In this document: piece after piece, positions 1-64,000 of the stretch
Position numbering within the stretch: position 1 is the first letter of the stretch
Layout of the letters: each line of letters opens with the position of its first letter
Source of the DNA: Streptomonospora salina
GTDB lineage: Bacteria > Actinomycetota > Actinomycetes > Streptosporangiales > Streptosporangiaceae
Direction of reading: 5' to 3'
Assembly: GCF_014204715.1 (NCBI RefSeq)
Contig: NZ_JACHLY010000001.1
Span: 1,705,001-1,769,000 of the forward strand
Length of the DNA stretch: 64,000 bases
The notes under the pieces: generated by a model
What the model was told of the DNA's origin: nothing
What the model saw: the letters and a program-made list of their open reading frames with translations, nothing else
Database searches by the model: none
Position numbers and translations under genes: made by a program

Positions 1-85
1 CGCGGCGGTCGCCACGGGCGAGGGCCGGGCTGCCGGCGCGCGGTGAGCACGGGCACGGACGCCTCCGAACCGGCCCCGCCCCGAC

Positions 86-979
86 TCACGCGTCCGACAG
101 CACCCGCCGCAGCGCGGCGGCGAACCCTTCGGGGTCGCCTTCCATGCCGGATTCCTCGGCGGCCATGTAGCCGGCGTGATGGCTGGGGAACATCGTCGGT
201 TCGATGCCGAGCCGCTGGGCGACGCCGACCGCTCCGCGCGCGGACAGCTCTCCCCCGGACTCCCGCCCGACCGCGAGGACGGCCCGGGTCGGAGCGGCGG
301 CCACGGCATCGTAGTCGAGCCGGTAGGAGCAGCAGGTGCGGATGTTGTGGCCGACCAGCGGGTCGTCGCGGGAACCGTCGTCCTCGGTGGGCAGTCCGTA
401 CCGCGCCGGGTCTACCGGCGTCCCGGCGAAGCCGTCGGGAACCGGCCCGTCGAGTTGGGCCAGGGAGATGAACGTGGCCATCGCCGGGCCGAACCCGCTG
501 GTCCGGTAGGTCCGGCTGATGTCCTCGCAGGCGGCCACGATCTGCTCGCGGTCCGGCAGGACCTCGGCCAGCGGCGGCTCGTGGGCGACCAGGGTCCGCA
601 CCCGCTCGGGGTGCTCGGCCACCAGGGCGAGGCTGTTGACCGCCCCGCCGCTGCTGCCGAACAGGTCCACCCGGTCGACCCCGAGCGCCTCGATCACCAG
701 CCGCAGGTCCTCGGCGTGCTCCTCGGGTGTGGTCTCCGCCGCCCCGTCGGTGCGGGTGCTGCGCCCGGCACTGCGCGGGTCGTAGGTCACCACGGGGCGG
801 TCGCCGAAGTAGCCCGCCAGCGTCGTGAAGCCGCTCGCGCCCATCGGGGATCCGACCAGCATCAGCGTGGGCGCCTCGGCGGCGGCTTCGGACGGATCGC
901 CCCGCACGTCGTAGTGGATGGTCGCTCCGGGGGCCTCCAGCGTGCGGGTCTCGGGCTCACGGGTCGTCGGTTCGGTCAT
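86..979 (-). CDS. alpha/beta hydrolase
   Basis: Predicted cytoplasmic alpha/beta-fold hydrolase of 297 residues, near the usual family length. Seen: an N-terminal strand-turn MLVGSPMGASGF (oxyanion-hole region), YDPRSAGRST, the nucleophile elbow FGSSGGAV (G-x-S-x-G) and a late PSHHAGYM that can supply the catalytic histidine. The ATG at 979 is preceded by AGGAGC with 6 bases between; the same frame stays open far upstream, but that part runs antiframe through adnB and is not coding. It lies 152 bp downstream of adnB on the same strand, so co-transcription is possible. No signal peptide. The substrate cannot be told from sequence; esterase, epoxide hydrolase-like or haloperoxidase-like members share these motifs. 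Confidence 0.85.
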   Translation of the reverse strand: MTEPTTREPETRTLEAPGATIHYDVRGDPSEAAAEAPTLMLVGSPMGASGFTTLAGYFGDRPVVTYDPRSAGRSTRTDGAAETTPEEHAEDLRLVIEALGVDRVDLFGSSGGAVNSLALVAEHPERVRTLVAHEPPLAEVLPDREQIVAACEDISRTYRTSGFGPAMATFISLAQLDGPVPDGFAGTPVDPARYGLPTEDDGSRDDPLVGHNIRTCCSYRLDYDAVAAAPTRAVLAVGRESGGELSARGAVGVAQRLGIEPTMFPSHHAGYMAAEESGMEGDPEGFAAALRRVLSDA

Positions 980-1131
980 CGTGGGGCTCCTCGGCATCGA
1001 TCCGGCCTTCCAGGTGCAGACCGGGGCACGCGGCGGCATTCGTCGGTCGCCGCACCCCACACGATGGATGCGGCCTACGACACCGCTCCGCCCCGGACCC
1101 GCTTCCCCGGTCCGCTCGCGGGCAACCGCCG

Positions 1132-4100
1132 TCACGCCTGCGGCAGGTTCTCCAGCAGAGCCGCCAATCCGGCGGCGTCGAGGAGGTCGGCCGGGCGGAC
1201 GGTCTCCTGCGCCCGGACGTAGTGGAAGGCGGCGCGCACGTCGTCGAGGGGGACGCCGGCCAGTTCCGCCCAGGCGATGCGGTAGGCCGCCACCTGCACG
1301 GCGACCGCTCGGCGCTCGTCCGCCGTCTGGGGCGGGCCGCCGGTCTTCCAGTCGACGACGTCGTAGGTGCCGCTGTCCGCGTCGTGGAAGACCGCGTCCA
1401 TCCGCCCGCGCACCAGGCGGTCGCCGATGATCGTCTCGAAGGGGACTTCGACGTCCAGCGGAGTGCGACCGCCCCACTCGCCCTCCTCGAAGCGGCGCTG
1501 CAGCTCGGCCAGGTCCTCGTCGGCACCGGCGCCGTCGTCGGCGGCGCCGGGGAGTTCGCCCGGACCCAGCAGGCTCTGCTGGCCGAAGCGCTGTTCCAGC
1601 CAGGCGTGGAACGCCGTGCCGCGGCGGGTGTGCGGCGCGGGCGGCCGCGGCAGCGGGCGGCGGATCCGGCGTGCCAGCGCGGACGGGTCGCGGGCCAGCG
1701 ACACCAGGGAGGACACCGAGAGGTGGGCGGGCAGCTCGACGGGGATCGTGCCGCCGGTGTCGGCGGGCACCGCGTCGCGATGGGCCAGCAGCAGGTCGGT
1801 GTCGCGGCTCCAGCCGTCCAGGCGGCGCCGCATGCGCTCGGGCATCCGGGCGCGGTCGAGCGTGGCGAGCCACCGCCGACCGACGGTCTCGCCCTGCGGC
1901 TCCTCCCCCTGCTGCGCATACGCCGCCGGCGGCTGCGCGTCCGGTGCCGGCTCGGCGGCCGACGCGGCGGCCTCCTCCTCCGCGCGGCCCCGCGCCCGGG
2001 CCACCAGCTCGGCGCCCTCCACGATGCCGCGGTGGCGCTGTGCCGCCGCCCCGCTCTCCTCCTCGGGCGACTGCGGCCATGCGACCGGCTCCGCCTCGAC
2101 CGTCTGCGGGTTGGACTCGCCCTCCTCCGGCGGGGGCGCCCAGGCCGCCACCTTCCCGGAGCCGTCCTCGCAGGATTCGCGGATCTCCTCCAGAAACTCC
2201 GACGGCCCGCGCTTGCCCGAGCTCGCATGGCCCCACCAGTGCCCCGAGCACAGCAGCCCGAACGACGCGCGGGTCACGGCGACGTAGGCCAGCCGACGCT
2301 CCTCCATGCGGTGCCGGTCGCGATCGGCGGAGACGAACGCCTCGATGCTGTCCTTGTCCACGTCGGCGAGCTTGGGCAGCCCGTGCGCGTCGCCGCGCAG
2401 CGGAAACGGGAGCTTCTGCTCCTTGCGCGCCCAGCTGCCGGCGTCGCGCGGCTTGGTGGGGAACACCGGCGACGCGGTGCCGCCGCACAGGCCCGGGACC
2501 GCCACCAGCGGCCACTGCAGGCCCTTGGCCGCGTGCACCGTCATCAGCTTGACCGTGTCGCTTCCGCCGACCCGCTCACCCGGTTCGAGGCCTTTCTCGG
2601 CGTCCTCGGCCGAGCGCAGGTAGGAGAGGAACGTGCCGAGCGTGGGATCCTCGCTGTTTCCGACGAACCGCACCGCGGCGTCCAGGAACGCGTCCAGGTC
2701 GGCGCGGGCGGCGACCGGGTCGCGCCCGGGCCGCGCCGCCACCTCGATGTCCAGCCCCAGGGTGCGCTCGACCTCGCCGATCAGGTCGGGCAGCGGCTGG
2801 GCGGCCATGCGGCGCAGCGTGCGCATCTCCGCGCCGAGGGCGTCCAACCGCCGGTAGCCGGTATCGGAGTAGCGCTCGGGCTCCCCGGGGTCGTCCAGGG
2901 CGTCGACGAGGCTGCCGCTCTCAGCGGTCAGGTCGAGCACCGTGCGGCGCAGCAGGTCCTCGGCATCGTCGTCGGCGGGCTCCTGCGCGGACGCCGCCAG
3001 GTCCCGGCGCGTTTCTTTGGCGAGCTCGGCGGCGCGCCCGCCCAGCGCCACCAGGTCGCGGGGGCCCAGGCGCCAGCGCGGTCCCGTCAGCAGCCGCGCG
3101 AGCTCGTTGCCGGCGGTGGGGTCGTGCAGCACCCGCAGCGTGGCGATGACGTCGCGGACTTCCGGAACCGTCATGAGTCCGCCGAGCCCGACCACTTCGA
3201 CGGGGATGCCGCGCTCTTCCAGCGCCTCGCGCAGCACCGGGAACTGGGAGCGTTTGCGGCACAGCACCGCCACGTCGCCGTAGCTCAGCCCGTTGCCGCC
3301 CTCACCGGGCGGCCATTCCTCCCCGTCGGGGGCGATCCGGGCGGGCCGGCCGGTCCGCTCCCCCACCGCGTCGGCGATCCAGCGCGCCTCCTCGGTTTCG
3401 GTGGCGAACAGGCCGCACGCGACCGCGCCGCGTCCGCGACGCGCCGCTCCCGGGTACAGCACGGGCACGTATCCGCTTTCGGCGCGCAGCGGTTCGGAGA
3501 TGCGCCGGGCCGCTTCCAGCACCCGCTCGCCGTTGCGGAAGCTCGTGGCGAGCTTGCGCACCGGTGCCGGACGCCCCGGCGCCGCGGGGAAATCGGTGGG
3601 GAAACCGATGAGGTTGCCGGCGCTGGCGCCGCGCCAGCCGTAGATGGACTGGCAGGGGTCGCCGACCGCGGTGACGGGGTGGCCGGCACCGAACAGCGCC
3701 CGCAGCAGCAGGAGCTGCGCATGGCTGGTGTCCTGGTACTCGTCCAGCAGCACCACCCGGAACCGGCTCTGCTCGATCAGCCCGACCTCCGCGTGGCGCA
3801 CCGCGATGCGCGCCGCCAGCGCCACCTGGTCGCCGTAGTCCACGACTTCGCGGTCGTTCTTGGCGGCGATGTAGCGCTCGACCAGCGGCAGCAGCTGCTC
3901 GCGGCGGCGCTGGACCTCGGCGAGGTCGCGGGTGGGGGCGAGCGGTCGGCGCGGCAGGGCGGCGACGCGGTCGGCGATCCAGGCTCCGATACCGCGCACG
4001 TCGTCGGGGGTGCGCAGGTGGTCGGAGAGTTCACCGGCCAGCTCCAGCATCCGGTCGGTGACCTCGCGCGGGCCGACGGTGACGGCGTCCATGGGGCCGT

Positions 4101-4605
4101 CGTAGTCGGCCACGATGCGCGCGGCGAGCTGGTAGGACTGGCCTTCGCTGAGAAGCCGCACCGACGGCTCGACCGCCTCGCGCAGGGCGTGGTCGCCGAC
4201 CAGGCGGGCGGCGTAGGAGTTGTAGGTGGACACGGCGGGGTCGCCGTCGAGGAGCTCCTCGGGCACCTGCTCGGTCTCGCGCAGTTGGTCCAGCCGCTTG
4301 CGTACGCGTTCGGCCAGCTCGGCGGCGGCCTTGCGGGTGAAGGTCAGGCCCAGCACGTGCTCGGGGCGCACGAGTCCGTTGGCCACCAGCCACACGACCC
4401 GCCCGGCCATGGTCTCGCTCTTGCCGGATCCGGCTCCGGCGACGACCACCCCGGGCTCTAGCGGGGCCGCGATGACGTCGGCCTGCTCGGAGGTGGGCTC
4501 GGGCCGGCCCAGCAGGCGCGCGAGTTCGGCGGGGCTCAACCGGCGCCGTGCGCCCTCGGCCGCCCCGGAACCCGTCTGCTCGGTCCGGTGCTCCGCGGGG
4601 CTCAC
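1132..4605 (-). CDS. adnB: AdnB-type UvrD-family helicase-nuclease subunit
   Basis: Second subunit of the mycobacterial-type AdnAB DNA end-resection machine, a heterodimer of two SF1 motor-nucleases. 1157 residues. Walker A AGAGSGKSE at about 56-64, FTRKAAAEL (motif Ia), LLDEYQDTS with the acidic pair at 288-289, GDPCQSIYGWRGA, VHAAKGLQW, and a C-terminal RecB-type nuclease motif VVDWKTG about 75 residues from the end. The acidic-pair position and the distance of the nuclease Asp from the C terminus fit mycobacterial AdnB better than AdnA. The start is GTG at 4605, overlapping the adnA stop by 4 bp (GTGA), so the two are translationally coupled. The assignment of A versus B is by these positions, not by alignment. 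Confidence 0.9.
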   Translation of the reverse strand: MSPAEHRTEQTGSGAAEGARRRLSPAELARLLGRPEPTSEQADVIAAPLEPGVVVAGAGSGKSETMAGRVVWLVANGLVRPEHVLGLTFTRKAAAELAERVRKRLDQLRETEQVPEELLDGDPAVSTYNSYAARLVGDHALREAVEPSVRLLSEGQSYQLAARIVADYDGPMDAVTVGPREVTDRMLELAGELSDHLRTPDDVRGIGAWIADRVAALPRRPLAPTRDLAEVQRRREQLLPLVERYIAAKNDREVVDYGDQVALAARIAVRHAEVGLIEQSRFRVVLLDEYQDTSHAQLLLLRALFGAGHPVTAVGDPCQSIYGWRGASAGNLIGFPTDFPAAPGRPAPVRKLATSFRNGERVLEAARRISEPLRAESGYVPVLYPGAARRGRGAVACGLFATETEEARWIADAVGERTGRPARIAPDGEEWPPGEGGNGLSYGDVAVLCRKRSQFPVLREALEERGIPVEVVGLGGLMTVPEVRDVIATLRVLHDPTAGNELARLLTGPRWRLGPRDLVALGGRAAELAKETRRDLAASAQEPADDDAEDLLRRTVLDLTAESGSLVDALDDPGEPERYSDTGYRRLDALGAEMRTLRRMAAQPLPDLIGEVERTLGLDIEVAARPGRDPVAARADLDAFLDAAVRFVGNSEDPTLGTFLSYLRSAEDAEKGLEPGERVGGSDTVKLMTVHAAKGLQWPLVAVPGLCGGTASPVFPTKPRDAGSWARKEQKLPFPLRGDAHGLPKLADVDKDSIEAFVSADRDRHRMEERRLAYVAVTRASFGLLCSGHWWGHASSGKRGPSEFLEEIRESCEDGSGKVAAWAPPPEEGESNPQTVEAEPVAWPQSPEEESGAAAQRHRGIVEGAELVARARGRAEEEAAASAAEPAPDAQPPAAYAQQGEEPQGETVGRRWLATLDRARMPERMRRRLDGWSRDTDLLLAHRDAVPADTGGTIPVELPAHLSVSSLVSLARDPSALARRIRRPLPRPPAPHTRRGTAFHAWLEQRFGQQSLLGPGELPGAADDGAGADEDLAELQRRFEEGEWGGRTPLDVEVPFETIIGDRLVRGRMDAVFHDADSGTYDVVDWKTGGPPQTADERRAVAVQVAAYRIAWAELAGVPLDDVRAAFHYVRAQETVRPADLLDAAGLAALLENLPQA

Positions 4606-7600
4606 ACGCGCTTCCCCTCGTCGTGCGCGGGGCAGCTGGAGCGCACGGCGCAGGAGTCGCAGAACTCGTTGCGCATCGCCTGGAAGCGTGCCCCCGACAT
4701 CCCCTCGGCCACGCCGCGCACCAGGTCCTGCGACCACTGCGGGTCGGGGTCCTCGCCGAGCGGGGCCTGCGCCTGGGTGCGGGCCCGGTGCGTGTAGGCG
4801 GCCCGGGTTCCGACCTGGACCAGTTCGGCCCCGCCGGGCTCGGCCAGCCCGAGCTGGGAGAAGGCCGACTTGAGCACCGCCAGCTGGTAGACGCCCAGTT
4901 GCGGGTGGCGCGCAAGGTCGGTGTCCTTGGGTTTGCTGTTTCCGGTCTTGACGTCGACGACCACGGCGCGGCCCTGGTCGTCTTTCTCCAGCCGGTCGAC
5001 GCGCCCGGTGATCTCGATGCCCCCGATGTCGACCTTGAACCCCTCCTCGGTCACCACGAGTTCGCGCTCGCCGGACTCGTGCCAGGCGATGAGCTTGCGC
5101 ACCATCTCGTCGGCGCGCTCGCGCTCCTTGCCGGCGAACCACGGGCCGCCGAAGTCCAGTTCGGACCAGATGTCGTCCATGCGGCGCCGGATGTCCTCCA
5201 TCCCCGCGCCGTCGGCGACGAGTACGGCGACGGCGTGCACGATACTCCCCAGCGCGGAGGTGACCTCCATCGAGGAGGCGCCGGCGGCGTTCTCCAAGAG
5301 CCAGCGCAGCTCGCAGGTGGTGAACCGTTCGACCTGGGAGGGCGATACGCGGATGCCGCCGTCGTCGGTGTCCTCGACCAGGGGGCGGTCGTCGGAGACG
5401 GGCGTGAGGGCGTACCACTCGGCGGGGTCGGCGCCGCGCACGCCTTCGTCGGCGAGGCGCGCGAGGTGGGCGGCCGAGGCGCGGCGCACCGGTTCGGAGC
5501 GCTGGGGGTCGGTGACCACCGAGCGCAGGTCGGCCACCAGTGCAGGCAGCGACAGCCAGCGGCGCCCGGTGCTGACGCGCTCGGGCTCGCCGAGGCCGAG
5601 TTCGGCGAGGAAGCGCGACGGGCGCTCCTCGGTGTCGTCGCCGCCCACCGCCGTGACGACCAGGGTGCGGCGAGCGCGGGTGCAGGCCACGTAGAACAGC
5701 CGCCGCTCCTCGTCGAGCAGCTTCGATGCGGCGGCCGCGCCGGCGGCACCCGTCGCGGCGGGACCGTCCTCGGCGGCGGAGGCACCGAAGCCGGCGGCGG
5801 AGTCCACGAGCTGCTCGACGCCCAGCAGCGACCCGCGCAGCCGCAGATCGGGCCAGTCGCCCTCCTGGACCCCGGCGACCACGGTCAGCTCCCACTCCAG
5901 CCCTTTGGCGCGGTGCGCGGTGAGGATGCGTACGGCCTCGCCTTCGGGCGCGCGTTCGGCGAGGCTGTCGGCCGGGATCTCCTGGGCTTCGAGGTCCTCC
6001 AGGAAACCCAGCGGCAGTCCGGGCGGCAACCGGTCGCAGTAGCGCGCGGCGCTCTCGAACAGGGCGACGACGGCGTCGAGGTCGCGGTCGGCCGCGGCGC
6101 CGCGCCGCCCGCCGGCCTGGCTCGCGCGCAGCAGACGGTCGGACAGGCCGCTGGCCTGCCAGATCTCCCACAGCACGTCCTCGGCCGAGCCTCCGCCCGC
6201 GGCGCGGTCGCGGATCAGCCGCAGGTAGCCGGCGATGCGCTGGGCCGGGGCGGCGACGTCGGGGTCGACCAGGGTCAGTTCGCGCGGGTCGCGCAGTGCG
6301 TCGGCGATCAGCGCGGAGGAGGGGCGGTTGCCGCGCGCATGGCCGTGCGGCGCCTCGTCGGAGGGATCGGGGGAAGCCGCGTCGGCCGCCTCGGCCGCCT
6401 CGGTGGCCTGGGCGGAGCCGGCGGCCTCGTCGTCCCCCGCGTCGTCCTCGCCGGAGCGGCGGCGGGCGGCGCGATAGTCCAGGTCCAGGCGGCGCAGCGC
6501 GCGGGCGAGGCGGCGCAGCCGGACGGTGTCGGCCTCGCCGAACTGGCTGGTGAGCAGGTCGTGCGCGGCGGCTTCGTCGATGGTCGCGGGCCGCAGTGCG
6601 CAGCGGAGGAGCAGCAGCATCGCACGCACGACCGGTTCCACGGCCAGCGGCATCTCGTCTCCGCCCACCGCCACGGGTACGCCGGCGGCCGACAACGCGC
6701 GGCGCAGCGTCGGCATCTGCCGGGAGGCCGAACGCACCAGAACCGCCATCTGCGACCACGCCACACCGTCGATCAAGTGGGCGCGGCGCAGGACGTCGGC
6801 GACGACGGCTGCCTCCTGTGCGGTGCTTTCGGCCATCAGCACCTGCGCCGTGCCCTCGGGCGCGGAGTCGGCGGGCACCAGCGCCCGGTGGGCGTTCACC
6901 GATCCGCCGCCGGCCGCGGGCGCGGCGGGCAGCCGGCGGGCCACCCCGCGCGAGGCGTCGAGCAGGCCGCTGCCGCTGCGCCGGCAGGTGCGCAGCGCCA
7001 CCACGGGCGCGGGGCCGCCGCCGAACCCGGGGAAGCGCTGCGGGAACTCCAGGATGTTGCGCACGTCGGCGCCGCGGAAGCCGTAGACGGACTGGTCGGG
7101 GTCGCCGACCGCCACGAGGTCGCGGCCCTCGCCGGCGAGGGCGTGCAGCAGCTCCTCCTGGGCGGGGTCGGTGTCCTGGTATTCGTCGACGAAGACGACC
7201 TCGCGGGCGGCGCGCTCGCGCGCCTGGACCTCGGGGTCGTCGAGCAGGTTGGCCGCTACGCGTACGAGTTCGGCGTAGTTGAAGGTCGGCGCCGGCGCCA
7301 CGTCGAAGCGGCCGGTGTAGCGGTCCAGGAAGTCGCCGACGGCGACCCAGTCGTCGCGCCGGTGCTCGCGGCCGAGGCGGTCCAGGTCGGCGGAGTCGAT
7401 GCCGCGCTCCTGGGCGCGCATCAGGAAGTCGCGCAGCTCTTCGGCGAACCCGCGGGTGTGCAAGGCGGGCCGCAGCCGCTCGGGCCACATGTCGGCGCCG
7501 TCGGCGGCTTCGCCGGCGAGCAGTTCGCGGACCTCCATGAGCTGCTCCGGCCCGGAGAGCAGCCGTGGCGGGTGGTCGCCCAGGCGCCCGAACTCGCGCC

Positions 7601-7928
7601 GGATCAGCGCGTACGCGTAGCTGTGGAACGTCAGCGCCAGCGGCTCGCGCGTGGTGCGGCGCAGGCGCGCGGTGATGCGTTCGCGCAGTTCCTGGGCGGC
7701 TTTCCGGCTGAAGGTGAGCACGAGGATCCGGGCGGGGTCGACGCCGCGGTTGTCGATGCGGTCGACCACGGCCTCGACGATGGTGGTGGTCTTTCCCGTA
7801 CCCGGTCCGGCCAGCACGAGCAGCGGGCCGCCCGCGTGGGAGACGACTCGGCGCTGGTTCTCGTCCAGGATCGGCGGCGGCGTTTCGGCATGCACGCGCC
7901 GCACCAGGCGGTACGGGGAGGTCCTCAC
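4602..7928 (-). CDS. adnA: AdnA-type UvrD-family helicase-nuclease subunit with Fe-S cysteines
   Basis: First subunit of the AdnAB helicase-nuclease acting at DNA double-strand ends. 1108 residues. Walker A GPGTGKTT at about 41-48, FSRKAAQEL, FVDEYQDTD with the acidic pair near 248-249, GDPDQSVYGFRGA, AHRAKGLEW, and a C-terminal nuclease with VVVDVKTG about 120 residues from the end. A cysteine in FTTCELRW and a C-terminal CDSC-x5-C set look like the Fe-S staple of AddB/RecB-family nucleases. The long open frame that reads both subunits as one protein is an artefact: the frame changes at the GTGA overlap with adnB. Start is GTG at 7928; an in-frame GTG 11 codons later is an alternative. Confidence 0.9.
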   Translation of the reverse strand: MRTSPYRLVRRVHAETPPPILDENQRRVVSHAGGPLLVLAGPGTGKTTTIVEAVVDRIDNRGVDPARILVLTFSRKAAQELRERITARLRRTTREPLALTFHSYAYALIRREFGRLGDHPPRLLSGPEQLMEVRELLAGEAADGADMWPERLRPALHTRGFAEELRDFLMRAQERGIDSADLDRLGREHRRDDWVAVGDFLDRYTGRFDVAPAPTFNYAELVRVAANLLDDPEVQARERAAREVVFVDEYQDTDPAQEELLHALAGEGRDLVAVGDPDQSVYGFRGADVRNILEFPQRFPGFGGGPAPVVALRTCRRSGSGLLDASRGVARRLPAAPAAGGGSVNAHRALVPADSAPEGTAQVLMAESTAQEAAVVADVLRRAHLIDGVAWSQMAVLVRSASRQMPTLRRALSAAGVPVAVGGDEMPLAVEPVVRAMLLLLRCALRPATIDEAAAHDLLTSQFGEADTVRLRRLARALRRLDLDYRAARRRSGEDDAGDDEAAGSAQATEAAEAADAASPDPSDEAPHGHARGNRPSSALIADALRDPRELTLVDPDVAAPAQRIAGYLRLIRDRAAGGGSAEDVLWEIWQASGLSDRLLRASQAGGRRGAAADRDLDAVVALFESAARYCDRLPPGLPLGFLEDLEAQEIPADSLAERAPEGEAVRILTAHRAKGLEWELTVVAGVQEGDWPDLRLRGSLLGVEQLVDSAAGFGASAAEDGPAATGAAGAAAASKLLDEERRLFYVACTRARRTLVVTAVGGDDTEERPSRFLAELGLGEPERVSTGRRWLSLPALVADLRSVVTDPQRSEPVRRASAAHLARLADEGVRGADPAEWYALTPVSDDRPLVEDTDDGGIRVSPSQVERFTTCELRWLLENAAGASSMEVTSALGSIVHAVAVLVADGAGMEDIRRRMDDIWSELDFGGPWFAGKERERADEMVRKLIAWHESGERELVVTEEGFKVDIGGIEITGRVDRLEKDDQGRAVVVDVKTGNSKPKDTDLARHPQLGVYQLAVLKSAFSQLGLAEPGGAELVQVGTRAAYTHRARTQAQAPLGEDPDPQWSQDLVRGVAEGMSGARFQAMRNEFCDSCAVRSSCPAHDEGKRV

Positions 7929-8156
7929 CCGCCCCAGTCCACCAGACGCCCACGACGGTCCGGAGCGATCGCGGCTATCACGCGGGTCACCGGCCCCGGT
8001 GTGATTTCCGAAGGGGCGGGGTGCGCCGGGGTGCGACCCGGCGTAGGAAGCCGTTCAGGATACGGGTACACGCGTGTCCTGAGCCGTCGCCTCGCGGCGC
8101 GGGCGGCCACGGTTCCGCGGAACACGGCGCGCCACCCCCTCCGGGATCCGCCGATC

Positions 8157-8180
8157 GGGTGCGCCCGATGGGGCGCACCC
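8157..8180 (-). terminator. hairpin downstream of rpfB
   Basis: Perfect 10-bp inverted repeat (GGGTGCGCCC / GGGCGCACCC, 4-base loop) beginning 10 bases after the rpfB stop. It has no T-run, which is common for actinobacterial terminators. It separates rpfB from adnA, whose start lies 229 bp further on. Confidence 0.55.
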
Positions 8181-8189
8181 CGCCTCTGC

Positions 8190-9560
8190 CTAGTCGAACA
8201 GGTGCACGCCGCATTCGGGCCACTGGCTCTGCCAGTTGCCGTCGACCATGTCGTAGAGCTTCTGGGCCCGCATGGTCTGCTCACTGGCGCTGGCTTCGGC
8301 CGGGCTTCCGGAACCGCCGGCGGACTGCCAGGTGGCCATGGAGAACTGGTAGAGCCCGTAGTAGCCCCCGGCCGAGTTGACCGCGGTGGGGTCGCCGCCC
8401 GATTCGCACTCGGCCAGCCCGGACCAGTTGAGGCTGGAGGCTTCGGCGGAGGAGTCGCCCACGGGCTCGGGCTCCTTCGTGCCGATCTCCGTGATGCCCT
8501 CGACCGGCTCCTCGACGACCTTCTCCTCGAGGACGTGCTCGGTCTCGACGCCCTCCTCCATGATCGTGGCGGTGGTGACCTTCTTGACGCCGTCCTCGGG
8601 CTCCTGCACCACTTCTTCTTCGCCCTCGGGCAGGTCGGGGTTCTCCCGCTCCTCGACCTCGGCCTCGATCGGGACCTCTTCGGTCTGGGGCTCGGTGAGC
8701 AGCTGGGTGACGTCGACGACCATTCCGTCGGTGGGTTCGGTGCCCGGCTCGGGCTCGACGGTGTCGTGCTCGCCCACGGTGATGCCGTTGTCCTCAAGGA
8801 CCTCGGCGACGGTGCCGGCGGTGGTGGCGGTCTCGATGCGGACGCGGTCGCGCAGGACGACGACCCGGCGTGCGGCCGCGGCTTCGACCTCCAGCCCGGC
8901 CTCGGGGACCGCTTCGTCGGGGTCGACCGACAGCTGCAGCGAGTCGGGGTTCCGGCCGACCTGGTGCAGCGCTTCCTCCACGGTCAGCGCGGTGACCCAG
9001 TGCGTCGTGGACTCGTCGTCGACGGTCAGGGTCAGTTCGCGCCCGGAGCGCACCAGCACGCTGTCGCCCTGGCCCAGCTCGGTGTCCAGCGACGGGGCGA
9101 CGGCGTCGTGCTCACCCAGCGCGACTCCCGCCGAATCGAGCACGTCCTGCACGGTCGCGCCGTAGGTGTGCACGGTGCTGCGCTCGCCGTCGACGCTGAG
9201 CGTGATGCGCTGGTCCATCGCGAACGCGGTACCGCCGCCGACCAGGAGCAGCACCGCGGCGGCCGCACCGACCACCGCACCGCGCGAGCGCGGCAGCCGC
9301 AGGCGGGGGAACGAGAACCGGCGGAGGCGCCCGCCGCGTCCGCCGTGCGTCCTCTGGCCGCCGGAGGGCGCTGCGGACGCGCCGGGCATGGCGCCGTACC
9401 CGTCGCCGGAGTCGCCCGCGGGCGCACCTGCGGCGGGGGATGCGGCGGTTTCGGGACCGGCGTTACCGCTTTCGCGGGCTCCGCGCCGACCGGGCGCGCC
9501 CGGCTTGCTCGATGCCCTGCGGCTGCCGCGGTGGGAACGGCGATTCGACGAAATACGCAC
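8190..9560 (-). CDS. rpfB: resuscitation-promoting factor RpfB
   Basis: Cell-wall lytic transglycosylase that promotes regrowth of dormant cells. Order of parts: basic N terminus, one membrane/signal segment (AVVGAAAAVLLLVGGGTAFA), three DUF348 repeats (each with TVxDVL/TVEEAL/TVAEVL-type turns), an acidic G5-like segment, then the C-terminal Rpf domain starting LNWSGLAECESGG, where the second Glu of AECES is the catalytic residue, and ending GVHLFD. I start it at GTG 9560 (MRISSNRRSH), with GAAGG upstream; the frame is open to GTG 9650, but the extra 30 residues are low-complexity Pro/Ala-rich. Family members in other actinobacteria sit next to tatD and ksgA; here tatD is two genes away and ksgA is absent. 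Confidence 0.92.
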   Translation of the reverse strand: MRISSNRRSHRGSRRASSKPGAPGRRGARESGNAGPETAASPAAGAPAGDSGDGYGAMPGASAAPSGGQRTHGGRGGRLRRFSFPRLRLPRSRGAVVGAAAAVLLLVGGGTAFAMDQRITLSVDGERSTVHTYGATVQDVLDSAGVALGEHDAVAPSLDTELGQGDSVLVRSGRELTLTVDDESTTHWVTALTVEEALHQVGRNPDSLQLSVDPDEAVPEAGLEVEAAAARRVVVLRDRVRIETATTAGTVAEVLEDNGITVGEHDTVEPEPGTEPTDGMVVDVTQLLTEPQTEEVPIEAEVEERENPDLPEGEEEVVQEPEDGVKKVTTATIMEEGVETEHVLEEKVVEEPVEGITEIGTKEPEPVGDSSAEASSLNWSGLAECESGGDPTAVNSAGGYYGLYQFSMATWQSAGGSGSPAEASASEQTMRAQKLYDMVDGNWQSQWPECGVHLFD

Positions 9561-10042
9561 GTTGGTCTCGACCTTCGCGATCGCGCACGGACGGGAGAGT
9601 GGGCCTGCAGGATGCGAGCGGGCCGGAGGAGCGGGAGGTCCCCGGCGCACGGCTCACAGCGGGTCGGGGGCAGGGGCGCCTCGGCCGACCACGGGCTGCA
9701 CGAGAAAGTATCACACAGCTTCAGGCCCGCATTGGTGTCGACCGAATCCCGAGGTCGGGGCCGCCACGACCGGGGGCCGGGGAGCCGGTCGGCCGATCCC
9801 CCGGACCCGGAGAGCCGCACATGCGGCGGTCCCACTACTCGCCCCGAGCGCCGCCGACCGGACACCCCCCTGTCCGGAACCGGAGCCCGGCAGGGCCGAA
9901 TCCCTGCCTCCGACCGGCGGGGCGGGCCGGCTGCGCCGCCCTGCAGCCGTCGGGCCGGTGGCGCCCGGAGCGAGCGGCCGGACAGAATGGACCGTGAAAC
10001 CGAACGACGTTCGCGTCATGTCCGAAACCCGGGAAGGTGCCC
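9561..10042. other. divergent intergenic region between rpfB and the CoA racemase gene
   Basis: No credible gene in these 480 bp. On the minus strand, TGTGATACT (9707-9715) is a possible extended -10 for rpfB about 150 bases before its start. I looked for the c-di-AMP (ydaO) riboswitch that precedes some rpf genes and did not find its conserved GACAGCTAAC-type segment. Confidence 0.4.
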
Positions 10043-11149
10043 ATGGGTCCGCTGCACGGAATCCGCGTCGTGGAATTCGCCGGGATCGGCCCCGGGCCGA
10101 TGGCCGCCATGCTGCTCGCCGACCTCGGCGCCTCGGTGATCCGGCTGGACCGGCCCGCCGCCGCGGAGGCCGCCGCCCAGGGATCGCGCCCGCACATGAG
10201 CGCCGGGCGGCCGGTGATGGGCGCGGACCTGAAGTCCGAGGAGGGCCGGTCCGCCGCGCGCGAGCTCGTCGAGGCGGCCGACGTGGTGCTGGAGGGCTTC
10301 CGCCCCGGGGTCATGGAGCGCCGCGGACTGGGCCCCGACACCTGCCTGGACCTGAACCCGCGGCTGGTCTACGCACGCATGACCGGATGGGGCCAGGACG
10401 GCCCGCTGTCGCCGGTCGCCGGGCACGACATGAACTACATCTCGCTCAACGGGGCGCTGCACAGTGTCGGCCGCCGCGAAGGCCCGCCCGTGCCGCCCGT
10501 GAACCTGCTCGGCGACTTCGGCGGCGGCACCATGTTCGTGGTCACCGGGATCCTCGGCGCACTGGTCGAGCGCCAGACCTCGGGCCGCGGCCAGGTGGTC
10601 GACGCCGCCATGGTCGACGGCAGTGCGCTGCTGATGTCGATGGTCTACGAGGACCGGGAGCGCGGCGCGTGGTCCGACGAACGCGGCACCAACTACCTCG
10701 ACACCGGCGCCCCCTGGTACGACGTCTACGAGTGCTCCGACGGCCGCCACGTCTCCGTGGGCTGCATCGAACCGCAGTTCTACGCCGCCTTCCTGGACGG
10801 GCTGGGACTGTCCGGCGCCGACCTGCCCGACCAGTGGGACGAGGAGAACTGGCCGGTGCTGCGCGAGCGCTTCGCCGCGGTGCTGGCCACCCGTACCCGC
10901 GACGCATGGGCGGAGATCTTCGGCGGCACGGAGGCCTGCGTGCAGCCGATCCTGTCGATGGCCGAAGCTCCCGACCATCCGCACGTGCAGGCCCGGGGGT
11001 CGGTGGTGCGCAAGGACGGCCGCCTCTACCCGGGGCCCGCTCCCCGCTTCGACCGCACCCCGGGCCGCGCCACCCGCGACCCCGACTTCCCCGAACCCTC
11101 CTTGGCGGAGACTCTGGCCGCCTGGGGTTTGGACGCCGGCGCTTCCTGA
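10043..11149 (+). CDS. alpha-methylacyl-CoA racemase / CaiB-BaiF CoA-transferase family protein
   Basis: Class III CoA-transferase fold enzyme of 368 residues, full family length, cytoplasmic. Seen: HGIRVVEFAGIGPGPMAAMLLADLGA at the N terminus (CoA-binding segment), VVLEGFRPGVMERRGLGP, and GHDMNYISLNGAL, the His-Asp pair that in alpha-methylacyl-CoA racemase provides the acid/base residues; a hydrolytic or transferase relative would more often have an Asp in a different context. Start ATG 10043 follows GGGAAGG by 6 bases; a GTG two codons earlier is less well spaced. It is convergent with tatD and interrupts the tatD-rpfB adjacency typical of actinobacteria. A role in branched fatty acid or sterol side-chain breakdown is inferred from the family only. 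Confidence 0.85.
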   Translation: MGPLHGIRVVEFAGIGPGPMAAMLLADLGASVIRLDRPAAAEAAAQGSRPHMSAGRPVMGADLKSEEGRSAARELVEAADVVLEGFRPGVMERRGLGPDTCLDLNPRLVYARMTGWGQDGPLSPVAGHDMNYISLNGALHSVGRREGPPVPPVNLLGDFGGGTMFVVTGILGALVERQTSGRGQVVDAAMVDGSALLMSMVYEDRERGAWSDERGTNYLDTGAPWYDVYECSDGRHVSVGCIEPQFYAAFLDGLGLSGADLPDQWDEENWPVLRERFAAVLATRTRDAWAEIFGGTEACVQPILSMAEAPDHPHVQARGSVVRKDGRLYPGPAPRFDRTPGRATRDPDFPEPSLAETLAAWGLDAGAS

Positions 11150-11210
11150 CGGAGCCGCCGGTCGGCCCGGGTCCGCATACCGGGGCGGCAAGCGCCGACA
11201 CCGGTGGGGC

Positions 11211-11237
11211 GCCCGCCCCGGGGATCCCGGGGCGGGC
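11211..11237. terminator. bidirectional terminator hairpin
   Basis: Perfect 12-bp inverted repeat (GCCCGCCCCGGG, loop GAT) between the convergent CoA racemase and tatD genes, 61 bp after the first stop and 37 bp from the second. GC-rich with no T-run. Confidence 0.6.
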
Positions 11238-11273
11238 CCGGCGGAGGAGGCGCGGGGCGCGCCGCTCACCGGG

Positions 11274-12197
11274 TCAGTCGAGGGCGAAGGCGCGGCGGCC
11301 GTTGGCGGCGACGGCTTCGGCCAGCTCGTCCTCGGCCATGCCCTTGGTTTCGGCCAGTGCGCGCAGGGTGTGGGGCACCAGGTAGGGCGCGTTGGGCCGC
11401 CCCCGGTAGGGCTTGGGGGTCAGGAACGGGGCGTCGGTCTCGACCAGCACGAGTTCGGGCGGAGCGAGTGCGGCGGCTTCACGCAGCTCGTCGGCGCTGG
11501 CGAAGGTCACGTTTCCGGCGAAGCTCATGAAGTAGCCGTTGTCGGCACAGACTTTGGCCATCTCGGCGTCGCCGGAGAAGCAGTGGAACACCACGGTCTC
11601 CGGCGCCCCTTCTTCGGCGAGGACGCCCAGCACGTCCTCGTGAGCGTCGCGGTCGTGGATCATCAGCGCCCGGCCGTGCCGCTTGGCCACGGCGATGTGC
11701 CGGCGGAACGACTCCTTCTGGGTCGCCGTTCCCTCGGGGCCGGTGCGGTAGTAGTCGAGGCCGGTCTCACCGATCGCGCGGACCTGGGGCAATGCGGCCA
11801 GCCGGTCGATCTCGGCCAGCGCCTCGTCCAAGCCGGCCGGCCCGAGGGCGGGCCGGGCCTTGCCGGCCCAGTCGGTGTCGTCGGCCTCGACGCCCGGCGC
11901 CCCGTCGCCGTGCACGATGCGCGGCGCCTCGTTGGGGTGCAGGGCCGCCGCGGCCCACACGGTCGGGTGCTCGGCCGCGATCCGGGCCGCCCACTGGGAG
12001 GAGGAGACGTCCACGCCGACCTGCATCAGCGGGGTGACGCCCACCGCCTCGGCGGCGGCGATGATCGCGCCGGGTTCGGGGGTCTGCATGTCCATGTGCG
12101 TGTGGCTGTCGCCGACGGCCACACGCAGCGGCTCCGGCGGTTCCGGCGGGGTCTGCGCGTTCCTGTTGCGCACGGCGCTACCGCTTCGCTTGCCCAT
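11274..12197 (-). CDS. tatD: TatD family metal-dependent hydrolase
   Basis: TIM-barrel metal-dependent DNase/hydrolase of the TatD family, 307 residues. Metal ligands visible in order: SHTHMD (H-x-H), GETGLDYY (Glu), MIHDRDAHED (His), FHCFSGD (His) and VETDAPFLTP (Asp). I start it at ATG 12197 (MGKRSGSAVRN), with GGAGAAGG just upstream; an ATG five codons earlier and a long upstream open frame are weaker. It is downstream of metG on the same strand, as in many actinobacteria, with about 270 bp between that contain hairpins. Known family activity is 3'-5' exonuclease and quality control of DNA ends; the exact role in actinobacteria is not settled. Confidence 0.9.
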   Translation of the reverse strand: MGKRSGSAVRNRNAQTPPEPPEPLRVAVGDSHTHMDMQTPEPGAIIAAAEAVGVTPLMQVGVDVSSSQWAARIAAEHPTVWAAAALHPNEAPRIVHGDGAPGVEADDTDWAGKARPALGPAGLDEALAEIDRLAALPQVRAIGETGLDYYRTGPEGTATQKESFRRHIAVAKRHGRALMIHDRDAHEDVLGVLAEEGAPETVVFHCFSGDAEMAKVCADNGYFMSFAGNVTFASADELREAAALAPPELVLVETDAPFLTPKPYRGRPNAPYLVPHTLRALAETKGMAEDELAEAVAANGRRAFALD

Positions 12198-12365
12198 CGG
12201 GCCTTCTCCCATCGCTTGCTCGTCCGCGGACCGTGCGGTCCCGCCGGTGCGACCGGCGGGGGACCGCGCGGTCCGGGGGCCGCGCCGCCCGGCATCCGGC
12301 CGCGGGCGGACACGGGTGCGGCGGGCCGCCGCCCGAGCGGCCCGCCGGTGTCCGCTGTACTCGCT

Positions 12366-12392
12366 CTCCGGGCCGGGCCGCCCGGCCCGGAG
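12366..12392 (-). terminator. hairpin between metG and tatD
   Basis: Inverted repeat CTCCGGGCC / GGCCCGGAG with 3 further pairs inside the loop, 73 bp after the metG stop; a second 10-bp GC stem lies at 12320-12346. These probably attenuate or end the metG transcript. Confidence 0.45.
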
Positions 12393-12465
12393 GCGCGGCC
12401 GCGTTCGCATCCCCCCGGTGCGCGCCGGCGCGTGCGCCGCTCGTGCGGCGCCGCCGCCCCGGACG

Positions 12466-14286
12466 CTACTCGGCGGCCTCCTGCTCCAGGCGGGCGACCT
12501 CGTCGTCGGCCACACTGGGGTCGAGCTTGGTGAACAGCGGCGTCGGCGCCGACAGCGCGGTGCCCGCACGGACGGGCACCGACGCCCACACCGCCTCGCT
12601 GTCGCCGTAGTCGCCGGTGATGACCGGGTAATCGCTGATGTCGGGGTCGCTGCCGATGGTGTCGGCGGCGGTGTCGATGCGCGGCATCGCCGACCAGACG
12701 CCGGTGCCGCCGAGCATGGCGTGGACCTTGTTGGAGGACTCCGGCAGGAACGGCGTCATCAGCGTCTTGGCGTCGCTGACAAGCTGCAAGGCGACGTGCA
12801 GCACGGTGCGCATCCGGTCGGGGTCGGTCTTGCGCAGCGCCCAGGGCGCCTGCTCGGAGATGTACTTGTTGGCCTCGGCGACGGTGCGCATGGCCTCCTG
12901 CAGACCCGCCTTGAACCGGGAGTGGTTCAGGTGGTCGCCGACCGCGTCGAAGGCGGCGGCGGACTCGGCCAGGACGCGGCGGTCCTCGTCGGAGAACCCG
13001 CCGGGCTCGGGGATCTCGCCGAGGTACTTGGCGGCCATGGAGATCGACCGGTTGACCAGGTTGCCCCAAGCGGCGACCAGTTCGTCGTTGTTGCGGCGGA
13101 CGAACTCGGCCCAGGTGAAGTCGGTGTCCTGGGTCTCGGGCCCGGCCGCGATGATGTAGTAGCGCAGCGCGTCGGCGGAGTAGCGCTCCAGGAAGTCGCG
13201 GACGTAGACGGCCACGCGCCGCGACGAGGAGAACTTGCGGCCCTCCATCGTGAGGAACTCGCTGGAGACCACCTCGGTGGGCAGGTTCAGCTCGCCCAGC
13301 GACCCGGGATCGCCCCCGCGGTCGCCCCGGCCGCTGTAGCCCATGAGCATCGCCGGCCAGATCTCGGAGTGGAAGACGATGTTGTCCTTGCCCATGAAGT
13401 AGTAGCCCTCGGCCTCGGGCTCCTGCCACCAGCGGCGCCAGGCCTCGGGGTCGCCGGTGCGCCGAGCCCACTCCACCGACGCGGACAGGTATCCGATGAC
13501 CGCGTCGAACCACACGTACAGCCGCTTGTTGCTGTTGTCGCGCCAGCTCTCCAGCGGGATCGGCACACCCCAGTTGAGGTCGCGGGTGACCGCCCGCGGC
13601 TGGAGGCCGTCGAGCAGGTTCAGCGAGAACTTCAGGACGTTCGGGCGCCACTGGCCGCTCTTGGACTGCAGCCACGCGCCCAGCACCTCGGCGAAGGCCG
13701 GAAGGTCGAGCATGAAGTGCTCGGTGTCGACGAACTCGGGGGTCTCGCCGTCGACCTTGGAGCGCGGCTCGACCAGGTCGATCGGGTCGAGCTGGTTGCC
13801 GCAGTTGTCGCACTGGTCGCCGCGCGCGCTGCCGTAGCCGCAGATGGGGCAGGTGCCCTCGATGTAGCGGTCGGGCAGGGTGCGCCCGGTGGAGGGCGAC
13901 ATGGCGCCCTTGGTGGTGTGGGTGAAGATGTAACCGTTCTCGTAGAGCCCGGTGAACAGCTCTTGGGCGACGGCGTAGTGGTTGCCGGTGGTGGTGCGCG
14001 TGAACAGGTCGTAGGACAGCCCGAGCGCGACGAGGTCCTCGACGATCACGCGGTTGTAGCGGTCGGCGAGTTCGCGCGGGGCGACGCCCTCCTGGTCGGC
14101 CAGGACCTGCACGGGCGTGCCGTGCTCGTCGGTGCCGCTGACCATCAGGACCTCGTGCCCGGACATTCGCTGGAAGCGCGCGAAGACGTCGGAGGGGACA
14201 CCGAACCCGGATACGTGCCCGATATGGCGGGGGCCGTTGGCGTAAGGCCAGGCCACCGCGGTCAGGATGTGGCGTTTCGACGACAT
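12466..14286 (-). CDS. metG: methionyl-tRNA synthetase
   Basis: Class I aminoacyl-tRNA synthetase charging tRNA-Met, cytoplasmic, 606 residues. Seen: [16 protein letters not shown] with the HIGH motif, GTDEHGTP, the zinc knuckle [35 protein letters not shown], and the KMSKS-equivalent loop read as GRKFSSSR. No C-terminal tRNA-binding (EMAP) domain is present, so this is the short type. ATG 14286 starts the protein; the frame is closed just upstream. It is followed by tatD on the same strand and is divergent from a small secreted protein and secDF. Confidence 0.97.
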
Positions 14287-14509
14287 GCCACCAGCCTATC
14301 GGCGGCGGCGGCCCCGATTCACCCGCTTTCCCGCGGCCTGGGGACGGCGCTCCCGCCTCCTCCGCCGGCCGCGGACGCAGGAATCCCACGGGCCTCGCGA
14401 ATCGGTAGGGTTGGCGTCTAGGCTCGGCCGTCTGGACGACGTCCCCGCCCGGGCCCCTCTCCGGGGCAGCGCAGGCGACCGGCACGCGGCCCCACGTTCG
14501 ACTAAGGCG

Positions 14510-14926
14510 GTGGTCACCACGGTTTCCCGTGCCCTGGCCTCGCTCTCGGTTGTGGCCCTGCTGCTGATGGGCGCGCCCCTGTCGCAGGGCGCGTCAGCGC
14601 TGCCCGCCCAGACCGCGCGCCACGCCCCGCTGGCCGTCGCCGCCGCGAGCCACGACGATCGCCGCGGCTCCCACGGCGGCTCCGGCCGGGATCTGCTGGT
14701 CGAGCGCGACTCCGGCGCCGTGGCGGTCGCCCTGCCCGGTTGGAGCGTCGACCACCGCCCGCCGGTGCGCGACTTGGCCGAGGTCTACAGCCCCGTGCTG
14801 CCGTGGCTGGGCGATCTCGGCGTCCGGGTGCTGGTTCCGCTGCCCGAATCGGTCGGCGTCCCGCACCTCGACGACGCGTTCGCGCTGCCCTTCGGCCGCG
14901 CGCCGCCGCTCTCCCGAGGCATGTGA
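14510..14926 (+). CDS. small secreted protein of unknown function
   Basis: Putative exported protein of 138 residues. I do not recognise a family. The GTG at 14510 opens a typical signal peptide (MVTTVSRALASLSVVALLLM, then an ASA cleavage site near residue 30). The mature part has a His/Asp/Gly-rich linker (HDDRRGSHGGSG) followed by LLVERDSG and two Leu/Val/Pro-rich stretches. The Shine-Dalgarno match is poor (AAGGCG close to the start), and the open frame continues upstream, which lowers confidence. It sits 70 bp before secDF on the same strand and could share its promoter. What supports it is the signal peptide and third-position GC pattern, not homology. Confidence 0.45.
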   Translation: MVTTVSRALASLSVVALLLMGAPLSQGASALPAQTARHAPLAVAAASHDDRRGSHGGSGRDLLVERDSGAVAVALPGWSVDHRPPVRDLAEVYSPVLPWLGDLGVRVLVPLPESVGVPHLDDAFALPFGRAPPLSRGM

Positions 14927-14996
14927 ACCCGTCCGCAGCCGGCAGGGCACCCGCCCTGCCGCAGAGGCCGCATGACCCGTCGTGAGAGGTAATCGA

Positions 14997-17708
14997 TTGT
15001 CCACCCAAACGGGAGCCGGAACGCGCTGGCTGCGCGGCATCGTCTCCCTAGCCATCGTCATCGGCGCGTTCGGCGCCGCATGGTTCATACCGCCGCAGCT
15101 GGGGCTCGATCTCAGCGGCGGCACCCAGATCGTCCTGGAAACCCGGGACGGCCGCGCCGGAACCGAGGCCAACGCCGAGAACACCGACCAGGTGATCGAG
15201 GTGCTGCGCGAGCGCATCGACAGCCTCGGCGTCAGCGAAGCCACCATGTCGCGGTCCGGTGAGAACCGGATCATCGTCGAGCTGCCCGGCGTGCAGGACC
15301 CCACCGAGGCGGCTGAGATCCTCGGCCAGACCGCGCAGCTCACCTTCCACCCCGTCCTGGGTGTCCAGCCGCAGCAGGGCGGCGGCATGCAGGCGCCCGG
15401 CGGCGGCCTCGGCGGCGGGGCCGGCGGCGGCGAATCCGCCAACGCACCCGCCGACGAAGCACGGGCCCCCGCCGACGGCCAGGGCGGCTCCGGCAGCGGC
15501 CAAGGCGGCGGCGCCGGCGGCATGTCCGAAGAAGAGCTCCAGCAGCTCATGGAGAGCCAGGGCGGCTCCGGCCAGGGCGGCGAAGGCGGCATGAGCCAGG
15601 AGCAGCTCCAGCAGCTCATGCAGGGCCAGGGCGGCTCCGGCGGCGGCCAGCAGCAGGCCGCCGACCCCGACAAGGTCGCCCGCACCCTGCCCGACGAGCA
15701 GGGCAACCAGCTCCAGCTGGGCGAATCCCGGATCGAAGGCGACCAGGTCGCCAGCGCCGAGGCCGTGCTCGACCCGACCACCAACACGCAGTGGCAGGTC
15801 AACGTCGACTTCCGCGGCGAGGGCAACGACGCCTGGGCCGAGCTCACCGGCCAGGCCGCCTGCAACGACCCCGGCCAGCCCCAGCGGCGCGTCGCGATCG
15901 TGCTCGACGACGAGGTCATCTCCTCGCCCGAGGTCAACCAGGACACCGCCTGCGACGTCGGTCAGACCGGCGGTTCCACGACCATCACCAGCTCGTCCTT
16001 CGACCAGGAGAGCGCCAACGACCTGGCCGTGCTGATCGAGGGCGGCTCGCTGCCGCTGCCGGTCGCCGAGGTGCAGCGCCAGACGGTCGGCCCCACCTTG
16101 GGCGCCGACGCCATCAAGGCCAGCTTCATCGCCGGCGCGGTCGGCCTGCTGCTGACCGGCATCTACATCTGCGTGGCCTACCGCCTCGTCGGCTTCCTGG
16201 CCGCGGTGGCGCTGGCCTGCTACACCCTGATCGCCTACGCGGCTCTGGTGGCGCTGAGCGCGACGCTCACCCTGCCGGGCCTCGCCGGGTTCGTGCTCGC
16301 GATCGGCATGGCCATCGACGCCAACGTGCTGATATTCGAACGAGCACGCGAGGAGTACCAGCAGCAGGCCAAGGTCTACGAGTCCAACAAGTCGGCGGGT
16401 ATGGCCGACGCCACCGACTCCGATACCGAACAGGCCGAATCGGGCGTGCTTTCGCGCCGCCGGCGCCGGGCGATTCCGCCGAACCTCCAGAAGGCGTTCC
16501 TCAACGGCACGCAGAAGGCCTGGAGCGCGGTGCTGGACACCAACATCACCACGCTCATCGCCGCGGCGCTGCTGTTCTTCTTCGCCTCGGGCACGGTCCG
16601 CGGCTTCGGCGTCACTCTGGGCCTGGGCACCGTCGCCTCGATGGTCTCCGCCCTGGTCATCGCCCGCGTGCTGGTCGAATGGGCGGTGCGCCGCAAGGTG
16701 GTGCGCAACCACCCCGCCGTGACCGGCATCTCCAAGATCAGCCGGGTGCGCACCTGGCTGACCGAGCGCAACCCCGACCTGATGTCGCGCGGCAAGCTCT
16801 GGCTGGGCATCGCCGCGGGGATCGTGGTCGTCGCGGTGGCGGGCGTGCTGATCCGCACACCCGACTTCGGTGTGGAGTTCACCGGCGGCCGGGTCATGGA
16901 CTTCACGACCGAGCAGGAGATCAGCGTCGGCGACGCCCGCGACGCCGTGTCCGAGGCCGGCCACCCCTCTGCGGTGGTGCAGGAGTCGGGCGACGGCGAC
17001 ATCGCGGTGCGCACCGGCCCGATCTCCGACTCCGAGGCGCATGCGATCCAGGACACGCTGGCCGAGGAAGCCGGCGGCGCCGAACGGCTCTCCGACGAGA
17101 AGATCGGCCCCAGTATGGGCGACGAACTGCGCGACCGGGCGCTCATCGCGCTGGTGGCGGCGCTCGCCCTGCAGATGGTCTATCTCGCCTGGCGGTTCCG
17201 CTGGTCGTTCGGCGTCTCGACGATGCTGGCGCTGGCCTTCGACATCACCCTGGTGATCGGCCTGTTCACCTGGCTGGGCCGGCCGATCGACGGCGTGTTC
17301 CTCGCCGCCATCCTGAGCGTCATCGGATTCTCGGTGAACGATTCGGTGGTGGTGTTCGACCGTGTGCGCGACGAATGGGCCAACGACAGCAAGTCGGGCT
17401 TCAAGAAGATCGCCAACACGGCCATCCTGCACACCATCCCGCGTACGGTGAACACCACCATCGGCGGTGTGTTCATCCTGGGCACACTGGCGATCTTCGG
17501 TGGCTCCTCGCTCCGCGACTTCTCGGTGGCGATGCTGGTCGGCCTGATGTCGGGTGTCTTCTCGACGGTGTTCGTGGCGGCTCCGCTGGCGGCGTGGCTG
17601 CAGCGGTGGGACAAGACGCCCCCGCCGCACGTCATCCGGGAGAAGCGCACCAAGCAGCGCAAGGAGCTGCGCACCGCCCGTGAGCAGACCGACGGCGCGG
17701 TCGTCTAG
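14997..17708 (+). CDS. secDF: fused protein-export membrane protein SecDF
   Basis: Proton-driven accessory of the Sec translocon, pulling exported proteins across the membrane; 903 residues with about 12 membrane segments. SecD half: GLDLSGGTQIVLE, a large external P1 region, VGPTLGADAIKASFIAG and the helices after it. SecF half: VEFTGGRVMDF and FSVNDSVVVFDRVRDE. Most actinobacteria carry separate secD and secF; here they are one chain. P1 holds a Gly/Gln-rich insert at about residues 125-220 with two copies of GGMSxExLQQLMxxQGGSG. TTG 14997 is 7 bases after AGAGG; GTG 14982 is the alternative. It lies away from yajC, relA or other usual secD neighbours, so a second secD/secF pair elsewhere is possible. 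Confidence 0.93.
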   Translation: MSTQTGAGTRWLRGIVSLAIVIGAFGAAWFIPPQLGLDLSGGTQIVLETRDGRAGTEANAENTDQVIEVLRERIDSLGVSEATMSRSGENRIIVELPGVQDPTEAAEILGQTAQLTFHPVLGVQPQQGGGMQAPGGGLGGGAGGGESANAPADEARAPADGQGGSGSGQGGGAGGMSEEELQQLMESQGGSGQGGEGGMSQEQLQQLMQGQGGSGGGQQQAADPDKVARTLPDEQGNQLQLGESRIEGDQVASAEAVLDPTTNTQWQVNVDFRGEGNDAWAELTGQAACNDPGQPQRRVAIVLDDEVISSPEVNQDTACDVGQTGGSTTITSSSFDQESANDLAVLIEGGSLPLPVAEVQRQTVGPTLGADAIKASFIAGAVGLLLTGIYICVAYRLVGFLAAVALACYTLIAYAALVALSATLTLPGLAGFVLAIGMAIDANVLIFERAREEYQQQAKVYESNKSAGMADATDSDTEQAESGVLSRRRRRAIPPNLQKAFLNGTQKAWSAVLDTNITTLIAAALLFFFASGTVRGFGVTLGLGTVASMVSALVIARVLVEWAVRRKVVRNHPAVTGISKISRVRTWLTERNPDLMSRGKLWLGIAAGIVVVAVAGVLIRTPDFGVEFTGGRVMDFTTEQEISVGDARDAVSEAGHPSAVVQESGDGDIAVRTGPISDSEAHAIQDTLAEEAGGAERLSDEKIGPSMGDELRDRALIALVAALALQMVYLAWRFRWSFGVSTMLALAFDITLVIGLFTWLGRPIDGVFLAAILSVIGFSVNDSVVVFDRVRDEWANDSKSGFKKIANTAILHTIPRTVNTTIGGVFILGTLAIFGGSSLRDFSVAMLVGLMSGVFSTVFVAAPLAAWLQRWDKTPPPHVIREKRTKQRKELRTAREQTDGAVV
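15516..15641 (+). repeat. tandem coding repeat inside secDF
   Basis: Two 57-base units (15516-15572 and 15585-15641) encode near-identical GGMSxExLQQLMxxQGGSG segments in the external SecD P1 region, flanked by Gly/Ser/Gln-rich sequence. Confidence 0.8.
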
Positions 17709-17731
17709 GCCGCGGCAGCGGACGACGCAGG

Positions 17732-17765
17732 CGGGGCCGGGCACTGCCCGGCCCCGCTTTCGTGT
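17732..17765 (+). terminator. secDF terminator
   Basis: Perfect 12-bp GC stem (GCGGGGCCGGGC / GCCCGGCCCCGC, loop ACT) 23 bp after the secDF stop, followed by TTTCGTGT. It also lies between secDF and the convergent rsmI. Confidence 0.8.
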
Positions 17766-17804
17766 CGGCGGCGCAGGCCCCGGGCGGGGCGGTCCCCGCC
17801 CGGA

Positions 17805-18683
17805 TCAGCGGTGCGCCGCGTCGTAGACCTCGCGCTTGGGCACCCCGAGCTCGCGGGCGACCTCGCGGATCGCGTCGGTGCGGGAGACGCCCCCGCCCTC
17901 GCGTTCGGCCACCGCCGCCGCCAGGTCCTCGGACGTGCGCGCGACGGCCGGCGGGGCGGCGCCGGCGACCACGACGGTGATCTCCCCGCGCACCTCGCCC
18001 CGGGCCCACTCGGCGAGTTCGCCCAAGGGCGCGCGCCGCACCTCTTCGTAGGTCTTGGTCAGCTCCCGGCACACCGCCGCGCGCCGGTCGGCGCCGAATC
18101 CCTCGGCCATGGCGGCGAGCGTCGCGGCCAACCGGTGCGTGCTCTCGAAGAAGACCATCGTCCGGCGCTCGCCGGCCAATTCGCCGAAGAAGGCCCGCCG
18201 GCCCTTGCGCGGCGGGAAGCCTTCGAAGCAGAAGCGGTCGGTGGGCAGCCCGGACAGCACCAGCGCGGTGGTCGCCGCTGTGGGGCCGGGAATCGCCGTC
18301 ACGGGTACTCCGGCGTCGGCGCATGCGGCGACCAGCCGGTATCCGGGGTCGGACACCCCGGGCATGCCGGCGTCGGTGACCATCACGACGTCGCCGCCCG
18401 CCTTCAACTCGCCCAGCAGCTCCTCGGCGCGGCGCGACTCGTTGGCGTCGTAGTAGGAGACCACACGCGCCCCGGTCTCGCCGCCCAGACGCAGCTGCGC
18501 CCGGGCGGCGAAGCGGCGCAGCCGCCGGGTATCCTCCGCCGCGATGATCCGAGCTTCCTCAAGCGCGCGCAGCAGCCGCGGCGGAGCGTCGTCGCCGTTG
18601 CCGATGGGCAACCCTGCCAGTGTCAGGGTTCCCGCGCCCTGTGCGGCGCGCGGGTCCCCGGTTCCGCCGGGCCCTGCAGTCAC
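17805..18683 (-). CDS. rsmI: 16S rRNA (cytidine(1402)-2'-O)-methyltransferase RsmI
   Basis: SAM-dependent enzyme that 2'-O-methylates C1402 of 16S rRNA in the decoding centre; 292 residues. Seen: GTLTLAGLPIGNGDD (in place of the usual TPIGNLGD), IIAAEDTRRLRR, VSYYDANES, VMVTDAGMPGVSDPGYRL, the AIPGPTAATTALVLSGL loop, RFCFEGFPPRKGRR and FFESTHRL, all in family order. The GTG start at 18683 has GGTGG 5 bases upstream. It is divergent from pmt, the conserved actinobacterial pairing, and convergent with secDF. Confidence 0.95.
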   Translation of the reverse strand: MTAGPGGTGDPRAAQGAGTLTLAGLPIGNGDDAPPRLLRALEEARIIAAEDTRRLRRFAARAQLRLGGETGARVVSYYDANESRRAEELLGELKAGGDVVMVTDAGMPGVSDPGYRLVAACADAGVPVTAIPGPTAATTALVLSGLPTDRFCFEGFPPRKGRRAFFGELAGERRTMVFFESTHRLAATLAAMAEGFGADRRAAVCRELTKTYEEVRRAPLGELAEWARGEVRGEITVVVAGAAPPAVARTSEDLAAAVAEREGGGVSRTDAIREVARELGVPKREVYDAAHR

Positions 18684-18886
18684 GATCCACCCGCTCTCTA
18701 GACGCTACGGTAAGGGAGTGCTTCGCGGACGGCCGCCGATCGGCGCTCGGCCCCGCCACAGCGGGCCTTCGCGGAGCGCGCCCCGGTCGGCGCCCCCCTT
18801 CGGCCGCGTGGCACCGCCCGGCACGTTCCCGCCGCGAGGCATCCCCGACGACCGTCCACCCGCGCCCCAACCTTAAGAGCCGACAC

Positions 18887-20515
18887 ATGACCACCACCGC
18901 ACCCGAAGCTTCCGCCGATCCCGATCCGAGCTGGCGGGCATCGGTCCGCTCTCGCCTGGTACCGCCGATGCCGAGTCCCGCGTGGCCGGGGTGGGTCGGC
19001 GCGGTGGCGCTGGCGCTGTTCGCCGGCGCACTGCGCGTGATCGGGCTGGGGCGGCCCGGCCAGATCTACTTCGACGAGACCTACTACGCCAAGAACGCGC
19101 TGTCGATGTGGGTCTTCGGCTATGAGCACGAGAGCCTCGAAAACGCCGACGAGATGCTGGCGCGGGGCAACGGCGACATCTGGAGCGGGGGCGCCGACTT
19201 CGTGGTGCACCCGCCGCTGTCCAAGTGGCTGATCGGGGCGGGCGACCAGCTGTGGAGCCTGCTTCCGGGCACCGCCGGCGTCGATCCCGAAGGGTGGCGG
19301 CTGGCTTCGGCGGTCTTCGGCGCGCTGTCGGTGCTGCTGCTGGTGCGGATCGCCCACCGGCTGACGCGCTCGTGGCTGCTGGGGTGTGCGGCGGGCCTGA
19401 TCATGGCGCTGGACGGGCTGCATTTCACGCTCAGCCGCATCGCGATGGTCGACATCTTCCTGACCTTCTTCATCCTGGCGGGCTTCGGCTGCCTGGTACT
19501 CGACCGCGACCGCGCCCGGGAGCGGCTGGCCGCCCACGCCGAGCGGGGCGGCGGTGCGCTCAACTGGCTGGGGATGCGCTGGTGGCGCATCGCCGCGGGC
19601 CTGTTCTTGGGGCTGGCGGTCGGCTGCAAATGGTCGGCGCTGTTCTACCTGGCGGCGTTCGGCCTGCTCACCGTCGCCTGGGACTACGGCGCACGGCGCA
19701 GCGTCGCCCACGACCGCACAGCGCTGCGCTGGTTCGCCTTCGACGCGGTGCCGGCGTTCTTCCAGACGGTGGGCGTGGCTGTGGTGACCTACGTGGCGAC
19801 CTGGAGCGGCTGGTTCGCGACCGCCGGCGGTTACGCCCGCGGGTGGGGGGCGGCCCACATGCCGGGCTGGCTGGAGAACACGCCGGGACTCGTCCAGGCC
19901 CCGGTCAACGGATTGCGGAGCCTGGCCCATTACCACAGCCAGATGTACTCCTTCCACAGCGGACTGTCGAAGTCGCACGACTACGCGTCGCAGCCGTGGG
20001 AGTGGCCCGTCATGCGGACCCCGGTCGCCTTCTTCTACAGCGACCAGCCCTCCGACTGCGGTGCGGCGGACTGCTCGACGACGATCCTGAGCCTGGGCAC
20101 TCCGGCGGTGTGGTGGCTGGGGTGCGTCGCCGTGGTGGTGATGCTGGGCTGGTGGTTGACCTACCGGGACTGGCGCGCAGGCGCGGTGCTGCTGGGTGTG
20201 GCCGCGGGGTGGCTGCCGTGGTTCGCCTACCCCGAGCGGACCATGTTCGCCTTCTACGCCCTTCCGGCGCTGCCTTTCGTCGTGCTGGCGATCGTGCTGG
20301 CCCTGGGTCTGGCCCTGGGCGCGGGCGAGACGCGGCCGGAGTATTCGCCCTGGGCGCGGGTGGCCGGCGGCGTGGGCTTCGGTGTGGTCCTTCTGCTGGT
20401 GGTCGCCAACTTCGCCTACCTGTACCCGGTACTCAGTGCCGAGACGATCCCCTACGACTCCTGGGCTCAGCGCATGTGGTTCGACACCTGGATCTACGGC
20501 AACGGCGGCGGCTGA
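18887..20515 (+). CDS. pmt: dolichyl-phosphate-mannose-type protein O-mannosyltransferase
   Basis: GT39 membrane enzyme that transfers mannose from polyprenyl-phosphate-mannose to Ser/Thr of secreted proteins outside the membrane, working with Sec export. 542 residues with about 11 membrane segments. The catalytic acidic pair is in YFDETYYAK (Asp63-Glu64), in the first external loop after the first helix; HPPLSKWLIG and LDGLHFTLSRIAMVDIFLTF follow as in the family. ATG 18887 has AAGAG upstream; the open frame extends back into the rsmI promoter region but that part is noncoding. Divergent from rsmI as in other actinobacteria. Confidence 0.95.
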   Translation: MTTTAPEASADPDPSWRASVRSRLVPPMPSPAWPGWVGAVALALFAGALRVIGLGRPGQIYFDETYYAKNALSMWVFGYEHESLENADEMLARGNGDIWSGGADFVVHPPLSKWLIGAGDQLWSLLPGTAGVDPEGWRLASAVFGALSVLLLVRIAHRLTRSWLLGCAAGLIMALDGLHFTLSRIAMVDIFLTFFILAGFGCLVLDRDRARERLAAHAERGGGALNWLGMRWWRIAAGLFLGLAVGCKWSALFYLAAFGLLTVAWDYGARRSVAHDRTALRWFAFDAVPAFFQTVGVAVVTYVATWSGWFATAGGYARGWGAAHMPGWLENTPGLVQAPVNGLRSLAHYHSQMYSFHSGLSKSHDYASQPWEWPVMRTPVAFFYSDQPSDCGAADCSTTILSLGTPAVWWLGCVAVVVMLGWWLTYRDWRAGAVLLGVAAGWLPWFAYPERTMFAFYALPALPFVVLAIVLALGLALGAGETRPEYSPWARVAGGVGFGVVLLLVVANFAYLYPVLSAETIPYDSWAQRMWFDTWIYGNGGG

Positions 20516-20681
20516 CGGTTTCGGCGAGCGGACACGAGGCACGCGGACGAGCAGGGGCCGGATCCCGGTATGGACCCGGTCGTCGCTTTCCGCGCTTCAC
20601 GGGCGTCTAAACGAAGAATGACGGGTTCTGGAAATCCGATTCCCCGGACGAAAAGCCTCGGCAGGGCGCATCCGGTCCTGG

Positions 20682-20847
20682 TACTCTCATGATCCGGTTG
20701 CGGTTGTAGTTTCCTTTGATGGCCCAGGCGCCTCACGGAACTTCACGTGGGCGCTGGTCGTTTGGGCGGAGACTCCCGGGGGGCGAGCGCTCAGCAGCCC
20801 GGGGCCAGCAGGGTGCGGCCCCGATGGAGTCCCCAAAGGGAGAGCAG
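20682..20847 (+). promoter_or_regulatory. structured 5' leader of cspA with candidate -10
   Basis: A possible -10 (TACTCT, 20682-20687) is 160 bases before the cspA start. The leader can fold into CCAGGCGCCTCACG / CGTGGGCGCTGG around 20725-20760. Long structured leaders are known to control cold-shock genes; the function here is inferred. The rest of 20516-20681 shows nothing recognisable. Confidence 0.4.
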
Positions 20848-21051
20848 ATGGCTCAGGGCACCGTGAAGTGGTTCAACTCTGAGAAGGGTTTCGGTTTCAT
20901 CGCCGTTGAGGGCGGTGGACCGGACGTGTTCGTGCACTACTCGGCGATCGCGGGTACCGGCTTCCGGAACCTGGAAGAGGACCAGTCGGTCGAGTTCGAG
21001 GTCACCGAAGGGCCCAAGGGCCCGCAGGCGTCCAACGTGCGTTCGCTCTGA
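20848..21051 (+). CDS. cspA: cold-shock protein, CspA family
   Basis: Single cold-shock domain protein of 67 residues, full length, an RNA chaperone that melts secondary structure. Seen: [18 protein letters not shown] (RNP1-type segment), DVFVHYSAI (RNP2-type) and [16 protein letters not shown] at the end. The ATG at 20848 follows AAAGGGAG by 6 bases; an in-frame ATG eight codons earlier would put the ribosome site inside the protein and is rejected. A leader of about 160 bases lies upstream. Convergent with the channel gene, 74 bp apart. Confidence 0.97.
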
Positions 21052-21125
21052 CGACGCCTGAATCCGTTTCTCGGCCCTTCGCTCGGTTCCGGGCGAAGGG
21101 CTCTGTGCGTTCGGCGGCCGGCCGG

Positions 21126-22082
21126 CTACGGCACCGGCCGCCCGCCGGTCCCCCCGTCGCCGGAGTGCGTGCCCGCGGTTCCGCCGTCGCCGCCGCGCGC
21201 CGGTCCTGCCCCGTCCGCACCCGCCCGGCCGCCCGGTTGCGGCTGCGCCTCTCCCTCGGCGGGGGCGCCGCCCAGCGCCCGCACCTGCTCGCTGAGCCGG
21301 CCCACCTGTTCGGTCAGCTCCTCCAGCCGGTTCATCACCGACTGGTGCTGCGCGAGTTCCAGGTCCTGGTCCTCCTTCCACCGCTCGGCGTTGACCTCCT
21401 GCTCCAACGCGGTGACGATCACGCCGATCACCAGGTTCAGCATGATGAAGGCCGTGACCACGATGTAGCCGACGAAGAACAGCCACGCCGCCGGTTCCCG
21501 GTCCAGAACGGGCTGGGCCACATCGGGCCAGTCCTCGGTGGTCAGCAGCACGAACATGGTGTAGAGGGTCGTGCCGAGGTCGCCGAAATGCTCGGGGTCG
21601 ATCTCGTGGAAGAGTCGCTCGCCCAGCACCGCCGCGGTGTAGACGATGATCAGCAGCAGCCCGATGACGGCCCCCATGCCCGGGACCGAGCGGAACAGGG
21701 CCGTGACGATCGTGCGCATCTGCGGCAGGACGCTGATCAACCGCAGGATCCGCAGGATGCGCAGCGTCCGCAGCACCGACAGGCCGGAGGACGCCGGCAC
21801 GGCGGCGATGCCGACCACGGCCATGTCGAACCAGTTCCAGGGGTCGCGGAAGAACCGGCGGCCGTGAGCGAAGACCTTGAGCGCCAGCTCGGCGGCGAAC
21901 ACGGTGACGAACCCCGTTTCGGCGGCGGCCAGCAGGTCCTCGGCACCGGCGAGCGGGCCGTCGACATAGGTCTCCATGCCCAGCGTGGCCGCGTTCAGCA
22001 GGATCAGGAGGACGATCAGCGTCTGGAACCGGTGGCTGCCGACGATCGCCCCTGCCCGTTCGCGCAACGCCGTGTCGCCCAC
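21126..22082 (-). CDS. voltage-gated cation channel, bacterial NaChBac/Cav-like
   Basis: Six-helix voltage-gated channel subunit of 318 residues that would form tetramers in the cytoplasmic membrane. S4 carries arginines at every third position (LRTLRILRILRL, about 104-115). The pore loop reads FVLLTTEDWPDV with the filter TTEDW at about 181-185, where sodium-type NaChBac has TLESW. S6 is about 200-226, followed by a heptad-patterned coiled coil (NRLEELTEQVGRLSEQV) and a Gly/Pro-rich tail. GTG 22082 is set by GGGAGAGG 4 bases upstream; the frame is open 28 codons further. The Glu-Asp-Trp filter suggests divalent preference, which is inference. Confidence 0.9.
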   Translation of the reverse strand: MGDTALRERAGAIVGSHRFQTLIVLLILLNAATLGMETYVDGPLAGAEDLLAAAETGFVTVFAAELALKVFAHGRRFFRDPWNWFDMAVVGIAAVPASSGLSVLRTLRILRILRLISVLPQMRTIVTALFRSVPGMGAVIGLLLIIVYTAAVLGERLFHEIDPEHFGDLGTTLYTMFVLLTTEDWPDVAQPVLDREPAAWLFFVGYIVVTAFIMLNLVIGVIVTALEQEVNAERWKEDQDLELAQHQSVMNRLEELTEQVGRLSEQVRALGGAPAEGEAQPQPGGRAGADGAGPARGGDGGTAGTHSGDGGTGGRPVP

Positions 22083-22290
22083 TGCACCTCTCCCGTCCGG
22101 ATCCCCCCGCGGGGGCGCCTTCCGCGCCGGTCCCGCCTGCCGGGACCCTGCGGATGCGAACGGCACCGACCTTAACGCTCACTGCGGTGCGTCCCCGGCC
22201 GGTCACCGCGCGGCCGGCGGGGCGGTGACGGGAGTCGTCATCCACAAGCCGCCCCTCCGTTGCCCGCGCGGCGGACGACACCGGTTAATG

Positions 22291-22300
22291 TGCTATAAGG
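22291..22300 (+). promoter_or_regulatory. extended -10 element upstream of tatB
   Basis: TGCTATAAGG, an extended -10 (TGC plus TATAAG), 37 bases before the tatB start. The identical decamer occurs at 52235-52244 upstream of the proline-rich protein. No clear -35 is seen. Confidence 0.4.
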
Positions 22301-22336
22301 CCGGACAACGACCACGGGCCAACGGAGGAACCGGGC

Positions 22337-22657
22337 ATGTTCAACATCAGCGCGGGCGAGTTCATCACTCTGGCTGTGCTCGCACTCGTGATCCTCGGCC
22401 CGGAGCAGCTGCCGAAGGCCGCCGCCCAGGTCGGCAGGGTGCTGCGGCAGCTGCGGACCATGGCCAACAGTGCCAAGGCCGACATCCAGCAGGGCCTGGG
22501 GCCGGAGTTCAAGGACTTCGACGTCGAGGATCTGAACCCGCGCAGGTTCGTGCAGAAGCACTTCTGGGAGGCCGACGAGGAGGACGACGCCGGCGGCCGC
22601 CGGCCCGCGTCCCAGCTCAACGGAAAGCGCCCGCCGTTCGACAGCGAGGCCACCTGA
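22337..22657 (+). CDS. tatB: Sec-independent protein translocase TatB
   Basis: Membrane subunit of the twin-arginine translocase receptor complex. 106 residues: one N-terminal helix (EFITLAVLALVIL), the hinge GPEQLPKAAAQVGR typical of TatB, an amphipathic helix, then SAKADIQQGLGPEFKDFDVEDLNPRRFV, a signature shared by actinobacterial TatB, and an acidic/polar tail. ATG 22337 has GGAGGAA 6 bases upstream. It stands alone with its own -10 element; the usual sigE-rseA or mrp neighbours are not in view. Confidence 0.93.
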   Translation: MFNISAGEFITLAVLALVILGPEQLPKAAAQVGRVLRQLRTMANSAKADIQQGLGPEFKDFDVEDLNPRRFVQKHFWEADEEDDAGGRRPASQLNGKRPPFDSEAT

Positions 22658-22733
22658 CGAGGCACGGCGCCCCGGCCGCGCCGGCGCTGCGCCGGGTGCG
22701 CGGGCGGGCAGCGACGAGGGCCGCCCGCAGTCC

Positions 22734-23333
22734 TCAGCCGAACATCAGTACCAGGAACACCCCGAGCACCAGGACGACCACGGATCCGATCGTGGCGGCG
22801 GCGGATCCCACTGTGGCGACCAGGACTTCGGTGGCGATCGTGCCCGCTACCGCGGCTGCCGGCCAGGGCCAGCGCGGCGAGGCCTTCCAGCCGTGGCGCC
22901 GCTCGCGATAGGCCGTGATCAGCGCGGCCGCGCCCAGGAGCGCCCAGAACGCCAGGTGCCACACGGCGCGGGTGGTCGGCTCCAGGTAGTCGGCCCAGCT
23001 GGCGGTGAACATGACGAACAGGACCGTGGTGGTCCACAACCGCCAGTGCCCCTTGCTCCCGAAAGCGGGGATGGCCTTGCGCCGTGCCGGTTCGACACGG
23101 CGGAACCGCTCGCCGGCGACCGGCGCCTGGTCCGCAGAGCCGGCTCCGGTCGCCTCCTCGCCGGACGGCGGCCCGCCGGGCGGCGGTGGCTCGGAGGGAT
23201 CGACGGGCAGCTGGTAGCCGCCGGGGGCGTGGTGTCCGGGCGGGAACTCGCCGCCGCCCTGGTGGCGTCCGCGCTCGGGGCGCGGCTGGGATCGGGGATG
23301 CTCTGGCGAGGGCTGCTCGGGGTGGTCGGGCAC
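22734..23333 (-). CDS. conserved-type membrane protein of unknown function
   Basis: 199 residues, no family recognised. The first 85 residues are a hydrophilic Pro/Gly/His-rich region (PPPPGGPPSGEEATG and similar) predicted to be disordered and cytoplasmic; the rest has about four membrane helices (TTTVLFVMFTASWADYL, AVWHLAFWALLGAAALITA, PAAAVAGTIATEVLVATVG, TIGSVVVLVLGVFLVLMF). GTG 23333 with AAAGGACGG upstream is the best start. Convergent with tatB. It could be a small membrane-organising protein; nothing in the sequence gives a substrate or enzyme activity. Confidence 0.7.
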   Translation of the reverse strand: MPDHPEQPSPEHPRSQPRPERGRHQGGGEFPPGHHAPGGYQLPVDPSEPPPPGGPPSGEEATGAGSADQAPVAGERFRRVEPARRKAIPAFGSKGHWRLWTTTVLFVMFTASWADYLEPTTRAVWHLAFWALLGAAALITAYRERRHGWKASPRWPWPAAAVAGTIATEVLVATVGSAAATIGSVVVLVLGVFLVLMFG

Positions 23334-23528
23334 GGGTGTCTCGCCGTCCTTTTGCCGCAGGCCGGAATCACTGCGGGGTGCCTACCCGTTCGGCGCCGTC
23401 GCCCAACCCGGGCGGGGCCGGGGATCGCGGCGCTCGCGGTGCACGGCGCGCCCGGCGTCTACGCATGCGGAGGCCGCGTGCGGCCCGCGGCACAGATCCC
23501 GCCCCGCAGAACTTCCTTCGCACAGGCG

Positions 23529-23572
23529 AACGCCGTCCTCCGACCCGGGGGCACAGGCCGGGGGACGGCGTT
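23529..23572. terminator. hairpin after the small secreted peptide gene
   Basis: Perfect 10-bp arms AACGCCGTCC / GGACGGCGTT with a 24-base loop that can pair further (CCCGG / CCGGG), 37 bp beyond the stop of the 39-residue peptide gene. No T-run. Confidence 0.45.
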
Positions 23573-23608
23573 GTCACTCGGACGTCGTCCGGCGACCGAA
23601 CCGGCCTG

Positions 23609-23728
23609 TCAGGCCCAGCTCCAGCCGGTCGTCGACGCCTGGGCCGTGTCGGCGCTGGCAGCGGGAATCGAAGGCGCGAGAACCGCGGTTACAGCGAGCA
23701 CGACCACCGCGAAGGATTTCTTCAGCAC
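23609..23728 (-). CDS. 39-residue secreted peptide
   Basis: Tiny exported peptide of 39 residues: a signal peptide MLKKSFAVVVLAVTAVLA ending in SIPAASA, then a mature tail of about 13 residues, DTAQASTTGWSWA. The GTG start at 23728 has AAAGG 6 bases upstream and lies about 35 bases after a convincing promoter, with a hairpin downstream, so the whole unit looks like a monocistronic gene. No family recognised. It has no Cys, no lanthipeptide-like core and no processing enzymes next to it. A signalling or surface peptide is possible but is only a guess; a longer start at 23806 would place a Met-rich leader before the signal and lacks a ribosome site. Confidence 0.6.
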   Translation of the reverse strand: MLKKSFAVVVLAVTAVLAPSIPAASADTAQASTTGWSWA

Positions 23729-23769
23729 AGTGCACCTTTCCATTACATCAACATCCATCCCCGGGGCGT

Positions 23770-23799
23770 AAGATAATCCACCGGTCACACTTCGCGCAA
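23770..23799 (-). promoter_or_regulatory. promoter of the 39-residue peptide gene
   Basis: Minus-strand TTGCGC (-35) and TATCTT (-10) separated by 18 bases, with an expected start near 23763, 35 bases before the GTG. The surrounding sequence is unusually AT-rich for this window. Confidence 0.55.
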
Positions 23800-24445
23800 G
23801 CCCCAAACCAGGATTTACCGGGCTTCTGTCGTATATAAATCACTATGGCGCTTAAATGCACATAAACAATCCGCTGCACACCGGGCCCGCCGTCACCCGG
23901 CGTGTCCGGCGGCACCGCTCGCAACCGCGCAGCATCCTGCGGGACCTCCCCTGCCCATGCACGCTGCCCTGGGGAAACGCCTCCATTCGGAATGGCGGGC
24001 ACCACCGAGAAGGTCGGATCACCGGACACCGCACGCCCGGGGCGACCGAACCCCGCCCCACCTGCGAATTCTCCCGGCACCGAGAAATCCCGCCCCGTTG
24101 TCCTGCCAATCCGCTCCGGGAACGACGGCTCCATCGTCCCCGGCGCCGATTCGGCTGCGCTGCGCCGGTGCAATGCGTGTCCGAGGCCGGGCGCCGCCCC
24201 CGCCGGCGGAGGAGGCTGCGGGTATCCCTCTGCGGTACACGATACGCGCATGCGCCCGACTGTGCCGGGTTTCACCGAAGTCGCCCCGGAGCGTCGAGTA
24301 CAGGCGCACGCTCGGACCGGGATCCGTACGCGGAGGTCCGCCGCGGCGGCGGACTGGCACGGCAGCGGACCGCGACCGCGTCTGCGCTCCGCGCGGGAGG
24401 CCGCGGCCCGGGGCGACCGTGCCCCGCCGCACTCGGATCGGACAC
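23800..24445. other. noncoding stretch between the peptide gene and tRNA-Ala
   Basis: About 640 bp with lower GC content and open frames in most phases, none with a ribosome site, codon bias or family resemblance. One open frame runs straight through the tRNA and its terminator, which rules it out. I see no RNA gene or repeat here. Confidence 0.5.
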
Positions 24446-24481
24446 AAAAAAGCCAGGTCAGAGACGAACCCTGACCTGGCT
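24446..24481 (-). terminator. tRNA-Ala terminator
   Basis: Classical intrinsic terminator: 11-bp stem AGCCAGGTCAG / CTGACCTGGCT with a 9-base loop and a run of six T on the minus strand, 6 bases past the tRNA 3' end. Confidence 0.92.
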
Positions 24482-24486
24482 GAGGG

Positions 24487-24560
24487 TGGAGCTGAGGGGA
24501 TTTGAACCCCTGACCCCCTCGATGCGAGCGAGGTGCGCTACCGGACTGCGCCACAGCCCC
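24487..24560 (-). tRNA. tRNA-Ala(CGC)
   Basis: 74-base cloverleaf. Acceptor GGGGCTG pairs with CAGCTCC (one G-T pair), discriminator A; D arm GCGC..GCGC, anticodon stem CCTCG/CGAGG with loop CTCGCAT giving anticodon CGC, T arm AGGGG-TTCAAAT-CCCCT. The CCA end is not fully encoded (genome reads ACCC). A strong terminator follows. Confidence 0.95.
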
Positions 24561-24645
24561 TCAACAACGCTTCATATCCTAACAGCTTCAGCCGTGTACT
24601 CCGAACCGGAAGCCGGAACGCGGCGCCGCAAGCGCCGAGCGGTGC

Positions 24646-25431
24646 TCAGTCGCCCGCGGCGCGCTGGTGGGCGTCGGTGTACTGGTCGTAGACCTCTTTG
24701 CGGCGCTCCATCAGCTCGATCACCTGAGCGCGGCGCGCCGCCCGGGCCTCCTCCCGGGCCTCGCGGGCGCGGCGGAGCTCGGCCGCCCTGCGGCGCCGTC
24801 GCAGTTCGGCGGCGCGGCGGTCGGCGTCGGCCTTGGCCGCCTCGCGCAGCAGAGCCACATGCCCCACCAGCAGCACGGCCGGAGGAGCCAGCACCCACCA
24901 CGGCCCCAGTCCGGTGGCGACGCCGACTCCGGCCAGCACGAGCAGCGCCGTCAGCCCGGAGGTACGCCGCCTGCGCCGCGCGATGACCGTCGCCCGGGTC
25001 ACGGGCGGCCGCGGAGCGGGAGGCGGAGCGGCCTCCATCGCGGCCTCCTCGTCGCTCTCCGCCTCGTCGAGCGGATCCCGAGCGTCCGGGCGCTCCAGCT
25101 TTCGGGTGGGCTCGGGGGCCGCGGTGCGGCGTGCGGAGCGCGCCCGGTGGACATCGTCGTCCTCGCTTCCCGGAGCACGGTCGCGCTCATCCGCGGGCGC
25201 GGCTTCCTCGGCCCGCGTACCGGCTGCGTCCTCGGAGCCCTCGTCCGCACCGTCCTCGCCGATGTCGGCCTCAGCACCGTCGTCGGCAGGGTCCTGCCCG
25301 CCGTCGTCGAATTCGGCGTCCAGATCGGCGTCGTCCTCGTACTGGCCGGCGGAGTCACGCCGCAGCAGCATCGGCACCAGCACGATGAGCCACACGACCA
25401 CGATGGCGAGATACAGAGGAGAGCTGCTCAT
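24646..25431 (-). CDS. sepX: divisome membrane protein SepX/GlpR
   Basis: Membrane protein of 261 residues matching the SepX/GlpR family, which in Streptomyces stabilises the FtsZ ring and in Corynebacterium is the membrane receptor of the gephyrin-like protein Glp. Seen: N-terminal helix PLYLAIVVVWLIVLVPMLLRR, a long acidic disordered linker of about 100 residues, a pair of helices (LTALLVLAGVGVATGLGPWWVLAPPAVLLVGHVALL), and a highly charged Arg/Ala/Glu coiled coil to the end. ATG 25431 has AGGAGG upstream. It is on the same strand as mog, moaC and glp, so receptor and partner are encoded in one neighbourhood, as in related genomes. Confidence 0.85.
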   Translation of the reverse strand: MSSSPLYLAIVVVWLIVLVPMLLRRDSAGQYEDDADLDAEFDDGGQDPADDGAEADIGEDGADEGSEDAAGTRAEEAAPADERDRAPGSEDDDVHRARSARRTAAPEPTRKLERPDARDPLDEAESDEEAAMEAAPPPAPRPPVTRATVIARRRRRTSGLTALLVLAGVGVATGLGPWWVLAPPAVLLVGHVALLREAAKADADRRAAELRRRRRAAELRRAREAREEARAARRAQVIELMERRKEVYDQYTDAHQRAAGD

Positions 25432-25904
25432 GACCCCTCCTCGTACCGCCGACCACAGGACAGTCCCAGACGCTCCGGCGACGAGGCCCGTTCATGGCTC
25501 ATGGCGGGTGGCGACCCGTCGGCGGGCCGCCCCGAGGTCACGATCCGGCGCCCGCGCCGTTCATCGTGCCACTCGTCATTCGCCGTCCCCCATGCGCCAT
25601 ATGTACGTGTTGCCTGCATCGTTAGTGCGTCTACGTTCCGCACGGTACGACCAGGTGTCCACAAATGCGCAGTATTCGGACCGGAGTGTCGTGAGATTAC
25701 AGCCTTTCCCCATTGACGTCGGCCGCGCGTCACCGGTTCCCCGACGTCCGTCTGGCGCCCGGACGCGCCTGCGAAGCGCGGCACCTCGTGCCGCGCCGCC
25801 GTGGACTCTGCGGCCGGACACCGGCGATTATCCCGCGAACAGAAGCCTGCCGACACCGATTTCCGGACCCCGGTACCTGCCGCCCCCGGCCCCGGGCGCG
25901 CCGC
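25432..25904. other. intergenic region upstream of sepX
   Basis: 473 bp with no supported gene. An open frame of 142 codons on the minus strand overlaps the sepX start and has no ribosome site. The part at 25600-25720 is less GC-rich than the rest and probably carries the sepX promoter, but I cannot point to clear -35/-10 elements. Confidence 0.4.
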
Positions 25905-26552
25905 CTAGGACGAGCCTCCCGCTGCGCTGTCGGAACCGGCGACCTCGCCGCGGTGGCGGCGCCAGCGCGCGAGCAGGCCGCCGGGGACGTCCTCGGTGGT
26001 CAGCGCGTAGCCGATGTGGTCGCGCCACGCGCCGTCGATGTGCAGCTGGCGCCTGCGCACCCCCTCTTCGCGAAAGCCCAGCTTCTCGGCCACCCGTCGG
26101 CTCGCCTGGTTCTCCGGCCGGACGCAGGCCTCGATCCGGTGCAAGCCCACCGTGAAGAACGCGTGGTCGACGGCCAGCGCCACCGCGGTCGGGGTGACGC
26201 CGCGGCCCGCATGGGCCCGGTCGATCCAGTAGCCCACCTGCGCCGAGCGTGCCGAACCCCACACGATGGCGCTGACCGTGAGCTGCCCGGCGAACTCGCC
26301 GCCGTAGGTCACGGCCCACGGCATCGAGATGCCGTGCCGGGCTTCGCGGCGGATCGCCTGCACCATCGCCACATACGGCGACAGCCCCGAGGTGTGCAGC
26401 GGCATCTCGGGATAGGTGGGCTCCCACGGGCGCAGCCAGTCGGCGTTGCGGGTGCGGGCGTCGCGCAGCGCGCCGGCGTCGCGCAAGCGCAGCGGACGCA
26501 GGCCGACCGGCCCCTCCGTGAGGGTGATCGGCCAGCCACGGATCCGATTCAC
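25905..26552 (-). CDS. GNAT acetyltransferase, RimJ/RimL-like
   Basis: GCN5-related N-acetyltransferase of 215 residues, acetyl-CoA dependent. Seen: N-terminal VGLRPLRLRDAGALRDART, the strand AVTYGGEFAGQLTVSAI, GYWIDRAHAGRGVTPTAVALAVDHAFF (the acetyl-CoA loop region), LHRIEACVRPENQASRRVAEKLGFREEGVRRR and HIGYALTTED. This pattern is that of the RimJ/RimL group that modifies alpha-amino groups of ribosomal proteins, but some members act on small molecules. It lies between sepX and mog, a position conserved in related actinobacteria. No membrane or signal segment. Confidence 0.88.
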   Translation of the reverse strand: MNRIRGWPITLTEGPVGLRPLRLRDAGALRDARTRNADWLRPWEPTYPEMPLHTSGLSPYVAMVQAIRREARHGISMPWAVTYGGEFAGQLTVSAIVWGSARSAQVGYWIDRAHAGRGVTPTAVALAVDHAFFTVGLHRIEACVRPENQASRRVAEKLGFREEGVRRRQLHIDGAWRDHIGYALTTEDVPGGLLARWRRHRGEVAGSDSAAGGSS

Positions 26553-26696
26553 GTCGCGTCCTTCCGGCGCCGCCGGGTCCCGGTGCCACCGGTGGCCGGC
26601 CGGCGGGTGCGGTAGCCCCGCCCGTGCCGTGACGGGCGGGAAACGGGTTGTGCCGCCTTCGCGTCCCTCCAGTATTCCACCACGGGCTGACCCCCG

Positions 26697-27251
26697 TCAG
26701 CCCGCCGAAGCGGGATGGTCGCCGCCGCGCATCTGGTCGACGGCGTGGCCGAGAATCGGTCCGAGCACCCCCATGCCGTCGCGGACCCCTCCGCTGGAGC
26801 CGGGGAGGTTGACCACAAGCATGCGCCGGCCCCCGCGTTCGGCGACGCCGGCGATGCCCCGAGAGAGCACGGCCGAGGCGATCCCCTTGTTGCGGCCGGC
26901 GTCCCGCAGCGCCTCGGCGACGCCGGGGATCTCGTAGGCCAGCAGCGGGCGGGTCGCCTCCGGGGTGGCGTCGGTGGGGTTGAGCCCGGTGCCGCCCGTG
27001 GTGACGGCGGCGTCGCAGCCGGCGTGCAGGGCGCGCAGCAGAGCGTCGGCGACAGGCGGCCCGTCGGCTACCACCCACGGCCCCTCGACGGCGACGCCGT
27101 CCAGGCGCGCCAGCTCCTCGCGCAGCACCGCACCCGAACGGTCGGCGTAGACGCCGGCGGCCGCGCGGTTGGACGCGGTGATCGCGGCGACGCGGTAGCG
27201 GGGGCCCGCCGCGCCGTCGCCCCCGGCGTCGTCGGTGTATCCGCCGCTCAC
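26697..27251 (-). CDS. mog: molybdopterin-binding MogA/MoaB family protein
   Basis: Molybdopterin adenylyltransferase-type protein of 184 residues in molybdenum cofactor synthesis. Seen: RVAAITASNRAAAGVYADRSG, DAAVTTGGTGLNPTDATPEATRPLL, which is the molybdopterin-binding signature, and RRMLVVNLPGSSGGVRDGMGVL near the end. Overlaps moaC by 4 bp (ATGA), so translation is coupled. Whether it adenylates (MogA) or is the MoaB paralogue cannot be told from sequence alone. Confidence 0.9.
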   Translation of the reverse strand: MSGGYTDDAGGDGAAGPRYRVAAITASNRAAAGVYADRSGAVLREELARLDGVAVEGPWVVADGPPVADALLRALHAGCDAAVTTGGTGLNPTDATPEATRPLLAYEIPGVAEALRDAGRNKGIASAVLSRGIAGVAERGGRRMLVVNLPGSSGGVRDGMGVLGPILGHAVDQMRGGDHPASAG

Positions 27252-27736
27252 TGCGACCGCCTCCAGTCCCCGCTCGTGCCGCCCGTCTTCTCCTCGACCC
27301 GGACATCGGTGACAACGGCTTCGGGGTCGATCGCCTTGACCATGTCGACCAGCCCCAGCGCGGCCGCCGTCACGCAGGTGAGTGCCTCCATCTCCACGCC
27401 GGTGCGGTCGGCCGTGCGCACCGTCGCGCTGATGAGCACGCCCTCGTCGACGACCTCAAGGCCGACGTCGACGCCGTGGACGGCGATGGGGTGGCACAGC
27501 GGGACGAGGTCGGGGGTGCGTTTGGCCCCCTGGATTCCGGCCAGCCGGGCCACGGCGAGGGCGTCGCCCTTGGGCACGCCTTCGCCGCGCAGCGCCTCCA
27601 CGGTCTCGGCCGACAGCAGCACCGCCCCGGTGGCGGTGGCGGTGCGGGCGCTGACGTCCTTGGCCGTGACGTCGACCATCCGGGCCGCGCCGGCGGCGTC
27701 CAGGTGGCTCAACCCGGAGGAATGCTCCTGTGCCAT
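27248..27736 (-). CDS. moaC: cyclic pyranopterin monophosphate synthase MoaC
   Basis: Second enzyme of molybdenum cofactor synthesis: converts the MoaA product to cyclic pyranopterin monophosphate. 162 residues, family length. Seen: LSHLDAAGAARMVDVTAKDVSARTA, KGDALAVARLAGIQGAKRTPDLVPLCHP with the conserved His, GVEMEALTCVTAAALGLVDMVKA and the Lys/Asp set of the active site. ATG 27736 with GGAGGA upstream. moaA is not in the window. Confidence 0.96.
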   Translation of the reverse strand: MAQEHSSGLSHLDAAGAARMVDVTAKDVSARTATATGAVLLSAETVEALRGEGVPKGDALAVARLAGIQGAKRTPDLVPLCHPIAVHGVDVGLEVVDEGVLISATVRTADRTGVEMEALTCVTAAALGLVDMVKAIDPEAVVTDVRVEEKTGGTSGDWRRSQ

Positions 27737-27798
27737 GGTGTCCGTCCTCCTCGACGGGATCTGCGGTGCCGGTCGGGCGTGGCCTGCCGGCGGGGATG

Positions 27799-29034
27799 TC
27801 AGGCGGTGGCGGGCAACTGCAGGACCTCGACCACACTGCCCTCGGCCAGCTCGGTGACCGCTTCGGGCACCACCACCAGCGCGTTGGTCTCGGCCAGCGC
27901 GGAGAGCTGGTGCGATCCCTGGCGTGCGGCAGTCCGGGCGGTGTAGGCGGTGGAACCGCCGGATCCGTCGTACTCCAGTACCGCCCGCAGGTAGGAGCGC
28001 CGCCCTTCGGGCGAGCGCGGAACGGGTGCGGTGAGGCGGGCGTGGACGGTGGGCAGGGGGTCGGGCGGCAGCCCGCGCAGCCGGCGCAGCGCCGGGCGCA
28101 CGAACAGGTGGAAGGAGACGTAGGAGCTGACCGGATTTCCCGGCAGGGTCAGGATCGCGGCGCCGGAGTCGCCGACGGTGCCCGCCCCCTGCGGCATCCC
28201 CGGCTGCATGGCGACCTTGTCGAAGTGCACCGTGCCCAGGCGCGAGAGCACCTCCTTGACGACGTCGTAGGCGCCCATGCTCACGCCTCCCGTGGTCAGG
28301 ACGATGTCGGCCTGCACCAGGGCGTCCTCGACGGTCTCCAGGACCGTGGCGGGGTCGTCTCCGACGAAGCCGCGGCGGAACGCCGAGCAGCCCTCGTCCA
28401 GCGCGGCCGCGGTCAGCATGTAGCTGTTGGACTCCCAGATCTGGCCGGGCCCGATGGGCGATCCCGGCTCCACCAGCTCGGCGCCGGTGGACAGCACCAC
28501 CACGCGCGGGCGCGGCCGGACGGGGACCGTTCCCCGTCCCGCGGCCGCCAGCACCGCGAGCTCGCCCGCGCCCAGGCGGGCGCCCCGCTCCAGCACGGTG
28601 GCGCCCTTCTCGACGTCCTCACCGGCCCTGCGGATGGCGTTGCCCGGGCGCACGGGCCGGTCGACGGCCACCGTGGCCAGGCCGCCGTCGGTCCACTCCA
28701 CCGGGACCACGGCGTCGGCGCCCCGCGGCAGGGGCGCTCCGGTCATGATCCGGGCGCAGTGGCCGCGGCGCACGGCCGTGGCCGCGGCGTCGCCGGCGGG
28801 GATGTCGGCCACGACGGGCAGGCGCACCGGCTCTGCGGCGGAGGCGCCGTCGAGATCGGCGGCCGCCACCGCGTAGCCGTCCATCGAAGAGTTGTCGAAC
28901 GGCGGCAGGGCCGTCCCTGCGACCACGGGCTCGGCGAGGACGCCGCCGTGGGCGCGCAGCAGGTCGGAGTCGATGGGTTCGAGCGGCTCGACCAGGTCGA
29001 GGACGTCGCGGATGTGCTGCTCGACGGATTTCAT
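27799..29034 (-). CDS. glp: gephyrin-like molybdotransferase Glp (MoeA family)
   Basis: MoeA-fold protein of 411 residues. In actinobacteria this neighbour of sepX/glpR is Glp, which in Corynebacterium binds FtsZ and the receptor GlpR, linking the cofactor fold to septum formation. Seen: LPPFDNSSMDGYAV, RIMTGAPLPRGADAVVPVE, GATVLERGARLGAGELAVLAAAG, VVVLSTGAELV, IVLTTGGVSMGAYD, QPGMPQGAGTVGDS and LTLPGNPVSSYVSF, all MoeA motifs in order, then a C-terminal beta domain. Whether it still inserts molybdenum is unknown; the catalytic motifs appear intact. Start ATG 29034. Confidence 0.9.
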   Translation of the reverse strand: MKSVEQHIRDVLDLVEPLEPIDSDLLRAHGGVLAEPVVAGTALPPFDNSSMDGYAVAAADLDGASAAEPVRLPVVADIPAGDAAATAVRRGHCARIMTGAPLPRGADAVVPVEWTDGGLATVAVDRPVRPGNAIRRAGEDVEKGATVLERGARLGAGELAVLAAAGRGTVPVRPRPRVVVLSTGAELVEPGSPIGPGQIWESNSYMLTAAALDEGCSAFRRGFVGDDPATVLETVEDALVQADIVLTTGGVSMGAYDVVKEVLSRLGTVHFDKVAMQPGMPQGAGTVGDSGAAILTLPGNPVSSYVSFHLFVRPALRRLRGLPPDPLPTVHARLTAPVPRSPEGRRSYLRAVLEYDGSGGSTAYTARTAARQGSHQLSALAETNALVVVPEAVTELAEGSVVEVLQLPATA

Positions 29035-29103
29035 CGGTGTTCCTCACCCAGTTTCGGCGGTACCGCCCTCGCGCGGTGCCGCGGCGGAAGCGCGCAGGTG
29101 CGC

Positions 29104-30030
29104 TCAGGCGTCGTCGGCGGCCGGATTCCGGGCGACGAAGTCGCGCAGCCACGGCAGGAACTCCGCGGCGAGGTCCGGGCGCTCACTGGCGAATTCCACC
29201 ACAGTGCGCAGGTAGTCGACCCGGTTTCCGGTGTCGTAGCGCTGGCCGCGGAAGAGAACGCCGTGCACCGGGCCGCCGTCGGCGGGCTTGCGCCGGGCGA
29301 GCTGCAGGAGGGCGTCGGTCAGCTGGATCTCGCCGCCGCGTCCCGGCGGGGTGTCGCGCAGCACGTCGAAGACGGCGGGGTCGCAGATATAGCGGCCGAT
29401 GACGGCCCAGCGGCTGGGCGCCCGGTCCGCGGCGGGCTTCTCGACGAGGTCGGTGACGGTGACGACGTCGTCCTCGCCGGTGGGCTCGATGGCGGCGCAT
29501 CCGTAGAGGGAGACCTGGTCGGGGTCGACTTCCATCAGGGCGACGACGCTGCCGCCGTACGCCTCGCGGACCTGGATCATGCGCCGCAGCAGGGCCTCGT
29601 CGCGGCCGATGAGGTCGTCGCCGAGCAGCACCGCGAAGGGCTCGTCGCCGACGTGGGCGGAGGCGCACAGCACCGCGTGGCCCAGGCCGCGCGGCTCGCC
29701 CTGGCGCACGTAGTGGACTTGCGCCAGTTCGCTGGACTCGCGCACGGAGTGCAGGCGCTGGGTGTCGCTCTTGGCCCGCAGCGCCTCCTCCAGCTCGTAG
29801 GCGCGGTCGAAGTGGTCCTCGATGGAGCGCTTGGAGCGGCCGGTGACCATCAGTACGTCGTCGAGGCCGGCGTCGACGGCCTCCTCGACGACGTACTGGA
29901 TCGCCGGTTTGTCGACGATGGGCAGCATCTCCTTGGGGGTCGCCTTGGTGGCCGGGAGGAACCGGGTGCCGAGTCCGGCGGCGGGGACGACCGCCTTGGC
30001 CACGCCTGAGGGGCGCTCTGTATCTGTCAT
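29104..30030 (-). CDS. galU: UTP-glucose-1-phosphate uridylyltransferase
   Basis: Makes UDP-glucose from UTP and glucose-1-phosphate, feeding cell-wall glycans and trehalose. 308 residues. Seen: AVVPAAGLGTRFLPATKATPKEMLPIVDKPAIQYVVEEA, the nucleotide-binding and Lys motif; FAVLLGDDLI; LVEKPAADRAPSRWAVIGRYIC; and PGRGGEIQLTDAL. ATG 30030 has only a weak ribosome site (AAGTG). Upstream of glp on the same strand with a 70-bp gap; divergent from the folate gene. Confidence 0.95.
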   Translation of the reverse strand: MTDTERPSGVAKAVVPAAGLGTRFLPATKATPKEMLPIVDKPAIQYVVEEAVDAGLDDVLMVTGRSKRSIEDHFDRAYELEEALRAKSDTQRLHSVRESSELAQVHYVRQGEPRGLGHAVLCASAHVGDEPFAVLLGDDLIGRDEALLRRMIQVREAYGGSVVALMEVDPDQVSLYGCAAIEPTGEDDVVTVTDLVEKPAADRAPSRWAVIGRYICDPAVFDVLRDTPPGRGGEIQLTDALLQLARRKPADGGPVHGVLFRGQRYDTGNRVDYLRTVVEFASERPDLAAEFLPWLRDFVARNPAADDA

Positions 30031-30214
30031 GTCGGCACTTTAGGACACCTCCCGCGCGGGCGGCGCCCGGCGCGCGTGGAGGCGCCGCAGCGGTTCCGCC
30101 GCGGCGCCGGCGCGGTCCGCGACGCCGTCCTGATGCCGGTCCGCTCGGGTGCGCACTCCGGCCCGGCGGGCCGGAGTGCGCACCCGGATGCGCGGGCTGG
30201 GAGACTGGCGAGTC

Positions 30215-30802
30215 GTGACCGCACAGGAGACCAAGCAGGAGATGCGCCGGCGCATCGTCGCGGCCCGGCGGGCTATGGCCGAGCGCGAGCGCGACGCGTC
30301 GGCATCGGCGATCCGCGACGCGCTGGCGGCCGAACCGCTGTTCACGTCGGGCGGGACGGTGGCCGTCTACTACTCGGTGGGCACCGAGCCCGGCACGCGC
30401 AAACTCGTCGCGGCGCTGTGGAAGCGCGGCACCTACGTGCTGCTACCGGTGTTCCTCGACAGCGGGGAGCTGGACTGGGCGGCCTATGAGGGGCCGGACA
30501 GCCTGGAGAGCGCCGCCTACGGGCTGCTGGAGCCGACAGGCCCCCGCTACGGGCCCGATGCGGTGCGCAGAGCGGCCGCGGTGGTGTGCCCGGCACTGGC
30601 CGTGGACGGATCCGGGCTGCGCCTGGGCCGGGGGGCCGGGTGCTACGACCGGTCGCTGTCGCGGGTGGGTCCCAACACGCTCACGCTTGCGGTGATTTAC
30701 GACACAGAGCTGGTCGAGTCCGTTCCCGCCGAACCGCACGACCGGCCGGTGGGCGGGGTGGTCACGCCCGGCGGCGGCATGCGCGTGCTCGACCGGCGGT
30801 GA
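30215..30802 (+). CDS. 5-formyltetrahydrofolate cyclo-ligase
   Basis: ATP-dependent enzyme returning 5-formyl-THF to 5,10-methenyl-THF in the folate pool. 195 residues. Seen: KQEMRRRIVAARRAMAERER, VAVYYSVGTEPGTRKLVAALWKRG, VVCPALAVDGSGLRLGRGAGCYDRSLS (the ATP-binding signature) and GGVVTPGGGMRVLD at the end. I start it at GTG 30215 (MTAQETKQEM); ATG 30188 adds nine residues and is the alternative. Followed by the FmdB-like gene after 179 bp, an order shared with other actinobacteria. Confidence 0.93.
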   Translation: MTAQETKQEMRRRIVAARRAMAERERDASASAIRDALAAEPLFTSGGTVAVYYSVGTEPGTRKLVAALWKRGTYVLLPVFLDSGELDWAAYEGPDSLESAAYGLLEPTGPRYGPDAVRRAAAVVCPALAVDGSGLRLGRGAGCYDRSLSRVGPNTLTLAVIYDTELVESVPAEPHDRPVGGVVTPGGGMRVLDRR

Positions 30803-30981
30803 CCGTGTGTGCGCGGATACGCGGCACCGGGGGAACACGCCCCTCGGGCGCCGGCGTTGCCCATGGTCGGCAGCGCACTCCCAGTGATCCCTACGGTGCC
30901 ACGCCCCCGATGTCGCGGCTGTGCTGCCCGACCGCGTAATATTTGGCAGTCGACGGGCGAGAGTGCCAAAAGGAGGACCCA

Positions 30982-31392
30982 GTGCCGACGTACCAGTACG
31001 CATGTACCGAGTGCGGCTCCGAGATGGAGGTCGTGCAGAAGTTCACCGACGACTCGCTGACCGACTGCCCGCAGTGCCAGGGCCGGCTGCGCAAGGTGTA
31101 CTCCGCCGTGGGCATCGTGTTCAAGGGTTCGGGCTTCTACCGCACCGACAGCAACTCCTCTTCCGGCAACTCCTCCATGGCGGGCTCCGGCTCCGGCGAC
31201 GACTCCGGCGGGTCGTCCAACGGCGAATCGGCCTCGTCCGGCTCCGATTCCGGTTCTTCCGGGACGGACTCCGGCTCGGGTTCCGGCTCGGGCTCCGGCG
31301 CGTCGGACTCGTCCGGCTCCGGTTCCGGCGGCGCCAAGGAGAACAAGGCCCCGGCGTCCTCCGGCGCATCCACCGCGGCCGCCGGCAGCTGA
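30982..31392 (+). CDS. FmdB family zinc-ribbon protein with Ser/Gly tail
   Basis: Small zinc-ribbon protein of 136 residues. The N-terminal 50 residues carry the FmdB-type ribbon: PTYQYACTECGSEMEVVQKF, then DCPQCQGRLRKVYSAVGIVFKGSGFYRTD, with two C-x2-C pairs. The remaining 85 residues are almost only Ser, Gly, Asp and Ala (SGSGSGSGSG-type runs) with a short KENKAP patch, a disordered tail far longer than the ribbon needs. GTG 30982 has AAAAGGAGG 5 bases upstream. Function of the family is unclear; the name comes from a formamidase regulator. Confidence 0.9.
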   Translation: MPTYQYACTECGSEMEVVQKFTDDSLTDCPQCQGRLRKVYSAVGIVFKGSGFYRTDSNSSSGNSSMAGSGSGDDSGGSSNGESASSGSDSGSSGTDSGSGSGSGSGASDSSGSGSGGAKENKAPASSGASTAAAGS

Positions 31393-31656
31393 CCCGGCGC
31401 CGGGGAACCCGCCCGGCCGGCGGCCCCCACCGCCGCACCCCCGGGAGCGAGCCCGCCCGCACGGATCCCGGGGGTCTTCCGGTGCGGCCGGGATGACGGC
31501 CCGCGCGGGCCCGGCCCGCGCGCCCGACTCCCGGTCGGTTGTGGACGGCGGCGCCGGCTCCCGGGGCCGGCGCTCTACCGTACGGGGCATGCCTCGCAGC
31601 AACCGCAACGCCGCCCGGCCCCCGATCCGCCGTCCCGTCCGTCCGCAGGTCCCCCG

Positions 31657-32289
31657 GTGACCGGCGTGTCCCGGGCGACCGCGCACGCGGCGCCGGTCCG
31701 CGCGCTCGCCCGCCACCGCCGAGTGCTGGGCGCGGTCTGCGCCGCGCTCGCGCTCACCGGCGCCGTGCTGGTGCTGAAGCCGCCTCCGGCGCCGTCCACC
31801 GAAGTACTCGTCGCCGCGCGCAGCCTCGACGCGCTCTCCGCGCTGTCGCCGAGCGATCTCGCGGTGCGGTCGCTGCCGCGCGAGGCGGTGCCCGATCAGG
31901 CGCTGGGCCCCGGCGACGATCCCGCGGGCCGTTCGCTGACCGGTCCCGTCGCCCGCGGGGAGGTCCTCACCCGCGCCCGCATCGCCGAACCCGTCGCACG
32001 CGCTTACGGCCCCGGGATGGTGGCCGCACCCGTGCGCCTGCCCCGAGCTCTTCCCGACGGCCTGGTGTCCCCGGGCAGCCGGGTCGACGTGCTGGCGGCG
32101 GGCGGCGCCGGCGGGGCCCGGCCCGCGCGCACCGTCGTCGAGGACCGCCCCGTGGTATCCGTGGCCGAGCCCGACTCCGCCGGAACCTCCGCAGGCGCGC
32201 TCGTGGTCTTGGCGGTGCGCCCCGCGGAAGCGCGCGACCTCGCGGGACACGCCGCCGCGTCCCGGTTGTCGGTGGCGCTGCGAAGCTGA
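31657..32289 (+). CDS. SAF-domain (CpaB/RcpC-like) membrane-anchored protein
   Basis: 210 residues: a short basic N terminus, one membrane helix (VLGAVCAALALTGAVLVL), then a SAF domain (EVLVAARSLDALSALSPSDLAVRSLP.. and VARGEVLTRARI) and a second beta region with PDGLVSPGSRVDVLAAGG. This is the layout of Flp pilus assembly protein CpaB/RcpC, but no other pilus gene is in view, and the same gene follows fmdB in other actinobacteria, so a pilus role is not supported by context. GTG 31657 start; weak ribosome site (CAGGT). Confidence 0.8.
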   Translation: MTGVSRATAHAAPVRALARHRRVLGAVCAALALTGAVLVLKPPPAPSTEVLVAARSLDALSALSPSDLAVRSLPREAVPDQALGPGDDPAGRSLTGPVARGEVLTRARIAEPVARAYGPGMVAAPVRLPRALPDGLVSPGSRVDVLAAGGAGGARPARTVVEDRPVVSVAEPDSAGTSAGALVVLAVRPAEARDLAGHAAASRLSVALRS

Positions 32290-32353
32290 TCCGGCGCGTG
32301 CCGCGCTTGCCGCCGCCCGGCGGCCGCGCGTCGCCGACGCGTTCATCACGACG

Positions 32354-32381
32354 ACGGGCCCGCCCCGGCGAGCGGGCCCGT
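32354..32381. terminator. bidirectional terminator hairpin
   Basis: Perfect 10-bp arms ACGGGCCCGC / GCGGGCCCGT with an 8-base loop between the convergent SAF-domain and M15 peptidase genes, 13 bp from the latter's stop. Confidence 0.6.
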
Positions 32382-32393
32382 GTACCGGACGGA

Positions 32394-33533
32394 TCAGCCG
32401 TGCGGGGCGTCGTACTCCCAGTGCCAGGGCTCGAAGGGGTTGGAGTAGGCCCACTGCGGGTGGAACCAGTCCCACTGCCGGGAGTTCGCCTCCAGCCACT
32501 GGAACTGCGCGCTGCTCTGGTTCTGCACACCGCCGCACAGGTCGACGGCCAGGCCCCACCCGTGGTTGCTCGTACCGGGGACCGCCGCCATGCCGGGCGG
32601 CTTGGTGGCGTAGAGGCTCTGCTGCTTGGACAGGTCGCGGTAGGAGCTGGTCAGGCACATGCCCTCGCCGAACTCCTCCGTATAGGCCTGGTTCATCTTC
32701 AAAAAGTCCACCGCGGCGTCGGCGCGCAGGGACTCGCCGTCCTGGTGCAGTCCGCACAGGCCGTCGTTGGGCAGGAGGCCGTTGGGGTGGCCGGACGCGT
32801 TGTCGGCGACCGAGGGGTCGCACTCGACACCGGCGAAGTAGGCGTCGGCGTCGAGCCCGCGGTCTTCCAGCTCCTGGGTCAGCTCGTCGGTGCTCTCTTC
32901 GGACCGGGCCCGCAGGTCCTCCAGGTCGTCTTCGAGCTGCACCCGCTTGAGCTGGGTTTCGGTCTGCAGCTCCTGGGCCTGTGTGGCCAGGTCGGACTGC
33001 TTCTCGCGCAGGTCGTCGGCCTTGCTCATCATCGCTTCGCGATCGTCGGAGAGCTTGAGCACGTGCGATTCGACCTGCAGGTCCTGGTTGAGCTGGCCCG
33101 ACGTGAGGATGCCCAGCACGCCCGCGTTGGGCTGCTGGTAGAGCGTGCTGCCGAGCCGGGCCAAGGGCTCGCGCATCTCCGACAAGCGCAGTTCGGTCTG
33201 CTGGAGATCGTGCAACGTGGAGACGAGTTCGTCCTGGGCGTCGTCCAGCTCGTCTTCCTTCGCCGTGTACTCGTCGGTCGCGTCCTCCAGGTCCTCCTTC
33301 GCCGTGTCCGCCTTCTCCTTGAGCGCGTCCAGGCCGTCGGCCGAAGCGGGAGAGGTCACGGGCGCGAGGGCCGTCTCGGCACCGGGAACGACCAGCAGTG
33401 CCATGATGAAGACGGCGAGCGCCGAGAACGCACCGTATCTGCGTGCGCGGGCGAACAGCGTAAGCGGGGACTGGGAGGACCCGATTCGCTGAACGCGGGC
33501 GGTACGCCGCGTCGAATCGAGGAAAAACGGCAC
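32394..33533 (-). CDS. M15-family D-Ala-D-Ala carboxypeptidase with coiled coil
   Basis: Exported peptidoglycan peptidase of 379 residues. A signal/anchor helix (AFSALAVFIMALLVVPG, about 35-51) is followed by a coiled coil of roughly 160 residues (heptads such as KEKADTAKEDLEDATDEY, EDDLEDLRARSEE), then the VanY/M15B domain: CLTSSYRDLSKQ, TSNHGWGLAVDLCGG (His and Asp zinc ligands) and PWHWEYDAPHG (third His). The coiled coil resembles that of division-linked hydrolase activators, so septal or wall-stress targeting is possible. GTG 33533 is fixed by CGGAGG 6 bases upstream; the longer TTG start lacks one. Two 10-bp direct repeats lie upstream. Confidence 0.88.
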   Translation of the reverse strand: MPFFLDSTRRTARVQRIGSSQSPLTLFARARRYGAFSALAVFIMALLVVPGAETALAPVTSPASADGLDALKEKADTAKEDLEDATDEYTAKEDELDDAQDELVSTLHDLQQTELRLSEMREPLARLGSTLYQQPNAGVLGILTSGQLNQDLQVESHVLKLSDDREAMMSKADDLREKQSDLATQAQELQTETQLKRVQLEDDLEDLRARSEESTDELTQELEDRGLDADAYFAGVECDPSVADNASGHPNGLLPNDGLCGLHQDGESLRADAAVDFLKMNQAYTEEFGEGMCLTSSYRDLSKQQSLYATKPPGMAAVPGTSNHGWGLAVDLCGGVQNQSSAQFQWLEANSRQWDWFHPQWAYSNPFEPWHWEYDAPHG

Positions 33534-33690
33534 GAAGGTCCTCCGGTCGCAAGTAAAGCGGTGGTACACGAGCCGCAACGCAAGTTACTACATGTCCGCT
33601 ATCGGCCAGGCCGACATGGATCGTGCGGGTGAACGCGGGGGGACACGGGGGAACCCGTATCGTCGAGCGACTCCGGCGTTCGCACGTAAC

Positions 33691-33739
33691 GGCAGGTCAC
33701 CGGGTGTACAGCGTCGCGTTCCAGACTAAGGCAGGTCAC
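33691..33739. repeat. direct repeat GGCAGGTCAC upstream of the M15 peptidase
   Basis: The decamer GGCAGGTCAC occurs at 33691-33700 and 33730-33739, start to start 39 bases, in the 360-bp gap between the peptidase start and tRNA-Arg. Possibly regulator half-sites for the minus-strand gene. The rest of the gap is GC-poor around 33740-33800, with no gene. Confidence 0.45.
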
Positions 33740-33894
33740 AACCGTATAAAATCCACGAAAGGGATTTATGGGGAAACGTGACCAACACCACAGCCATGCC
33801 ATGTCAACTTCAAGGTCTCTGAGGGTACCGCTCCCCGCCCGGGCTCGGGCGGCCCACTGCGCCCGCATCCTCCGCTAAGCTGGGCCCCGGTTCC

Positions 33895-33967
33895 GGCCTC
33901 ATAGCTCAGGGGACAGAGCACCACTCTCCTAAAGTGGGTGTCGGAGGTTCGAATCCTCCTGGGGCCG
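33895..33967 (+). tRNA. tRNA-Arg(CCT)
   Basis: 73-base cloverleaf: acceptor GGCCTCA / TGGGGCC, discriminator G, D arm AGCTCAGGGGACAGAGC, anticodon stem CCACT/AGTGG with loop CTCCTAA giving anticodon CCT, T arm GGAGG-TTCGAAT-CCTCC. CCA is not encoded. No obvious terminator directly after it. Confidence 0.95.
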
Positions 33968-34116
33968 CCTCTCCCACCTGCACGAACGGGTCAGGGCCGC
34001 GGAAGCGCTCCCGGCCCGGTCGGTGCCCTGTTCGGGACCGACGCGCTCGTCGAGGTCGAAGCGGTCGCCGTCCTGGACTGATCCGCCCGCCGGTGACGCC
34101 CCGCGCCGGCGCGGGT

Positions 34117-35454
34117 TCAGGTTCCGCGCCCGGCGGGGACGGGGCGCAGGGCCGCTGCGACGCCGGCCGCCACGGCGGGGGCCTGTGCGGGATCGAGCGC
34201 CGCGGTGGTGATCCGGATCCCGGGCGCCCCGGCGACGCGGAACCGGGCGCCGGGGGCCACGGCCCAGCCGCGCTCCTGCAGCCGGCTCACCACCCCGGTC
34301 TCCTCGGGCACGGGCACCCACACGTTGAGCCCGCTGCGGCCGTGCGCCGGCACCGCGTTCCGGGCGAGGGCCTCAAGCAGGGCCCGGCGGCGCTCGTCGT
34401 AGCGGCCCGCGGCCTGCGTCGACCGCTCCCCCGCTTCGTTCCACAACCGGGCCGCGGCGCGCTGCAGCGTGTGCGCGGCCCAGCCGTGGGTGACCCGCTG
34501 CCGGGTGCGGACCCCGGCCACGGTTTCGGGATCGCCGACCAGGGCGGCGGTGCGCAGGTCGGGGCCGAAGGCTTTCGACACCGACCGCACCAGCATCCGG
34601 TTGCGCACCGCCGGGGCCAGGCTGCGGAACGGCGCCGACGTGAACGCGAATCCGTGGTCGTCCTCCACCAGCAGCACATCGGGGTGGTCCGCCAGCACGC
34701 CGATCAGCTCCTCGGCCCGCCGCTCGCTCAGCGCGGATCCGAACGGGTTCTGCGCCCGCGACGTCACCACCGCGGCCCGTGCTCCGGCCTCCAGCGCTCC
34801 GGCGAGCTCACCGGGCAGGGGCCCGTCGTCGTCCACGGCCACCGCGTGCGGTTGCAGGCCCAGCAGGCCGAGCAGGTCCAGCAGCGCGTGCCAGCCGGGG
34901 TCCTCCACGGCGACCCGGTCGCCCGGTCGCAGCCGGGTCAGCAGCGCCTTCTCGACCGCGTCCAGCGTCCCGGCGGCCACGGCGACCGTCCCCGCGGGCA
35001 CACCGTCGGCGCGGAACGACTCCGTGGCCGCCCCGAGCAGCTCGCCGTCCTCGGCGGGCCGCCCGTAGAGCACCGGCGCGGTGTCGCGGGCGGCGTCGCC
35101 GAGCGGCCCCGCGAGCTCGGGCAGCAGTCGGGGGTCGGGGTTGCCGCTGGAAAGGTCGCCGGCGCCCGCGGGGACGGCGGCGGCGATGTCCTCGCGCAGT
35201 GCCGAACCGAGGCGGGGGCGCACCCGCGTGCCGCGGCGGCCCGCCGTCTCCACCACGCCGCGGCGGCGCAGCGTCCGGTAGGCGGCCGAGACCGTGTTCG
35301 GGTTCACCCCGAGTTCGCCCGCGAAGGTTCGGATCGGCGGGAGCGCGCTGCCGGTCGTGAGCGCGCCGGCGTCGACCGCGCGCTCCACCCCGGCGGCGAT
35401 ACCCGTGGCGCTTCCGGGGTCGGTTATGTAGGCTTCCCAAGAATCATCTAGCAC
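34117..35454 (-). CDS. MocR-type GntR/aminotransferase transcription regulator
   Basis: 445 residues: an N-terminal GntR winged helix (LPPIRTFAGELGVNPNTVSAAYRTLRRRGVVET) joined to a fold-type I aminotransferase domain that binds PLP as effector. In the latter: SSGNPDPRLLP, VAVEDPGWHALLDLL, SRAQNPFGSALS, LVEDDHGFAF (Asp of the pyridine N) and VRSVSKAFGPDLR with the Schiff-base Lys. The GTG start at 35454 lies inside a palindrome shared with the divergent gene, and no ribosome site is seen, so a leaderless message is likely. MocR proteins often activate vitamin B6 or amino-acid genes and repress themselves; here the divergent flavin/PNPOx-like gene is the likely target. Confidence 0.9.
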   Translation of the reverse strand: MLDDSWEAYITDPGSATGIAAGVERAVDAGALTTGSALPPIRTFAGELGVNPNTVSAAYRTLRRRGVVETAGRRGTRVRPRLGSALREDIAAAVPAGAGDLSSGNPDPRLLPELAGPLGDAARDTAPVLYGRPAEDGELLGAATESFRADGVPAGTVAVAAGTLDAVEKALLTRLRPGDRVAVEDPGWHALLDLLGLLGLQPHAVAVDDDGPLPGELAGALEAGARAAVVTSRAQNPFGSALSERRAEELIGVLADHPDVLLVEDDHGFAFTSAPFRSLAPAVRNRMLVRSVSKAFGPDLRTAALVGDPETVAGVRTRQRVTHGWAAHTLQRAAARLWNEAGERSTQAAGRYDERRRALLEALARNAVPAHGRSGLNVWVPVPEETGVVSRLQERGWAVAPGARFRVAGAPGIRITTAALDPAQAPAVAAGVAAALRPVPAGRGT

Positions 35455-35473
35455 AAATCATATTTTGCACTAG
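35448..35473. promoter_or_regulatory. palindromic operator between the MocR gene and the PNPOx-like gene
   Basis: 26-bp imperfect palindrome with matching ends CTAG..CACAAAT and ATTTTGCACTAG. It covers the MocR start codon and lies just before the divergent gene, so one site can control both. AT-rich, unlike the surroundings. Confidence 0.6.
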
Positions 35474-35489
35474 TTCGAAAAGGAGTGCA

Positions 35490-36158
35490 ATGTCCGCCAC
35501 CCCCGCCCGATACGCCCCGACCCCCCGAACCACGCCCGTCCGCAACGCCGACCGGGCCGGCTACGACCGCGCCCTGGTGCACGCGGTCCTCGATGCGGAG
35601 TACCTGTGCCACGTGGGCTTCGTCGCCGACGGAGCGCCGGTGGTGCTGCCCACGCTGTACGCGCGGGCCGAGGACCGCCTGTACCTGCACGGCTCCAGCG
35701 GCGCCCGGCTGATGCGGATCGCCCGCGAGGGCGGCGTCGACGTGTGCGTCACGGTCACGTGCCTGGACGGCCTGGTCCTGGCCCGTTCCGCCATGCACCA
35801 CTCGGCGAACTACCGCTCGGTGGTCGCCCACGGCACGGCCCACCGCGTCGCCGACGAGCGGGAGGCGCGGGGGGCGCTGGACCGCATCCTGGACCACGTC
35901 GTGGCGGGCCGGGCCGCCGACGTCCGGCCGCCCTCCGCCAAAGAGCTCGCCGCGACCGGGGTGCTGCGCCTCGACCTGGCCGAGGTGTCGGCGAAGGTCC
36001 GCAGCGGCGGCGTGAACGACGAACCGCAGGACCGGGACCTGCCGCACTGGGCCGGGGTCCTTCCGGTACGGCGCACGGTCGGCGCCCCCGAACCCGACCC
36101 GGAGCTGTCCGACGGGGTCGCGCTGCCCGCCTACCTGGAGCCCTACCGCGCGGGGTAG
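35490..36158 (+). CDS. pyridoxamine 5'-phosphate oxidase-family flavin-binding protein
   Basis: FMN-binding split-barrel protein of 222 residues. Seen: ALVHAVLDAEYLCHVGFVADGAPVVLPTLYARAEDRLYLHGSSGARLMR, which matches the strand-turn-strand of flavin reductase-like/PNPOx-fold domains of the Pfam flavin_binding group, then VCVTVTCLDGLVLARSAMHHSANYRSVVAHGTA. ATG 35490 has AAGGAG 5 bases upstream. Divergent from the MocR regulator with a shared operator; a link to B6 vitamer handling is plausible but the family also contains nitroimidazole and heme-related members. Confidence 0.88.
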   Translation: MSATPARYAPTPRTTPVRNADRAGYDRALVHAVLDAEYLCHVGFVADGAPVVLPTLYARAEDRLYLHGSSGARLMRIAREGGVDVCVTVTCLDGLVLARSAMHHSANYRSVVAHGTAHRVADEREARGALDRILDHVVAGRAADVRPPSAKELAATGVLRLDLAEVSAKVRSGGVNDEPQDRDLPHWAGVLPVRRTVGAPEPDPELSDGVALPAYLEPYRAG

Positions 36159-36187
36159 GGGACGGGCGGCCACGCGGCGCGGAGAAG

Positions 36188-36874
36188 TCAGACGGGTCGG
36201 CAGAAGACGGGCGCGTTGCCCACGTGACCGGCCTTCAAGACCGCCGCCACATGCTTGCGGAAGCTCGGCGCCGCGAGGCGGAGCAGGAACCGGACGGGAC
36301 CGCAGGGCAGACGTACGTGGTTGACGAAGACGAAGGGGGCCTCGCCCACGGGCTGCAGCAGCGCCGAGTCGCGCACCCCGCCCCGGAACGTGAACCATCC
36401 GGCGATGCCGTCGAACGTGCGCACCGCCGCATCGGAGTCGTCAGCCGTGAAGTGGTTGAACAGGAACGGCCCCGAACGCGGCGGGGCGTCCACGTCACCG
36501 ATGCGCCGGATGTTGCGCGCCCGCATGCTCGAATCGGCCCCGAGACGGCGGTAGGCCTCCGCGGCCTCGACCGCGGGGATCGAATCCGGACCGGTCGTTG
36601 TGATCAGGACCATGACGTCGAAGCGGGGGCTGTCCTCGACCGGAGGGACGAGCACGGCCGCATAGACCGTGGCATCGACCACCTCGGTGAGCTCTTCCAG
36701 TTCTGCGGCCAGCCTCGTGCAGTGCTCGAGGGCCTCGTCCCGCGCCTTGCTCGCACGGAGGAACGGGAAGCGGCCCGGCGGGTCGACCCGCCGGCCGAGG
36801 TAGAGATAGCCGTAGGGCATCGGCTCGGTGAACGGGGCTCCGGCATAGGCGGGGGCGGGGTCGCCGGTGGTCAT
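36188..36874 (-). CDS. unknown protein divergent from a TetR regulator
   Basis: 228 residues, no family recognised. No signal peptide or membrane helix. Predicted alternating alpha/beta; notable stretches are MPYGYLYLGRRVDPPGRFP, DATVYAAVLVPPVEDSPRFDVMVLITT, FLFNHFTADDSDAAVRTFDGIAGWF and a C-terminal KHVAAVLKAGHVGNAPVFCRP. The pairing of two FDVMVLI/FNHF-type strands with helices suggests duplicated ferredoxin-like folds (as in dimeric alpha-beta barrels), which is inference. ATG 36874 has GGAGA upstream. The TetR regulator on the other strand and an AT-rich palindrome between them suggest it is the regulator's target. Confidence 0.7.
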   Translation of the reverse strand: MTTGDPAPAYAGAPFTEPMPYGYLYLGRRVDPPGRFPFLRASKARDEALEHCTRLAAELEELTEVVDATVYAAVLVPPVEDSPRFDVMVLITTTGPDSIPAVEAAEAYRRLGADSSMRARNIRRIGDVDAPPRSGPFLFNHFTADDSDAAVRTFDGIAGWFTFRGGVRDSALLQPVGEAPFVFVNHVRLPCGPVRFLLRLAAPSFRKHVAAVLKAGHVGNAPVFCRPV

Positions 36875-36944
36875 GGCGTCTTCTCCGATCACGGGCAGGA
36901 TCTCCTCGGGAGGCTCCGGCTACCGCGGCCCGGGCCCCTGCTAT

Positions 36945-36972
36945 TAAAATAATAGATCAGTCGATTATTTTA
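36945..36972. promoter_or_regulatory. TetR operator palindrome
   Basis: Perfect 9-bp arms TAAAATAAT / ATTATTTTA with a 10-base spacer, in a very AT-rich patch between the divergent unknown gene and the TetR gene. Placement and symmetry fit an autoregulatory TetR site. Confidence 0.7.
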
Positions 36973-36988
36973 TAGGAGTGCACACCCC

Positions 36989-37681
36989 GTGGCCGGAACG
37001 GACGGGCACACGCCGCAGAAGCGGGGCCCCGGGCGCCCGCGCAAGGCGGACGCCCACGACACCAAGAACGCCTTGCAGCAGTCCGCCCTGCGCTTGTTCG
37101 CGCGCAACGGCTACGCCGGAACCTCGATCCGCGCGATCGCCCGCGAGGTCGGACTGAGCGAGAGCGTGCTCTACGCCCACTTCGCCAACAAGCAGGCGAT
37201 CTTCGACGCGATCCTGACCGAGCACGGACCGCAGCGGCCGGTCGACGCGCCCGAGCCCGCCGATGCCGGCGCCGATCTCGCCGACACGGACCCGCCCGCC
37301 TATCTGCTGGCCCTCGTGCGCGCCTTCCTCGACGACTGGGACCGCTACGACGCGCGCCTGCTGATCAGCCTGATGGCGCGGGACGGGCTCCTGCACAGCC
37401 CCGCCCTCCAGCAGGCGCTGACCGCCATGCGGGAGGCGACGGCGCGGATGTTCGAGCGCTGGATCATCGCCGGCCGCATGCGGGCGGACCTGGGCACGCC
37501 CCGCGAACTCGCGCTGTCCTTCACCGGACCCATCGGCCTCACCCGCGTGCTGCACCTGCACGCCGACGCCACCGACCGCGAACGCGCCACGGCCCGCCGG
37601 GAGGCCCTCGACCACGTCGCGACCTTCACCAAGGCCGCTTTCCGAGCCCAAGCCCCGCCACGCCGCGACCCGTCCGAGTGA
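36989..37681 (+). CDS. TetR/AcrR family transcription regulator
   Basis: 230 residues. An N-terminal basic extension (QKRGPGRPRKADAHDTK) precedes the TetR helix-turn-helix: ALQQSALRLFARNGYAGTSIRAIAREVGLSESVLYAHFANKQAIFDAIL. The C-terminal ligand domain has RAFLDDWDRYDARLLISLMARDGLLHS and SFTGPIGLTRVLHLHAD. Start GTG 36989, with TAGGAG 9 bases before. Likely controls itself and the divergent unknown gene through the palindrome between them. The final codon overlaps the start of a 70-residue gene. Confidence 0.92.
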   Translation: MAGTDGHTPQKRGPGRPRKADAHDTKNALQQSALRLFARNGYAGTSIRAIAREVGLSESVLYAHFANKQAIFDAILTEHGPQRPVDAPEPADAGADLADTDPPAYLLALVRAFLDDWDRYDARLLISLMARDGLLHSPALQQALTAMREATARMFERWIIAGRMRADLGTPRELALSFTGPIGLTRVLHLHADATDRERATARREALDHVATFTKAAFRAQAPPRRDPSE

Positions 37682-37890
37682 CCTACCGGCGCCGCGCGGC
37701 GGGCGCCTCCGATGAGTTCCGGGCCGACCCGCGGTCGACACCCCGCGACGACCCCGATTTCCACCAGCGCTTCCGCGCCGACGTGCAGCGGGACGCGATC
37801 GAGGGCCGCTGGGAGGCGTCCGACGACGAAGGGCGCACCTGGCGCAAGGACGTCGACCTCACCCTGCTGCGCTCCCCCGAGCGGCCCTGA
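37678..37890 (+). CDS. small unknown protein coupled to the TetR gene
   Basis: 70 residues, very hydrophilic (DEFRADPRSTPRDDPDFHQRF). The start GTG overlaps the TetR stop by 4 bp (GTGA), suggesting translational coupling. The last 25 residues (GRWEASDDEGRTWRKDVDLT) resemble the C-terminal strand pattern of DUF1579-like calycin proteins, so it may be a remnant of a longer gene. Function unknown. Confidence 0.5.
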   Translation: MTYRRRAAGASDEFRADPRSTPRDDPDFHQRFRADVQRDAIEGRWEASDDEGRTWRKDVDLTLLRSPERP

Positions 37891-37953
37891 CCGGAACCGC
37901 GCCCCGGGCGCGGACCGGCCGCCGTCCCCGTCGGATCCGAGGACGCGCCTGCC

Positions 37954-38778
<825 letters not shown>

Positions 38779-39438
38779 TTAGGCGGCGGCACCTCCCCCG
38801 CCCAGGTAGCGCAGCACGGCGAGCACGCGGCGGCTGTAGACCGGCGTGTGCCCGAGGTCGAGCTTGTCGAAGATCGCATTTACGTGCTTCTCCACCGCGC
38901 TCTGCGAGACGAACAGGCGATCGGCGATGGCCGGGTTCGTGTAGCCCTGCGCCATGGCGGCGAGCACGTCGCGCTCCCGCTCGCTCAGCCGCTCTAGAGG
39001 ATCGCGCCGGGAACTGCGGGCGAGCAGCTGCCGCACCACCTCCGGATCGACGGCCGTGCCCCCGGTCGCCACCCGGTCCAGCGCATCGAGGAACTCCCCG
39101 ACGTGGCCGACCCGGTCCTTGAGCACATAACCCACGCCGGTGGCCGATCCCGCGAGCAGATCGACGGCGTAGCGCTGCTCCACGTACTGCGACAGCACCA
39201 GCACCCCCATGGCGGGGCGCTCGACCCGCAGCCGCAGGGCCGCCTGCAATCCGTCGTCGGTGTGGGTCGGCGGCATCCGCACGTCCACGACGGCCACGTC
39301 GGGCGGGTCGCTCTCCACCGCGGCGAGCAGCGCGTCGGCGTCGCCGACCCCGGCGAGGACCGTGTGCCCTTCCTCCTCCAGCAGCCGGCCGATCCCCTCC
39401 CGCAGCAGCACGGAGTCCTCGGCTACGACGACACGCAT
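38779..39438 (-). CDS. NarL/LuxR-type response regulator
   Basis: 219 residues. Receiver domain: VVVAEDSVLLREGI, phospho-acceptor Asp in VAVVDVRMPP, switch Thr/Ser region VLVLSQYVEQ and Lys in GYVLKDRVGH. LuxR-type helix-turn-helix: LSERERDVLAAMAQGYTNPAIADRLFVSQSAVEKHVNAIFDKL. Its ATG is immediately after the kinase stop (TAG then ATG, no gap), so the two form a coupled pair. The target is not known; tsnR directly downstream and the divergent CPBP gene are candidates. Confidence 0.95.
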   Translation of the reverse strand: MRVVVAEDSVLLREGIGRLLEEEGHTVLAGVGDADALLAAVESDPPDVAVVDVRMPPTHTDDGLQAALRLRVERPAMGVLVLSQYVEQRYAVDLLAGSATGVGYVLKDRVGHVGEFLDALDRVATGGTAVDPEVVRQLLARSSRRDPLERLSERERDVLAAMAQGYTNPAIADRLFVSQSAVEKHVNAIFDKLDLGHTPVYSRRVLAVLRYLGGGGAAA

Positions 39439-40761
39439 CTACCCCTGCCCTTCTTCGGTGCTGCCGTGTGCCGGTGCCGCCGCCCCGGCGGGGCCGGCAA
39501 GGCCGGCAGGAGGCGCGTCCTGCCGGGAGCCGGTTCCGGGCAGCCACGCGGTGACGACGGTGGGCCCGCCGCGCGGGCTGTGCACCTCCAGCCGGCCGTC
39601 CAGGGCCGCGACGCGCCGAGCCAGGCCGGACAAGCCTCCGCCGTGCGGCTCGGCGCCGCCGTCGCCGTCGTCGGCCACACGGACCGTGACGGCGTCGGGT
39701 CCGCTGTCGGCGAGGTCGACCGTGATCGCTGCGGCGCCGGCGTGCTTGACCGCGTTGTTCACCGCCTCACGGGCGACGAAGTAGGCGGCGGTCTCCACGA
39801 CCCGGGCGGGGCGCCGGGTGCGGCGGTCGGCCACGGTCACCGGGACGCCGGCACGCTCGGCGAGTTCGGCCAGCGCGGCGGCCAGCCCCGACTCGTCCAG
39901 CACCGTGGGGTAGACCCGCCAGGCGACCTCGCGGATCTCGTCGGCGAGCCGCTGCGACTCCTCGTGGGCCTGGGCGACGAGCCGCGCCGCGCGCTCGGGG
40001 TCGCTGCCGCGCCGCGCCCGGCCCAGCAGCATCGCCAGCGCGACCACCCGCTGCTGGACGCCGTCGTGCAGGTCCCGTTCGATCCGGCGCCGCTCCTCGT
40101 CGACCGTGTGGAGCGCACCGGCGCGGCTCTCGGTCAGCTCGCCGATGCGGTGCTCCAGCCGGTCCTGCAGGCTGGGTCCCAGCAGGGCGCGGGCCGACCG
40201 GCGCTCCAGTGCCGACAGCAGAGCGGCCCCCGCGGCGACGCCCGCCAGCGTCGCCACACCCAACGTCACCCCCACGGCCCGCGAGTCCGCACCCATGACG
40301 ACCCCGGGAAGTGCTACGACGATCCGGCGGCTGGTGCCGGTCGCCTGGTGCCACACCGCCCCGCCGAAGAACAGCACCGTCAGGAGCGCCGAGATGTAGA
40401 ACAGGTAGGCGGTCGCCAGTCCCCAAGCGATCCGCAGCACCAGGTACTCCAGGAGCCGGCCGTGCCCCCGGGTGGGCTCGATGTCGCAGTCGAGCCACCG
40501 GGCCAGCCGCCACAGGTCCATGCGGACCAGCCCCGCCACTGCGGCCCCGGCCCGGCGGCGGCACCGGCGGTGCGCCGGAGGCCAGGGCGAACTCACCACG
40601 AGCAGCGCCCCGATCAGCGTCAGCGCCACGAGCATCACGGCCGCGCTCGCCGCGCCCAAGGCGAGCCCGAATACCCGGCGCCCGCCTCGGCCGACGAGCC
40701 GCGCCGGACGCCGGGACCATCGCGCAGGACCGGCGAGGACTGCTGCGGCAGGGTGGCCCAT
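39439..40761 (-). CDS. sensor histidine kinase, HisKA_3 type
   Basis: 440 residues. Several N-terminal membrane helices (VFGLALGAASAAVMLVALTLIGALLVV, LATAYLFYISALLTVLFFGG, GVTLGVATLAGVAAGAALL), no separate sensor domain, then the HisKA_3 dimerisation domain with DEERRRIERDLHDGVQQRVV (phospho-His in RDLHDG) and an HATPase domain with REAVNNAVKHA and VADDGDGGA..GGGLSGLARRVAALDG. The signal is probably sensed at or in the membrane, as in LiaS-like kinases. ATG 40761 with a GGGGG-type ribosome site. First gene of the kinase-regulator-tsnR string. Confidence 0.92.
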   Translation of the reverse strand: MGHPAAAVLAGPARWSRRPARLVGRGGRRVFGLALGAASAAVMLVALTLIGALLVVSSPWPPAHRRCRRRAGAAVAGLVRMDLWRLARWLDCDIEPTRGHGRLLEYLVLRIAWGLATAYLFYISALLTVLFFGGAVWHQATGTSRRIVVALPGVVMGADSRAVGVTLGVATLAGVAAGAALLSALERRSARALLGPSLQDRLEHRIGELTESRAGALHTVDEERRRIERDLHDGVQQRVVALAMLLGRARRGSDPERAARLVAQAHEESQRLADEIREVAWRVYPTVLDESGLAAALAELAERAGVPVTVADRRTRRPARVVETAAYFVAREAVNNAVKHAGAAAITVDLADSGPDAVTVRVADDGDGGAEPHGGGLSGLARRVAALDGRLEVHSPRGGPTVVTAWLPGTGSRQDAPPAGLAGPAGAAAPAHGSTEEGQG

Positions 40762-40969
40762 GGCCCCCGATCCTAGACCGGCGGGGCCAAGCGTCCACGC
40801 TCTGCCAGCACGCACCACCGGGACCGCGCGCACCGCCGACGGCCGCCTGCGCTGGACTTTCGCCCCGGAGCCGGGGGTCCTCGCCCGACCGGTCCTGCGG
40901 CGCGCCCCAGGAGGATCGGGCGGCGCTCCCCATCCCCGCATCCGGGTGGCGCTCCGTAGCGTCGGCGCC

Positions 40970-42004
40970 ATGTCTGAGACGACGCCCCCTCCTTCAGTCC
41001 GGCCCCGACGGCCCGGCGTCCCGGTCCGCGAGGTCGCGGTCTTCGTCGGCCTCGCCTACACCCTCGCGTGGCTGGTGTTCGCCCCGGCCCTGCTGGGCGG
41101 CGCGGGTCCCGCGGATCCCGCCTTCGGCACAAGCACGCGGATCTACGTGTTCACCCCGGCCGCGGCCGCGCTGCTGGTCGTGTTCGCCGTCTGGCGTCCG
41201 GCGCGGCGGGCCCGCGCCCTGGGGCTCGCACCCCTGCGCCCGGTGCGCCGCGCCGCCGGTTACAGCCTGCTGGCTCTGCCGCTGTTCGCGGCGCTGGGGT
41301 TCGCCGCCACCCTGGCCGCCGCCGCGCTGGGTGTGATCCAACTCGACCTGGCCGGGTTCTCCGGGCTGCGCGCCGCCATCGCGGAACGCACCCCCTCCGC
41401 GGCGGACTCCATGAGCCCGACCGGGTTCCCGACCGAGGCCTACCTCCGGGCCCTGCTGGTGGTCCTCGTCGCGATCCTTCCGCTGTCGCTGCTGTGGAAC
41501 CTCGGTGAGGAGCTGGGATGGCGGGGCTACCTCCTGCCGCGGCTACTGCCCCTGGGGGTCTGGCCGGCGCTACTGCTCAGCGGGCTGATCCACGCGCTGT
41601 GGCACGGTCCGCAGATGTTCGTCCACCTCCGCTCGGGCGGTTGGGGACCGCAGGACCTGGTGCTGTTCACCGCCTCCGTGACCGCCGCCGGGGTGCTGTT
41701 CGGCTGGATGCGGCTGGCGTCCGGGTCGGTGTGGCCGGCCGTGGCGGCCCATGCGGCCAACAACACCCTGAACATCCTCGGGTTTCTGACGCTCAGTGCT
41801 GCCGGTTCCCCCGCATCGCCGCTGTATCCCGGAGGCCTGGGCGGGGTGGTCGGCCTCGCGGTGGTCCTGGCCGCGATCGGCGTGCTGGCGGCCACGGGCC
41901 GGCTGCGGGTGCGCACCCCGGGGCGGGACGAGGACGGCACCGGCGACTCCGATGGCGGCCGCGAAGCCGAACATCGCGTAGACGACGGTCAGCGTGTTCT
42001 GTAG
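40970..42004 (+). CDS. CPBP-family intramembrane protease
   Basis: Membrane protease of the CPBP (Rce1/abortive-infection-like) family, 344 residues, about eight membrane helices. Active-site motifs are intact: NLGEELGWRGYLLP (Glu-Glu-x3-Arg), GLIHALWHGPQM and AVAAHAANNTLN. ATG 40970 start. Divergent from the kinase-regulator-tsnR string, with 208 bp between, so it may be controlled by that regulator. Bacterial family members process peptides or give self-immunity to bacteriocins; the substrate here is unknown. Confidence 0.88.
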   Translation: MSETTPPPSVRPRRPGVPVREVAVFVGLAYTLAWLVFAPALLGGAGPADPAFGTSTRIYVFTPAAAALLVVFAVWRPARRARALGLAPLRPVRRAAGYSLLALPLFAALGFAATLAAAALGVIQLDLAGFSGLRAAIAERTPSAADSMSPTGFPTEAYLRALLVVLVAILPLSLLWNLGEELGWRGYLLPRLLPLGVWPALLLSGLIHALWHGPQMFVHLRSGGWGPQDLVLFTASVTAAGVLFGWMRLASGSVWPAVAAHAANNTLNILGFLTLSAAGSPASPLYPGGLGGVVGLAVVLAAIGVLAATGRLRVRTPGRDEDGTGDSDGGREAEHRVDDGQRVL

Positions 42005-42145
42005 TTGATGTTCTGTCCCAACAGGATCATGCCTAGACGGAGTTCTGGGTTCCACCTGGGGTGACGGGTGCTGGGCGGCGCCGTTGGCCGGGGCATGGCG
42101 GCCGGTCCCCGCGGCGGGTATAGTCGACCTCGGGTATCAGAGTGC

Positions 42146-42179
42146 AAGAACCCCCCGCCCAATCGGACGGGGGGTTCTT
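42146..42179. terminator. bidirectional intrinsic terminator
   Basis: 12-bp stem AAGAACCCCCCG / CGGGGGGTTCTT with a 10-base loop; both strands have T-rich tails. It lies 141 bp after the CPBP stop and 18 bp from the DUF397 stop. Confidence 0.9.
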
Positions 42180-42196
42180 TGCTGTCCGGGGGGCGA

Positions 42197-42385
42197 CTAC
42201 AGCTCGCCGGACCTCACGGCCTCGATCAAGGCCCGCCACTCGGTGGCAGGGAACTCCAGCGCGCCGGCCTCAGGGGCCTTGGTGTCGCGCACAGCCGAGA
42301 TGCCGGGGATGTCGGCGACCTCGACGCAGTTGTTGGACGTCGAGTAGGTGGACTTGCGGTACAGGGTCTCGGGTATCGAGCGCAT
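42197..42385 (-). CDS. DUF397 domain protein
   Basis: 62-residue DUF397 protein: YRKSTYSTSNNCVEVADIPG, SAVRDTKAPEAGALEFPATEWRALIEAVRSGEL, complete family length. In actinobacteria DUF397 genes pair with an XRE/DUF5753 regulator directly upstream and act in morphogenesis or antibiotic control. Here the partner is damaged (next entry). ATG 42385, with GGAAGAAG upstream. Confidence 0.9.
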   Translation of the reverse strand: MRSIPETLYRKSTYSTSNNCVEVADIPGISAVRDTKAPEAGALEFPATEWRALIEAVRSGEL

Positions 42386-42399
42386 GGCCTGTCTTCTTC

Positions 42400-42738
42400 C
42401 TACGGCATCAGTTCACGAATCCGCGCGGTGGTGGCGCGCGGGCTGCGGGCAAACCCCTTCAGGTGGTCGAACGCCTTCCTGTAGGCGTCGATCTCCTCGT
42501 CGCGCTCCACGTAAAGGCCGTCCGTCAGGGTCTCGGCGTAGACGATGGTGGAGGCCGACGCGAAATTCATGATCGCAAATGCGCCCGTCACGCCGGGGTG
42601 GAGCCCGACGTCGAGCGGCACCAGCTGCAGCGTCACCGGGCCGGATGCACTCGCGGTGTCGAGGAGCCGCTCCAGTTGCCCGCGCACGACACCGCACGCA
42701 TGGCCGCCGTCGCCGGGAAGCTCGACGCCGCCCGCCAC
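42400..42738 (-). pseudogene. truncated DUF5753/XRE regulator
   Basis: The C-terminal half of an XRE-DUF5753 regulator remains: VVRGQLERLLDTASASGPVTLQLVPLDVGLHPGVTGAFAIMNF, then VYAETLTDG and the end ELMP. The N-terminal helix-turn-helix and the first part of DUF5753, about 160 residues in intact members, are missing. Family similarity stops near 42705, where sequence on the opposite strand begins to look like another gene. A 112-residue product from ATG 42738 could still be made but would not bind DNA. Fourteen bases separate it from the intact DUF397 gene. Confidence 0.7.
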
Positions 42739-42873
42739 GCCGCACCCGACGACGCGCCCTGGCTGCGCACGCTGCTGAGTGAGGCGCTGGCCGACATCGA
42801 CCGGGTGCGCGGCCGCAGCACCGCGGTGGCCACGGCCCGCCTACCGATGACGGGGGAGGTGCCACGGCAGTGA
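42700..42873 (+). CDS. small unknown open frame, possibly a 3' remnant
   Basis: 57 residues from ATG 42700: AVAGKLDAARHAAPDDAPWLRTLLSEALADIDRVRGR and a tail ending VPRQ. Codon use looks coding, but there is no ribosome site before the ATG and the sequence upstream belongs to the DUF5753 remnant on the other strand. It is best explained as the end of a longer gene whose start was deleted. Its stop overlaps the next start (GTGA). Confidence 0.4.
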   Translation: MAAVAGKLDAARHAAPDDAPWLRTLLSEALADIDRVRGRSTAVATARLPMTGEVPRQ

Positions 42874-43139
42874 AACAGCGCCGCCCGCCGCGCATCACCG
42901 CCGACACCTGGGACCCGGTCGGCGACCTCGCCGCGTTCTACCGCGACACCTGGAACATCCGGGGCGTGCTGGTGCCCGGCGGCGACTGGCACTGGCGCCT
43001 GGCCCGCCGCCGACCGGCACCGCCGGGCGGCGCCGCCGCCGGCCTGGTCGACGTCTGGGAGGGCTGCGCCCGCCCGGAGCGGGTGCGGGACTGGCTCATC
43101 GACCAGACCGACGCCTGGAACCGATGGCAGCAGCCATGA
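42870..43139 (+). CDS. small unknown protein
   Basis: 89 residues, no family recognised: RITADTWDPVGDLAAFYRDTWNIRGVLVPGGDWHWRL and VDVWEGCARPERVRDWLIDQTDAWNRWQQP. Trp-rich (six or more), acidic, no signal or membrane segment. GTG 42870 overlaps the preceding stop by 4 bp, with GGGGGAGG about 10 bases upstream inside the preceding frame, so it was evolved as a coupled downstream gene. Likely cargo of the DUF397/XRE neighbourhood. Confidence 0.55.
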   Translation: MKQRRPPRITADTWDPVGDLAAFYRDTWNIRGVLVPGGDWHWRLARRRPAPPGGAAAGLVDVWEGCARPERVRDWLIDQTDAWNRWQQP

Positions 43140-43786
43140 CCCGATCCCGCTGACAGGCCGCCCCGCCTCCGCCGTCCCCCCGGCGGGGGCGGCTGGCGGT
43201 CCTCATCGAGCGCGAGGTTTTCACCGGCACAGTGCCGGAAAACCGTTAAAACCCCGCGCTCGTTTTCGGTGAACCCGACACGACGGGCACACCCGCCCAG
43301 CGTCCGGGCACGGCCCCGGCCCCCGCCCGGCCCTCGGCCCGGCCCTCGGCCCCAGGCGGGCGCTCGCTGAACCGGGCCGACGCTGCCCGATGCGGCACTG
43401 GACCTGCACAACCGGGTGCAGGCGGCGATCCTCGCCCACGACGCGGGCCCGGTGTCGAGACGCTGCGCGGCATGGGCGCCCACGTCCTTTACGATCCCGG
43501 CTCCCCCGCTGGCCTCCCCGCGTGGCGAGAGGTCCTCGACGCCGTCGAAACCGCCGCCGGAACGGGTTCGGTCCAACGGCCGTGAGCGTCGAAGGTGACC
43601 GGCCAATGTGCGGTGATCCGGTTCCGGCAGCGCACGAAGCGGGCACCGACGGCTCGGGGCCGGCGCGCCGCCGGGCGCCTGCACGCGCCTGCCGGGCACC
43701 CGACGGCCGATCGGGCCGCACGGACTCCGCGGGGTAGAGTACGCGGCGGTTGCAGTCTCCGACCGGTACAGGAAGGCGGGTGTCCC
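43140..43786. other. gene-poor stretch after the scarred region
   Basis: About 650 bp without an intact gene; includes the fragment listed at 43454-43585. A tandem CCCTCGGCCCGG-like run at 43331-43355 is the only other structure seen. Open frames here on both strands are GC artefacts. Confidence 0.4.
43454..43585 (+). pseudogene. possible 3' remnant of a flavoprotein-like gene
   Basis: One frame reads VETLRGMGAHVLYDPG, PAWREVLDAVE and then a stop; about 60 bases earlier another frame reads LDLHNRVQAAILAHDAG. Together they resemble the end of the small flavoprotein (phosphopantothenoylcysteine decarboxylase-like) genes found in actinobacteria, broken by a frameshift. There is no start or N-terminal nucleotide-binding part. 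Low confidence. Confidence 0.3.
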
Positions 43787-44725
43787 TTGTCGGTCGCCGT
43801 CGCGGTCGTCGCCGGGCTGGTCGCCGTCTTCGGCGCGTTCGGCGTGCTCTTCACCGTCCTGGGGCTGCGCGACCGGCGCAGGCGCCTGCGCCGCGAGGAG
43901 CACGGCGTCCGCACGCAGGCGACGCTGGTCGCGGTGGAGCCGGCGATCCCCGAGGAGCGCGGCCGCAACGAGCAGCCCTTCGTGCTCGCCTACGCCGACC
44001 CGGCCGGAAACCGCCACGAGCACCGGTTCACCCACGGGTTCGGCGGGATCGTCCCCGCCGAAGGCTGGCAGGTGGAGGTCCTGTTCGACCCGCAGGACCC
44101 CGACAACGTCTCGATCACCGGCAACCCCTACCTGCACGGCGTCGACGGCGCCGACGCCGCCGCGGCCCCTGCGGCGCGGCAGTGGCTGATCGCCGCCCTC
44201 GCCGCCGCGACCGCCCTGCTCGCGGTGGGCGGGCTCGCCCTCTTCGCCTTCGCCCCGGTGCTCTACAGCCCGGACGCGCCCGCCTACACGCGCTCCTTCC
44301 TCGCCGGCTGCGCCCTGATCTTCTTCGCGGCGGCGGTGGCCATCGCGGGTGCGGGGACCGATCTCCTCATGACGGCGCTGCGCAAGCGCCGCACCGCCGC
44401 CACGGCCGCGGGCGTCGTCACCCAGACCTGGACGGAGGTCCGCCGCGGCGGCGCCGACTCCGCCGATACGCGCGTCCACCCCTATGCGGTGCGGTTCGCG
44501 CTGCCCGACGGCCGGCAGGTGCACCGGCGCGCCTACGACACACCCGGCCGCGACCGCAACAGCCCCGGCCGGCGGGTCGAGGTGACTTACCAGCCCGCCG
44601 ATCCGGCCTCGTTCACCGTGGGCGGTCCGGGGCGCCTGCTGCGGGGGCCCGTGCTGATCGCGCTCTTGGGGCTGGTGTTCGCCGTCCCCGCTGCGATCCT
44701 CGCGGCCGTCGCCGCCGCGGTGTGA
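43787..44725 (+). CDS. DUF3592 membrane protein
   Basis: 312 residues with two DUF3592-like units. Each unit has a hydrophobic helix followed by a beta segment: AVVAGLVAVFGAFGVLFTVLGL then FVLAYADPAGNRHEHRFTHGFGGIVPAEGWQVEVLFDPQDPDNVSI; later AGCALIFFAAAVAIAGAGTDLL then PYAVRFALPDGRQVHRRAYDTPGRDRNSPGRRVEVTYQPADPASF; a final helix ends it. TTG 43787 has GGAAGG 10 bases upstream. Members are common actinobacterial membrane proteins with no established role. Confidence 0.8.
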   Translation: MSVAVAVVAGLVAVFGAFGVLFTVLGLRDRRRRLRREEHGVRTQATLVAVEPAIPEERGRNEQPFVLAYADPAGNRHEHRFTHGFGGIVPAEGWQVEVLFDPQDPDNVSITGNPYLHGVDGADAAAAPAARQWLIAALAAATALLAVGGLALFAFAPVLYSPDAPAYTRSFLAGCALIFFAAAVAIAGAGTDLLMTALRKRRTAATAAGVVTQTWTEVRRGGADSADTRVHPYAVRFALPDGRQVHRRAYDTPGRDRNSPGRRVEVTYQPADPASFTVGGPGRLLRGPVLIALLGLVFAVPAAILAAVAAAV

Positions 44726-44864
44726 GCCGCGGCGCCCGGACCGGTTCCCGACCGCACCCGCGGCCACCTTTCGGACCTGCGCAAACGGGTAGCGGGGGCG
44801 CGGACTCGACCCGTGCGCCAACGGGTCCGGGCAGGGTTCGCACGAGGATGTGGAGGTTCGCACC

Positions 44865-45428
44865 ATGGGACGTGTTTCGCCGGACGACGTGACCGCGTTG
44901 GTCTTCCGCACCGGGCTGGGGGCGACGCTGTTCGCCCACGGGACGCAGAAGCTGCTGGGCTGGTTCAACGGCGGCGGCTTGGAGGCCACCGCCGACGGGT
45001 TCCACAGCATGGGCTACCGGCCGGGCCGACAGAAGGCCGCCGTCGCCGGCCTGTCCGAAAGCGCGGGCGGCGTCGCGCTGGTCCTGGGGCTGGCCACACC
45101 TGCCGGCGGGGCGGCGGTCGCCGGTGCGATGAGCGTGGCTGCCGAGCTCCACGCCCCTAACGGCTTCTTCAACACCGAGGGCGGACTGGAGTACCCGGCG
45201 CTGATCGCGCTGGGTGCGGCGGCGCTGGTGGGGCGCGGGCCGGGGCGGCTGTCGCTGGACGAGCTGACCGGGCACGCATTGGACCGTCCGTGGATGCGCA
45301 TGGTGGCGCTGGCCTCGGTTCCGGTGGCCGTAGGCGCGGTGGTCGCCGCCAAGCAGCGCACCCTCGCCCAGGAGGCCGCCGGGAACGACGCCGCCGGCCC
45401 GGGCGCCGCCGAGGGCGGTACGGACTGA
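44865..45428 (+). CDS. DoxX family membrane protein
   Basis: 187 residues, about four membrane segments. Seen: DVTALVFRTGLGATLFAHGTQKLLGWFNGGG, typical of DoxX N termini, then LSESAGGVALVLGLATPAGGAAVAGAMSVAAELHAPNGFFNTEGGLEYPALIALGAAALV. The ending is Ala/Gly-rich. ATG 44865 has GGAGG 8 bases upstream. DoxX proteins have been linked to redox stress at the membrane in actinobacteria; nothing in the neighbourhood narrows this. Confidence 0.9.
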   Translation: MGRVSPDDVTALVFRTGLGATLFAHGTQKLLGWFNGGGLEATADGFHSMGYRPGRQKAAVAGLSESAGGVALVLGLATPAGGAAVAGAMSVAAELHAPNGFFNTEGGLEYPALIALGAAALVGRGPGRLSLDELTGHALDRPWMRMVALASVPVAVGAVVAAKQRTLAQEAAGNDAAGPGAAEGGTD

Positions 45429-45543
45429 CGGCAGGCGGGTCGGCGCGCTCGGCGGGACGGGCGCGAGCACGCGATGCGGGGCGCTTCCGGTGGGCGAGGG
45501 GTCAGCGCAGCGCGCCGTGTGCGGCTCGATGCCCGGTGTCGGC

Positions 45544-46023
45544 TCAGCCCGAGCGTGCCTCGTCCCGTCCGCGGCAGGCCAGGGAGTCGGCGCGCTCGTT
45601 GCCGGTGTCGCCGCTGTGCCCGCGCACCCAGTGCCACTGGACGCGGTGGCGGGTGGCGGCGGCGTCGAGGCGCTGCCACAGGTCGGCGTTTTTGACCGGG
45701 CGCTTGGCGCTGGTCACCCACCCCGAGCGCTTCCATCCGCGGATCCAGGACGTGATTCCGTTGCGGACGTAGGTGCTGTCGGTGTGCAGGTGCACCGGCA
45801 GCGGCCGGGTGAGTGCTTCCAGCGCCATGATCGCGGCCGTCAGCTCCATGCGGTTGTTGGTGGTCGCGGTTTCGCCGCCGTAGAGCTCTTTGGTGTGGTC
45901 GCCGTAGTGCAGCACCGCGCCCCAGCCGCCGGGGCCGGGGTTGCCCGCGCAGGCGCCGTCGGTGTGGATCCGCACCGCCTGCTGCGGGGCGGCGTCTTCG
46001 TGGCTCGTTCGCACGCGGGGCAA
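45544..46023 (-). CDS. rnhA: ribonuclease HI
   Basis: Cleaves RNA in RNA:DNA hybrids. 159 residues. The four catalytic acids are in place: [17 protein letters not shown] (Asp), [12 protein letters not shown] (Glu), [16 protein letters not shown] (Asp) and [12 protein letters not shown] (Asp); the handle region [23 protein letters not shown] is present, as in the E. coli type. TTG 46023 starts one base after the DUF817 stop, which fits coupling; GTG 46014 is an alternative start. Confidence 0.93.
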
Positions 46024-46024
46024 T

Positions 46025-46876
46025 CTACCGTTCCCGGGGGCGGCGCGGAGCCGGGCTCACCCGCCCGCGGCCGGAGTACTTCCAGGTCGCGACGATGACA
46101 CAGGCCACCGTCACCAGCAGCGCCCAGGCGCCGAACTTGGCCGGATGCACCAGGTGCCACACGTCGGCCTGGTGCGGGTACTCCCAGGCGCCCAGATAGG
46201 TCGCGATGTTCTCGGCCACCCACAGGAAGAACCCGATCAGGACGAACGACAGCGCCAGCGGCATCCGGTAGCGGACCCCGCCCACGGTGAAGCGCACCGT
46301 CACGCCCCACGTCACCGCGACCATGGCCGCCGCCAGCAGCACGCGCAGGTCCGGAAACCAGTGGTGGGTCAGGAAGTTGGCGTAGATGCCCGCAGCCACC
46401 AGCGCCGTGGCGGCGGTGCGGTAGCCCGCGAACTCCAGATCCAGGCGGCGCCAGGCCTGGCACACGTAGCTGCCCACCGCGGCGTAGAGGAACCCGCTGT
46501 AGAGCGGTACCCCGCCGAACTTGGTCAGCGCGTCGCCGGGATAGCTCCACGAACCCATGTGCACTTTGACCAGCTCGAACACCAGGCCCACGAGGTGGAA
46601 CCCGGCGACGGCGAGCGCTTCGGCGCCGGTCTCCAGCCGGGTGGCCCAGAACAGGCCGGTCAGGGCGAGGCCGTACAGCAGCAGTGCGTCGTAGCGGGCG
46701 ATCGGCAGCGGCACCGCCGAAGACAGCGCGAGCCCGACGAACAGGCCCGCCGCGAACAGGCACGCCAGCGACTGCTGCCGGGCGAAGCGCAGCAGCTGCG
46801 GCGGCCGGAACCAGTCGGCGAGGGTGGCCGGGCGCGGCTCGTCGGCGGATGCGGCCCCTCGGGATTCCGCCGCCAT
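46025..46876 (-). CDS. DUF817 membrane protein
   Basis: 283 residues with about eight membrane helices. Seen: [91 protein letters not shown] and [37 protein letters not shown], the pattern of DUF817. The conserved Glu, His and Trp lie at membrane edges. ATG 46876 has GGAGG 7 bases upstream; the open frame further upstream is noncoding. Function unknown. Directly followed by rnhA. Confidence 0.85.
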
Positions 46877-47096
46877 AGGGGGCCTCCTCTCCGGGGCCCG
46901 CCCGGTTCGGCTGCGTGCGTCGGCCAGCATGCCAGAGGCGGTCCGCGCGCCCGACGGCGCGGTGGCCGGACCCGGCGCCGACGCTGCGGATCGCTCCCCG
47001 GCGCGGGATAGGCTGTCCTGGTCACTCCGGCCCGCCGGGCCGGAAGGGCGCCGCGCCGGAACTCTGGATCCCGTAACGATGGACGGTGGCTGACCT

Positions 47097-48143
47097 GTGG
47101 ACGGCTGGCCCTCCCCCGCCGAGCGCATGATCATCATCCTGGGGTGCCCGCGATCGGGCACGACCCTGCTGCAGCTGATGCTGCACGCGCATCCGCGGAT
47201 CGCGATCCCGCCGGAAACGCGGTTCATGCTCGACGTGTACCGCCGCAGGTCGGAGTTCGGCGACTTGCGGGAGAGCGCGAACCGCAGGGAACTGGCCGAG
47301 GCGATCGTGGGTCCGCGCAACACCCGCTACCGCGACCTGAAGCTGGACCGCGACGAGACCGTGGCGGCGATCGCCGGCGGGCCGCCGACGGTCGGCTCGG
47401 CGCTGGGAACCGTGTTCCGCCAGTACGCGCGCCGGTTCGACAAGCCGCGCTGGGGCGACAAGCGGCCGGGCTACTACCAGGCGGTCGAGGAACTGCACCG
47501 GATGTTCCCCAGCGCCCAGTTCATCCATCTGATCCGCGACGGGCGCGACTGCGTCGGCTCGCTCAAGCAGATGCCCTGGTACAAGCAGACCAGTTACCAC
47601 GCGATCAGCACCTGGGCCGAAGCGATCGACTACGGCCGCGCCGCCGCCCGCCGACTGGGCCCCGACACGTTCCACGAGCTGCGCTACGAGGACCTGATCG
47701 CCGATCCCGAGCGCGCGCTGTCGGCGGTGTGCGGCTTCCTCGGCGAGGAGTTCGACCCGGTCATGTGCGAGCCCCACCGGGTCGCCAACAGCGCCGTACC
47801 CAAATTCAAGACCTGGCACAGCAACACCCGCCGCGACGTCACCTCCTCCAGTTCGGGCTCCTGGCAGAAGCGGCTGGAGCCGTGGGAGGCGGCGTTGGCC
47901 GAGACGGCGCTGGGGTCGCGGCTGCGGGCGAACGGATACGAGCTTTCGGGCACTCCGCGCCCTTCTGCCGGGCACCTCGCGCGCTACCTGCGGGTGAGCA
48001 CCAGGCGGCGGCTGGCCCACCGCAAACGCACCTGGCGCGACCGGGCGCGGCGGCTGCGCGATCCGGAGTCGGGCGTCGCCATCGTCACTTCCGCGGACGG
48101 TTCGGCGGCCTCCGGCGGGCGCCCGGCGGGCACCGACGTCTGA
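47097..48143 (+). CDS. sulfotransferase family protein
   Basis: PAPS-dependent sulfotransferase of 348 residues, cytoplasmic. The 5'-phosphosulfate loop is MIIILGCPRSGTTLLQLML and the 3'-phosphate motif FIHLIRDGRDCVGSLKQMPWYKQTSYHA; ELRYEDLIADPERALSAVCGFLGEEF completes the family signature. The C-terminal 80 residues are Arg-rich (YLRVSTRRRLAHRKRTWRDRARRLRD) and unlike the core. GTG 47097 start with GGTGG upstream. Acceptor unknown; actinobacterial members sulfate glycolipids, sugars or peptides. Divergent from the DUF817-rnhA pair. Confidence 0.88.
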   Translation: MDGWPSPAERMIIILGCPRSGTTLLQLMLHAHPRIAIPPETRFMLDVYRRRSEFGDLRESANRRELAEAIVGPRNTRYRDLKLDRDETVAAIAGGPPTVGSALGTVFRQYARRFDKPRWGDKRPGYYQAVEELHRMFPSAQFIHLIRDGRDCVGSLKQMPWYKQTSYHAISTWAEAIDYGRAAARRLGPDTFHELRYEDLIADPERALSAVCGFLGEEFDPVMCEPHRVANSAVPKFKTWHSNTRRDVTSSSSGSWQKRLEPWEAALAETALGSRLRANGYELSGTPRPSAGHLARYLRVSTRRRLAHRKRTWRDRARRLRDPESGVAIVTSADGSAASGGRPAGTDV

Positions 48144-48390
48144 GGCCGGACACGGCCACCTCGGCCTGGGACGCCGCTCGTCTACCGCGCGGTCGCTTCG
48201 CTGCGGCCCCGCGCGTCACCCCGACCCCGCCCCGGATCTGCGGGTCTGCCCCTTCGACGCCTCCGAACCCGGCGCTCCGGATCCGGAGGCGTCGGATGCC
48301 GGCGACGCCGAATGTGACGGCACAGTGACACTCCCCTTACCCGTGCGCGGCCCTCGGGCGGCCGCGCACCGGAGGGCGCGGTCGACCCCT

Positions 48391-48404
48391 CCGGTCTAGA
48401 CCGG
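48391..48404. promoter_or_regulatory. DasR-type operator (dre-like palindrome)
   Basis: CCGGTCTAGACCGG, a perfect 14-bp palindrome whose core GGTCTAGACC equals the core of the dre sites bound by the GlcNAc-responsive GntR regulator DasR in Streptomyces. It is the only such core I found in the window, 461 bp before the chitin-type LPMO start. Confidence 0.6.
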
Positions 48405-48544
48405 GACGTGCACCACGGCCGCAACAGTCCTGCTCGAACGCCGCGAAAGCGGCGGCGGGCGGACGATACCGGTCGCCCCCGGAGGCGCGGAAAACAGCGC
48501 ACACACCGCGGAAATTGTTCGGGATAACCCGGCGCATCAGCACC

Positions 48545-48631
48545 TTGACGGGGTGTGTGGCGCCATTTACGGTCATAACCACTCGATACAGAGGAATTCC
48601 CGGTATCCGGGCCGGCGGCTCCCGGGAATTC
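48545..48631 (+). promoter_or_regulatory. LPMO promoter candidate and leader hairpin
   Basis: TTGACG (48545-48550) and TACGGT (48568-48573) with a 17-base spacer form a plausible promoter. Just downstream, GAATTCCCGG (48594-48603) and CCGGGAATTC (48622-48631) are perfect 10-bp inverted arms in the predicted leader. The remainder of 48144-48864 shows no gene. Confidence 0.5.
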
Positions 48632-48864
48632 ACGAACGACACCGTTATACCGACTCCGGAATTTCCGCGCTGTGTGGAATGCGGCGCCGTTCGACCGGAA
48701 CCCGCCGCCCCCGGCCGGGCACCGGGCCCGCTCCACGGGACCGGAGACAGCATCGGGTTCTCCCTCCCCGACGACACCCCGCTGCGGCGGCGCCCTGCGC
48801 CCCCACCCGATGCCCGGCCCCGGGCCGGCGCGCAAGGCGGCGCCAACCGACACGAAGGACTTCT

Positions 48865-49389
48865 ATGAACCTGAAGAAGGCGACCTTCTCGACCGCGGCC
48901 GTCGCGGCCGTCACGCCCCTGCTGTTCGCGCTGATGCCCGCGGGCACCGCCAGTGCGCACGGCTATGTCTCCTCGCCGCCCAGCCGCCAGGCCCAGTGCG
49001 CGGCCGGCACGGTGGACTGCGGCCAGATCCAGTGGGAACCGCAGAGCGTCGAGGGCCCCAAGGGCCTGACCAGCTGCCACGGCGGCAACGGCCGGTTCGC
49101 CGAGCTCGACGACGACAGCAAGGACTGGGAGGTCACGCCGGTCGGCACCAACCTCGGCTTCACCTGGTCGCTGACCGCGTTCCACTCCACCTCGACGTGG
49201 CAGTACTTCATCGGCGACGACATGGTGGCCTCCTTCGACTACGGCGGCGCGCAGCCGCCCTCCACCGTCCACCACCAGGTGGACCTGAGCGGCTACAGCG
49301 GCCAGCAGAAGATCCTGGCCGTGTGGAACGTCGCCGACACCGCCAACGCGTTCTACTCCTGCGTCGACGTCAACGTCGGCGCCGCCTGA
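48865..49389 (+). CDS. AA10 lytic polysaccharide monooxygenase
   Basis: Secreted copper enzyme of 174 residues that oxidatively cleaves chitin or cellulose. The signal peptide ends at SAHGYVSSPPSR, so mature His1 (residue 32) is exposed by cleavage after Ala31. The second histidine-brace residue is His107 in TWSLTAFHSTSTWQYF. Four or more cysteines (QCAAGTVDCGQ, SCHGG, YSCVD) can form disulfides, as in chitin-active members. It is a single catalytic domain, no binding module. ATG 48865 has GAAGGAC upstream. A DasR-type palindrome far upstream suggests chitin/GlcNAc control. No chitinase is nearby. Confidence 0.93.
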   Translation: MNLKKATFSTAAVAAVTPLLFALMPAGTASAHGYVSSPPSRQAQCAAGTVDCGQIQWEPQSVEGPKGLTSCHGGNGRFAELDDDSKDWEVTPVGTNLGFTWSLTAFHSTSTWQYFIGDDMVASFDYGGAQPPSTVHHQVDLSGYSGQQKILAVWNVADTANAFYSCVDVNVGAA

Positions 49390-49572
49390 GCCCGCTCACG
49401 GCTCGGCACCGCGGCCCGCCCGGACACCCTGCGGCGTCCGGGCGGGCCGTCCGCATAGCAAAAGCGGCGGATTCCGCCCGGCGGTTTCTCCCGGAGGAAT
49501 CGCCGCCCCGACCGCAGAAAACGAATCGGTCGCCGATCCGGCGGAGCGGATCCCGACCGGAGGACCGGCGGT

Positions 49573-50112
49573 TCACATTCCGGTGCTGCCGTCCAGCCGC
49601 TCCCGCAGCAGGTCGGCGTGCCCGTTATGGCGGGCGTATTCGGCGATCATATGCACGAGGACCGCACGCAGCGAGACCGGAACCCCCGTGCGCTTGCGAA
49701 TGCCCGTATCCTCCAGCGCGGCCGCGGCGGTGATCTCACGCGATCGGTCGGCCTCCCGCCGCCATTGGGCCAGCGCCTGAGCCGGATCGCCGCCGGTGCC
49801 GTGGAAGTCGAGGTCGGGATCGTCGTCGGCGTAGTGGAGCAGCGACACGTCCTCGCCGGCGAACTGGATGCGGAACCACCACCGCTCGGTCCCGGCCACG
49901 TGGCGCAGGAGTCCGTGCAGCGACAGCTCCGAGGGCGGCACCGCGCGTTCGGACAGCCGGTCGGCGTCCAGGCCCGCGCACTTGAGTTCCAGCGTGCTGC
50001 GGTGCCAGTCGAGGAACGCCGTGAGCGTCTCACGCTCGCCGCCGGCCTCCAGCGGGTCGGGCCGCGGGTCATCCGCCAGGCGCGGCGAATAGAACTGCGG
50101 TTCGTCGGTCAT
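49573..50112 (-). CDS. DinB/DUF664 family protein (mycothiol transferase-like)
   Basis: Four-helix DinB-fold protein of 179 residues, cytoplasmic. Seen: ERETLTAFLDWHRSTLELKCAGLDADRLSERAVPPSELSLHGLLRHVAGTERWWFR with the first His ligand of the metal site, and VLVHMIAEYARHNGHADLLRERLDG with the H-x3-H pair. DUF664-type members in actinobacteria are likely mycothiol- or bacillithiol-dependent S-transferases. ATG 50112 has AGGAGCAGGA upstream. Separated by 71 bp from the L,D-transpeptidase on the same strand. Confidence 0.9.
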   Translation of the reverse strand: MTDEPQFYSPRLADDPRPDPLEAGGERETLTAFLDWHRSTLELKCAGLDADRLSERAVPPSELSLHGLLRHVAGTERWWFRIQFAGEDVSLLHYADDDPDLDFHGTGGDPAQALAQWRREADRSREITAAAALEDTGIRKRTGVPVSLRAVLVHMIAEYARHNGHADLLRERLDGSTGM

Positions 50113-50183
50113 GTCCTGCTCCTCGTGTTCACGTCGCCGCGCTCGCCGACGGTCCGAATCGGTCCCGGTGGGCGCGGCCCGGG

Positions 50184-50936
50184 TCAGCGAACGACGACCG
50201 GTGTGCCGTTGTCGACGTGGCCGTTGGCCCACAGCCAGTCCATGGCGGAAACGCTCACCCGTACGCAGCCGTGCGAGGCCGGGGCGGGCGGCACCGAACG
50301 GTAGCCGTGCACGGCGATACCGCCGTTGAAGTACGCGGGCCGGTACAGCGAGCCCAGCGGCCCCTCGTCCCAGGCGTCGACGCGGCGGAAGACGCCGTAC
50401 TCGCCGGTGGGGGTGACCGCGACCTTGGTCTCGCCCTCGGAGGTGTAGGTCTCCCCAGAACCGGTGGAGGTGTTCAGGACATGCCGCACCTCGCCGTCGC
50501 GGACCACCAGCAGCAACTGGCGGTCCAGATCGACCTCCAGTACCTCGCCCCAGGAGCTGCTCGCCTCGGGCACCGGCCCCTCCTCCAGCGCCGCGCGCGT
50601 GTCGGGGCCGACCACCCCGTCGCGCGCGATGCCCGCCGCCTTCTGCACGGCGAACACGGCCTGGCTGGTACGGACGTCGAACTCGCCGTCGGCGGGTCCG
50701 AGCCAGTACCCCAGTGCCGTGAGGCGCTCCTCGGTCTCGCGCACCGCGGGACCGGAGTCGCCCAGGCTGAGCAGCGGCTGCCGACCCTCCTGGGCCGGGA
50801 CCGCCGGCGGCGCGGCAGCGGGAGCCGCAGCGGCGTGCGCCGCCGCGCTCCACCCGCCCGCCGCCACTGCCGTCATCGCGACGCAGGCCGCGAACCTGGT
50901 GCATCGAATACGCATGCCCGACGTGTGTGTGTCCAT
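50184..50936 (-). CDS. L,D-transpeptidase with peptidoglycan-binding domain
   Basis: Exported enzyme making 3-3 peptidoglycan cross-links, 250 residues. A signal peptide (TRFAACVAMTAVAAGGWSAAAHA), a PG_binding_1 domain (LSLGDSGPAVRETEERLTALGYWLGPADGEFDVRTSQAVFAVQ), then the YkuD domain: WGEVLEVDLDRQLLLVV, GEYGVFRRVDAWDEGPLGSLYRPAYFNGGIAVHG and PASHGCVRVS with the catalytic Cys. The start may be ATG 50936 or ATG 50915 (MRIRCTRF, which gives a standard signal peptide); neither has a clear ribosome site. Confidence 0.93.
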   Translation of the reverse strand: MDTHTSGMRIRCTRFAACVAMTAVAAGGWSAAAHAAAAPAAAPPAVPAQEGRQPLLSLGDSGPAVRETEERLTALGYWLGPADGEFDVRTSQAVFAVQKAAGIARDGVVGPDTRAALEEGPVPEASSSWGEVLEVDLDRQLLLVVRDGEVRHVLNTSTGSGETYTSEGETKVAVTPTGEYGVFRRVDAWDEGPLGSLYRPAYFNGGIAVHGYRSVPPAPASHGCVRVSVSAMDWLWANGHVDNGTPVVVR

Positions 50937-51045
50937 GGGCGTGTTTTACCCGCGTTTGACCCGTGGCATGACGCCCGGATGTGTCCTCGGGGACACCACC
51001 GGCGCGCTCGGCCGGGTCGGGGTCGGCGAGCAGGTCCTGCGCCTA

Positions 51046-51936
51046 CTAGCGCTCCGGGAAGCTCGCGTAGTACCCGGCGGCCATGTCCTCGTCGCCGTGG
51101 CCGGACTCGGCTGCGCGGCGCATGCGCTCCTCGCTCGCGGCGGCCAGGTCCAAGCGCACACCCGCCGCTTCGCCCGCCTCGCGGACCAGGCGGGCGTCCT
51201 TGTAGGCGTTGGCCACGGTGAAGCTGGGCGTGTAGTCGCCGCCGAGGATGGCACCGGCCTTGGCGTGCAGGTAGCCGCTGTCCAGCGGTCCGCCCGAGAC
51301 CAGGTCCAGGAAGGTGCGCGGGTCCACGCCCAGGCCTTCGGCGAGCGCCACGGCCTCGCCCGTGGCCGACGACAGCGCCAGCACCCAGCTGTTGGCGACC
51401 AGCTTCAGCCGGCTCGCGTCCCCGGGCCGCTCCATGCCCACCGTGCGGGACCCGATCGCGTCGAACACCGGATCCAGGCGCCGGCGGGCCGGGGCGGGGC
51501 CTGCCGCCAGGACGATCAGGGCGCCCTGCTCCGCGGGCGCGCGGGTGCCCAGCACAGGGGCGTCGACGAACTCCATCCCGAGGTCGGCGGCGCGCCCGGC
51601 CAGGCGCTCGGCGGCGGCCGCGCCCACGGTCGTGGTCTGCGCCCAGACCGCGCCCCGGGGCGGGGTGAGACCGGCCATCACCGACTCGACCGCGTCGCCG
51701 TCGGTGAGCATGGTGACGACGATGTCGGCGTCGGCGACGGCTTCGTCCGGAGTGGCGGCGACGGTGCATCCCGCATCGGCCAGCGGCCGCGCCTTGGCGG
51801 CGGTGCGGTTCCACACCCGCACCGGAGTGCCGGCGGCCGCGATGTTGCGTGCCATGGGCGCGCCCATGATCCCGGTGCCCAGGACGGCGACGCGGGAAGT
51901 ACCGGTCGGCGGAGTCGAAGGTTCGGTTGCGCTCAT
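51046..51936 (-). CDS. NAD(P)-binding 3-hydroxyisobutyrate dehydrogenase-family protein
   Basis: Beta-hydroxyacid dehydrogenase of 296 residues, cytoplasmic. Seen: the Rossmann start VAVLGTGIMGAPMARNIAAAG, DADIVVTMLTDGDAVESVM, the substrate loop FVDAPVLGTRAPAEQGALIVLAAG and the catalytic Lys in ASRLKLVANSWVLALSSATGEAVALAEGLG. Family substrates include 3-hydroxyisobutyrate, tartronate semialdehyde and imines; the sequence does not decide. ATG 51936. It is separated from neighbours and not obviously in an operon. Confidence 0.9.
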   Translation of the reverse strand: MSATEPSTPPTGTSRVAVLGTGIMGAPMARNIAAAGTPVRVWNRTAAKARPLADAGCTVAATPDEAVADADIVVTMLTDGDAVESVMAGLTPPRGAVWAQTTTVGAAAAERLAGRAADLGMEFVDAPVLGTRAPAEQGALIVLAAGPAPARRRLDPVFDAIGSRTVGMERPGDASRLKLVANSWVLALSSATGEAVALAEGLGVDPRTFLDLVSGGPLDSGYLHAKAGAILGGDYTPSFTVANAYKDARLVREAGEAAGVRLDLAAASEERMRRAAESGHGDEDMAAGYYASFPER

Positions 51937-52234
51937 GCCCGCGTGCTACCCGCACCGCCCGGCGGGCAACATCGCCGCGGCGCACGGTTCGCCCGATCGA
52001 CCTGGCCTCCTGGTGGGGCGTTCGGCGGTCCGGGGCGGGCTCCGGATTCACGGCCGTTCGCTGCTGGAGAATCGGTCCGGGCACCGGCGAGAAACCGGAA
52101 ACACAACGAAAACGCCCGACGTCACACTGTTTCGGTCCGCTGCGAACCGCTGACGCGGCCGAGCGATTCGCGACGCAGCGGACGGGGGCCGCGGCTGTGC
52201 GCCGCGCGGATCGCACCGGGTCCGGGCGGGTCCG

Positions 52235-52244
52235 TGCTATAAGG
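52235..52244 (+). promoter_or_regulatory. extended -10 upstream of the proline-rich protein
   Basis: TGCTATAAGG, identical to the element before tatB, 46 bases before the ATG at 52290. No clear -35. Confidence 0.4.
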
Positions 52245-52289
52245 AACAGCGTCCAGCCGACGCCGCCTGTACGAGGAGTTCCGACGCCC

Positions 52290-53108
52290 ATGGCCCGAGG
52301 ACGCGCCTGCACCGGCGGTCTGCGCCGCGCGCGGCTGCGCGTGTGCGTGTTGGCCGCGTTCGCCGCCCAGTCCGCGTTCTGCGGCGAACTGTCCTACGCC
52401 GGTCCACTGGCCGAGGTGGCGGTCGGCGCCGCAGTATCGGCGGGGACCGCGGCGCCTTCCGGTCCGCCGGAGCAGCCGGAAGCACCCCGGCCCTACGACC
52501 CGCCCGAGTCCCCGGCCGGACAGGCCCCCTCCGACACTCCGCACCCGCCCGATCCGCCCGAGTCCTCGCAGGCTCCCGAACTTCCCGCTCCGCCGCACCC
52601 GTCCGACGCACCGGAAGCGCCGGAAGCGCCGGAAGCGCCGCAGCCCCCGGACGCACCGGACTCCCCGGACCCGCCGCAGCCACCCGAAACACCGCACTCG
52701 CCCGAGCCGCCGCAGCCGCCGATCCCACCCGAGTGCCCCGCCCCTCCGGCCCCGCCCGTACCGCCGGAGGCGGAGCCCGGCCCCGTACCGCCGCCCGAAC
52801 CGGAACCCGCGCCGGCAGCGCCGCCCCCATCGGCCGAGGCGGCCCCGCCCGTTGCACCGGAGCCGGCTCCGGTGCCCCCGGCCGCGGCCGGACTGCTGCA
52901 GCGGCCCGAACCGCCGGCCCCGGCCTCGTCTCCGTCCCCGTCCGCGTCCCGGACGCAGCCGCCCGCGGACGCGCAGTTCGCCGTGGCCCCGCTGCCCGGA
53001 AGCCCGGAGCGCAGCGGCCCCGACGGATTCCAGCCGATGCAGGTCATGGTGGTCGTCGTGCTGATCGCCGTCGCGGCGGCCGTCGGATCCGCGGGCGCTC
53101 GCCGCTAA
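52290..53108 (+). CDS. proline-rich envelope protein
   Basis: 272 residues, no family. N terminus: an Arg-rich start and a hydrophobic segment (VCVLAAFAAQSAFCGELSYAG) that fits a signal peptide. About residues 50-230 are Pro/Glu/Ala-rich in short units (PPDPPESS, PEAPEAPEAP, PPQPPETPHSPEPPQPP), a rigid extended rod suited to crossing the wall. A C-terminal membrane helix (MQVMVVVVLIAVAAAVG) with a short basic end anchors it, like a wall-spanning surface protein but with no sortase signal. ATG 52290, with GAGGAG 12 bases upstream, and a -10 element before it. Confidence 0.65.
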   Translation: MARGRACTGGLRRARLRVCVLAAFAAQSAFCGELSYAGPLAEVAVGAAVSAGTAAPSGPPEQPEAPRPYDPPESPAGQAPSDTPHPPDPPESSQAPELPAPPHPSDAPEAPEAPEAPQPPDAPDSPDPPQPPETPHSPEPPQPPIPPECPAPPAPPVPPEAEPGPVPPPEPEPAPAAPPPSAEAAPPVAPEPAPVPPAAAGLLQRPEPPAPASSPSPSASRTQPPADAQFAVAPLPGSPERSGPDGFQPMQVMVVVVLIAVAAAVGSAGARR

Positions 53109-53186
53109 GCGCCCACCGGCACGCGCAAGCGGCTCCGGCATCCGTCCCACCGCCGGGCCGGAGCCGCTGCGTCGCGGCGCGGACGC

Positions 53187-53963
53187 TCAGCCGCCCGCGA
53201 TGGCGGCGTCGATGCGGTCGAAGCCCTCCAACGCGTCCTGGAACGCCTCGGGGTCGCTCGCCAGCACCCCGGAGTAGGGGTTGTCCAGGAAGAGCAGCGC
53301 GATCAGCGTCGCCGCCACGAAGGCCAGGTTCACCAGCGCCCAGAAGACCCGCGCCCGGGAACCGCGCAGCTGCATGCCGAACGGCAGCACCACCACCGCG
53401 AGCCCGCTCACCGCCGTGGCCAATGTGACGAAGCGGGGGATGTGGTCGCCCGCCGCATCGGCGCGCTGCACCCGCGCTTGCCCGAGATCGGTGACGTTCT
53501 GCCGGGTCTGCAGGCTCTCCACCGCGGTGGCGGGGTCGTCGGAGGGCACTCGGTCGACGCTGACGCGCAGGCGGTCCAGTGCGGCGGAGGCGCCGTCGTC
53601 GAGCTCGCGGCGCTCGACCATCGACGGCCAGTCGTCGCGGACGACCGCGCGGACGTAGTCGCGCACATCGGCGCGCACCCGCGCCCCGTCCTCGTCGGGG
53701 AACGAGGCGGTGTTCCAGTACAGGGCGGTGGCGTGGCCGGCCTCCGCCACGGAGCCGTCTTCGGCACCGCGGTTGTTCTCCCAGCCGATGACCAGGCCCA
53801 TCGCCAGCGATATGAGGTAGATGGACAGCACGCAGGGGGCGATGACGGTGCCGATCGGGCCGTCGGAGTCGTCGGTGGAGATGACGAACTTGCGCGCCAC
53901 CACGATGCCGGCGACCAGGAGCAGGGCGAGCGCGACGAAGACCACGATGAGACTGAGTGTCAT
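53187..53963 (-). CDS. DUF4239 (bestrophin-like) membrane protein
   Basis: 258 residues: two N-terminal helices (LIVVFVALALLLVAGIVVA and PCVLSIYLISLAMGLVIGW), a large external helical region (VRADVRDYVRAVVRDDWPSMV, DRVPSDDPATAVESLQTRQ), and two C-terminal helices (FVTLATAVSGLAVVVLPFGM, FWALVNLAFVAATLIALLFL). This is the 2+2 layout of DUF4239, a bestrophin-like domain. Function unknown; anion channel activity is not shown by the sequence. Convergent with the proline-rich gene, 78 bp apart. Confidence 0.8.
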   Translation of the reverse strand: MTLSLIVVFVALALLLVAGIVVARKFVISTDDSDGPIGTVIAPCVLSIYLISLAMGLVIGWENNRGAEDGSVAEAGHATALYWNTASFPDEDGARVRADVRDYVRAVVRDDWPSMVERRELDDGASAALDRLRVSVDRVPSDDPATAVESLQTRQNVTDLGQARVQRADAAGDHIPRFVTLATAVSGLAVVVLPFGMQLRGSRARVFWALVNLAFVAATLIALLFLDNPYSGVLASDPEAFQDALEGFDRIDAAIAGG

Positions 53964-54445
53964 GGCTATCCTGAATCGAGAATTTCGGGCGGTTCTTCAA
54001 GCCGGAGTCGAGCGGCCTCGGCTTTCGCGGTTCGAGGCGAGGAATCGTTCCCGACCGTTTACGATTTACCATCCACCCCTGCGGAACCCGGCCGTCCCGC
54101 TTCTGCACGAAAGCCGCGAAGAGCCCCGCCACCGACGATCGGGCACACGCACGGAACCCGTTTCGGCGCGCCTGAACCGCCGTACCTCGGCAGACGTCCG
54201 GGCGGCATCGGATTCCGGTCGTCGACGCCGTGTGAGTACCGCTGTGGACCCGGCGAGAAGCCGCCGGCATGCACAGGGGTACGCGCCCGCACCTGGCCAC
54301 CAGGCCGGAAGAATATATGCCGAGAATCCGGGAATTCCCGAACTCGGCCGAATCAGGCGCGCGGATCCCGGAAACCACTCGGACCGGCAGTGCGGCCGAC
54401 CGGTGGCCGTGGACGGGCGAGGCGGCACCCGGCGGACCGCACCCA
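53964..54445. other. intergenic region upstream of the LacI regulator
   Basis: About 480 bp with no supported gene. The stretch 54290-54360 is AT-richer, with an inverted GGGAATTCCC at 54339-54348. The promoter and operator of the regulator lie just after it. Confidence 0.4.
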
Positions 54446-54475
54446 TTGCACCCCCGGGTGTGATGCGCGTAACAT
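54446..54475 (+). promoter_or_regulatory. promoter of the lacI-type gene
   Basis: TTGCAC (54446-54451) and TAACAT (54470-54475) with an 18-base spacer; expected start near 54482, just before the operator at 54484-54499. This placement fits repression by blocking the start site. Confidence 0.6.
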
Positions 54476-54483
54476 CCACCGAA

Positions 54484-54499
54484 GTCGAAGCGGTTCGAC
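54484..54499. promoter_or_regulatory. LacI-family operator 1
   Basis: GTCGAAGCGGTTCGAC, a palindrome with one central mismatch, 13 bp before the ATG of the regulator and at the predicted transcript start. It matches the operator before the transporter gene at 13 of 14 core positions. Confidence 0.8.
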
Positions 54500-54512
54500 A
54501 CAGGAGGCCGAG

Positions 54513-55523
54513 ATGCGCATATCCGACGTCGCCCGGCACGCCGGAGTGTCCCCCAGCACGGTCTCCTACGTGCTCAGCGGCAAGCGGTCGATCTCGCCGT
54601 CCACCCGCGAACGGGTACTGGAGAGTATCGACGTACTCGGCTACCAGCCGCACGCGGGGGCCCGCGCACTGGCCAGCAACCGCTCGAACGTGATCGCCCT
54701 GGTCGTCCCGCTGCGACCGGGCATCCACGTGCCGGTCGCCATGCAGTTCGCCGTCTCCGTGGTCACCAGCGCGCGCGACCGCGAACACGACGTCCTGCTG
54801 CTCACCCAGGCCGAGGGCGAGAGCGGACTGCGCCGCGTCGCCGGAACGTCCATGGTCGACGGCATCATCGTCATGGACGTCGAGGTCGACGACGCACGCA
54901 TCCCGACGCTGCGCTCACTGTCCCACCCCTCGGTACTGATCGGCGTACCCGCCGAAACCCAAGGGCTGACCTGCATCGACCTCGACTTCGAAGCCGCCGG
55001 GCGCGCCTGCGTGGCCCACTTGGCCGACCTGGGCCACCGCGAGATCGCGCTGATCGGCCAGCCGCCCTCGGTCTACGAGCGGCGCACCGGCTTCGCCGAG
55101 CGCACCGTCGCCGGGTTCGAGGCCGAGGCCGACGAGCGGTCCGTCGACGCGACCATCGTGCCCTGCGACGCCGCTCCCTCCGCGGTCGCCTCGGCGGTCA
55201 CCGCGCTGCTGCGCGAGCGCCCCGGCGTCACCGGTCTGGTGGTGCACAACGAACCGGCCCTCACCCCGCTGCTGGACGCCGTGCGCGACCTCGGCCGCGA
55301 GGTGCCCGCCGACCTGTCGGTCGTGGCCATCGCGCCCGACGACCTCGCCACCGATACTTCGCCGCCGCTGACCTCGGTGAGCCTGCCCGCCGAAGAAGTG
55401 GGCGGGCGCGCCGTGTCCCTGCTCACGGACAAGTTGAACGACCTCGGTCCCCCGGAAGTGACTCTGCTTCCGCCGCGCCTCGTGCCGCGGGCGAGCGCCG
55501 CAGCCCGACCCGCCCTGTCCTGA
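54513..55523 (+). CDS. LacI-family transcription regulator
   Basis: 336 residues. N-terminal helix-turn-helix and hinge: MRISDVARHAGVSPSTVSYVLSGKRSISPSTRERVLESIDVLGYQPHAGARALASNRS, then a periplasmic-binding-like domain (VVPLRPGIHVPVAMQFAVSVV, ASTVDGIIVMD-like segment, IDLDFEAAGRACVAHLADLGHREIALIG, VTGLVVHNEPALTPLLDAV, SVVAIAPDDLATDTSPPLTSVSLPAEEVGGRAV). ATG 54513 has AGGAGG upstream. Its own operator at the start site indicates autoregulation, and the second site controls the transporter. The inducer is probably a sugar taken in by that transporter. Confidence 0.95.
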   Translation: MRISDVARHAGVSPSTVSYVLSGKRSISPSTRERVLESIDVLGYQPHAGARALASNRSNVIALVVPLRPGIHVPVAMQFAVSVVTSARDREHDVLLLTQAEGESGLRRVAGTSMVDGIIVMDVEVDDARIPTLRSLSHPSVLIGVPAETQGLTCIDLDFEAAGRACVAHLADLGHREIALIGQPPSVYERRTGFAERTVAGFEAEADERSVDATIVPCDAAPSAVASAVTALLRERPGVTGLVVHNEPALTPLLDAVRDLGREVPADLSVVAIAPDDLATDTSPPLTSVSLPAEEVGGRAVSLLTDKLNDLGPPEVTLLPPRLVPRASAAARPALS

Positions 55524-55651
55524 ACCGCCCCCGACCTCTCGTCACATGTCGCACCGGGCCATCCCCCTGTAGTCGACCACCGAGCCGCCGGCCGCACCAC
55601 CCGTCCGGCCGCGCGGACCACCGGCCCCACCCCCTGCCGCTTCCGCACCGC

Positions 55652-55681
55652 TCCCGTTCCCATTCCCGTTCCCGTTCCCGT
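55652..55681 (+). repeat. hexameric tandem repeat before the transporter operon
   Basis: Five units of TCCCGT (one reads TCCCAT) in a row, ending 13 bases before the second LacI operator. Unit-number change would alter promoter-operator spacing if the promoter lies upstream of it. Confidence 0.75.
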
Positions 55682-55693
55682 CGCTCAGCGCAA

Positions 55694-55707
55694 TCGAAGC
55701 GCTTCGA
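55694..55707. promoter_or_regulatory. LacI-family operator 2
   Basis: TCGAAGCGCTTCGA, a perfect 14-bp palindrome 19 bp before the ATG of the sugar-binding protein. Same motif as the site at 54484-54499. No clear -10/-35 sits next to it; a TGTAGT at 55568-55573 is a weak candidate. Confidence 0.85.
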
Positions 55708-55725
55708 CAACGTAAGGAGCGCACC

Positions 55726-56964
55726 ATGCTGTCAACGCACATCCCCCGCACTCCCCGCCTGCGCGGATCCTCCGCCGTGGTCGCCGCCGGCCTGCTCACC
55801 CTGTCCACCGCCTGCACGGGCACGGGCGGCGACGAGGAGGTCGCCTCGCTCACGGCGATGGACTACAACCTCGCCGAGCCGCAGAACGGCACCACCGCCA
55901 CGATGCTCGACGAGTGCGGCGAGCAGGCCGGCGTCGATATCGAGCGCGACGCCCAGCCACGCGACCAGCTCATGCCGCGGCTACTGCAGGGCGCCTCCCA
56001 GCAGGACCTGCCCGACCTGATGCTCGTCGACAACCCCGACCTGCCCCAGATCGCCGCCACCGGGGCGCTGCTTCCGCTGGACGAAGCCGGATTCGACACC
56101 GGCGGCTACTACCCCAGCGTGCTGGAGGCCGGCACGCACGAGGACACCCTCTACGGCATCGCCCCGGGCGTGAACGGGCTCGCCCTGTTCACCGACACCG
56201 CCAAGCTCGACGACGCCGGCGTCGATCCCCCGCAGACCTGGGACGAGCTGCGCGACGCCGCCGCCGAGCTCACCGAGGGCGATACCAAGGGCCTGGCGTT
56301 CTCGGCCATCGGCCACGAAGAGGGCACCTGGACCTTCGAGCCGTTCCTGTGGAGCAACGGCGCCACGCTGACCGAACTCGACTCCCCTGAAGCGGTCGAG
56401 GCCCTGGAGCTGTGGTCGGACCTGGTCGAGGAGGGCTCGGTCGCCCAGTCGGCCGTCAACTGGTCCCAGGCCGACGTCAACGACCAGTTCCTCGGCGACC
56501 GCGCCGCCATGATGGTCAACGGCTCGTGGCAACTGCCGGTACTCGACGACGAGGACGTCGGCTACGACGTGGTCCCCCTGCCCGTCCCCGAGGCCGGATC
56601 CGACCCCGCCACCCCCATGGGCGGCGAGGTCTGGGCCGTCGCGCGCAACGGCGGCGAGCGCGAGGAGAAGGCCGTCGAGGTGCTGCAGTGCCTGCTCAGC
56701 GACGACAACATGCGCCAGTGGGCCGAGCTGAACGCGTACGTGCCCGCCAAGGAGGAGGCGGCCGAACAGCTCGCCGAAGACGACCCGCAGATGGCGCCGT
56801 TCGTTGAATCCGTGCCCAGCGCCCGGTCGCGCACCGCCGAGCTCGGCGAGGACTACCCCGACGTGTCCACGGCGATCGCCGACGCCGTCCAGGAGGCCCT
56901 CGCCGGATCGGCCTCGGCCGAGGAGGCGCTGAGCCGGGCGCAGCAGTCCGTTCCGGAGAACTGA
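55726..56964 (+). CDS. sugar ABC transporter substrate-binding lipoprotein
   Basis: Extracellular solute-binding protein family 1, 412 residues, lipid-anchored: signal ending LSTAC with the lipobox Cys at residue 30. Seen: NLAEPQNGTTATMLDECGEQAGVDIERD, DLPDLMLVDNPDLPQIAATGALLPLDEAG, LYGIAPGVNGLALFTDTAKL, PPQTWDELRDAAAEL, FLGDRAAMMVNGSWQLPVL and PMGGEVWAVARNGG, the order of oligosaccharide-binding members. AAGGAG precedes the ATG. First gene of the operon; its stop overlaps the first permease (TGATG). Ligand inferred from the enzymes, not the binder. Confidence 0.93.
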   Translation: MLSTHIPRTPRLRGSSAVVAAGLLTLSTACTGTGGDEEVASLTAMDYNLAEPQNGTTATMLDECGEQAGVDIERDAQPRDQLMPRLLQGASQQDLPDLMLVDNPDLPQIAATGALLPLDEAGFDTGGYYPSVLEAGTHEDTLYGIAPGVNGLALFTDTAKLDDAGVDPPQTWDELRDAAAELTEGDTKGLAFSAIGHEEGTWTFEPFLWSNGATLTELDSPEAVEALELWSDLVEEGSVAQSAVNWSQADVNDQFLGDRAAMMVNGSWQLPVLDDEDVGYDVVPLPVPEAGSDPATPMGGEVWAVARNGGEREEKAVEVLQCLLSDDNMRQWAELNAYVPAKEEAAEQLAEDDPQMAPFVESVPSARSRTAELGEDYPDVSTAIADAVQEALAGSASAEEALSRAQQSVPEN

Positions 56965-57851
56965 TGCCGGCCCGTATCGGGTTCCTCGCACCCATCGTCG
57001 TCTTCCTGGTCCTGTTCTTCGGGTACCCCCTGGCGGCCAATGTCGCCATGTCCCTGCGGGAGTACACCGCCGCGTCGTTCTACACCGGCGAAGCCCCCTT
57101 CGTCGGGCTCGCGAACTACGCGGCCGTGATGGGCGACCCGGTCTTCACCACGGCGGTGGCCAACACCGCGGTGTTCACCGCGGCCTCGCTGCTGTTCCAG
57201 TTCGGCATCGGGCTGGCGCTGGCCGTGTTCTTCCAGCGGCACTTCCCGCTGAACGGGATCCTGCGTTCGCTGCTGCTGATCCCGTGGCTGCTGCCGCTGG
57301 TGGTCTCGGGAACGGTGTGGCGATGGATCTTCGACCAGCAGTACGGGATCCTCAACCAGACCCTGCTGGGGCTCGGGGTGATCGACTCCGCCGTGCCCTG
57401 GCTGTCGAGCACGGCGATCGCGCTGCCGTCGGTGACCGTCGCCAACATCTGGGTCGGCATCCCCTTCAACATGGTCATCCTCTACGGCGGTCTGCAGAGC
57501 ATCCCCGCCCACCTGTACGAGGCCGCGTCCCTGGACGGCGCAGGCCCCTGGCAGCGGTTCCGGCACGTCACCTGGCCGCTGCTGCGCCCGGTGAGCGCGG
57601 TGGTGCTGATGCTCGGACTCGTCTACACGCTGAAGGTGTTCGACGTGATCATGGTGCTCACCCAGGGCGGGCCGGCCAACGCCACCCAGACCCTGACGAC
57701 CTGGTCGTACTCGCTGTCCTTCGGCGAGCTGGACTTCGGGCTCGGCGCGGCCGTCGGCAACCTGCTGATCGTCGTCGCGCTGCTGTTCTCCGTGGTCTAC
57801 CTGCGGGGGCTGCGCTCGTCCGCACCGGCGACCGCGCGGAAGAGGAGGTAG
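56964..57851 (+). CDS. sugar ABC transporter permease, MalF-like
   Basis: Integral membrane permease of 295 residues, six helices. Seen: LAPIVVFLVLFFGYPLAANVAMSL, LLLIPWLLPLVVSGTVWRWIFDQQYG, NIWVGIPFNMVILYGGLQSIPAHLYEAASLDGAGPWQRFRHVTWPLL, which is the EAA loop that docks the ATPase. ATG 56964 shares one base with the upstream stop. The partner ATPase is not in the operon; carbohydrate importers of this type in actinobacteria usually share one multiple-sugar ATPase (MsiK) coded elsewhere. Confidence 0.93.
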   Translation: MPARIGFLAPIVVFLVLFFGYPLAANVAMSLREYTAASFYTGEAPFVGLANYAAVMGDPVFTTAVANTAVFTAASLLFQFGIGLALAVFFQRHFPLNGILRSLLLIPWLLPLVVSGTVWRWIFDQQYGILNQTLLGLGVIDSAVPWLSSTAIALPSVTVANIWVGIPFNMVILYGGLQSIPAHLYEAASLDGAGPWQRFRHVTWPLLRPVSAVVLMLGLVYTLKVFDVIMVLTQGGPANATQTLTTWSYSLSFGELDFGLGAAVGNLLIVVALLFSVVYLRGLRSSAPATARKRR

Positions 57852-57853
57852 CC

Positions 57854-58681
57854 GTGGCCGTGCACAGAAGGGTGCGTACCGCGTTGACCACGGTGGTCGC
57901 GGTGGCCGTCGTCGGAGTACTGCTGTTCCCGCTGTACTGGATGGTCAACGCCTCGCTGCAACCGGCCACCGGCCTGCTGCAGACCCCGCCGCGCTGGTTC
58001 CCGGTCGACGGGACCCTGGACGGCTACCGCAGCGCGCTGCAGAGCCAGGGGCGGCCGCTGCTCAACAGCGTCGTCGTGGCCGCGGGCACGGTGGCGCTGA
58101 CCCTCGCACTGTCGGTGCCGGCGTCCTACGCGCTCAGCCGGTTGCGGGTGCGCGGCGCGGGGGTCGTCATGTTCGCGCTGCTGCTGGTGCAGATGGTGCC
58201 CGGGATCGTGATGGCCAACTCGCTGTATGCGGTGATGAACCAGACCGGGCTGCTGAGCACGTATGCGGCGCTGATCCTGGCCGATTCGACCATCGCCGTG
58301 CCGTTCGCGGTGCTGATTCTGCGGGCGTTCATGGTCACCATCCCCGCCGAACTGGGCGAGGCGGCCATGGTCGACGGCGCCGGCCACACACGTGTGCTGT
58401 GGTCGGTCGTCATGCCGGTCAGCCGCAACGCGATGATCACCGCGGCGCTGTTCGCGTTCCTGTTCGCCTGGGCGGACTTCTTGTTCGCGGTGACACTGAA
58501 CTCCGACGAAGCGGTCATGCCGGTCACGGTCGGCATCTACCGCTTCATCGGCGCCCACACCGCCGACTGGAACAGCGTCATGGCGACCGGCGTGATCGCT
58601 TCCATACCCGCCGCCATCCTGCTCGTCGTCGCCCAGCGCTACGTCGCCGCCGGAGTCACCGGCGGCGCGCTCAAAGACTGA
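57854..58681 (+). CDS. sugar ABC transporter permease, MalG-like
   Basis: Second permease, 275 residues, six helices: VVAVAVVGVLLFPLYWMVNASLQ, SVVVAAGTVALTLALSVPASYALSRLRVRG, VVMFALLLVQMVPGIVMANSLYAVM and the EAA loop ELGEAAMVDGAGHTRVLWSVVMPVSRNAM. GTG 57854 is 2 bases after the first permease stop, with GAGGAGGT just upstream; an in-frame GTG two codons later is close. The end is followed by an 81-bp gap to the GH31 gene on the same strand. Confidence 0.93.
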   Translation: MAVHRRVRTALTTVVAVAVVGVLLFPLYWMVNASLQPATGLLQTPPRWFPVDGTLDGYRSALQSQGRPLLNSVVVAAGTVALTLALSVPASYALSRLRVRGAGVVMFALLLVQMVPGIVMANSLYAVMNQTGLLSTYAALILADSTIAVPFAVLILRAFMVTIPAELGEAAMVDGAGHTRVLWSVVMPVSRNAMITAALFAFLFAWADFLFAVTLNSDEAVMPVTVGIYRFIGAHTADWNSVMATGVIASIPAAILLVVAQRYVAAGVTGGALKD

Positions 58682-58762
58682 CCCCGCCCCGCCGCGACGG
58701 GAGCCGGGCGTCCCGCCCACCGGCTGCAACCGGCCACCGGCGATAAAAGGAAAGGACAACGC

Positions 58763-60739
58763 GTGCTGCACGAAATCGACGGCGGCATCGAATGGCACGG
58801 CGGCCACCAGGTCGTGCGCGTCGACCCCTGGGGAACCGACAGCGTCCGCGTGCGGGCCGGGCTCCACCGGCTCCGCTCCGACATCCCCGGCGCCCTGGGC
58901 GAGCGCCCCGGAACCGGGGCCGAGATCCGCATCGAGGGCGGAGCCGCCCGGCTGGCCAACGGCGCGATCACCGCCGAACTCGGCGACGACGGAATGCTGC
59001 GGTTCCTGCGCAGCTCCTCCCGGGAGGAGCTGCTGGCCGAGCAGCGCGCGCACTTCTGGTGGCCCGGCCCGCGCGCCTACACCTCCACCGGCAACGGCTA
59101 CTACCGCATCGAGCAGCGCTTCGCCGCCTACGAAGGCGAGCGGCTGTTCGGCCTGGGCCAGCACACCCACGGCCTGCTCGACCAGAAGGGCGCGGTGCTC
59201 GACCTCGTGCAGCGCAACGCCGAGGTCTCCGTCCCGTTCCTGGTCTCCTCGCGGGGCTACGGGATGCTGTGGAACAGCCCCGCTGTGGGCCGGGTGGAGC
59301 TGGCGGGCAACGGCACCCGCTGGGTGTCCGACAGCGCCCGCCAGATCGACTACTGGGTCACCGCCGGCGCCGACCCGGCCGCGACCATGGCCAACTACGC
59401 CGAAGCCACCGGCCGCGCGCCGATGCTGCCGGAGTGGGCGTCGGGGTTCTGGCAGTCGCGGTTGCGCTACAAGACCCAGGACGAGCTGATGGAGGTGGCG
59501 CGCGAGCACAAGCGGCGCGGGCTGCCCCTGTCGGTGATCGTCGCCGACTTCTTCCACTGGACCCACCTGGGCGACTGGAAGTTCGACCCGGCGGAGTGGC
59601 CCGACCCCGCGGGGATGGTGCGCGAGCTGCGGGAGATGGGCACCGAGCTGATGGTGTCCGTGTGGCCCTCGGTCAGCCCGCTGTCGGAGAACTTCTCCGA
59701 GATGCTGCGGCGCGGCCTGCTGGTGGCCACCGAGCAGGGGCCGCCGGTCCACGCCGACTGGGCCGACAAGGGCGTCGAAGGCAAAGTGCAGGTGTCCTTC
59801 TACGACGCCACCAACCCGCATGCCCGCGCGTTCGTGTGGGACGCGGTCCGGCGCAACTACCACGACCTGGGCGTGCGCGTGTGGTGGCTGGACGCCGGCG
59901 AACCCGAGATCAAACCCGGCCACCAGCACAACCTGCACTACCACGCCGGCCCGGGCGCCGAGGTGGCCAACATCTACCCGGCCGAGCACGCGCGCGGGTT
60001 CTACGAGGGCATGCGCGCGGCGGGGGAGTCCGAGGTCGTGACACTGTGCCGCTCGGCGTGGGCGGGAAGCCAGCGCTACGGCGCCGCCCTGTGGTCGGGC
60101 GACATCGCCGCGACGTTCGCGTCGCTGCGCACGCAGATCCGCGCGGGACTGAACGTGGCGATGTCGGGAATCCCGTGGTGGACCACCGATGTCGGCGGTT
60201 TCCACGGCGGCGACCAGGAGTCCCCGGAGTACCGCGAGCTGCTGGTGCGCTGGTTCCAGTACGGGGTGTTCTGCCCGCTCCTGCGTCTGCACGGGTTCCG
60301 CGAGCCCTTCGTCGACGACCTGCACCCGCAGATGTCGGGCGGACCCAACGAGGTGTGGTCCTACGGCGAGGAGGCCTACGGCCGTCTGCGCGAACTGCTG
60401 CTGCTGCGCGAGCGGCTGCGCCCCTACGTCATGGAGCAGATGCGCGCCGCCCACGAGCGCGGCCTGCCGCCGATGCGCCCGCTGTTCGTGGACTTCCCGG
60501 GCGACGCCCGCGCGTGGGGCGTCGACGACGCGTTCATGTTCGGTCCCGACGTGCTGGTCGCCCCGGTGACCGAGTACGGGGCGCGCGAGCGCGACGTGTA
60601 CCTGCCGGAGGGGGTCCGCTGGCAGAACCCCTACACCGGCGACGTGCTCCCCGGGGGAGCGCCGGTGCGGCTCGCGGCCCCGCTGGAGCGCGCTCCGGTA
60701 CTGGTGCGCGAGGGCGCATCGGTGCCCGTGGCCGGCTGA
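58763..60739 (+). CDS. glycoside hydrolase family 31 (alpha-xylosidase/alpha-glucosidase)
   Basis: Retaining alpha-glycosidase of 658 residues with no signal peptide, so it acts in the cytoplasm on imported sugars. Seen: an N-terminal beta-sandwich, GERLFGLGQHTHGLLDQKG, PEWASGFWQSRLRYKTQDELMEVAREHKRRGLPLSVIVADFFHW, nucleophile Asp377 in WWLDAGEPE, acid/base Asp447 in WSGDIAATF, and MSGIPWWTTDVGGFHGG. The GEPE/FFHW pattern resembles alpha-xylosidase-type GH31 more than maltase-type, which is an inference. GTG 58763 has AAGGAC upstream. It lies between transporter and GH3 gene, same strand. Confidence 0.93.
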   Translation: MLHEIDGGIEWHGGHQVVRVDPWGTDSVRVRAGLHRLRSDIPGALGERPGTGAEIRIEGGAARLANGAITAELGDDGMLRFLRSSSREELLAEQRAHFWWPGPRAYTSTGNGYYRIEQRFAAYEGERLFGLGQHTHGLLDQKGAVLDLVQRNAEVSVPFLVSSRGYGMLWNSPAVGRVELAGNGTRWVSDSARQIDYWVTAGADPAATMANYAEATGRAPMLPEWASGFWQSRLRYKTQDELMEVAREHKRRGLPLSVIVADFFHWTHLGDWKFDPAEWPDPAGMVRELREMGTELMVSVWPSVSPLSENFSEMLRRGLLVATEQGPPVHADWADKGVEGKVQVSFYDATNPHARAFVWDAVRRNYHDLGVRVWWLDAGEPEIKPGHQHNLHYHAGPGAEVANIYPAEHARGFYEGMRAAGESEVVTLCRSAWAGSQRYGAALWSGDIAATFASLRTQIRAGLNVAMSGIPWWTTDVGGFHGGDQESPEYRELLVRWFQYGVFCPLLRLHGFREPFVDDLHPQMSGGPNEVWSYGEEAYGRLRELLLLRERLRPYVMEQMRAAHERGLPPMRPLFVDFPGDARAWGVDDAFMFGPDVLVAPVTEYGARERDVYLPEGVRWQNPYTGDVLPGGAPVRLAAPLERAPVLVREGASVPVAG

Positions 60740-60879
60740 CCGGCCCTCCGCCGCGGCCGCCGCCTTCCGCCGGCGGCCGCGCGCACCACCCGCGGGACGC
60801 GATCCCGCCGAGACCGAACCCGACCGCCCGAATCCGAGAAGAAGAGCGATACACGACCGACACGAAGCGAGGTAGGACC

Positions 60880-63800
60880 GTGAACCGGAGCATCCCCCAA
60901 CCACCGCCCCCGACCGGTGACTCCCCTCCCCCGCGCGCCCCGGCGGCGCGCGCCGCCGCGGGACTCCGCGGTGCGCTGCGGCGTACCGCGGCGCTCGCCC
61001 TGGCGGCCGTCCTCGCCGCGGGAACGGCCGCCGCCCCCGCGTCGGCCGAGGACCTCCCGTTCCGCGACCCCGACCTGTCCGTCGACGAGCGGGTCGCCGA
61101 CCTGCTGGGGCGGCTGACCCGCGACGAGAAGATCGCGATGCTGCACCAGTACCAGCCGGCGATCCCCCGGCTGGACATCGGTGCCTTCCGCACCGGTTCG
61201 GAGGCGCTGCACGGCGTCGCCTGGCTGGGCGAGGCGACCGTGTTCCCCCAGTCGGTGGGTCTGGGCGCCACCTGGGACACCGGGCTGGTGGAGCGCGTCG
61301 GCGGCGCCACCGGCACCGAGATGCGGGGCTTCCACGCCCAGGACCCCGCCGCGCACGGGCTCAACGTGTGGGCTCCGGTGGCCGACCCGCTGCGCGACCC
61401 CCGCTGGGGGCGCAACGAGGAGGGCTACTCCGAGGATCCCGCCCTCGTCGGCGCGATGACCGACGCCTACACCGGCGGCCTCAGCGGCGACGACGACTTC
61501 TACCTGAAAACCGCCCCGACCGTGAAGCACTTCGCCGGCTACAACATCGAGGAGCGGCGCGATCGGGTCTCGGTCACCGTTCCGCCGCGTGCGCTGCACG
61601 AATACGTCTATCCGGCGTTCCGGCCGGCCATCGAGTCGGGCAACGCCACCGGGGTGATGGCCGCCTACAACAAGCTCAACGGGCGGCCCGCCCACGTGTC
61701 GCCGCTGCTGGAGGACGTGCGGTCCTGGTCCGAGGACGAGACCATGATCGTCAGCGACGCCTACGGTCCGTCCAACGTGGCCGGCAGCCAGGACTACTAC
61801 GACGACCACGCGCAGTCGCACGCCGCGATGCTCAAGGCGGGCATCGACAGCTACACCGACCAGGACGCCGACCCCTCGCTGACCGTCGACGCCGTCACCT
61901 CGGCCTTGGAGCAGGGGCTGATCACCGAGGACCACGTCGATGCGGCGGTGGGCCGCAGCCTGTCGATCCGGTTCCGGCTGGGCGAGTTCGCCCCGGACGC
62001 GCGCAACCCCTACTCCGGCATCGGGCCGGAGGCCATCGACACCCCCGAGCACCGCGAGCTCGCGCGGGAGGCCGCCACCGAGCAGATGACGCTGCTGAAG
62101 AACGACGGCGCGCTGCCCCTGGACGCCGAGCAGGACGGCGACGTGGCGGTGGTGGGCCCGCTCGCCGACACCCTCTACGAGGACTGGTACAGCGGCACGA
62201 TGCCCTACGAGGCCACCCCGGCGGGCGGGATCGCCGACCGGCTCGGCGGGGACGGTTCGGTCACCGCGGCCGAGGGCGCGGACCGCATCCGCCTGACCAC
62301 GCCCGAGGGCGGCGCGATCACGGCTTCCTCCGCCGCGGACGGCGGGGCGCTGCGTGTGCAGGACTCCGGCGAAAGCGCCGACGCCCAGGGCATCAGCGTC
62401 TTCGAGTGGGGCGAAGGCGTGGTGACTCTGCGCACCGAGGCCAACGGCAAGACCGTGGGCCTGGGCGAAGGCAACCGCCTGTTCAACGACCAGGAGCAGC
62501 CCAACGGGTGGTTCGTCCAGCAGCTGTTCCGCTTCGAGGAGGTCGGCGACGGCCAGGTGGTGCTGAAGTACGACGGCTACGACGAGTGGAACCAGAAGTA
62601 CGTTTCGGTCGGCGCGGACGGCGCGCTGACCGTCGACGCCGACACCCGCGACCAGGCCGCCCGCTTCGAGAAGGAGACGCTGGCCGACGGCGCCGACCAG
62701 GCCGTCGAGGAGGCTTCCGGCGCGGACGCGGCGGTGGTCGTCGTGGGCAACATGCCCTTCATCAACGCCCGCGAGACCGACGACCGCGAGGACATCGCGC
62801 TGCCGAAGGCGCAGCGGGAGCTGGTCCGGGCGGTCACCGAGGCCAACCCGAACACCGTGGTGGTGCTGGAGTCCAGCTACCCGCAGGCGATGCCCTGGGC
62901 GCAGGAGAACGCCCCGGCGCTGCTGTGGACCTCCCACGCCGGCCAGGAGACCGGGAACGCGTTGGCGTCGGTGCTCTACGGCGACGCCAACCCGGCGGGC
63001 CGGCTGCCGCAGACCTGGTACCGGTCGGCCGAGGACCTCCCGGCCATGAACGACTACGACGTCATCGACTCGGGGCACACGTACCAGTACTTCGAGGGCG
63101 ATCCGCTGTACGCGTTCGGGCACGGGCTGTCCTACACCGATTTCGAGTACGGCAAGCCCGAGCTGGACCGCAAGCGGATCGGCGCGGACGGCACGGTGAC
63201 GGTACGGGTGCCGGTGACCAACACCGGAGAGCGCGGCGGCGACGAGGTGGTGCAGCTCTACACCAGCCAGAAGCGTTCGCGGGTGCAGCAGCCGGCCAAG
63301 GAGCTGCGCGACTTCGAGCGGGTGCACGTCGAGGCCGGTGAGACCGCCGCGGTGGAGTTGGAGATCGACGCGGCCGATCTGGCGTTCTGGGACGTCACGA
63401 GCGGATCGATGGTCGTGGAGCGGGCGAAGCACGACGTGCTGGTCGGGTCCTCGTCCGCAGACATCCGGCGCACGGCCCGCATCAAGGTCGACGGGGAGCG
63501 CATCCCGCCCCGCGACCTGTCCGACGACATCCGCGCTGCCGACTTCGACCGGTACTCGCCGGGCGCCGAGCTGGTCGACGAGACCAAGGCACAGGGCGAC
63601 GCCGTCGAGGGGGCGGAGGGCGACTGGATCGCCTTCGACGACTCCGATCTGCGCGGTCTGTCGTCGTTCACCGCCCGGACGGCCCGGTCCCAGGACGGTG
63701 CGGCGGGCCTGGAGGTCCGCGTCGGCTCGCCCGAGGGGCGCCTGCTCGGCACCGCCGAGGTGCCCGCCACCGGCGGCGTGTACGCGTACACCGAGACGAC

Positions 63801-63897
63801 GACCGAGCTGAAGCGGACCGGCGGCCGGCACCGCGACGTCTACCTGGTCTTCACCGGGGACCTGCGGCTGAGCGGATTCTCCCTGACCACGGGGTAG
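60880..63897 (+). CDS. secreted glycoside hydrolase family 3 with beta-trefoil insert and C-terminal CBM6-like domain
   Basis: Exported beta-glycosidase of 1005 residues. Pro-rich start, signal peptide cleaved near residue 56 (APASA-EDLP), the GH3 N-domain (RTGSEALHGVAW, PAVADPLRDPRWGRNEEGYSEDP, KTAPTVKHFAGYN, GVMAAYNKLNGRPAH) with nucleophile Asp293 in IVSDAYG, the GH3 C-domain interrupted at about 472-600 by a beta-trefoil/fascin-like insert (LRTEANGKTVGLGEGN..FNDQEQPNGWF), VVVVGNMPFINARETDDRED, a fibronectin-like domain and a CBM6-like module from about 915. Beta-xylosidase or beta-glucosidase activity is inferred. GTG 60880 has AGGTAGGA just upstream. Confidence 0.93.
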   Translation: MNRSIPQPPPPTGDSPPPRAPAARAAAGLRGALRRTAALALAAVLAAGTAAAPASAEDLPFRDPDLSVDERVADLLGRLTRDEKIAMLHQYQPAIPRLDIGAFRTGSEALHGVAWLGEATVFPQSVGLGATWDTGLVERVGGATGTEMRGFHAQDPAAHGLNVWAPVADPLRDPRWGRNEEGYSEDPALVGAMTDAYTGGLSGDDDFYLKTAPTVKHFAGYNIEERRDRVSVTVPPRALHEYVYPAFRPAIESGNATGVMAAYNKLNGRPAHVSPLLEDVRSWSEDETMIVSDAYGPSNVAGSQDYYDDHAQSHAAMLKAGIDSYTDQDADPSLTVDAVTSALEQGLITEDHVDAAVGRSLSIRFRLGEFAPDARNPYSGIGPEAIDTPEHRELAREAATEQMTLLKNDGALPLDAEQDGDVAVVGPLADTLYEDWYSGTMPYEATPAGGIADRLGGDGSVTAAEGADRIRLTTPEGGAITASSAADGGALRVQDSGESADAQGISVFEWGEGVVTLRTEANGKTVGLGEGNRLFNDQEQPNGWFVQQLFRFEEVGDGQVVLKYDGYDEWNQKYVSVGADGALTVDADTRDQAARFEKETLADGADQAVEEASGADAAVVVVGNMPFINARETDDREDIALPKAQRELVRAVTEANPNTVVVLESSYPQAMPWAQENAPALLWTSHAGQETGNALASVLYGDANPAGRLPQTWYRSAEDLPAMNDYDVIDSGHTYQYFEGDPLYAFGHGLSYTDFEYGKPELDRKRIGADGTVTVRVPVTNTGERGGDEVVQLYTSQKRSRVQQPAKELRDFERVHVEAGETAAVELEIDAADLAFWDVTSGSMVVERAKHDVLVGSSSADIRRTARIKVDGERIPPRDLSDDIRAADFDRYSPGAELVDETKAQGDAVEGAEGDWIAFDDSDLRGLSSFTARTARSQDGAAGLEVRVGSPEGRLLGTAEVPATGGVYAYTETTTELKRTGGRHRDVYLVFTGDLRLSGFSLTTG

Positions 63898-63923
63898 TCC
63901 GGGACGGCGGAACCGCACTCTCA

Positions 63924-63953
63924 GGGCCGGCCCCGCAGCGGCGGGGCCGGCCC
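63924..63953 (+). terminator. terminator hairpin after the GH3 gene
   Basis: 13-bp perfect stem GGGCCGGCCCCGC / GCGGGGCCGGCCC with a 4-base loop, 26 bp after the GH3 stop; tail GCTCGTGT only weakly T-rich. Confidence 0.7.
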
Positions 63954-64000
63954 GCTCGTGTCCGGGGCCCACGCGGCCCTCGCTCGTGGCCGCCGGCGGG

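Follow-up and report, generated by a model that had tools for sequence, protein, structure and literature searches.

The window analyzed here, a 64,000-nucleotide stretch of Streptomonospora salina DNA, carries on its minus strand a 39-codon open reading frame plus stop codon (23609..23728) whose product, VLKKSFAVVVLAVTAVLAPSIPAASADTAQASTTGWSWA, has the features of a small secreted aromatic peptide. Upstream lie a -35 element TTGCGC (23794..23799) and, after an 18-bp spacer, a -10 element TATCTT (23770..23775), followed by the Shine-Dalgarno sequence GGAAAGGT (23734..23741) and a GTG start codon (23726-23728). The signal peptide VLKKSFAVVVLAVTAVLAPSIPAASA (23651..23728), with signal peptidase I cleavage predicted after Ala-Ser-Ala, precedes a 13-residue mature tail DTAQASTTGWSWA (23612..23650) that holds one G-[W/F]-x-W unit and ends in Gly-Trp-Ser-Trp-Ala (minus-strand reading of 23529-23799). 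Beyond the stop codon (23609-23611) is a terminator-like hairpin without a T-run (23529..23572). An earlier note on this DNA had placed a promoter, ribosome site, GTG, 39 codons, stop and hairpin at these positions, where all were found, and had read them as a stand-alone transcription unit for a short secreted peptide, which comparative data support; the elements are conserved. The GTG CTC AAG AAG start and a GAAAGG ribosome site are common to several genera in the family alignment, and the relative G163 has ATG at the position where the window gene has GTG, supporting the assigned start.

In genomes with enough flanking sequence the locus order is SepX/GlpR, tRNA-Ala(CGC), the peptide gene, a 199-residue membrane protein and TatB; a few genera have insertions of unrelated genes to one or the other side of the peptide gene. 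The 199-residue protein (22734-23333, minus strand) had no Pfam or NCBIfam match and is conserved both in the clade of genomes carrying the peptide and in its sister clade, Nocardiopsis proper. An intrinsic-terminator-like hairpin with a T-run just downstream of tRNA-Ala (24451-24481, minus strand) separates the tRNA from the peptide gene. The absence of adjacent modifying enzymes, remarked on in the earlier note, extends to the relatives, where the adjoining genes differ between genera, are housekeeping or unrelated, and include no conserved partner gene.

Comparison with relatives indicates that the 39-codon frame is almost certainly a real gene for a peptide with predicted export. Frame-breaking changes were looked for in close relatives and none occurred in the genus: all five other Streptomonospora genomes keep an intact frame of 39 codons, at 64-79% identity. 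A conserved island of ~340 bp (about -140 to +200) spans promoter, reading frame and hairpin in the genus alignment, with identity mostly 65-95% per 20-bp step, though lower just before the hairpin, past the stop codon; outside the island it is mostly 25-60%. The pN/pS ratio was 0.36 for codons 2-26 (the signal part) and 0.86 for the tail, giving 0.53 for the whole frame, compared with 0.60-1.62 for the five other frames; as judged from these substitutions, the signal peptide is under purifying selection. On the conservation, the frame test and the covariation of the hairpin, we reject a chance open reading frame.

The hairpin is GC-rich, consists of 10+8 bp, and begins 36 bases 3' of the stop codon, with a z-score of -2.85 when a 106-nt stretch was folded. 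Across five sequences 96% of cells were paired and five pairs showed compensatory change, a covariation score that 0 of 500 shuffles reached, and in nearly all relatives the stop codon is closely followed by a strong hairpin. Lacking a T-run, the window hairpin would terminate without a U-tail, and for the same reason a simple terminator scan did not list it.

Conservation also extends across genera into the promoter, where the alignment shows the block gGG.cTTGTGc...gTG.C.GATaggTCATCTT followed by an CGGGGATGGA leader. The family consensus is cTTGTGc for the conserved -35 element and CATCTT for the -10 element, and in many relatives the spacer holds TGACC-GATA-GGTCA or a variant. The full pattern occurs once in the genome of the window, and a scan of 54 genomes led us to reject a promoter regulon: at the stringency used, wherever the site was found at the peptide it was present once per genome. 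Two Nocardiopsis matches upstream of a glycosyltransferase-like gene at a different locus are probably due to chance. On the plus strand, a promoter-like TCAACA-18-GATAAT (23748-23777) overlaps the peptide promoter.

The peptide was searched for in four overlapping genome sets: 40 relatives, 343 family members, 347 genomes from the order and 395 from the class. Orthologues turned up at one syntenic locus in 30 genomes, spread over 15 genera; among them are six of six Streptomonospora genomes, the Nocardiopsis halophila clade and Thermobifida fusca. All but one were matched at E-values of 1e-8 to 1e-16; the remaining one, G159, is weaker, yet syntenic. Carriers picked up by a scan with the promoter-plus-start pattern were found, among others, in Streptomonospora alba, S. 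mangrovi, Thermobifida fusca, T. cellulosilytica, Actinorugispora endophytica and Allosalinactinospora lopnorensis, as well as in N. halophila, N. potens, N. suaedae, N. endophytica, N. ansamitocini and N. chromatogenes.

Forty genomes of Nocardiopsis proper gave no copy of the gene; the seven genomes read at the syntenic interval contain the interval with no similar reading frame inside, and the weak matches inspected in this clade were chaplin-type frames rather than copies of the peptide. In a tree of concatenated neighbor genes all carriers form one clade next to Nocardiopsis proper, with weak support at the deepest carrier node (0.12) and 0.92 one node up. Together with the empty interval in Nocardiopsis proper, this topology suggests a single event, probably either acquisition by the carrier clade or loss from Nocardiopsis proper, then vertical descent. 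The gene is single copy, and plasmid and phage collections gave no match to the peptide at the sensitivity tried.

Family members share a signal peptide of the pattern (V/M)LKK-ICAVAAISAAA..G...PA-A-x-A, usually with D or E next, and this segment is better conserved than the linker. The [W/F]xW unit occurs in 29 of 29 members, in one to four copies, and its second W is invariant in an 18-member alignment. Streptomonospora and some other genera have one copy, Thermobifida and others have two, and three to four occur in G162 (N. potens) and its relative G159; G162 has four copies of WSW, and G012 the same number of GGFSWW. Tails range from 13 to ~60 residues, and beyond Streptomonospora they are often 37-60 residues long with units that are usually GWSWW. 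The T. fusca orthologue (L058) has 71 residues in all. The mature peptides are mostly neutral or acidic, with a net charge of -1 for the window tail (at the predicted ASA cut) and -10 to +1 in the family (at cuts chosen by script), negative or zero except in two members. In the N. halophila clade the GWSWW units are fixed while change in the tail runs close to the synonymous rate (tail pN 0.12-0.14 versus pS 0.09-0.12 of flanking genes, no difference by Fisher test); pairwise ratios above 1 there are not significant against the flanking synonymous rate and so give no sign of positive selection on the tail.

Two side observations come from the relatives. At L059:1396-1611 (minus strand), the orthologue of the Thermobifida-genus member G337 ends just before the second GWTWW unit, where sister sequences read Trp, and was probably shortened by a stop codon at that unit. 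Another very short secreted-type reading frame in a relative (L114, at G096:C66:3878-3967, minus strand) ends in the repeats ...GDNWGTTLGDNWGTSLGDDWATGFGSVWG and is possibly a second family of aromatic-repeat peptides.

Searches of Pfam, NCBIfam and the PDB found no relative of the peptide, and the window peptide with four relatives gave no Pfam match except one at chance level to another family. AlphaFold2 models of two long members had mean pLDDT values of 45 and 49, too low to assign either a fold or a beta assembly with confidence. We found no paper combining these motifs with this genomic context, and the gene is apparently undescribed. The closest resemblance is to the short chaplins (PF03777), which are very short, Sec-exported actinobacterial peptides with similar LKK..AV.AI.AAA signal peptides. 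The window peptide shares the predicted Sec signal on a short chain, but it and the four relatives have no match to the ChpA-C domain (PF03777), and its tail has the aromatic W-x-W unit in place of a cysteine pair. Chaplins are encoded separately in 21 of 21 genomes checked, carriers and non-carriers alike, so the peptide is no replacement for them.

These features lead us to propose, tentatively, that the product is an aromatic peptide associated with the cell surface or wall and that [G]-[W/F]-x-W serves as its interaction unit. The monocistronic gene would yield a 39-residue precursor that the conserved N-terminal signal peptide directs through Sec, and cleavage by signal peptidase I after Ala-Ser-Ala would release a 13-residue, slightly acidic peptide with its Trp-Ser-Trp unit outside the cell. 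There the unit may mediate self-association or bind a cell-surface or environmental partner, acting as a sticky element that is single in short members and present up to four times in long ones, with the detail of the linker unimportant. The varying copy number and neutrally drifting linker make us lean toward surface or avidity binding and away from a length-constrained pheromone.

An extracellular signal, in which the released tail would act like a pheromone on a receptor encoded at an unlinked site, is an unlikely but not unreasonable alternative. The stand-alone gene, the short secreted tail with its aromatic end and the differences in tail between species are all consistent with it, and the streptococcal ComS/SHP pheromones likewise combine a tiny gene with a C-terminal aromatic motif. 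Against it, a span of 13 to ~60 residues with one to four units is unusual for a receptor ligand, and the change in the tail does not exceed the neutral rate. No receptor or exporter is conserved beside the gene, and no RRNPP/Rgg-type receptor gene adjoins it in the window, where its neighbors are tRNA-Ala, SepX, the 199-residue protein and TatB; the absence of an adjacent Rgg-type regulator, the signal peptidase site and the variable repeat number all set the peptide apart from ComS/SHP.

Distinctly unlikely is a RiPP-like precursor in which each repeat is a core and W-x-W is cross-linked by an enzyme encoded elsewhere. Short aromatic cores repeated behind a conserved N-terminus would fit such a precursor, and W-x-W is a motif of darobactin and some other cross-linked short peptides. 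However, instead of a typical RiPP leader the peptide begins with a Sec signal that has an A-x-A site, and in none of the genera examined does the locus include a conserved modifying enzyme. An antimicrobial or bacteriocin-type function, suggested by a small, secreted, Trp-rich peptide, is quite improbable: indolicidin-type antimicrobial peptides are short, Trp-rich and cationic, whereas nearly all members here carry a negative or zero charge, no immunity gene or transporter is conserved beside the gene, and descent at one locus is vertical with no match in the plasmid and phage collections at the sensitivity tried.

We consider it very improbable that this is a small membrane peptide resembling type I toxins, with the hydrophobic stretch staying in the membrane. 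The size, the single hydrophobic helix and the opposite-strand promoter-like site would suit a toxin, but the A-x-A cleavage motif is conserved, the gene is single copy and vertically inherited, and the opposite-strand site points away from the reading frame and has a -10 element that is not kept in relatives. Scarcely tenable is that the frame is not a protein gene at all, whether a chance frame or a leader peptide whose Trp codons 5' of a terminator hairpin control the next gene, because signal peptide and aromatic unit are conserved over 15 genera, pN/pS is lower than in every other frame, there is no fixed downstream operon (the downstream gene varies between genera and may be kilobases away), and the hairpin follows the stop codon with no alternative pairing in the folds made.

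Based on sequence comparison, the variable repeats, drifting acidic linker and lack of a fixed partner fit better with a surface role than with a pheromone, a cationic antimicrobial or a locus-encoded RiPP. With rather low confidence, the peptide could also be the first representative of a hitherto undescribed secreted family with one to four W-x-W units, whose members would serve as dedicated signals outside the cell or as multi-core precursors that an enzyme from another locus modifies. Most gene callers miss very short secreted peptides, so little is known of what they do in the development and competition of actinobacteria; the one described here occupies a single locus across 15 genera, including the well-studied T. 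fusca, and has its own conserved promoter, which makes it directly testable.
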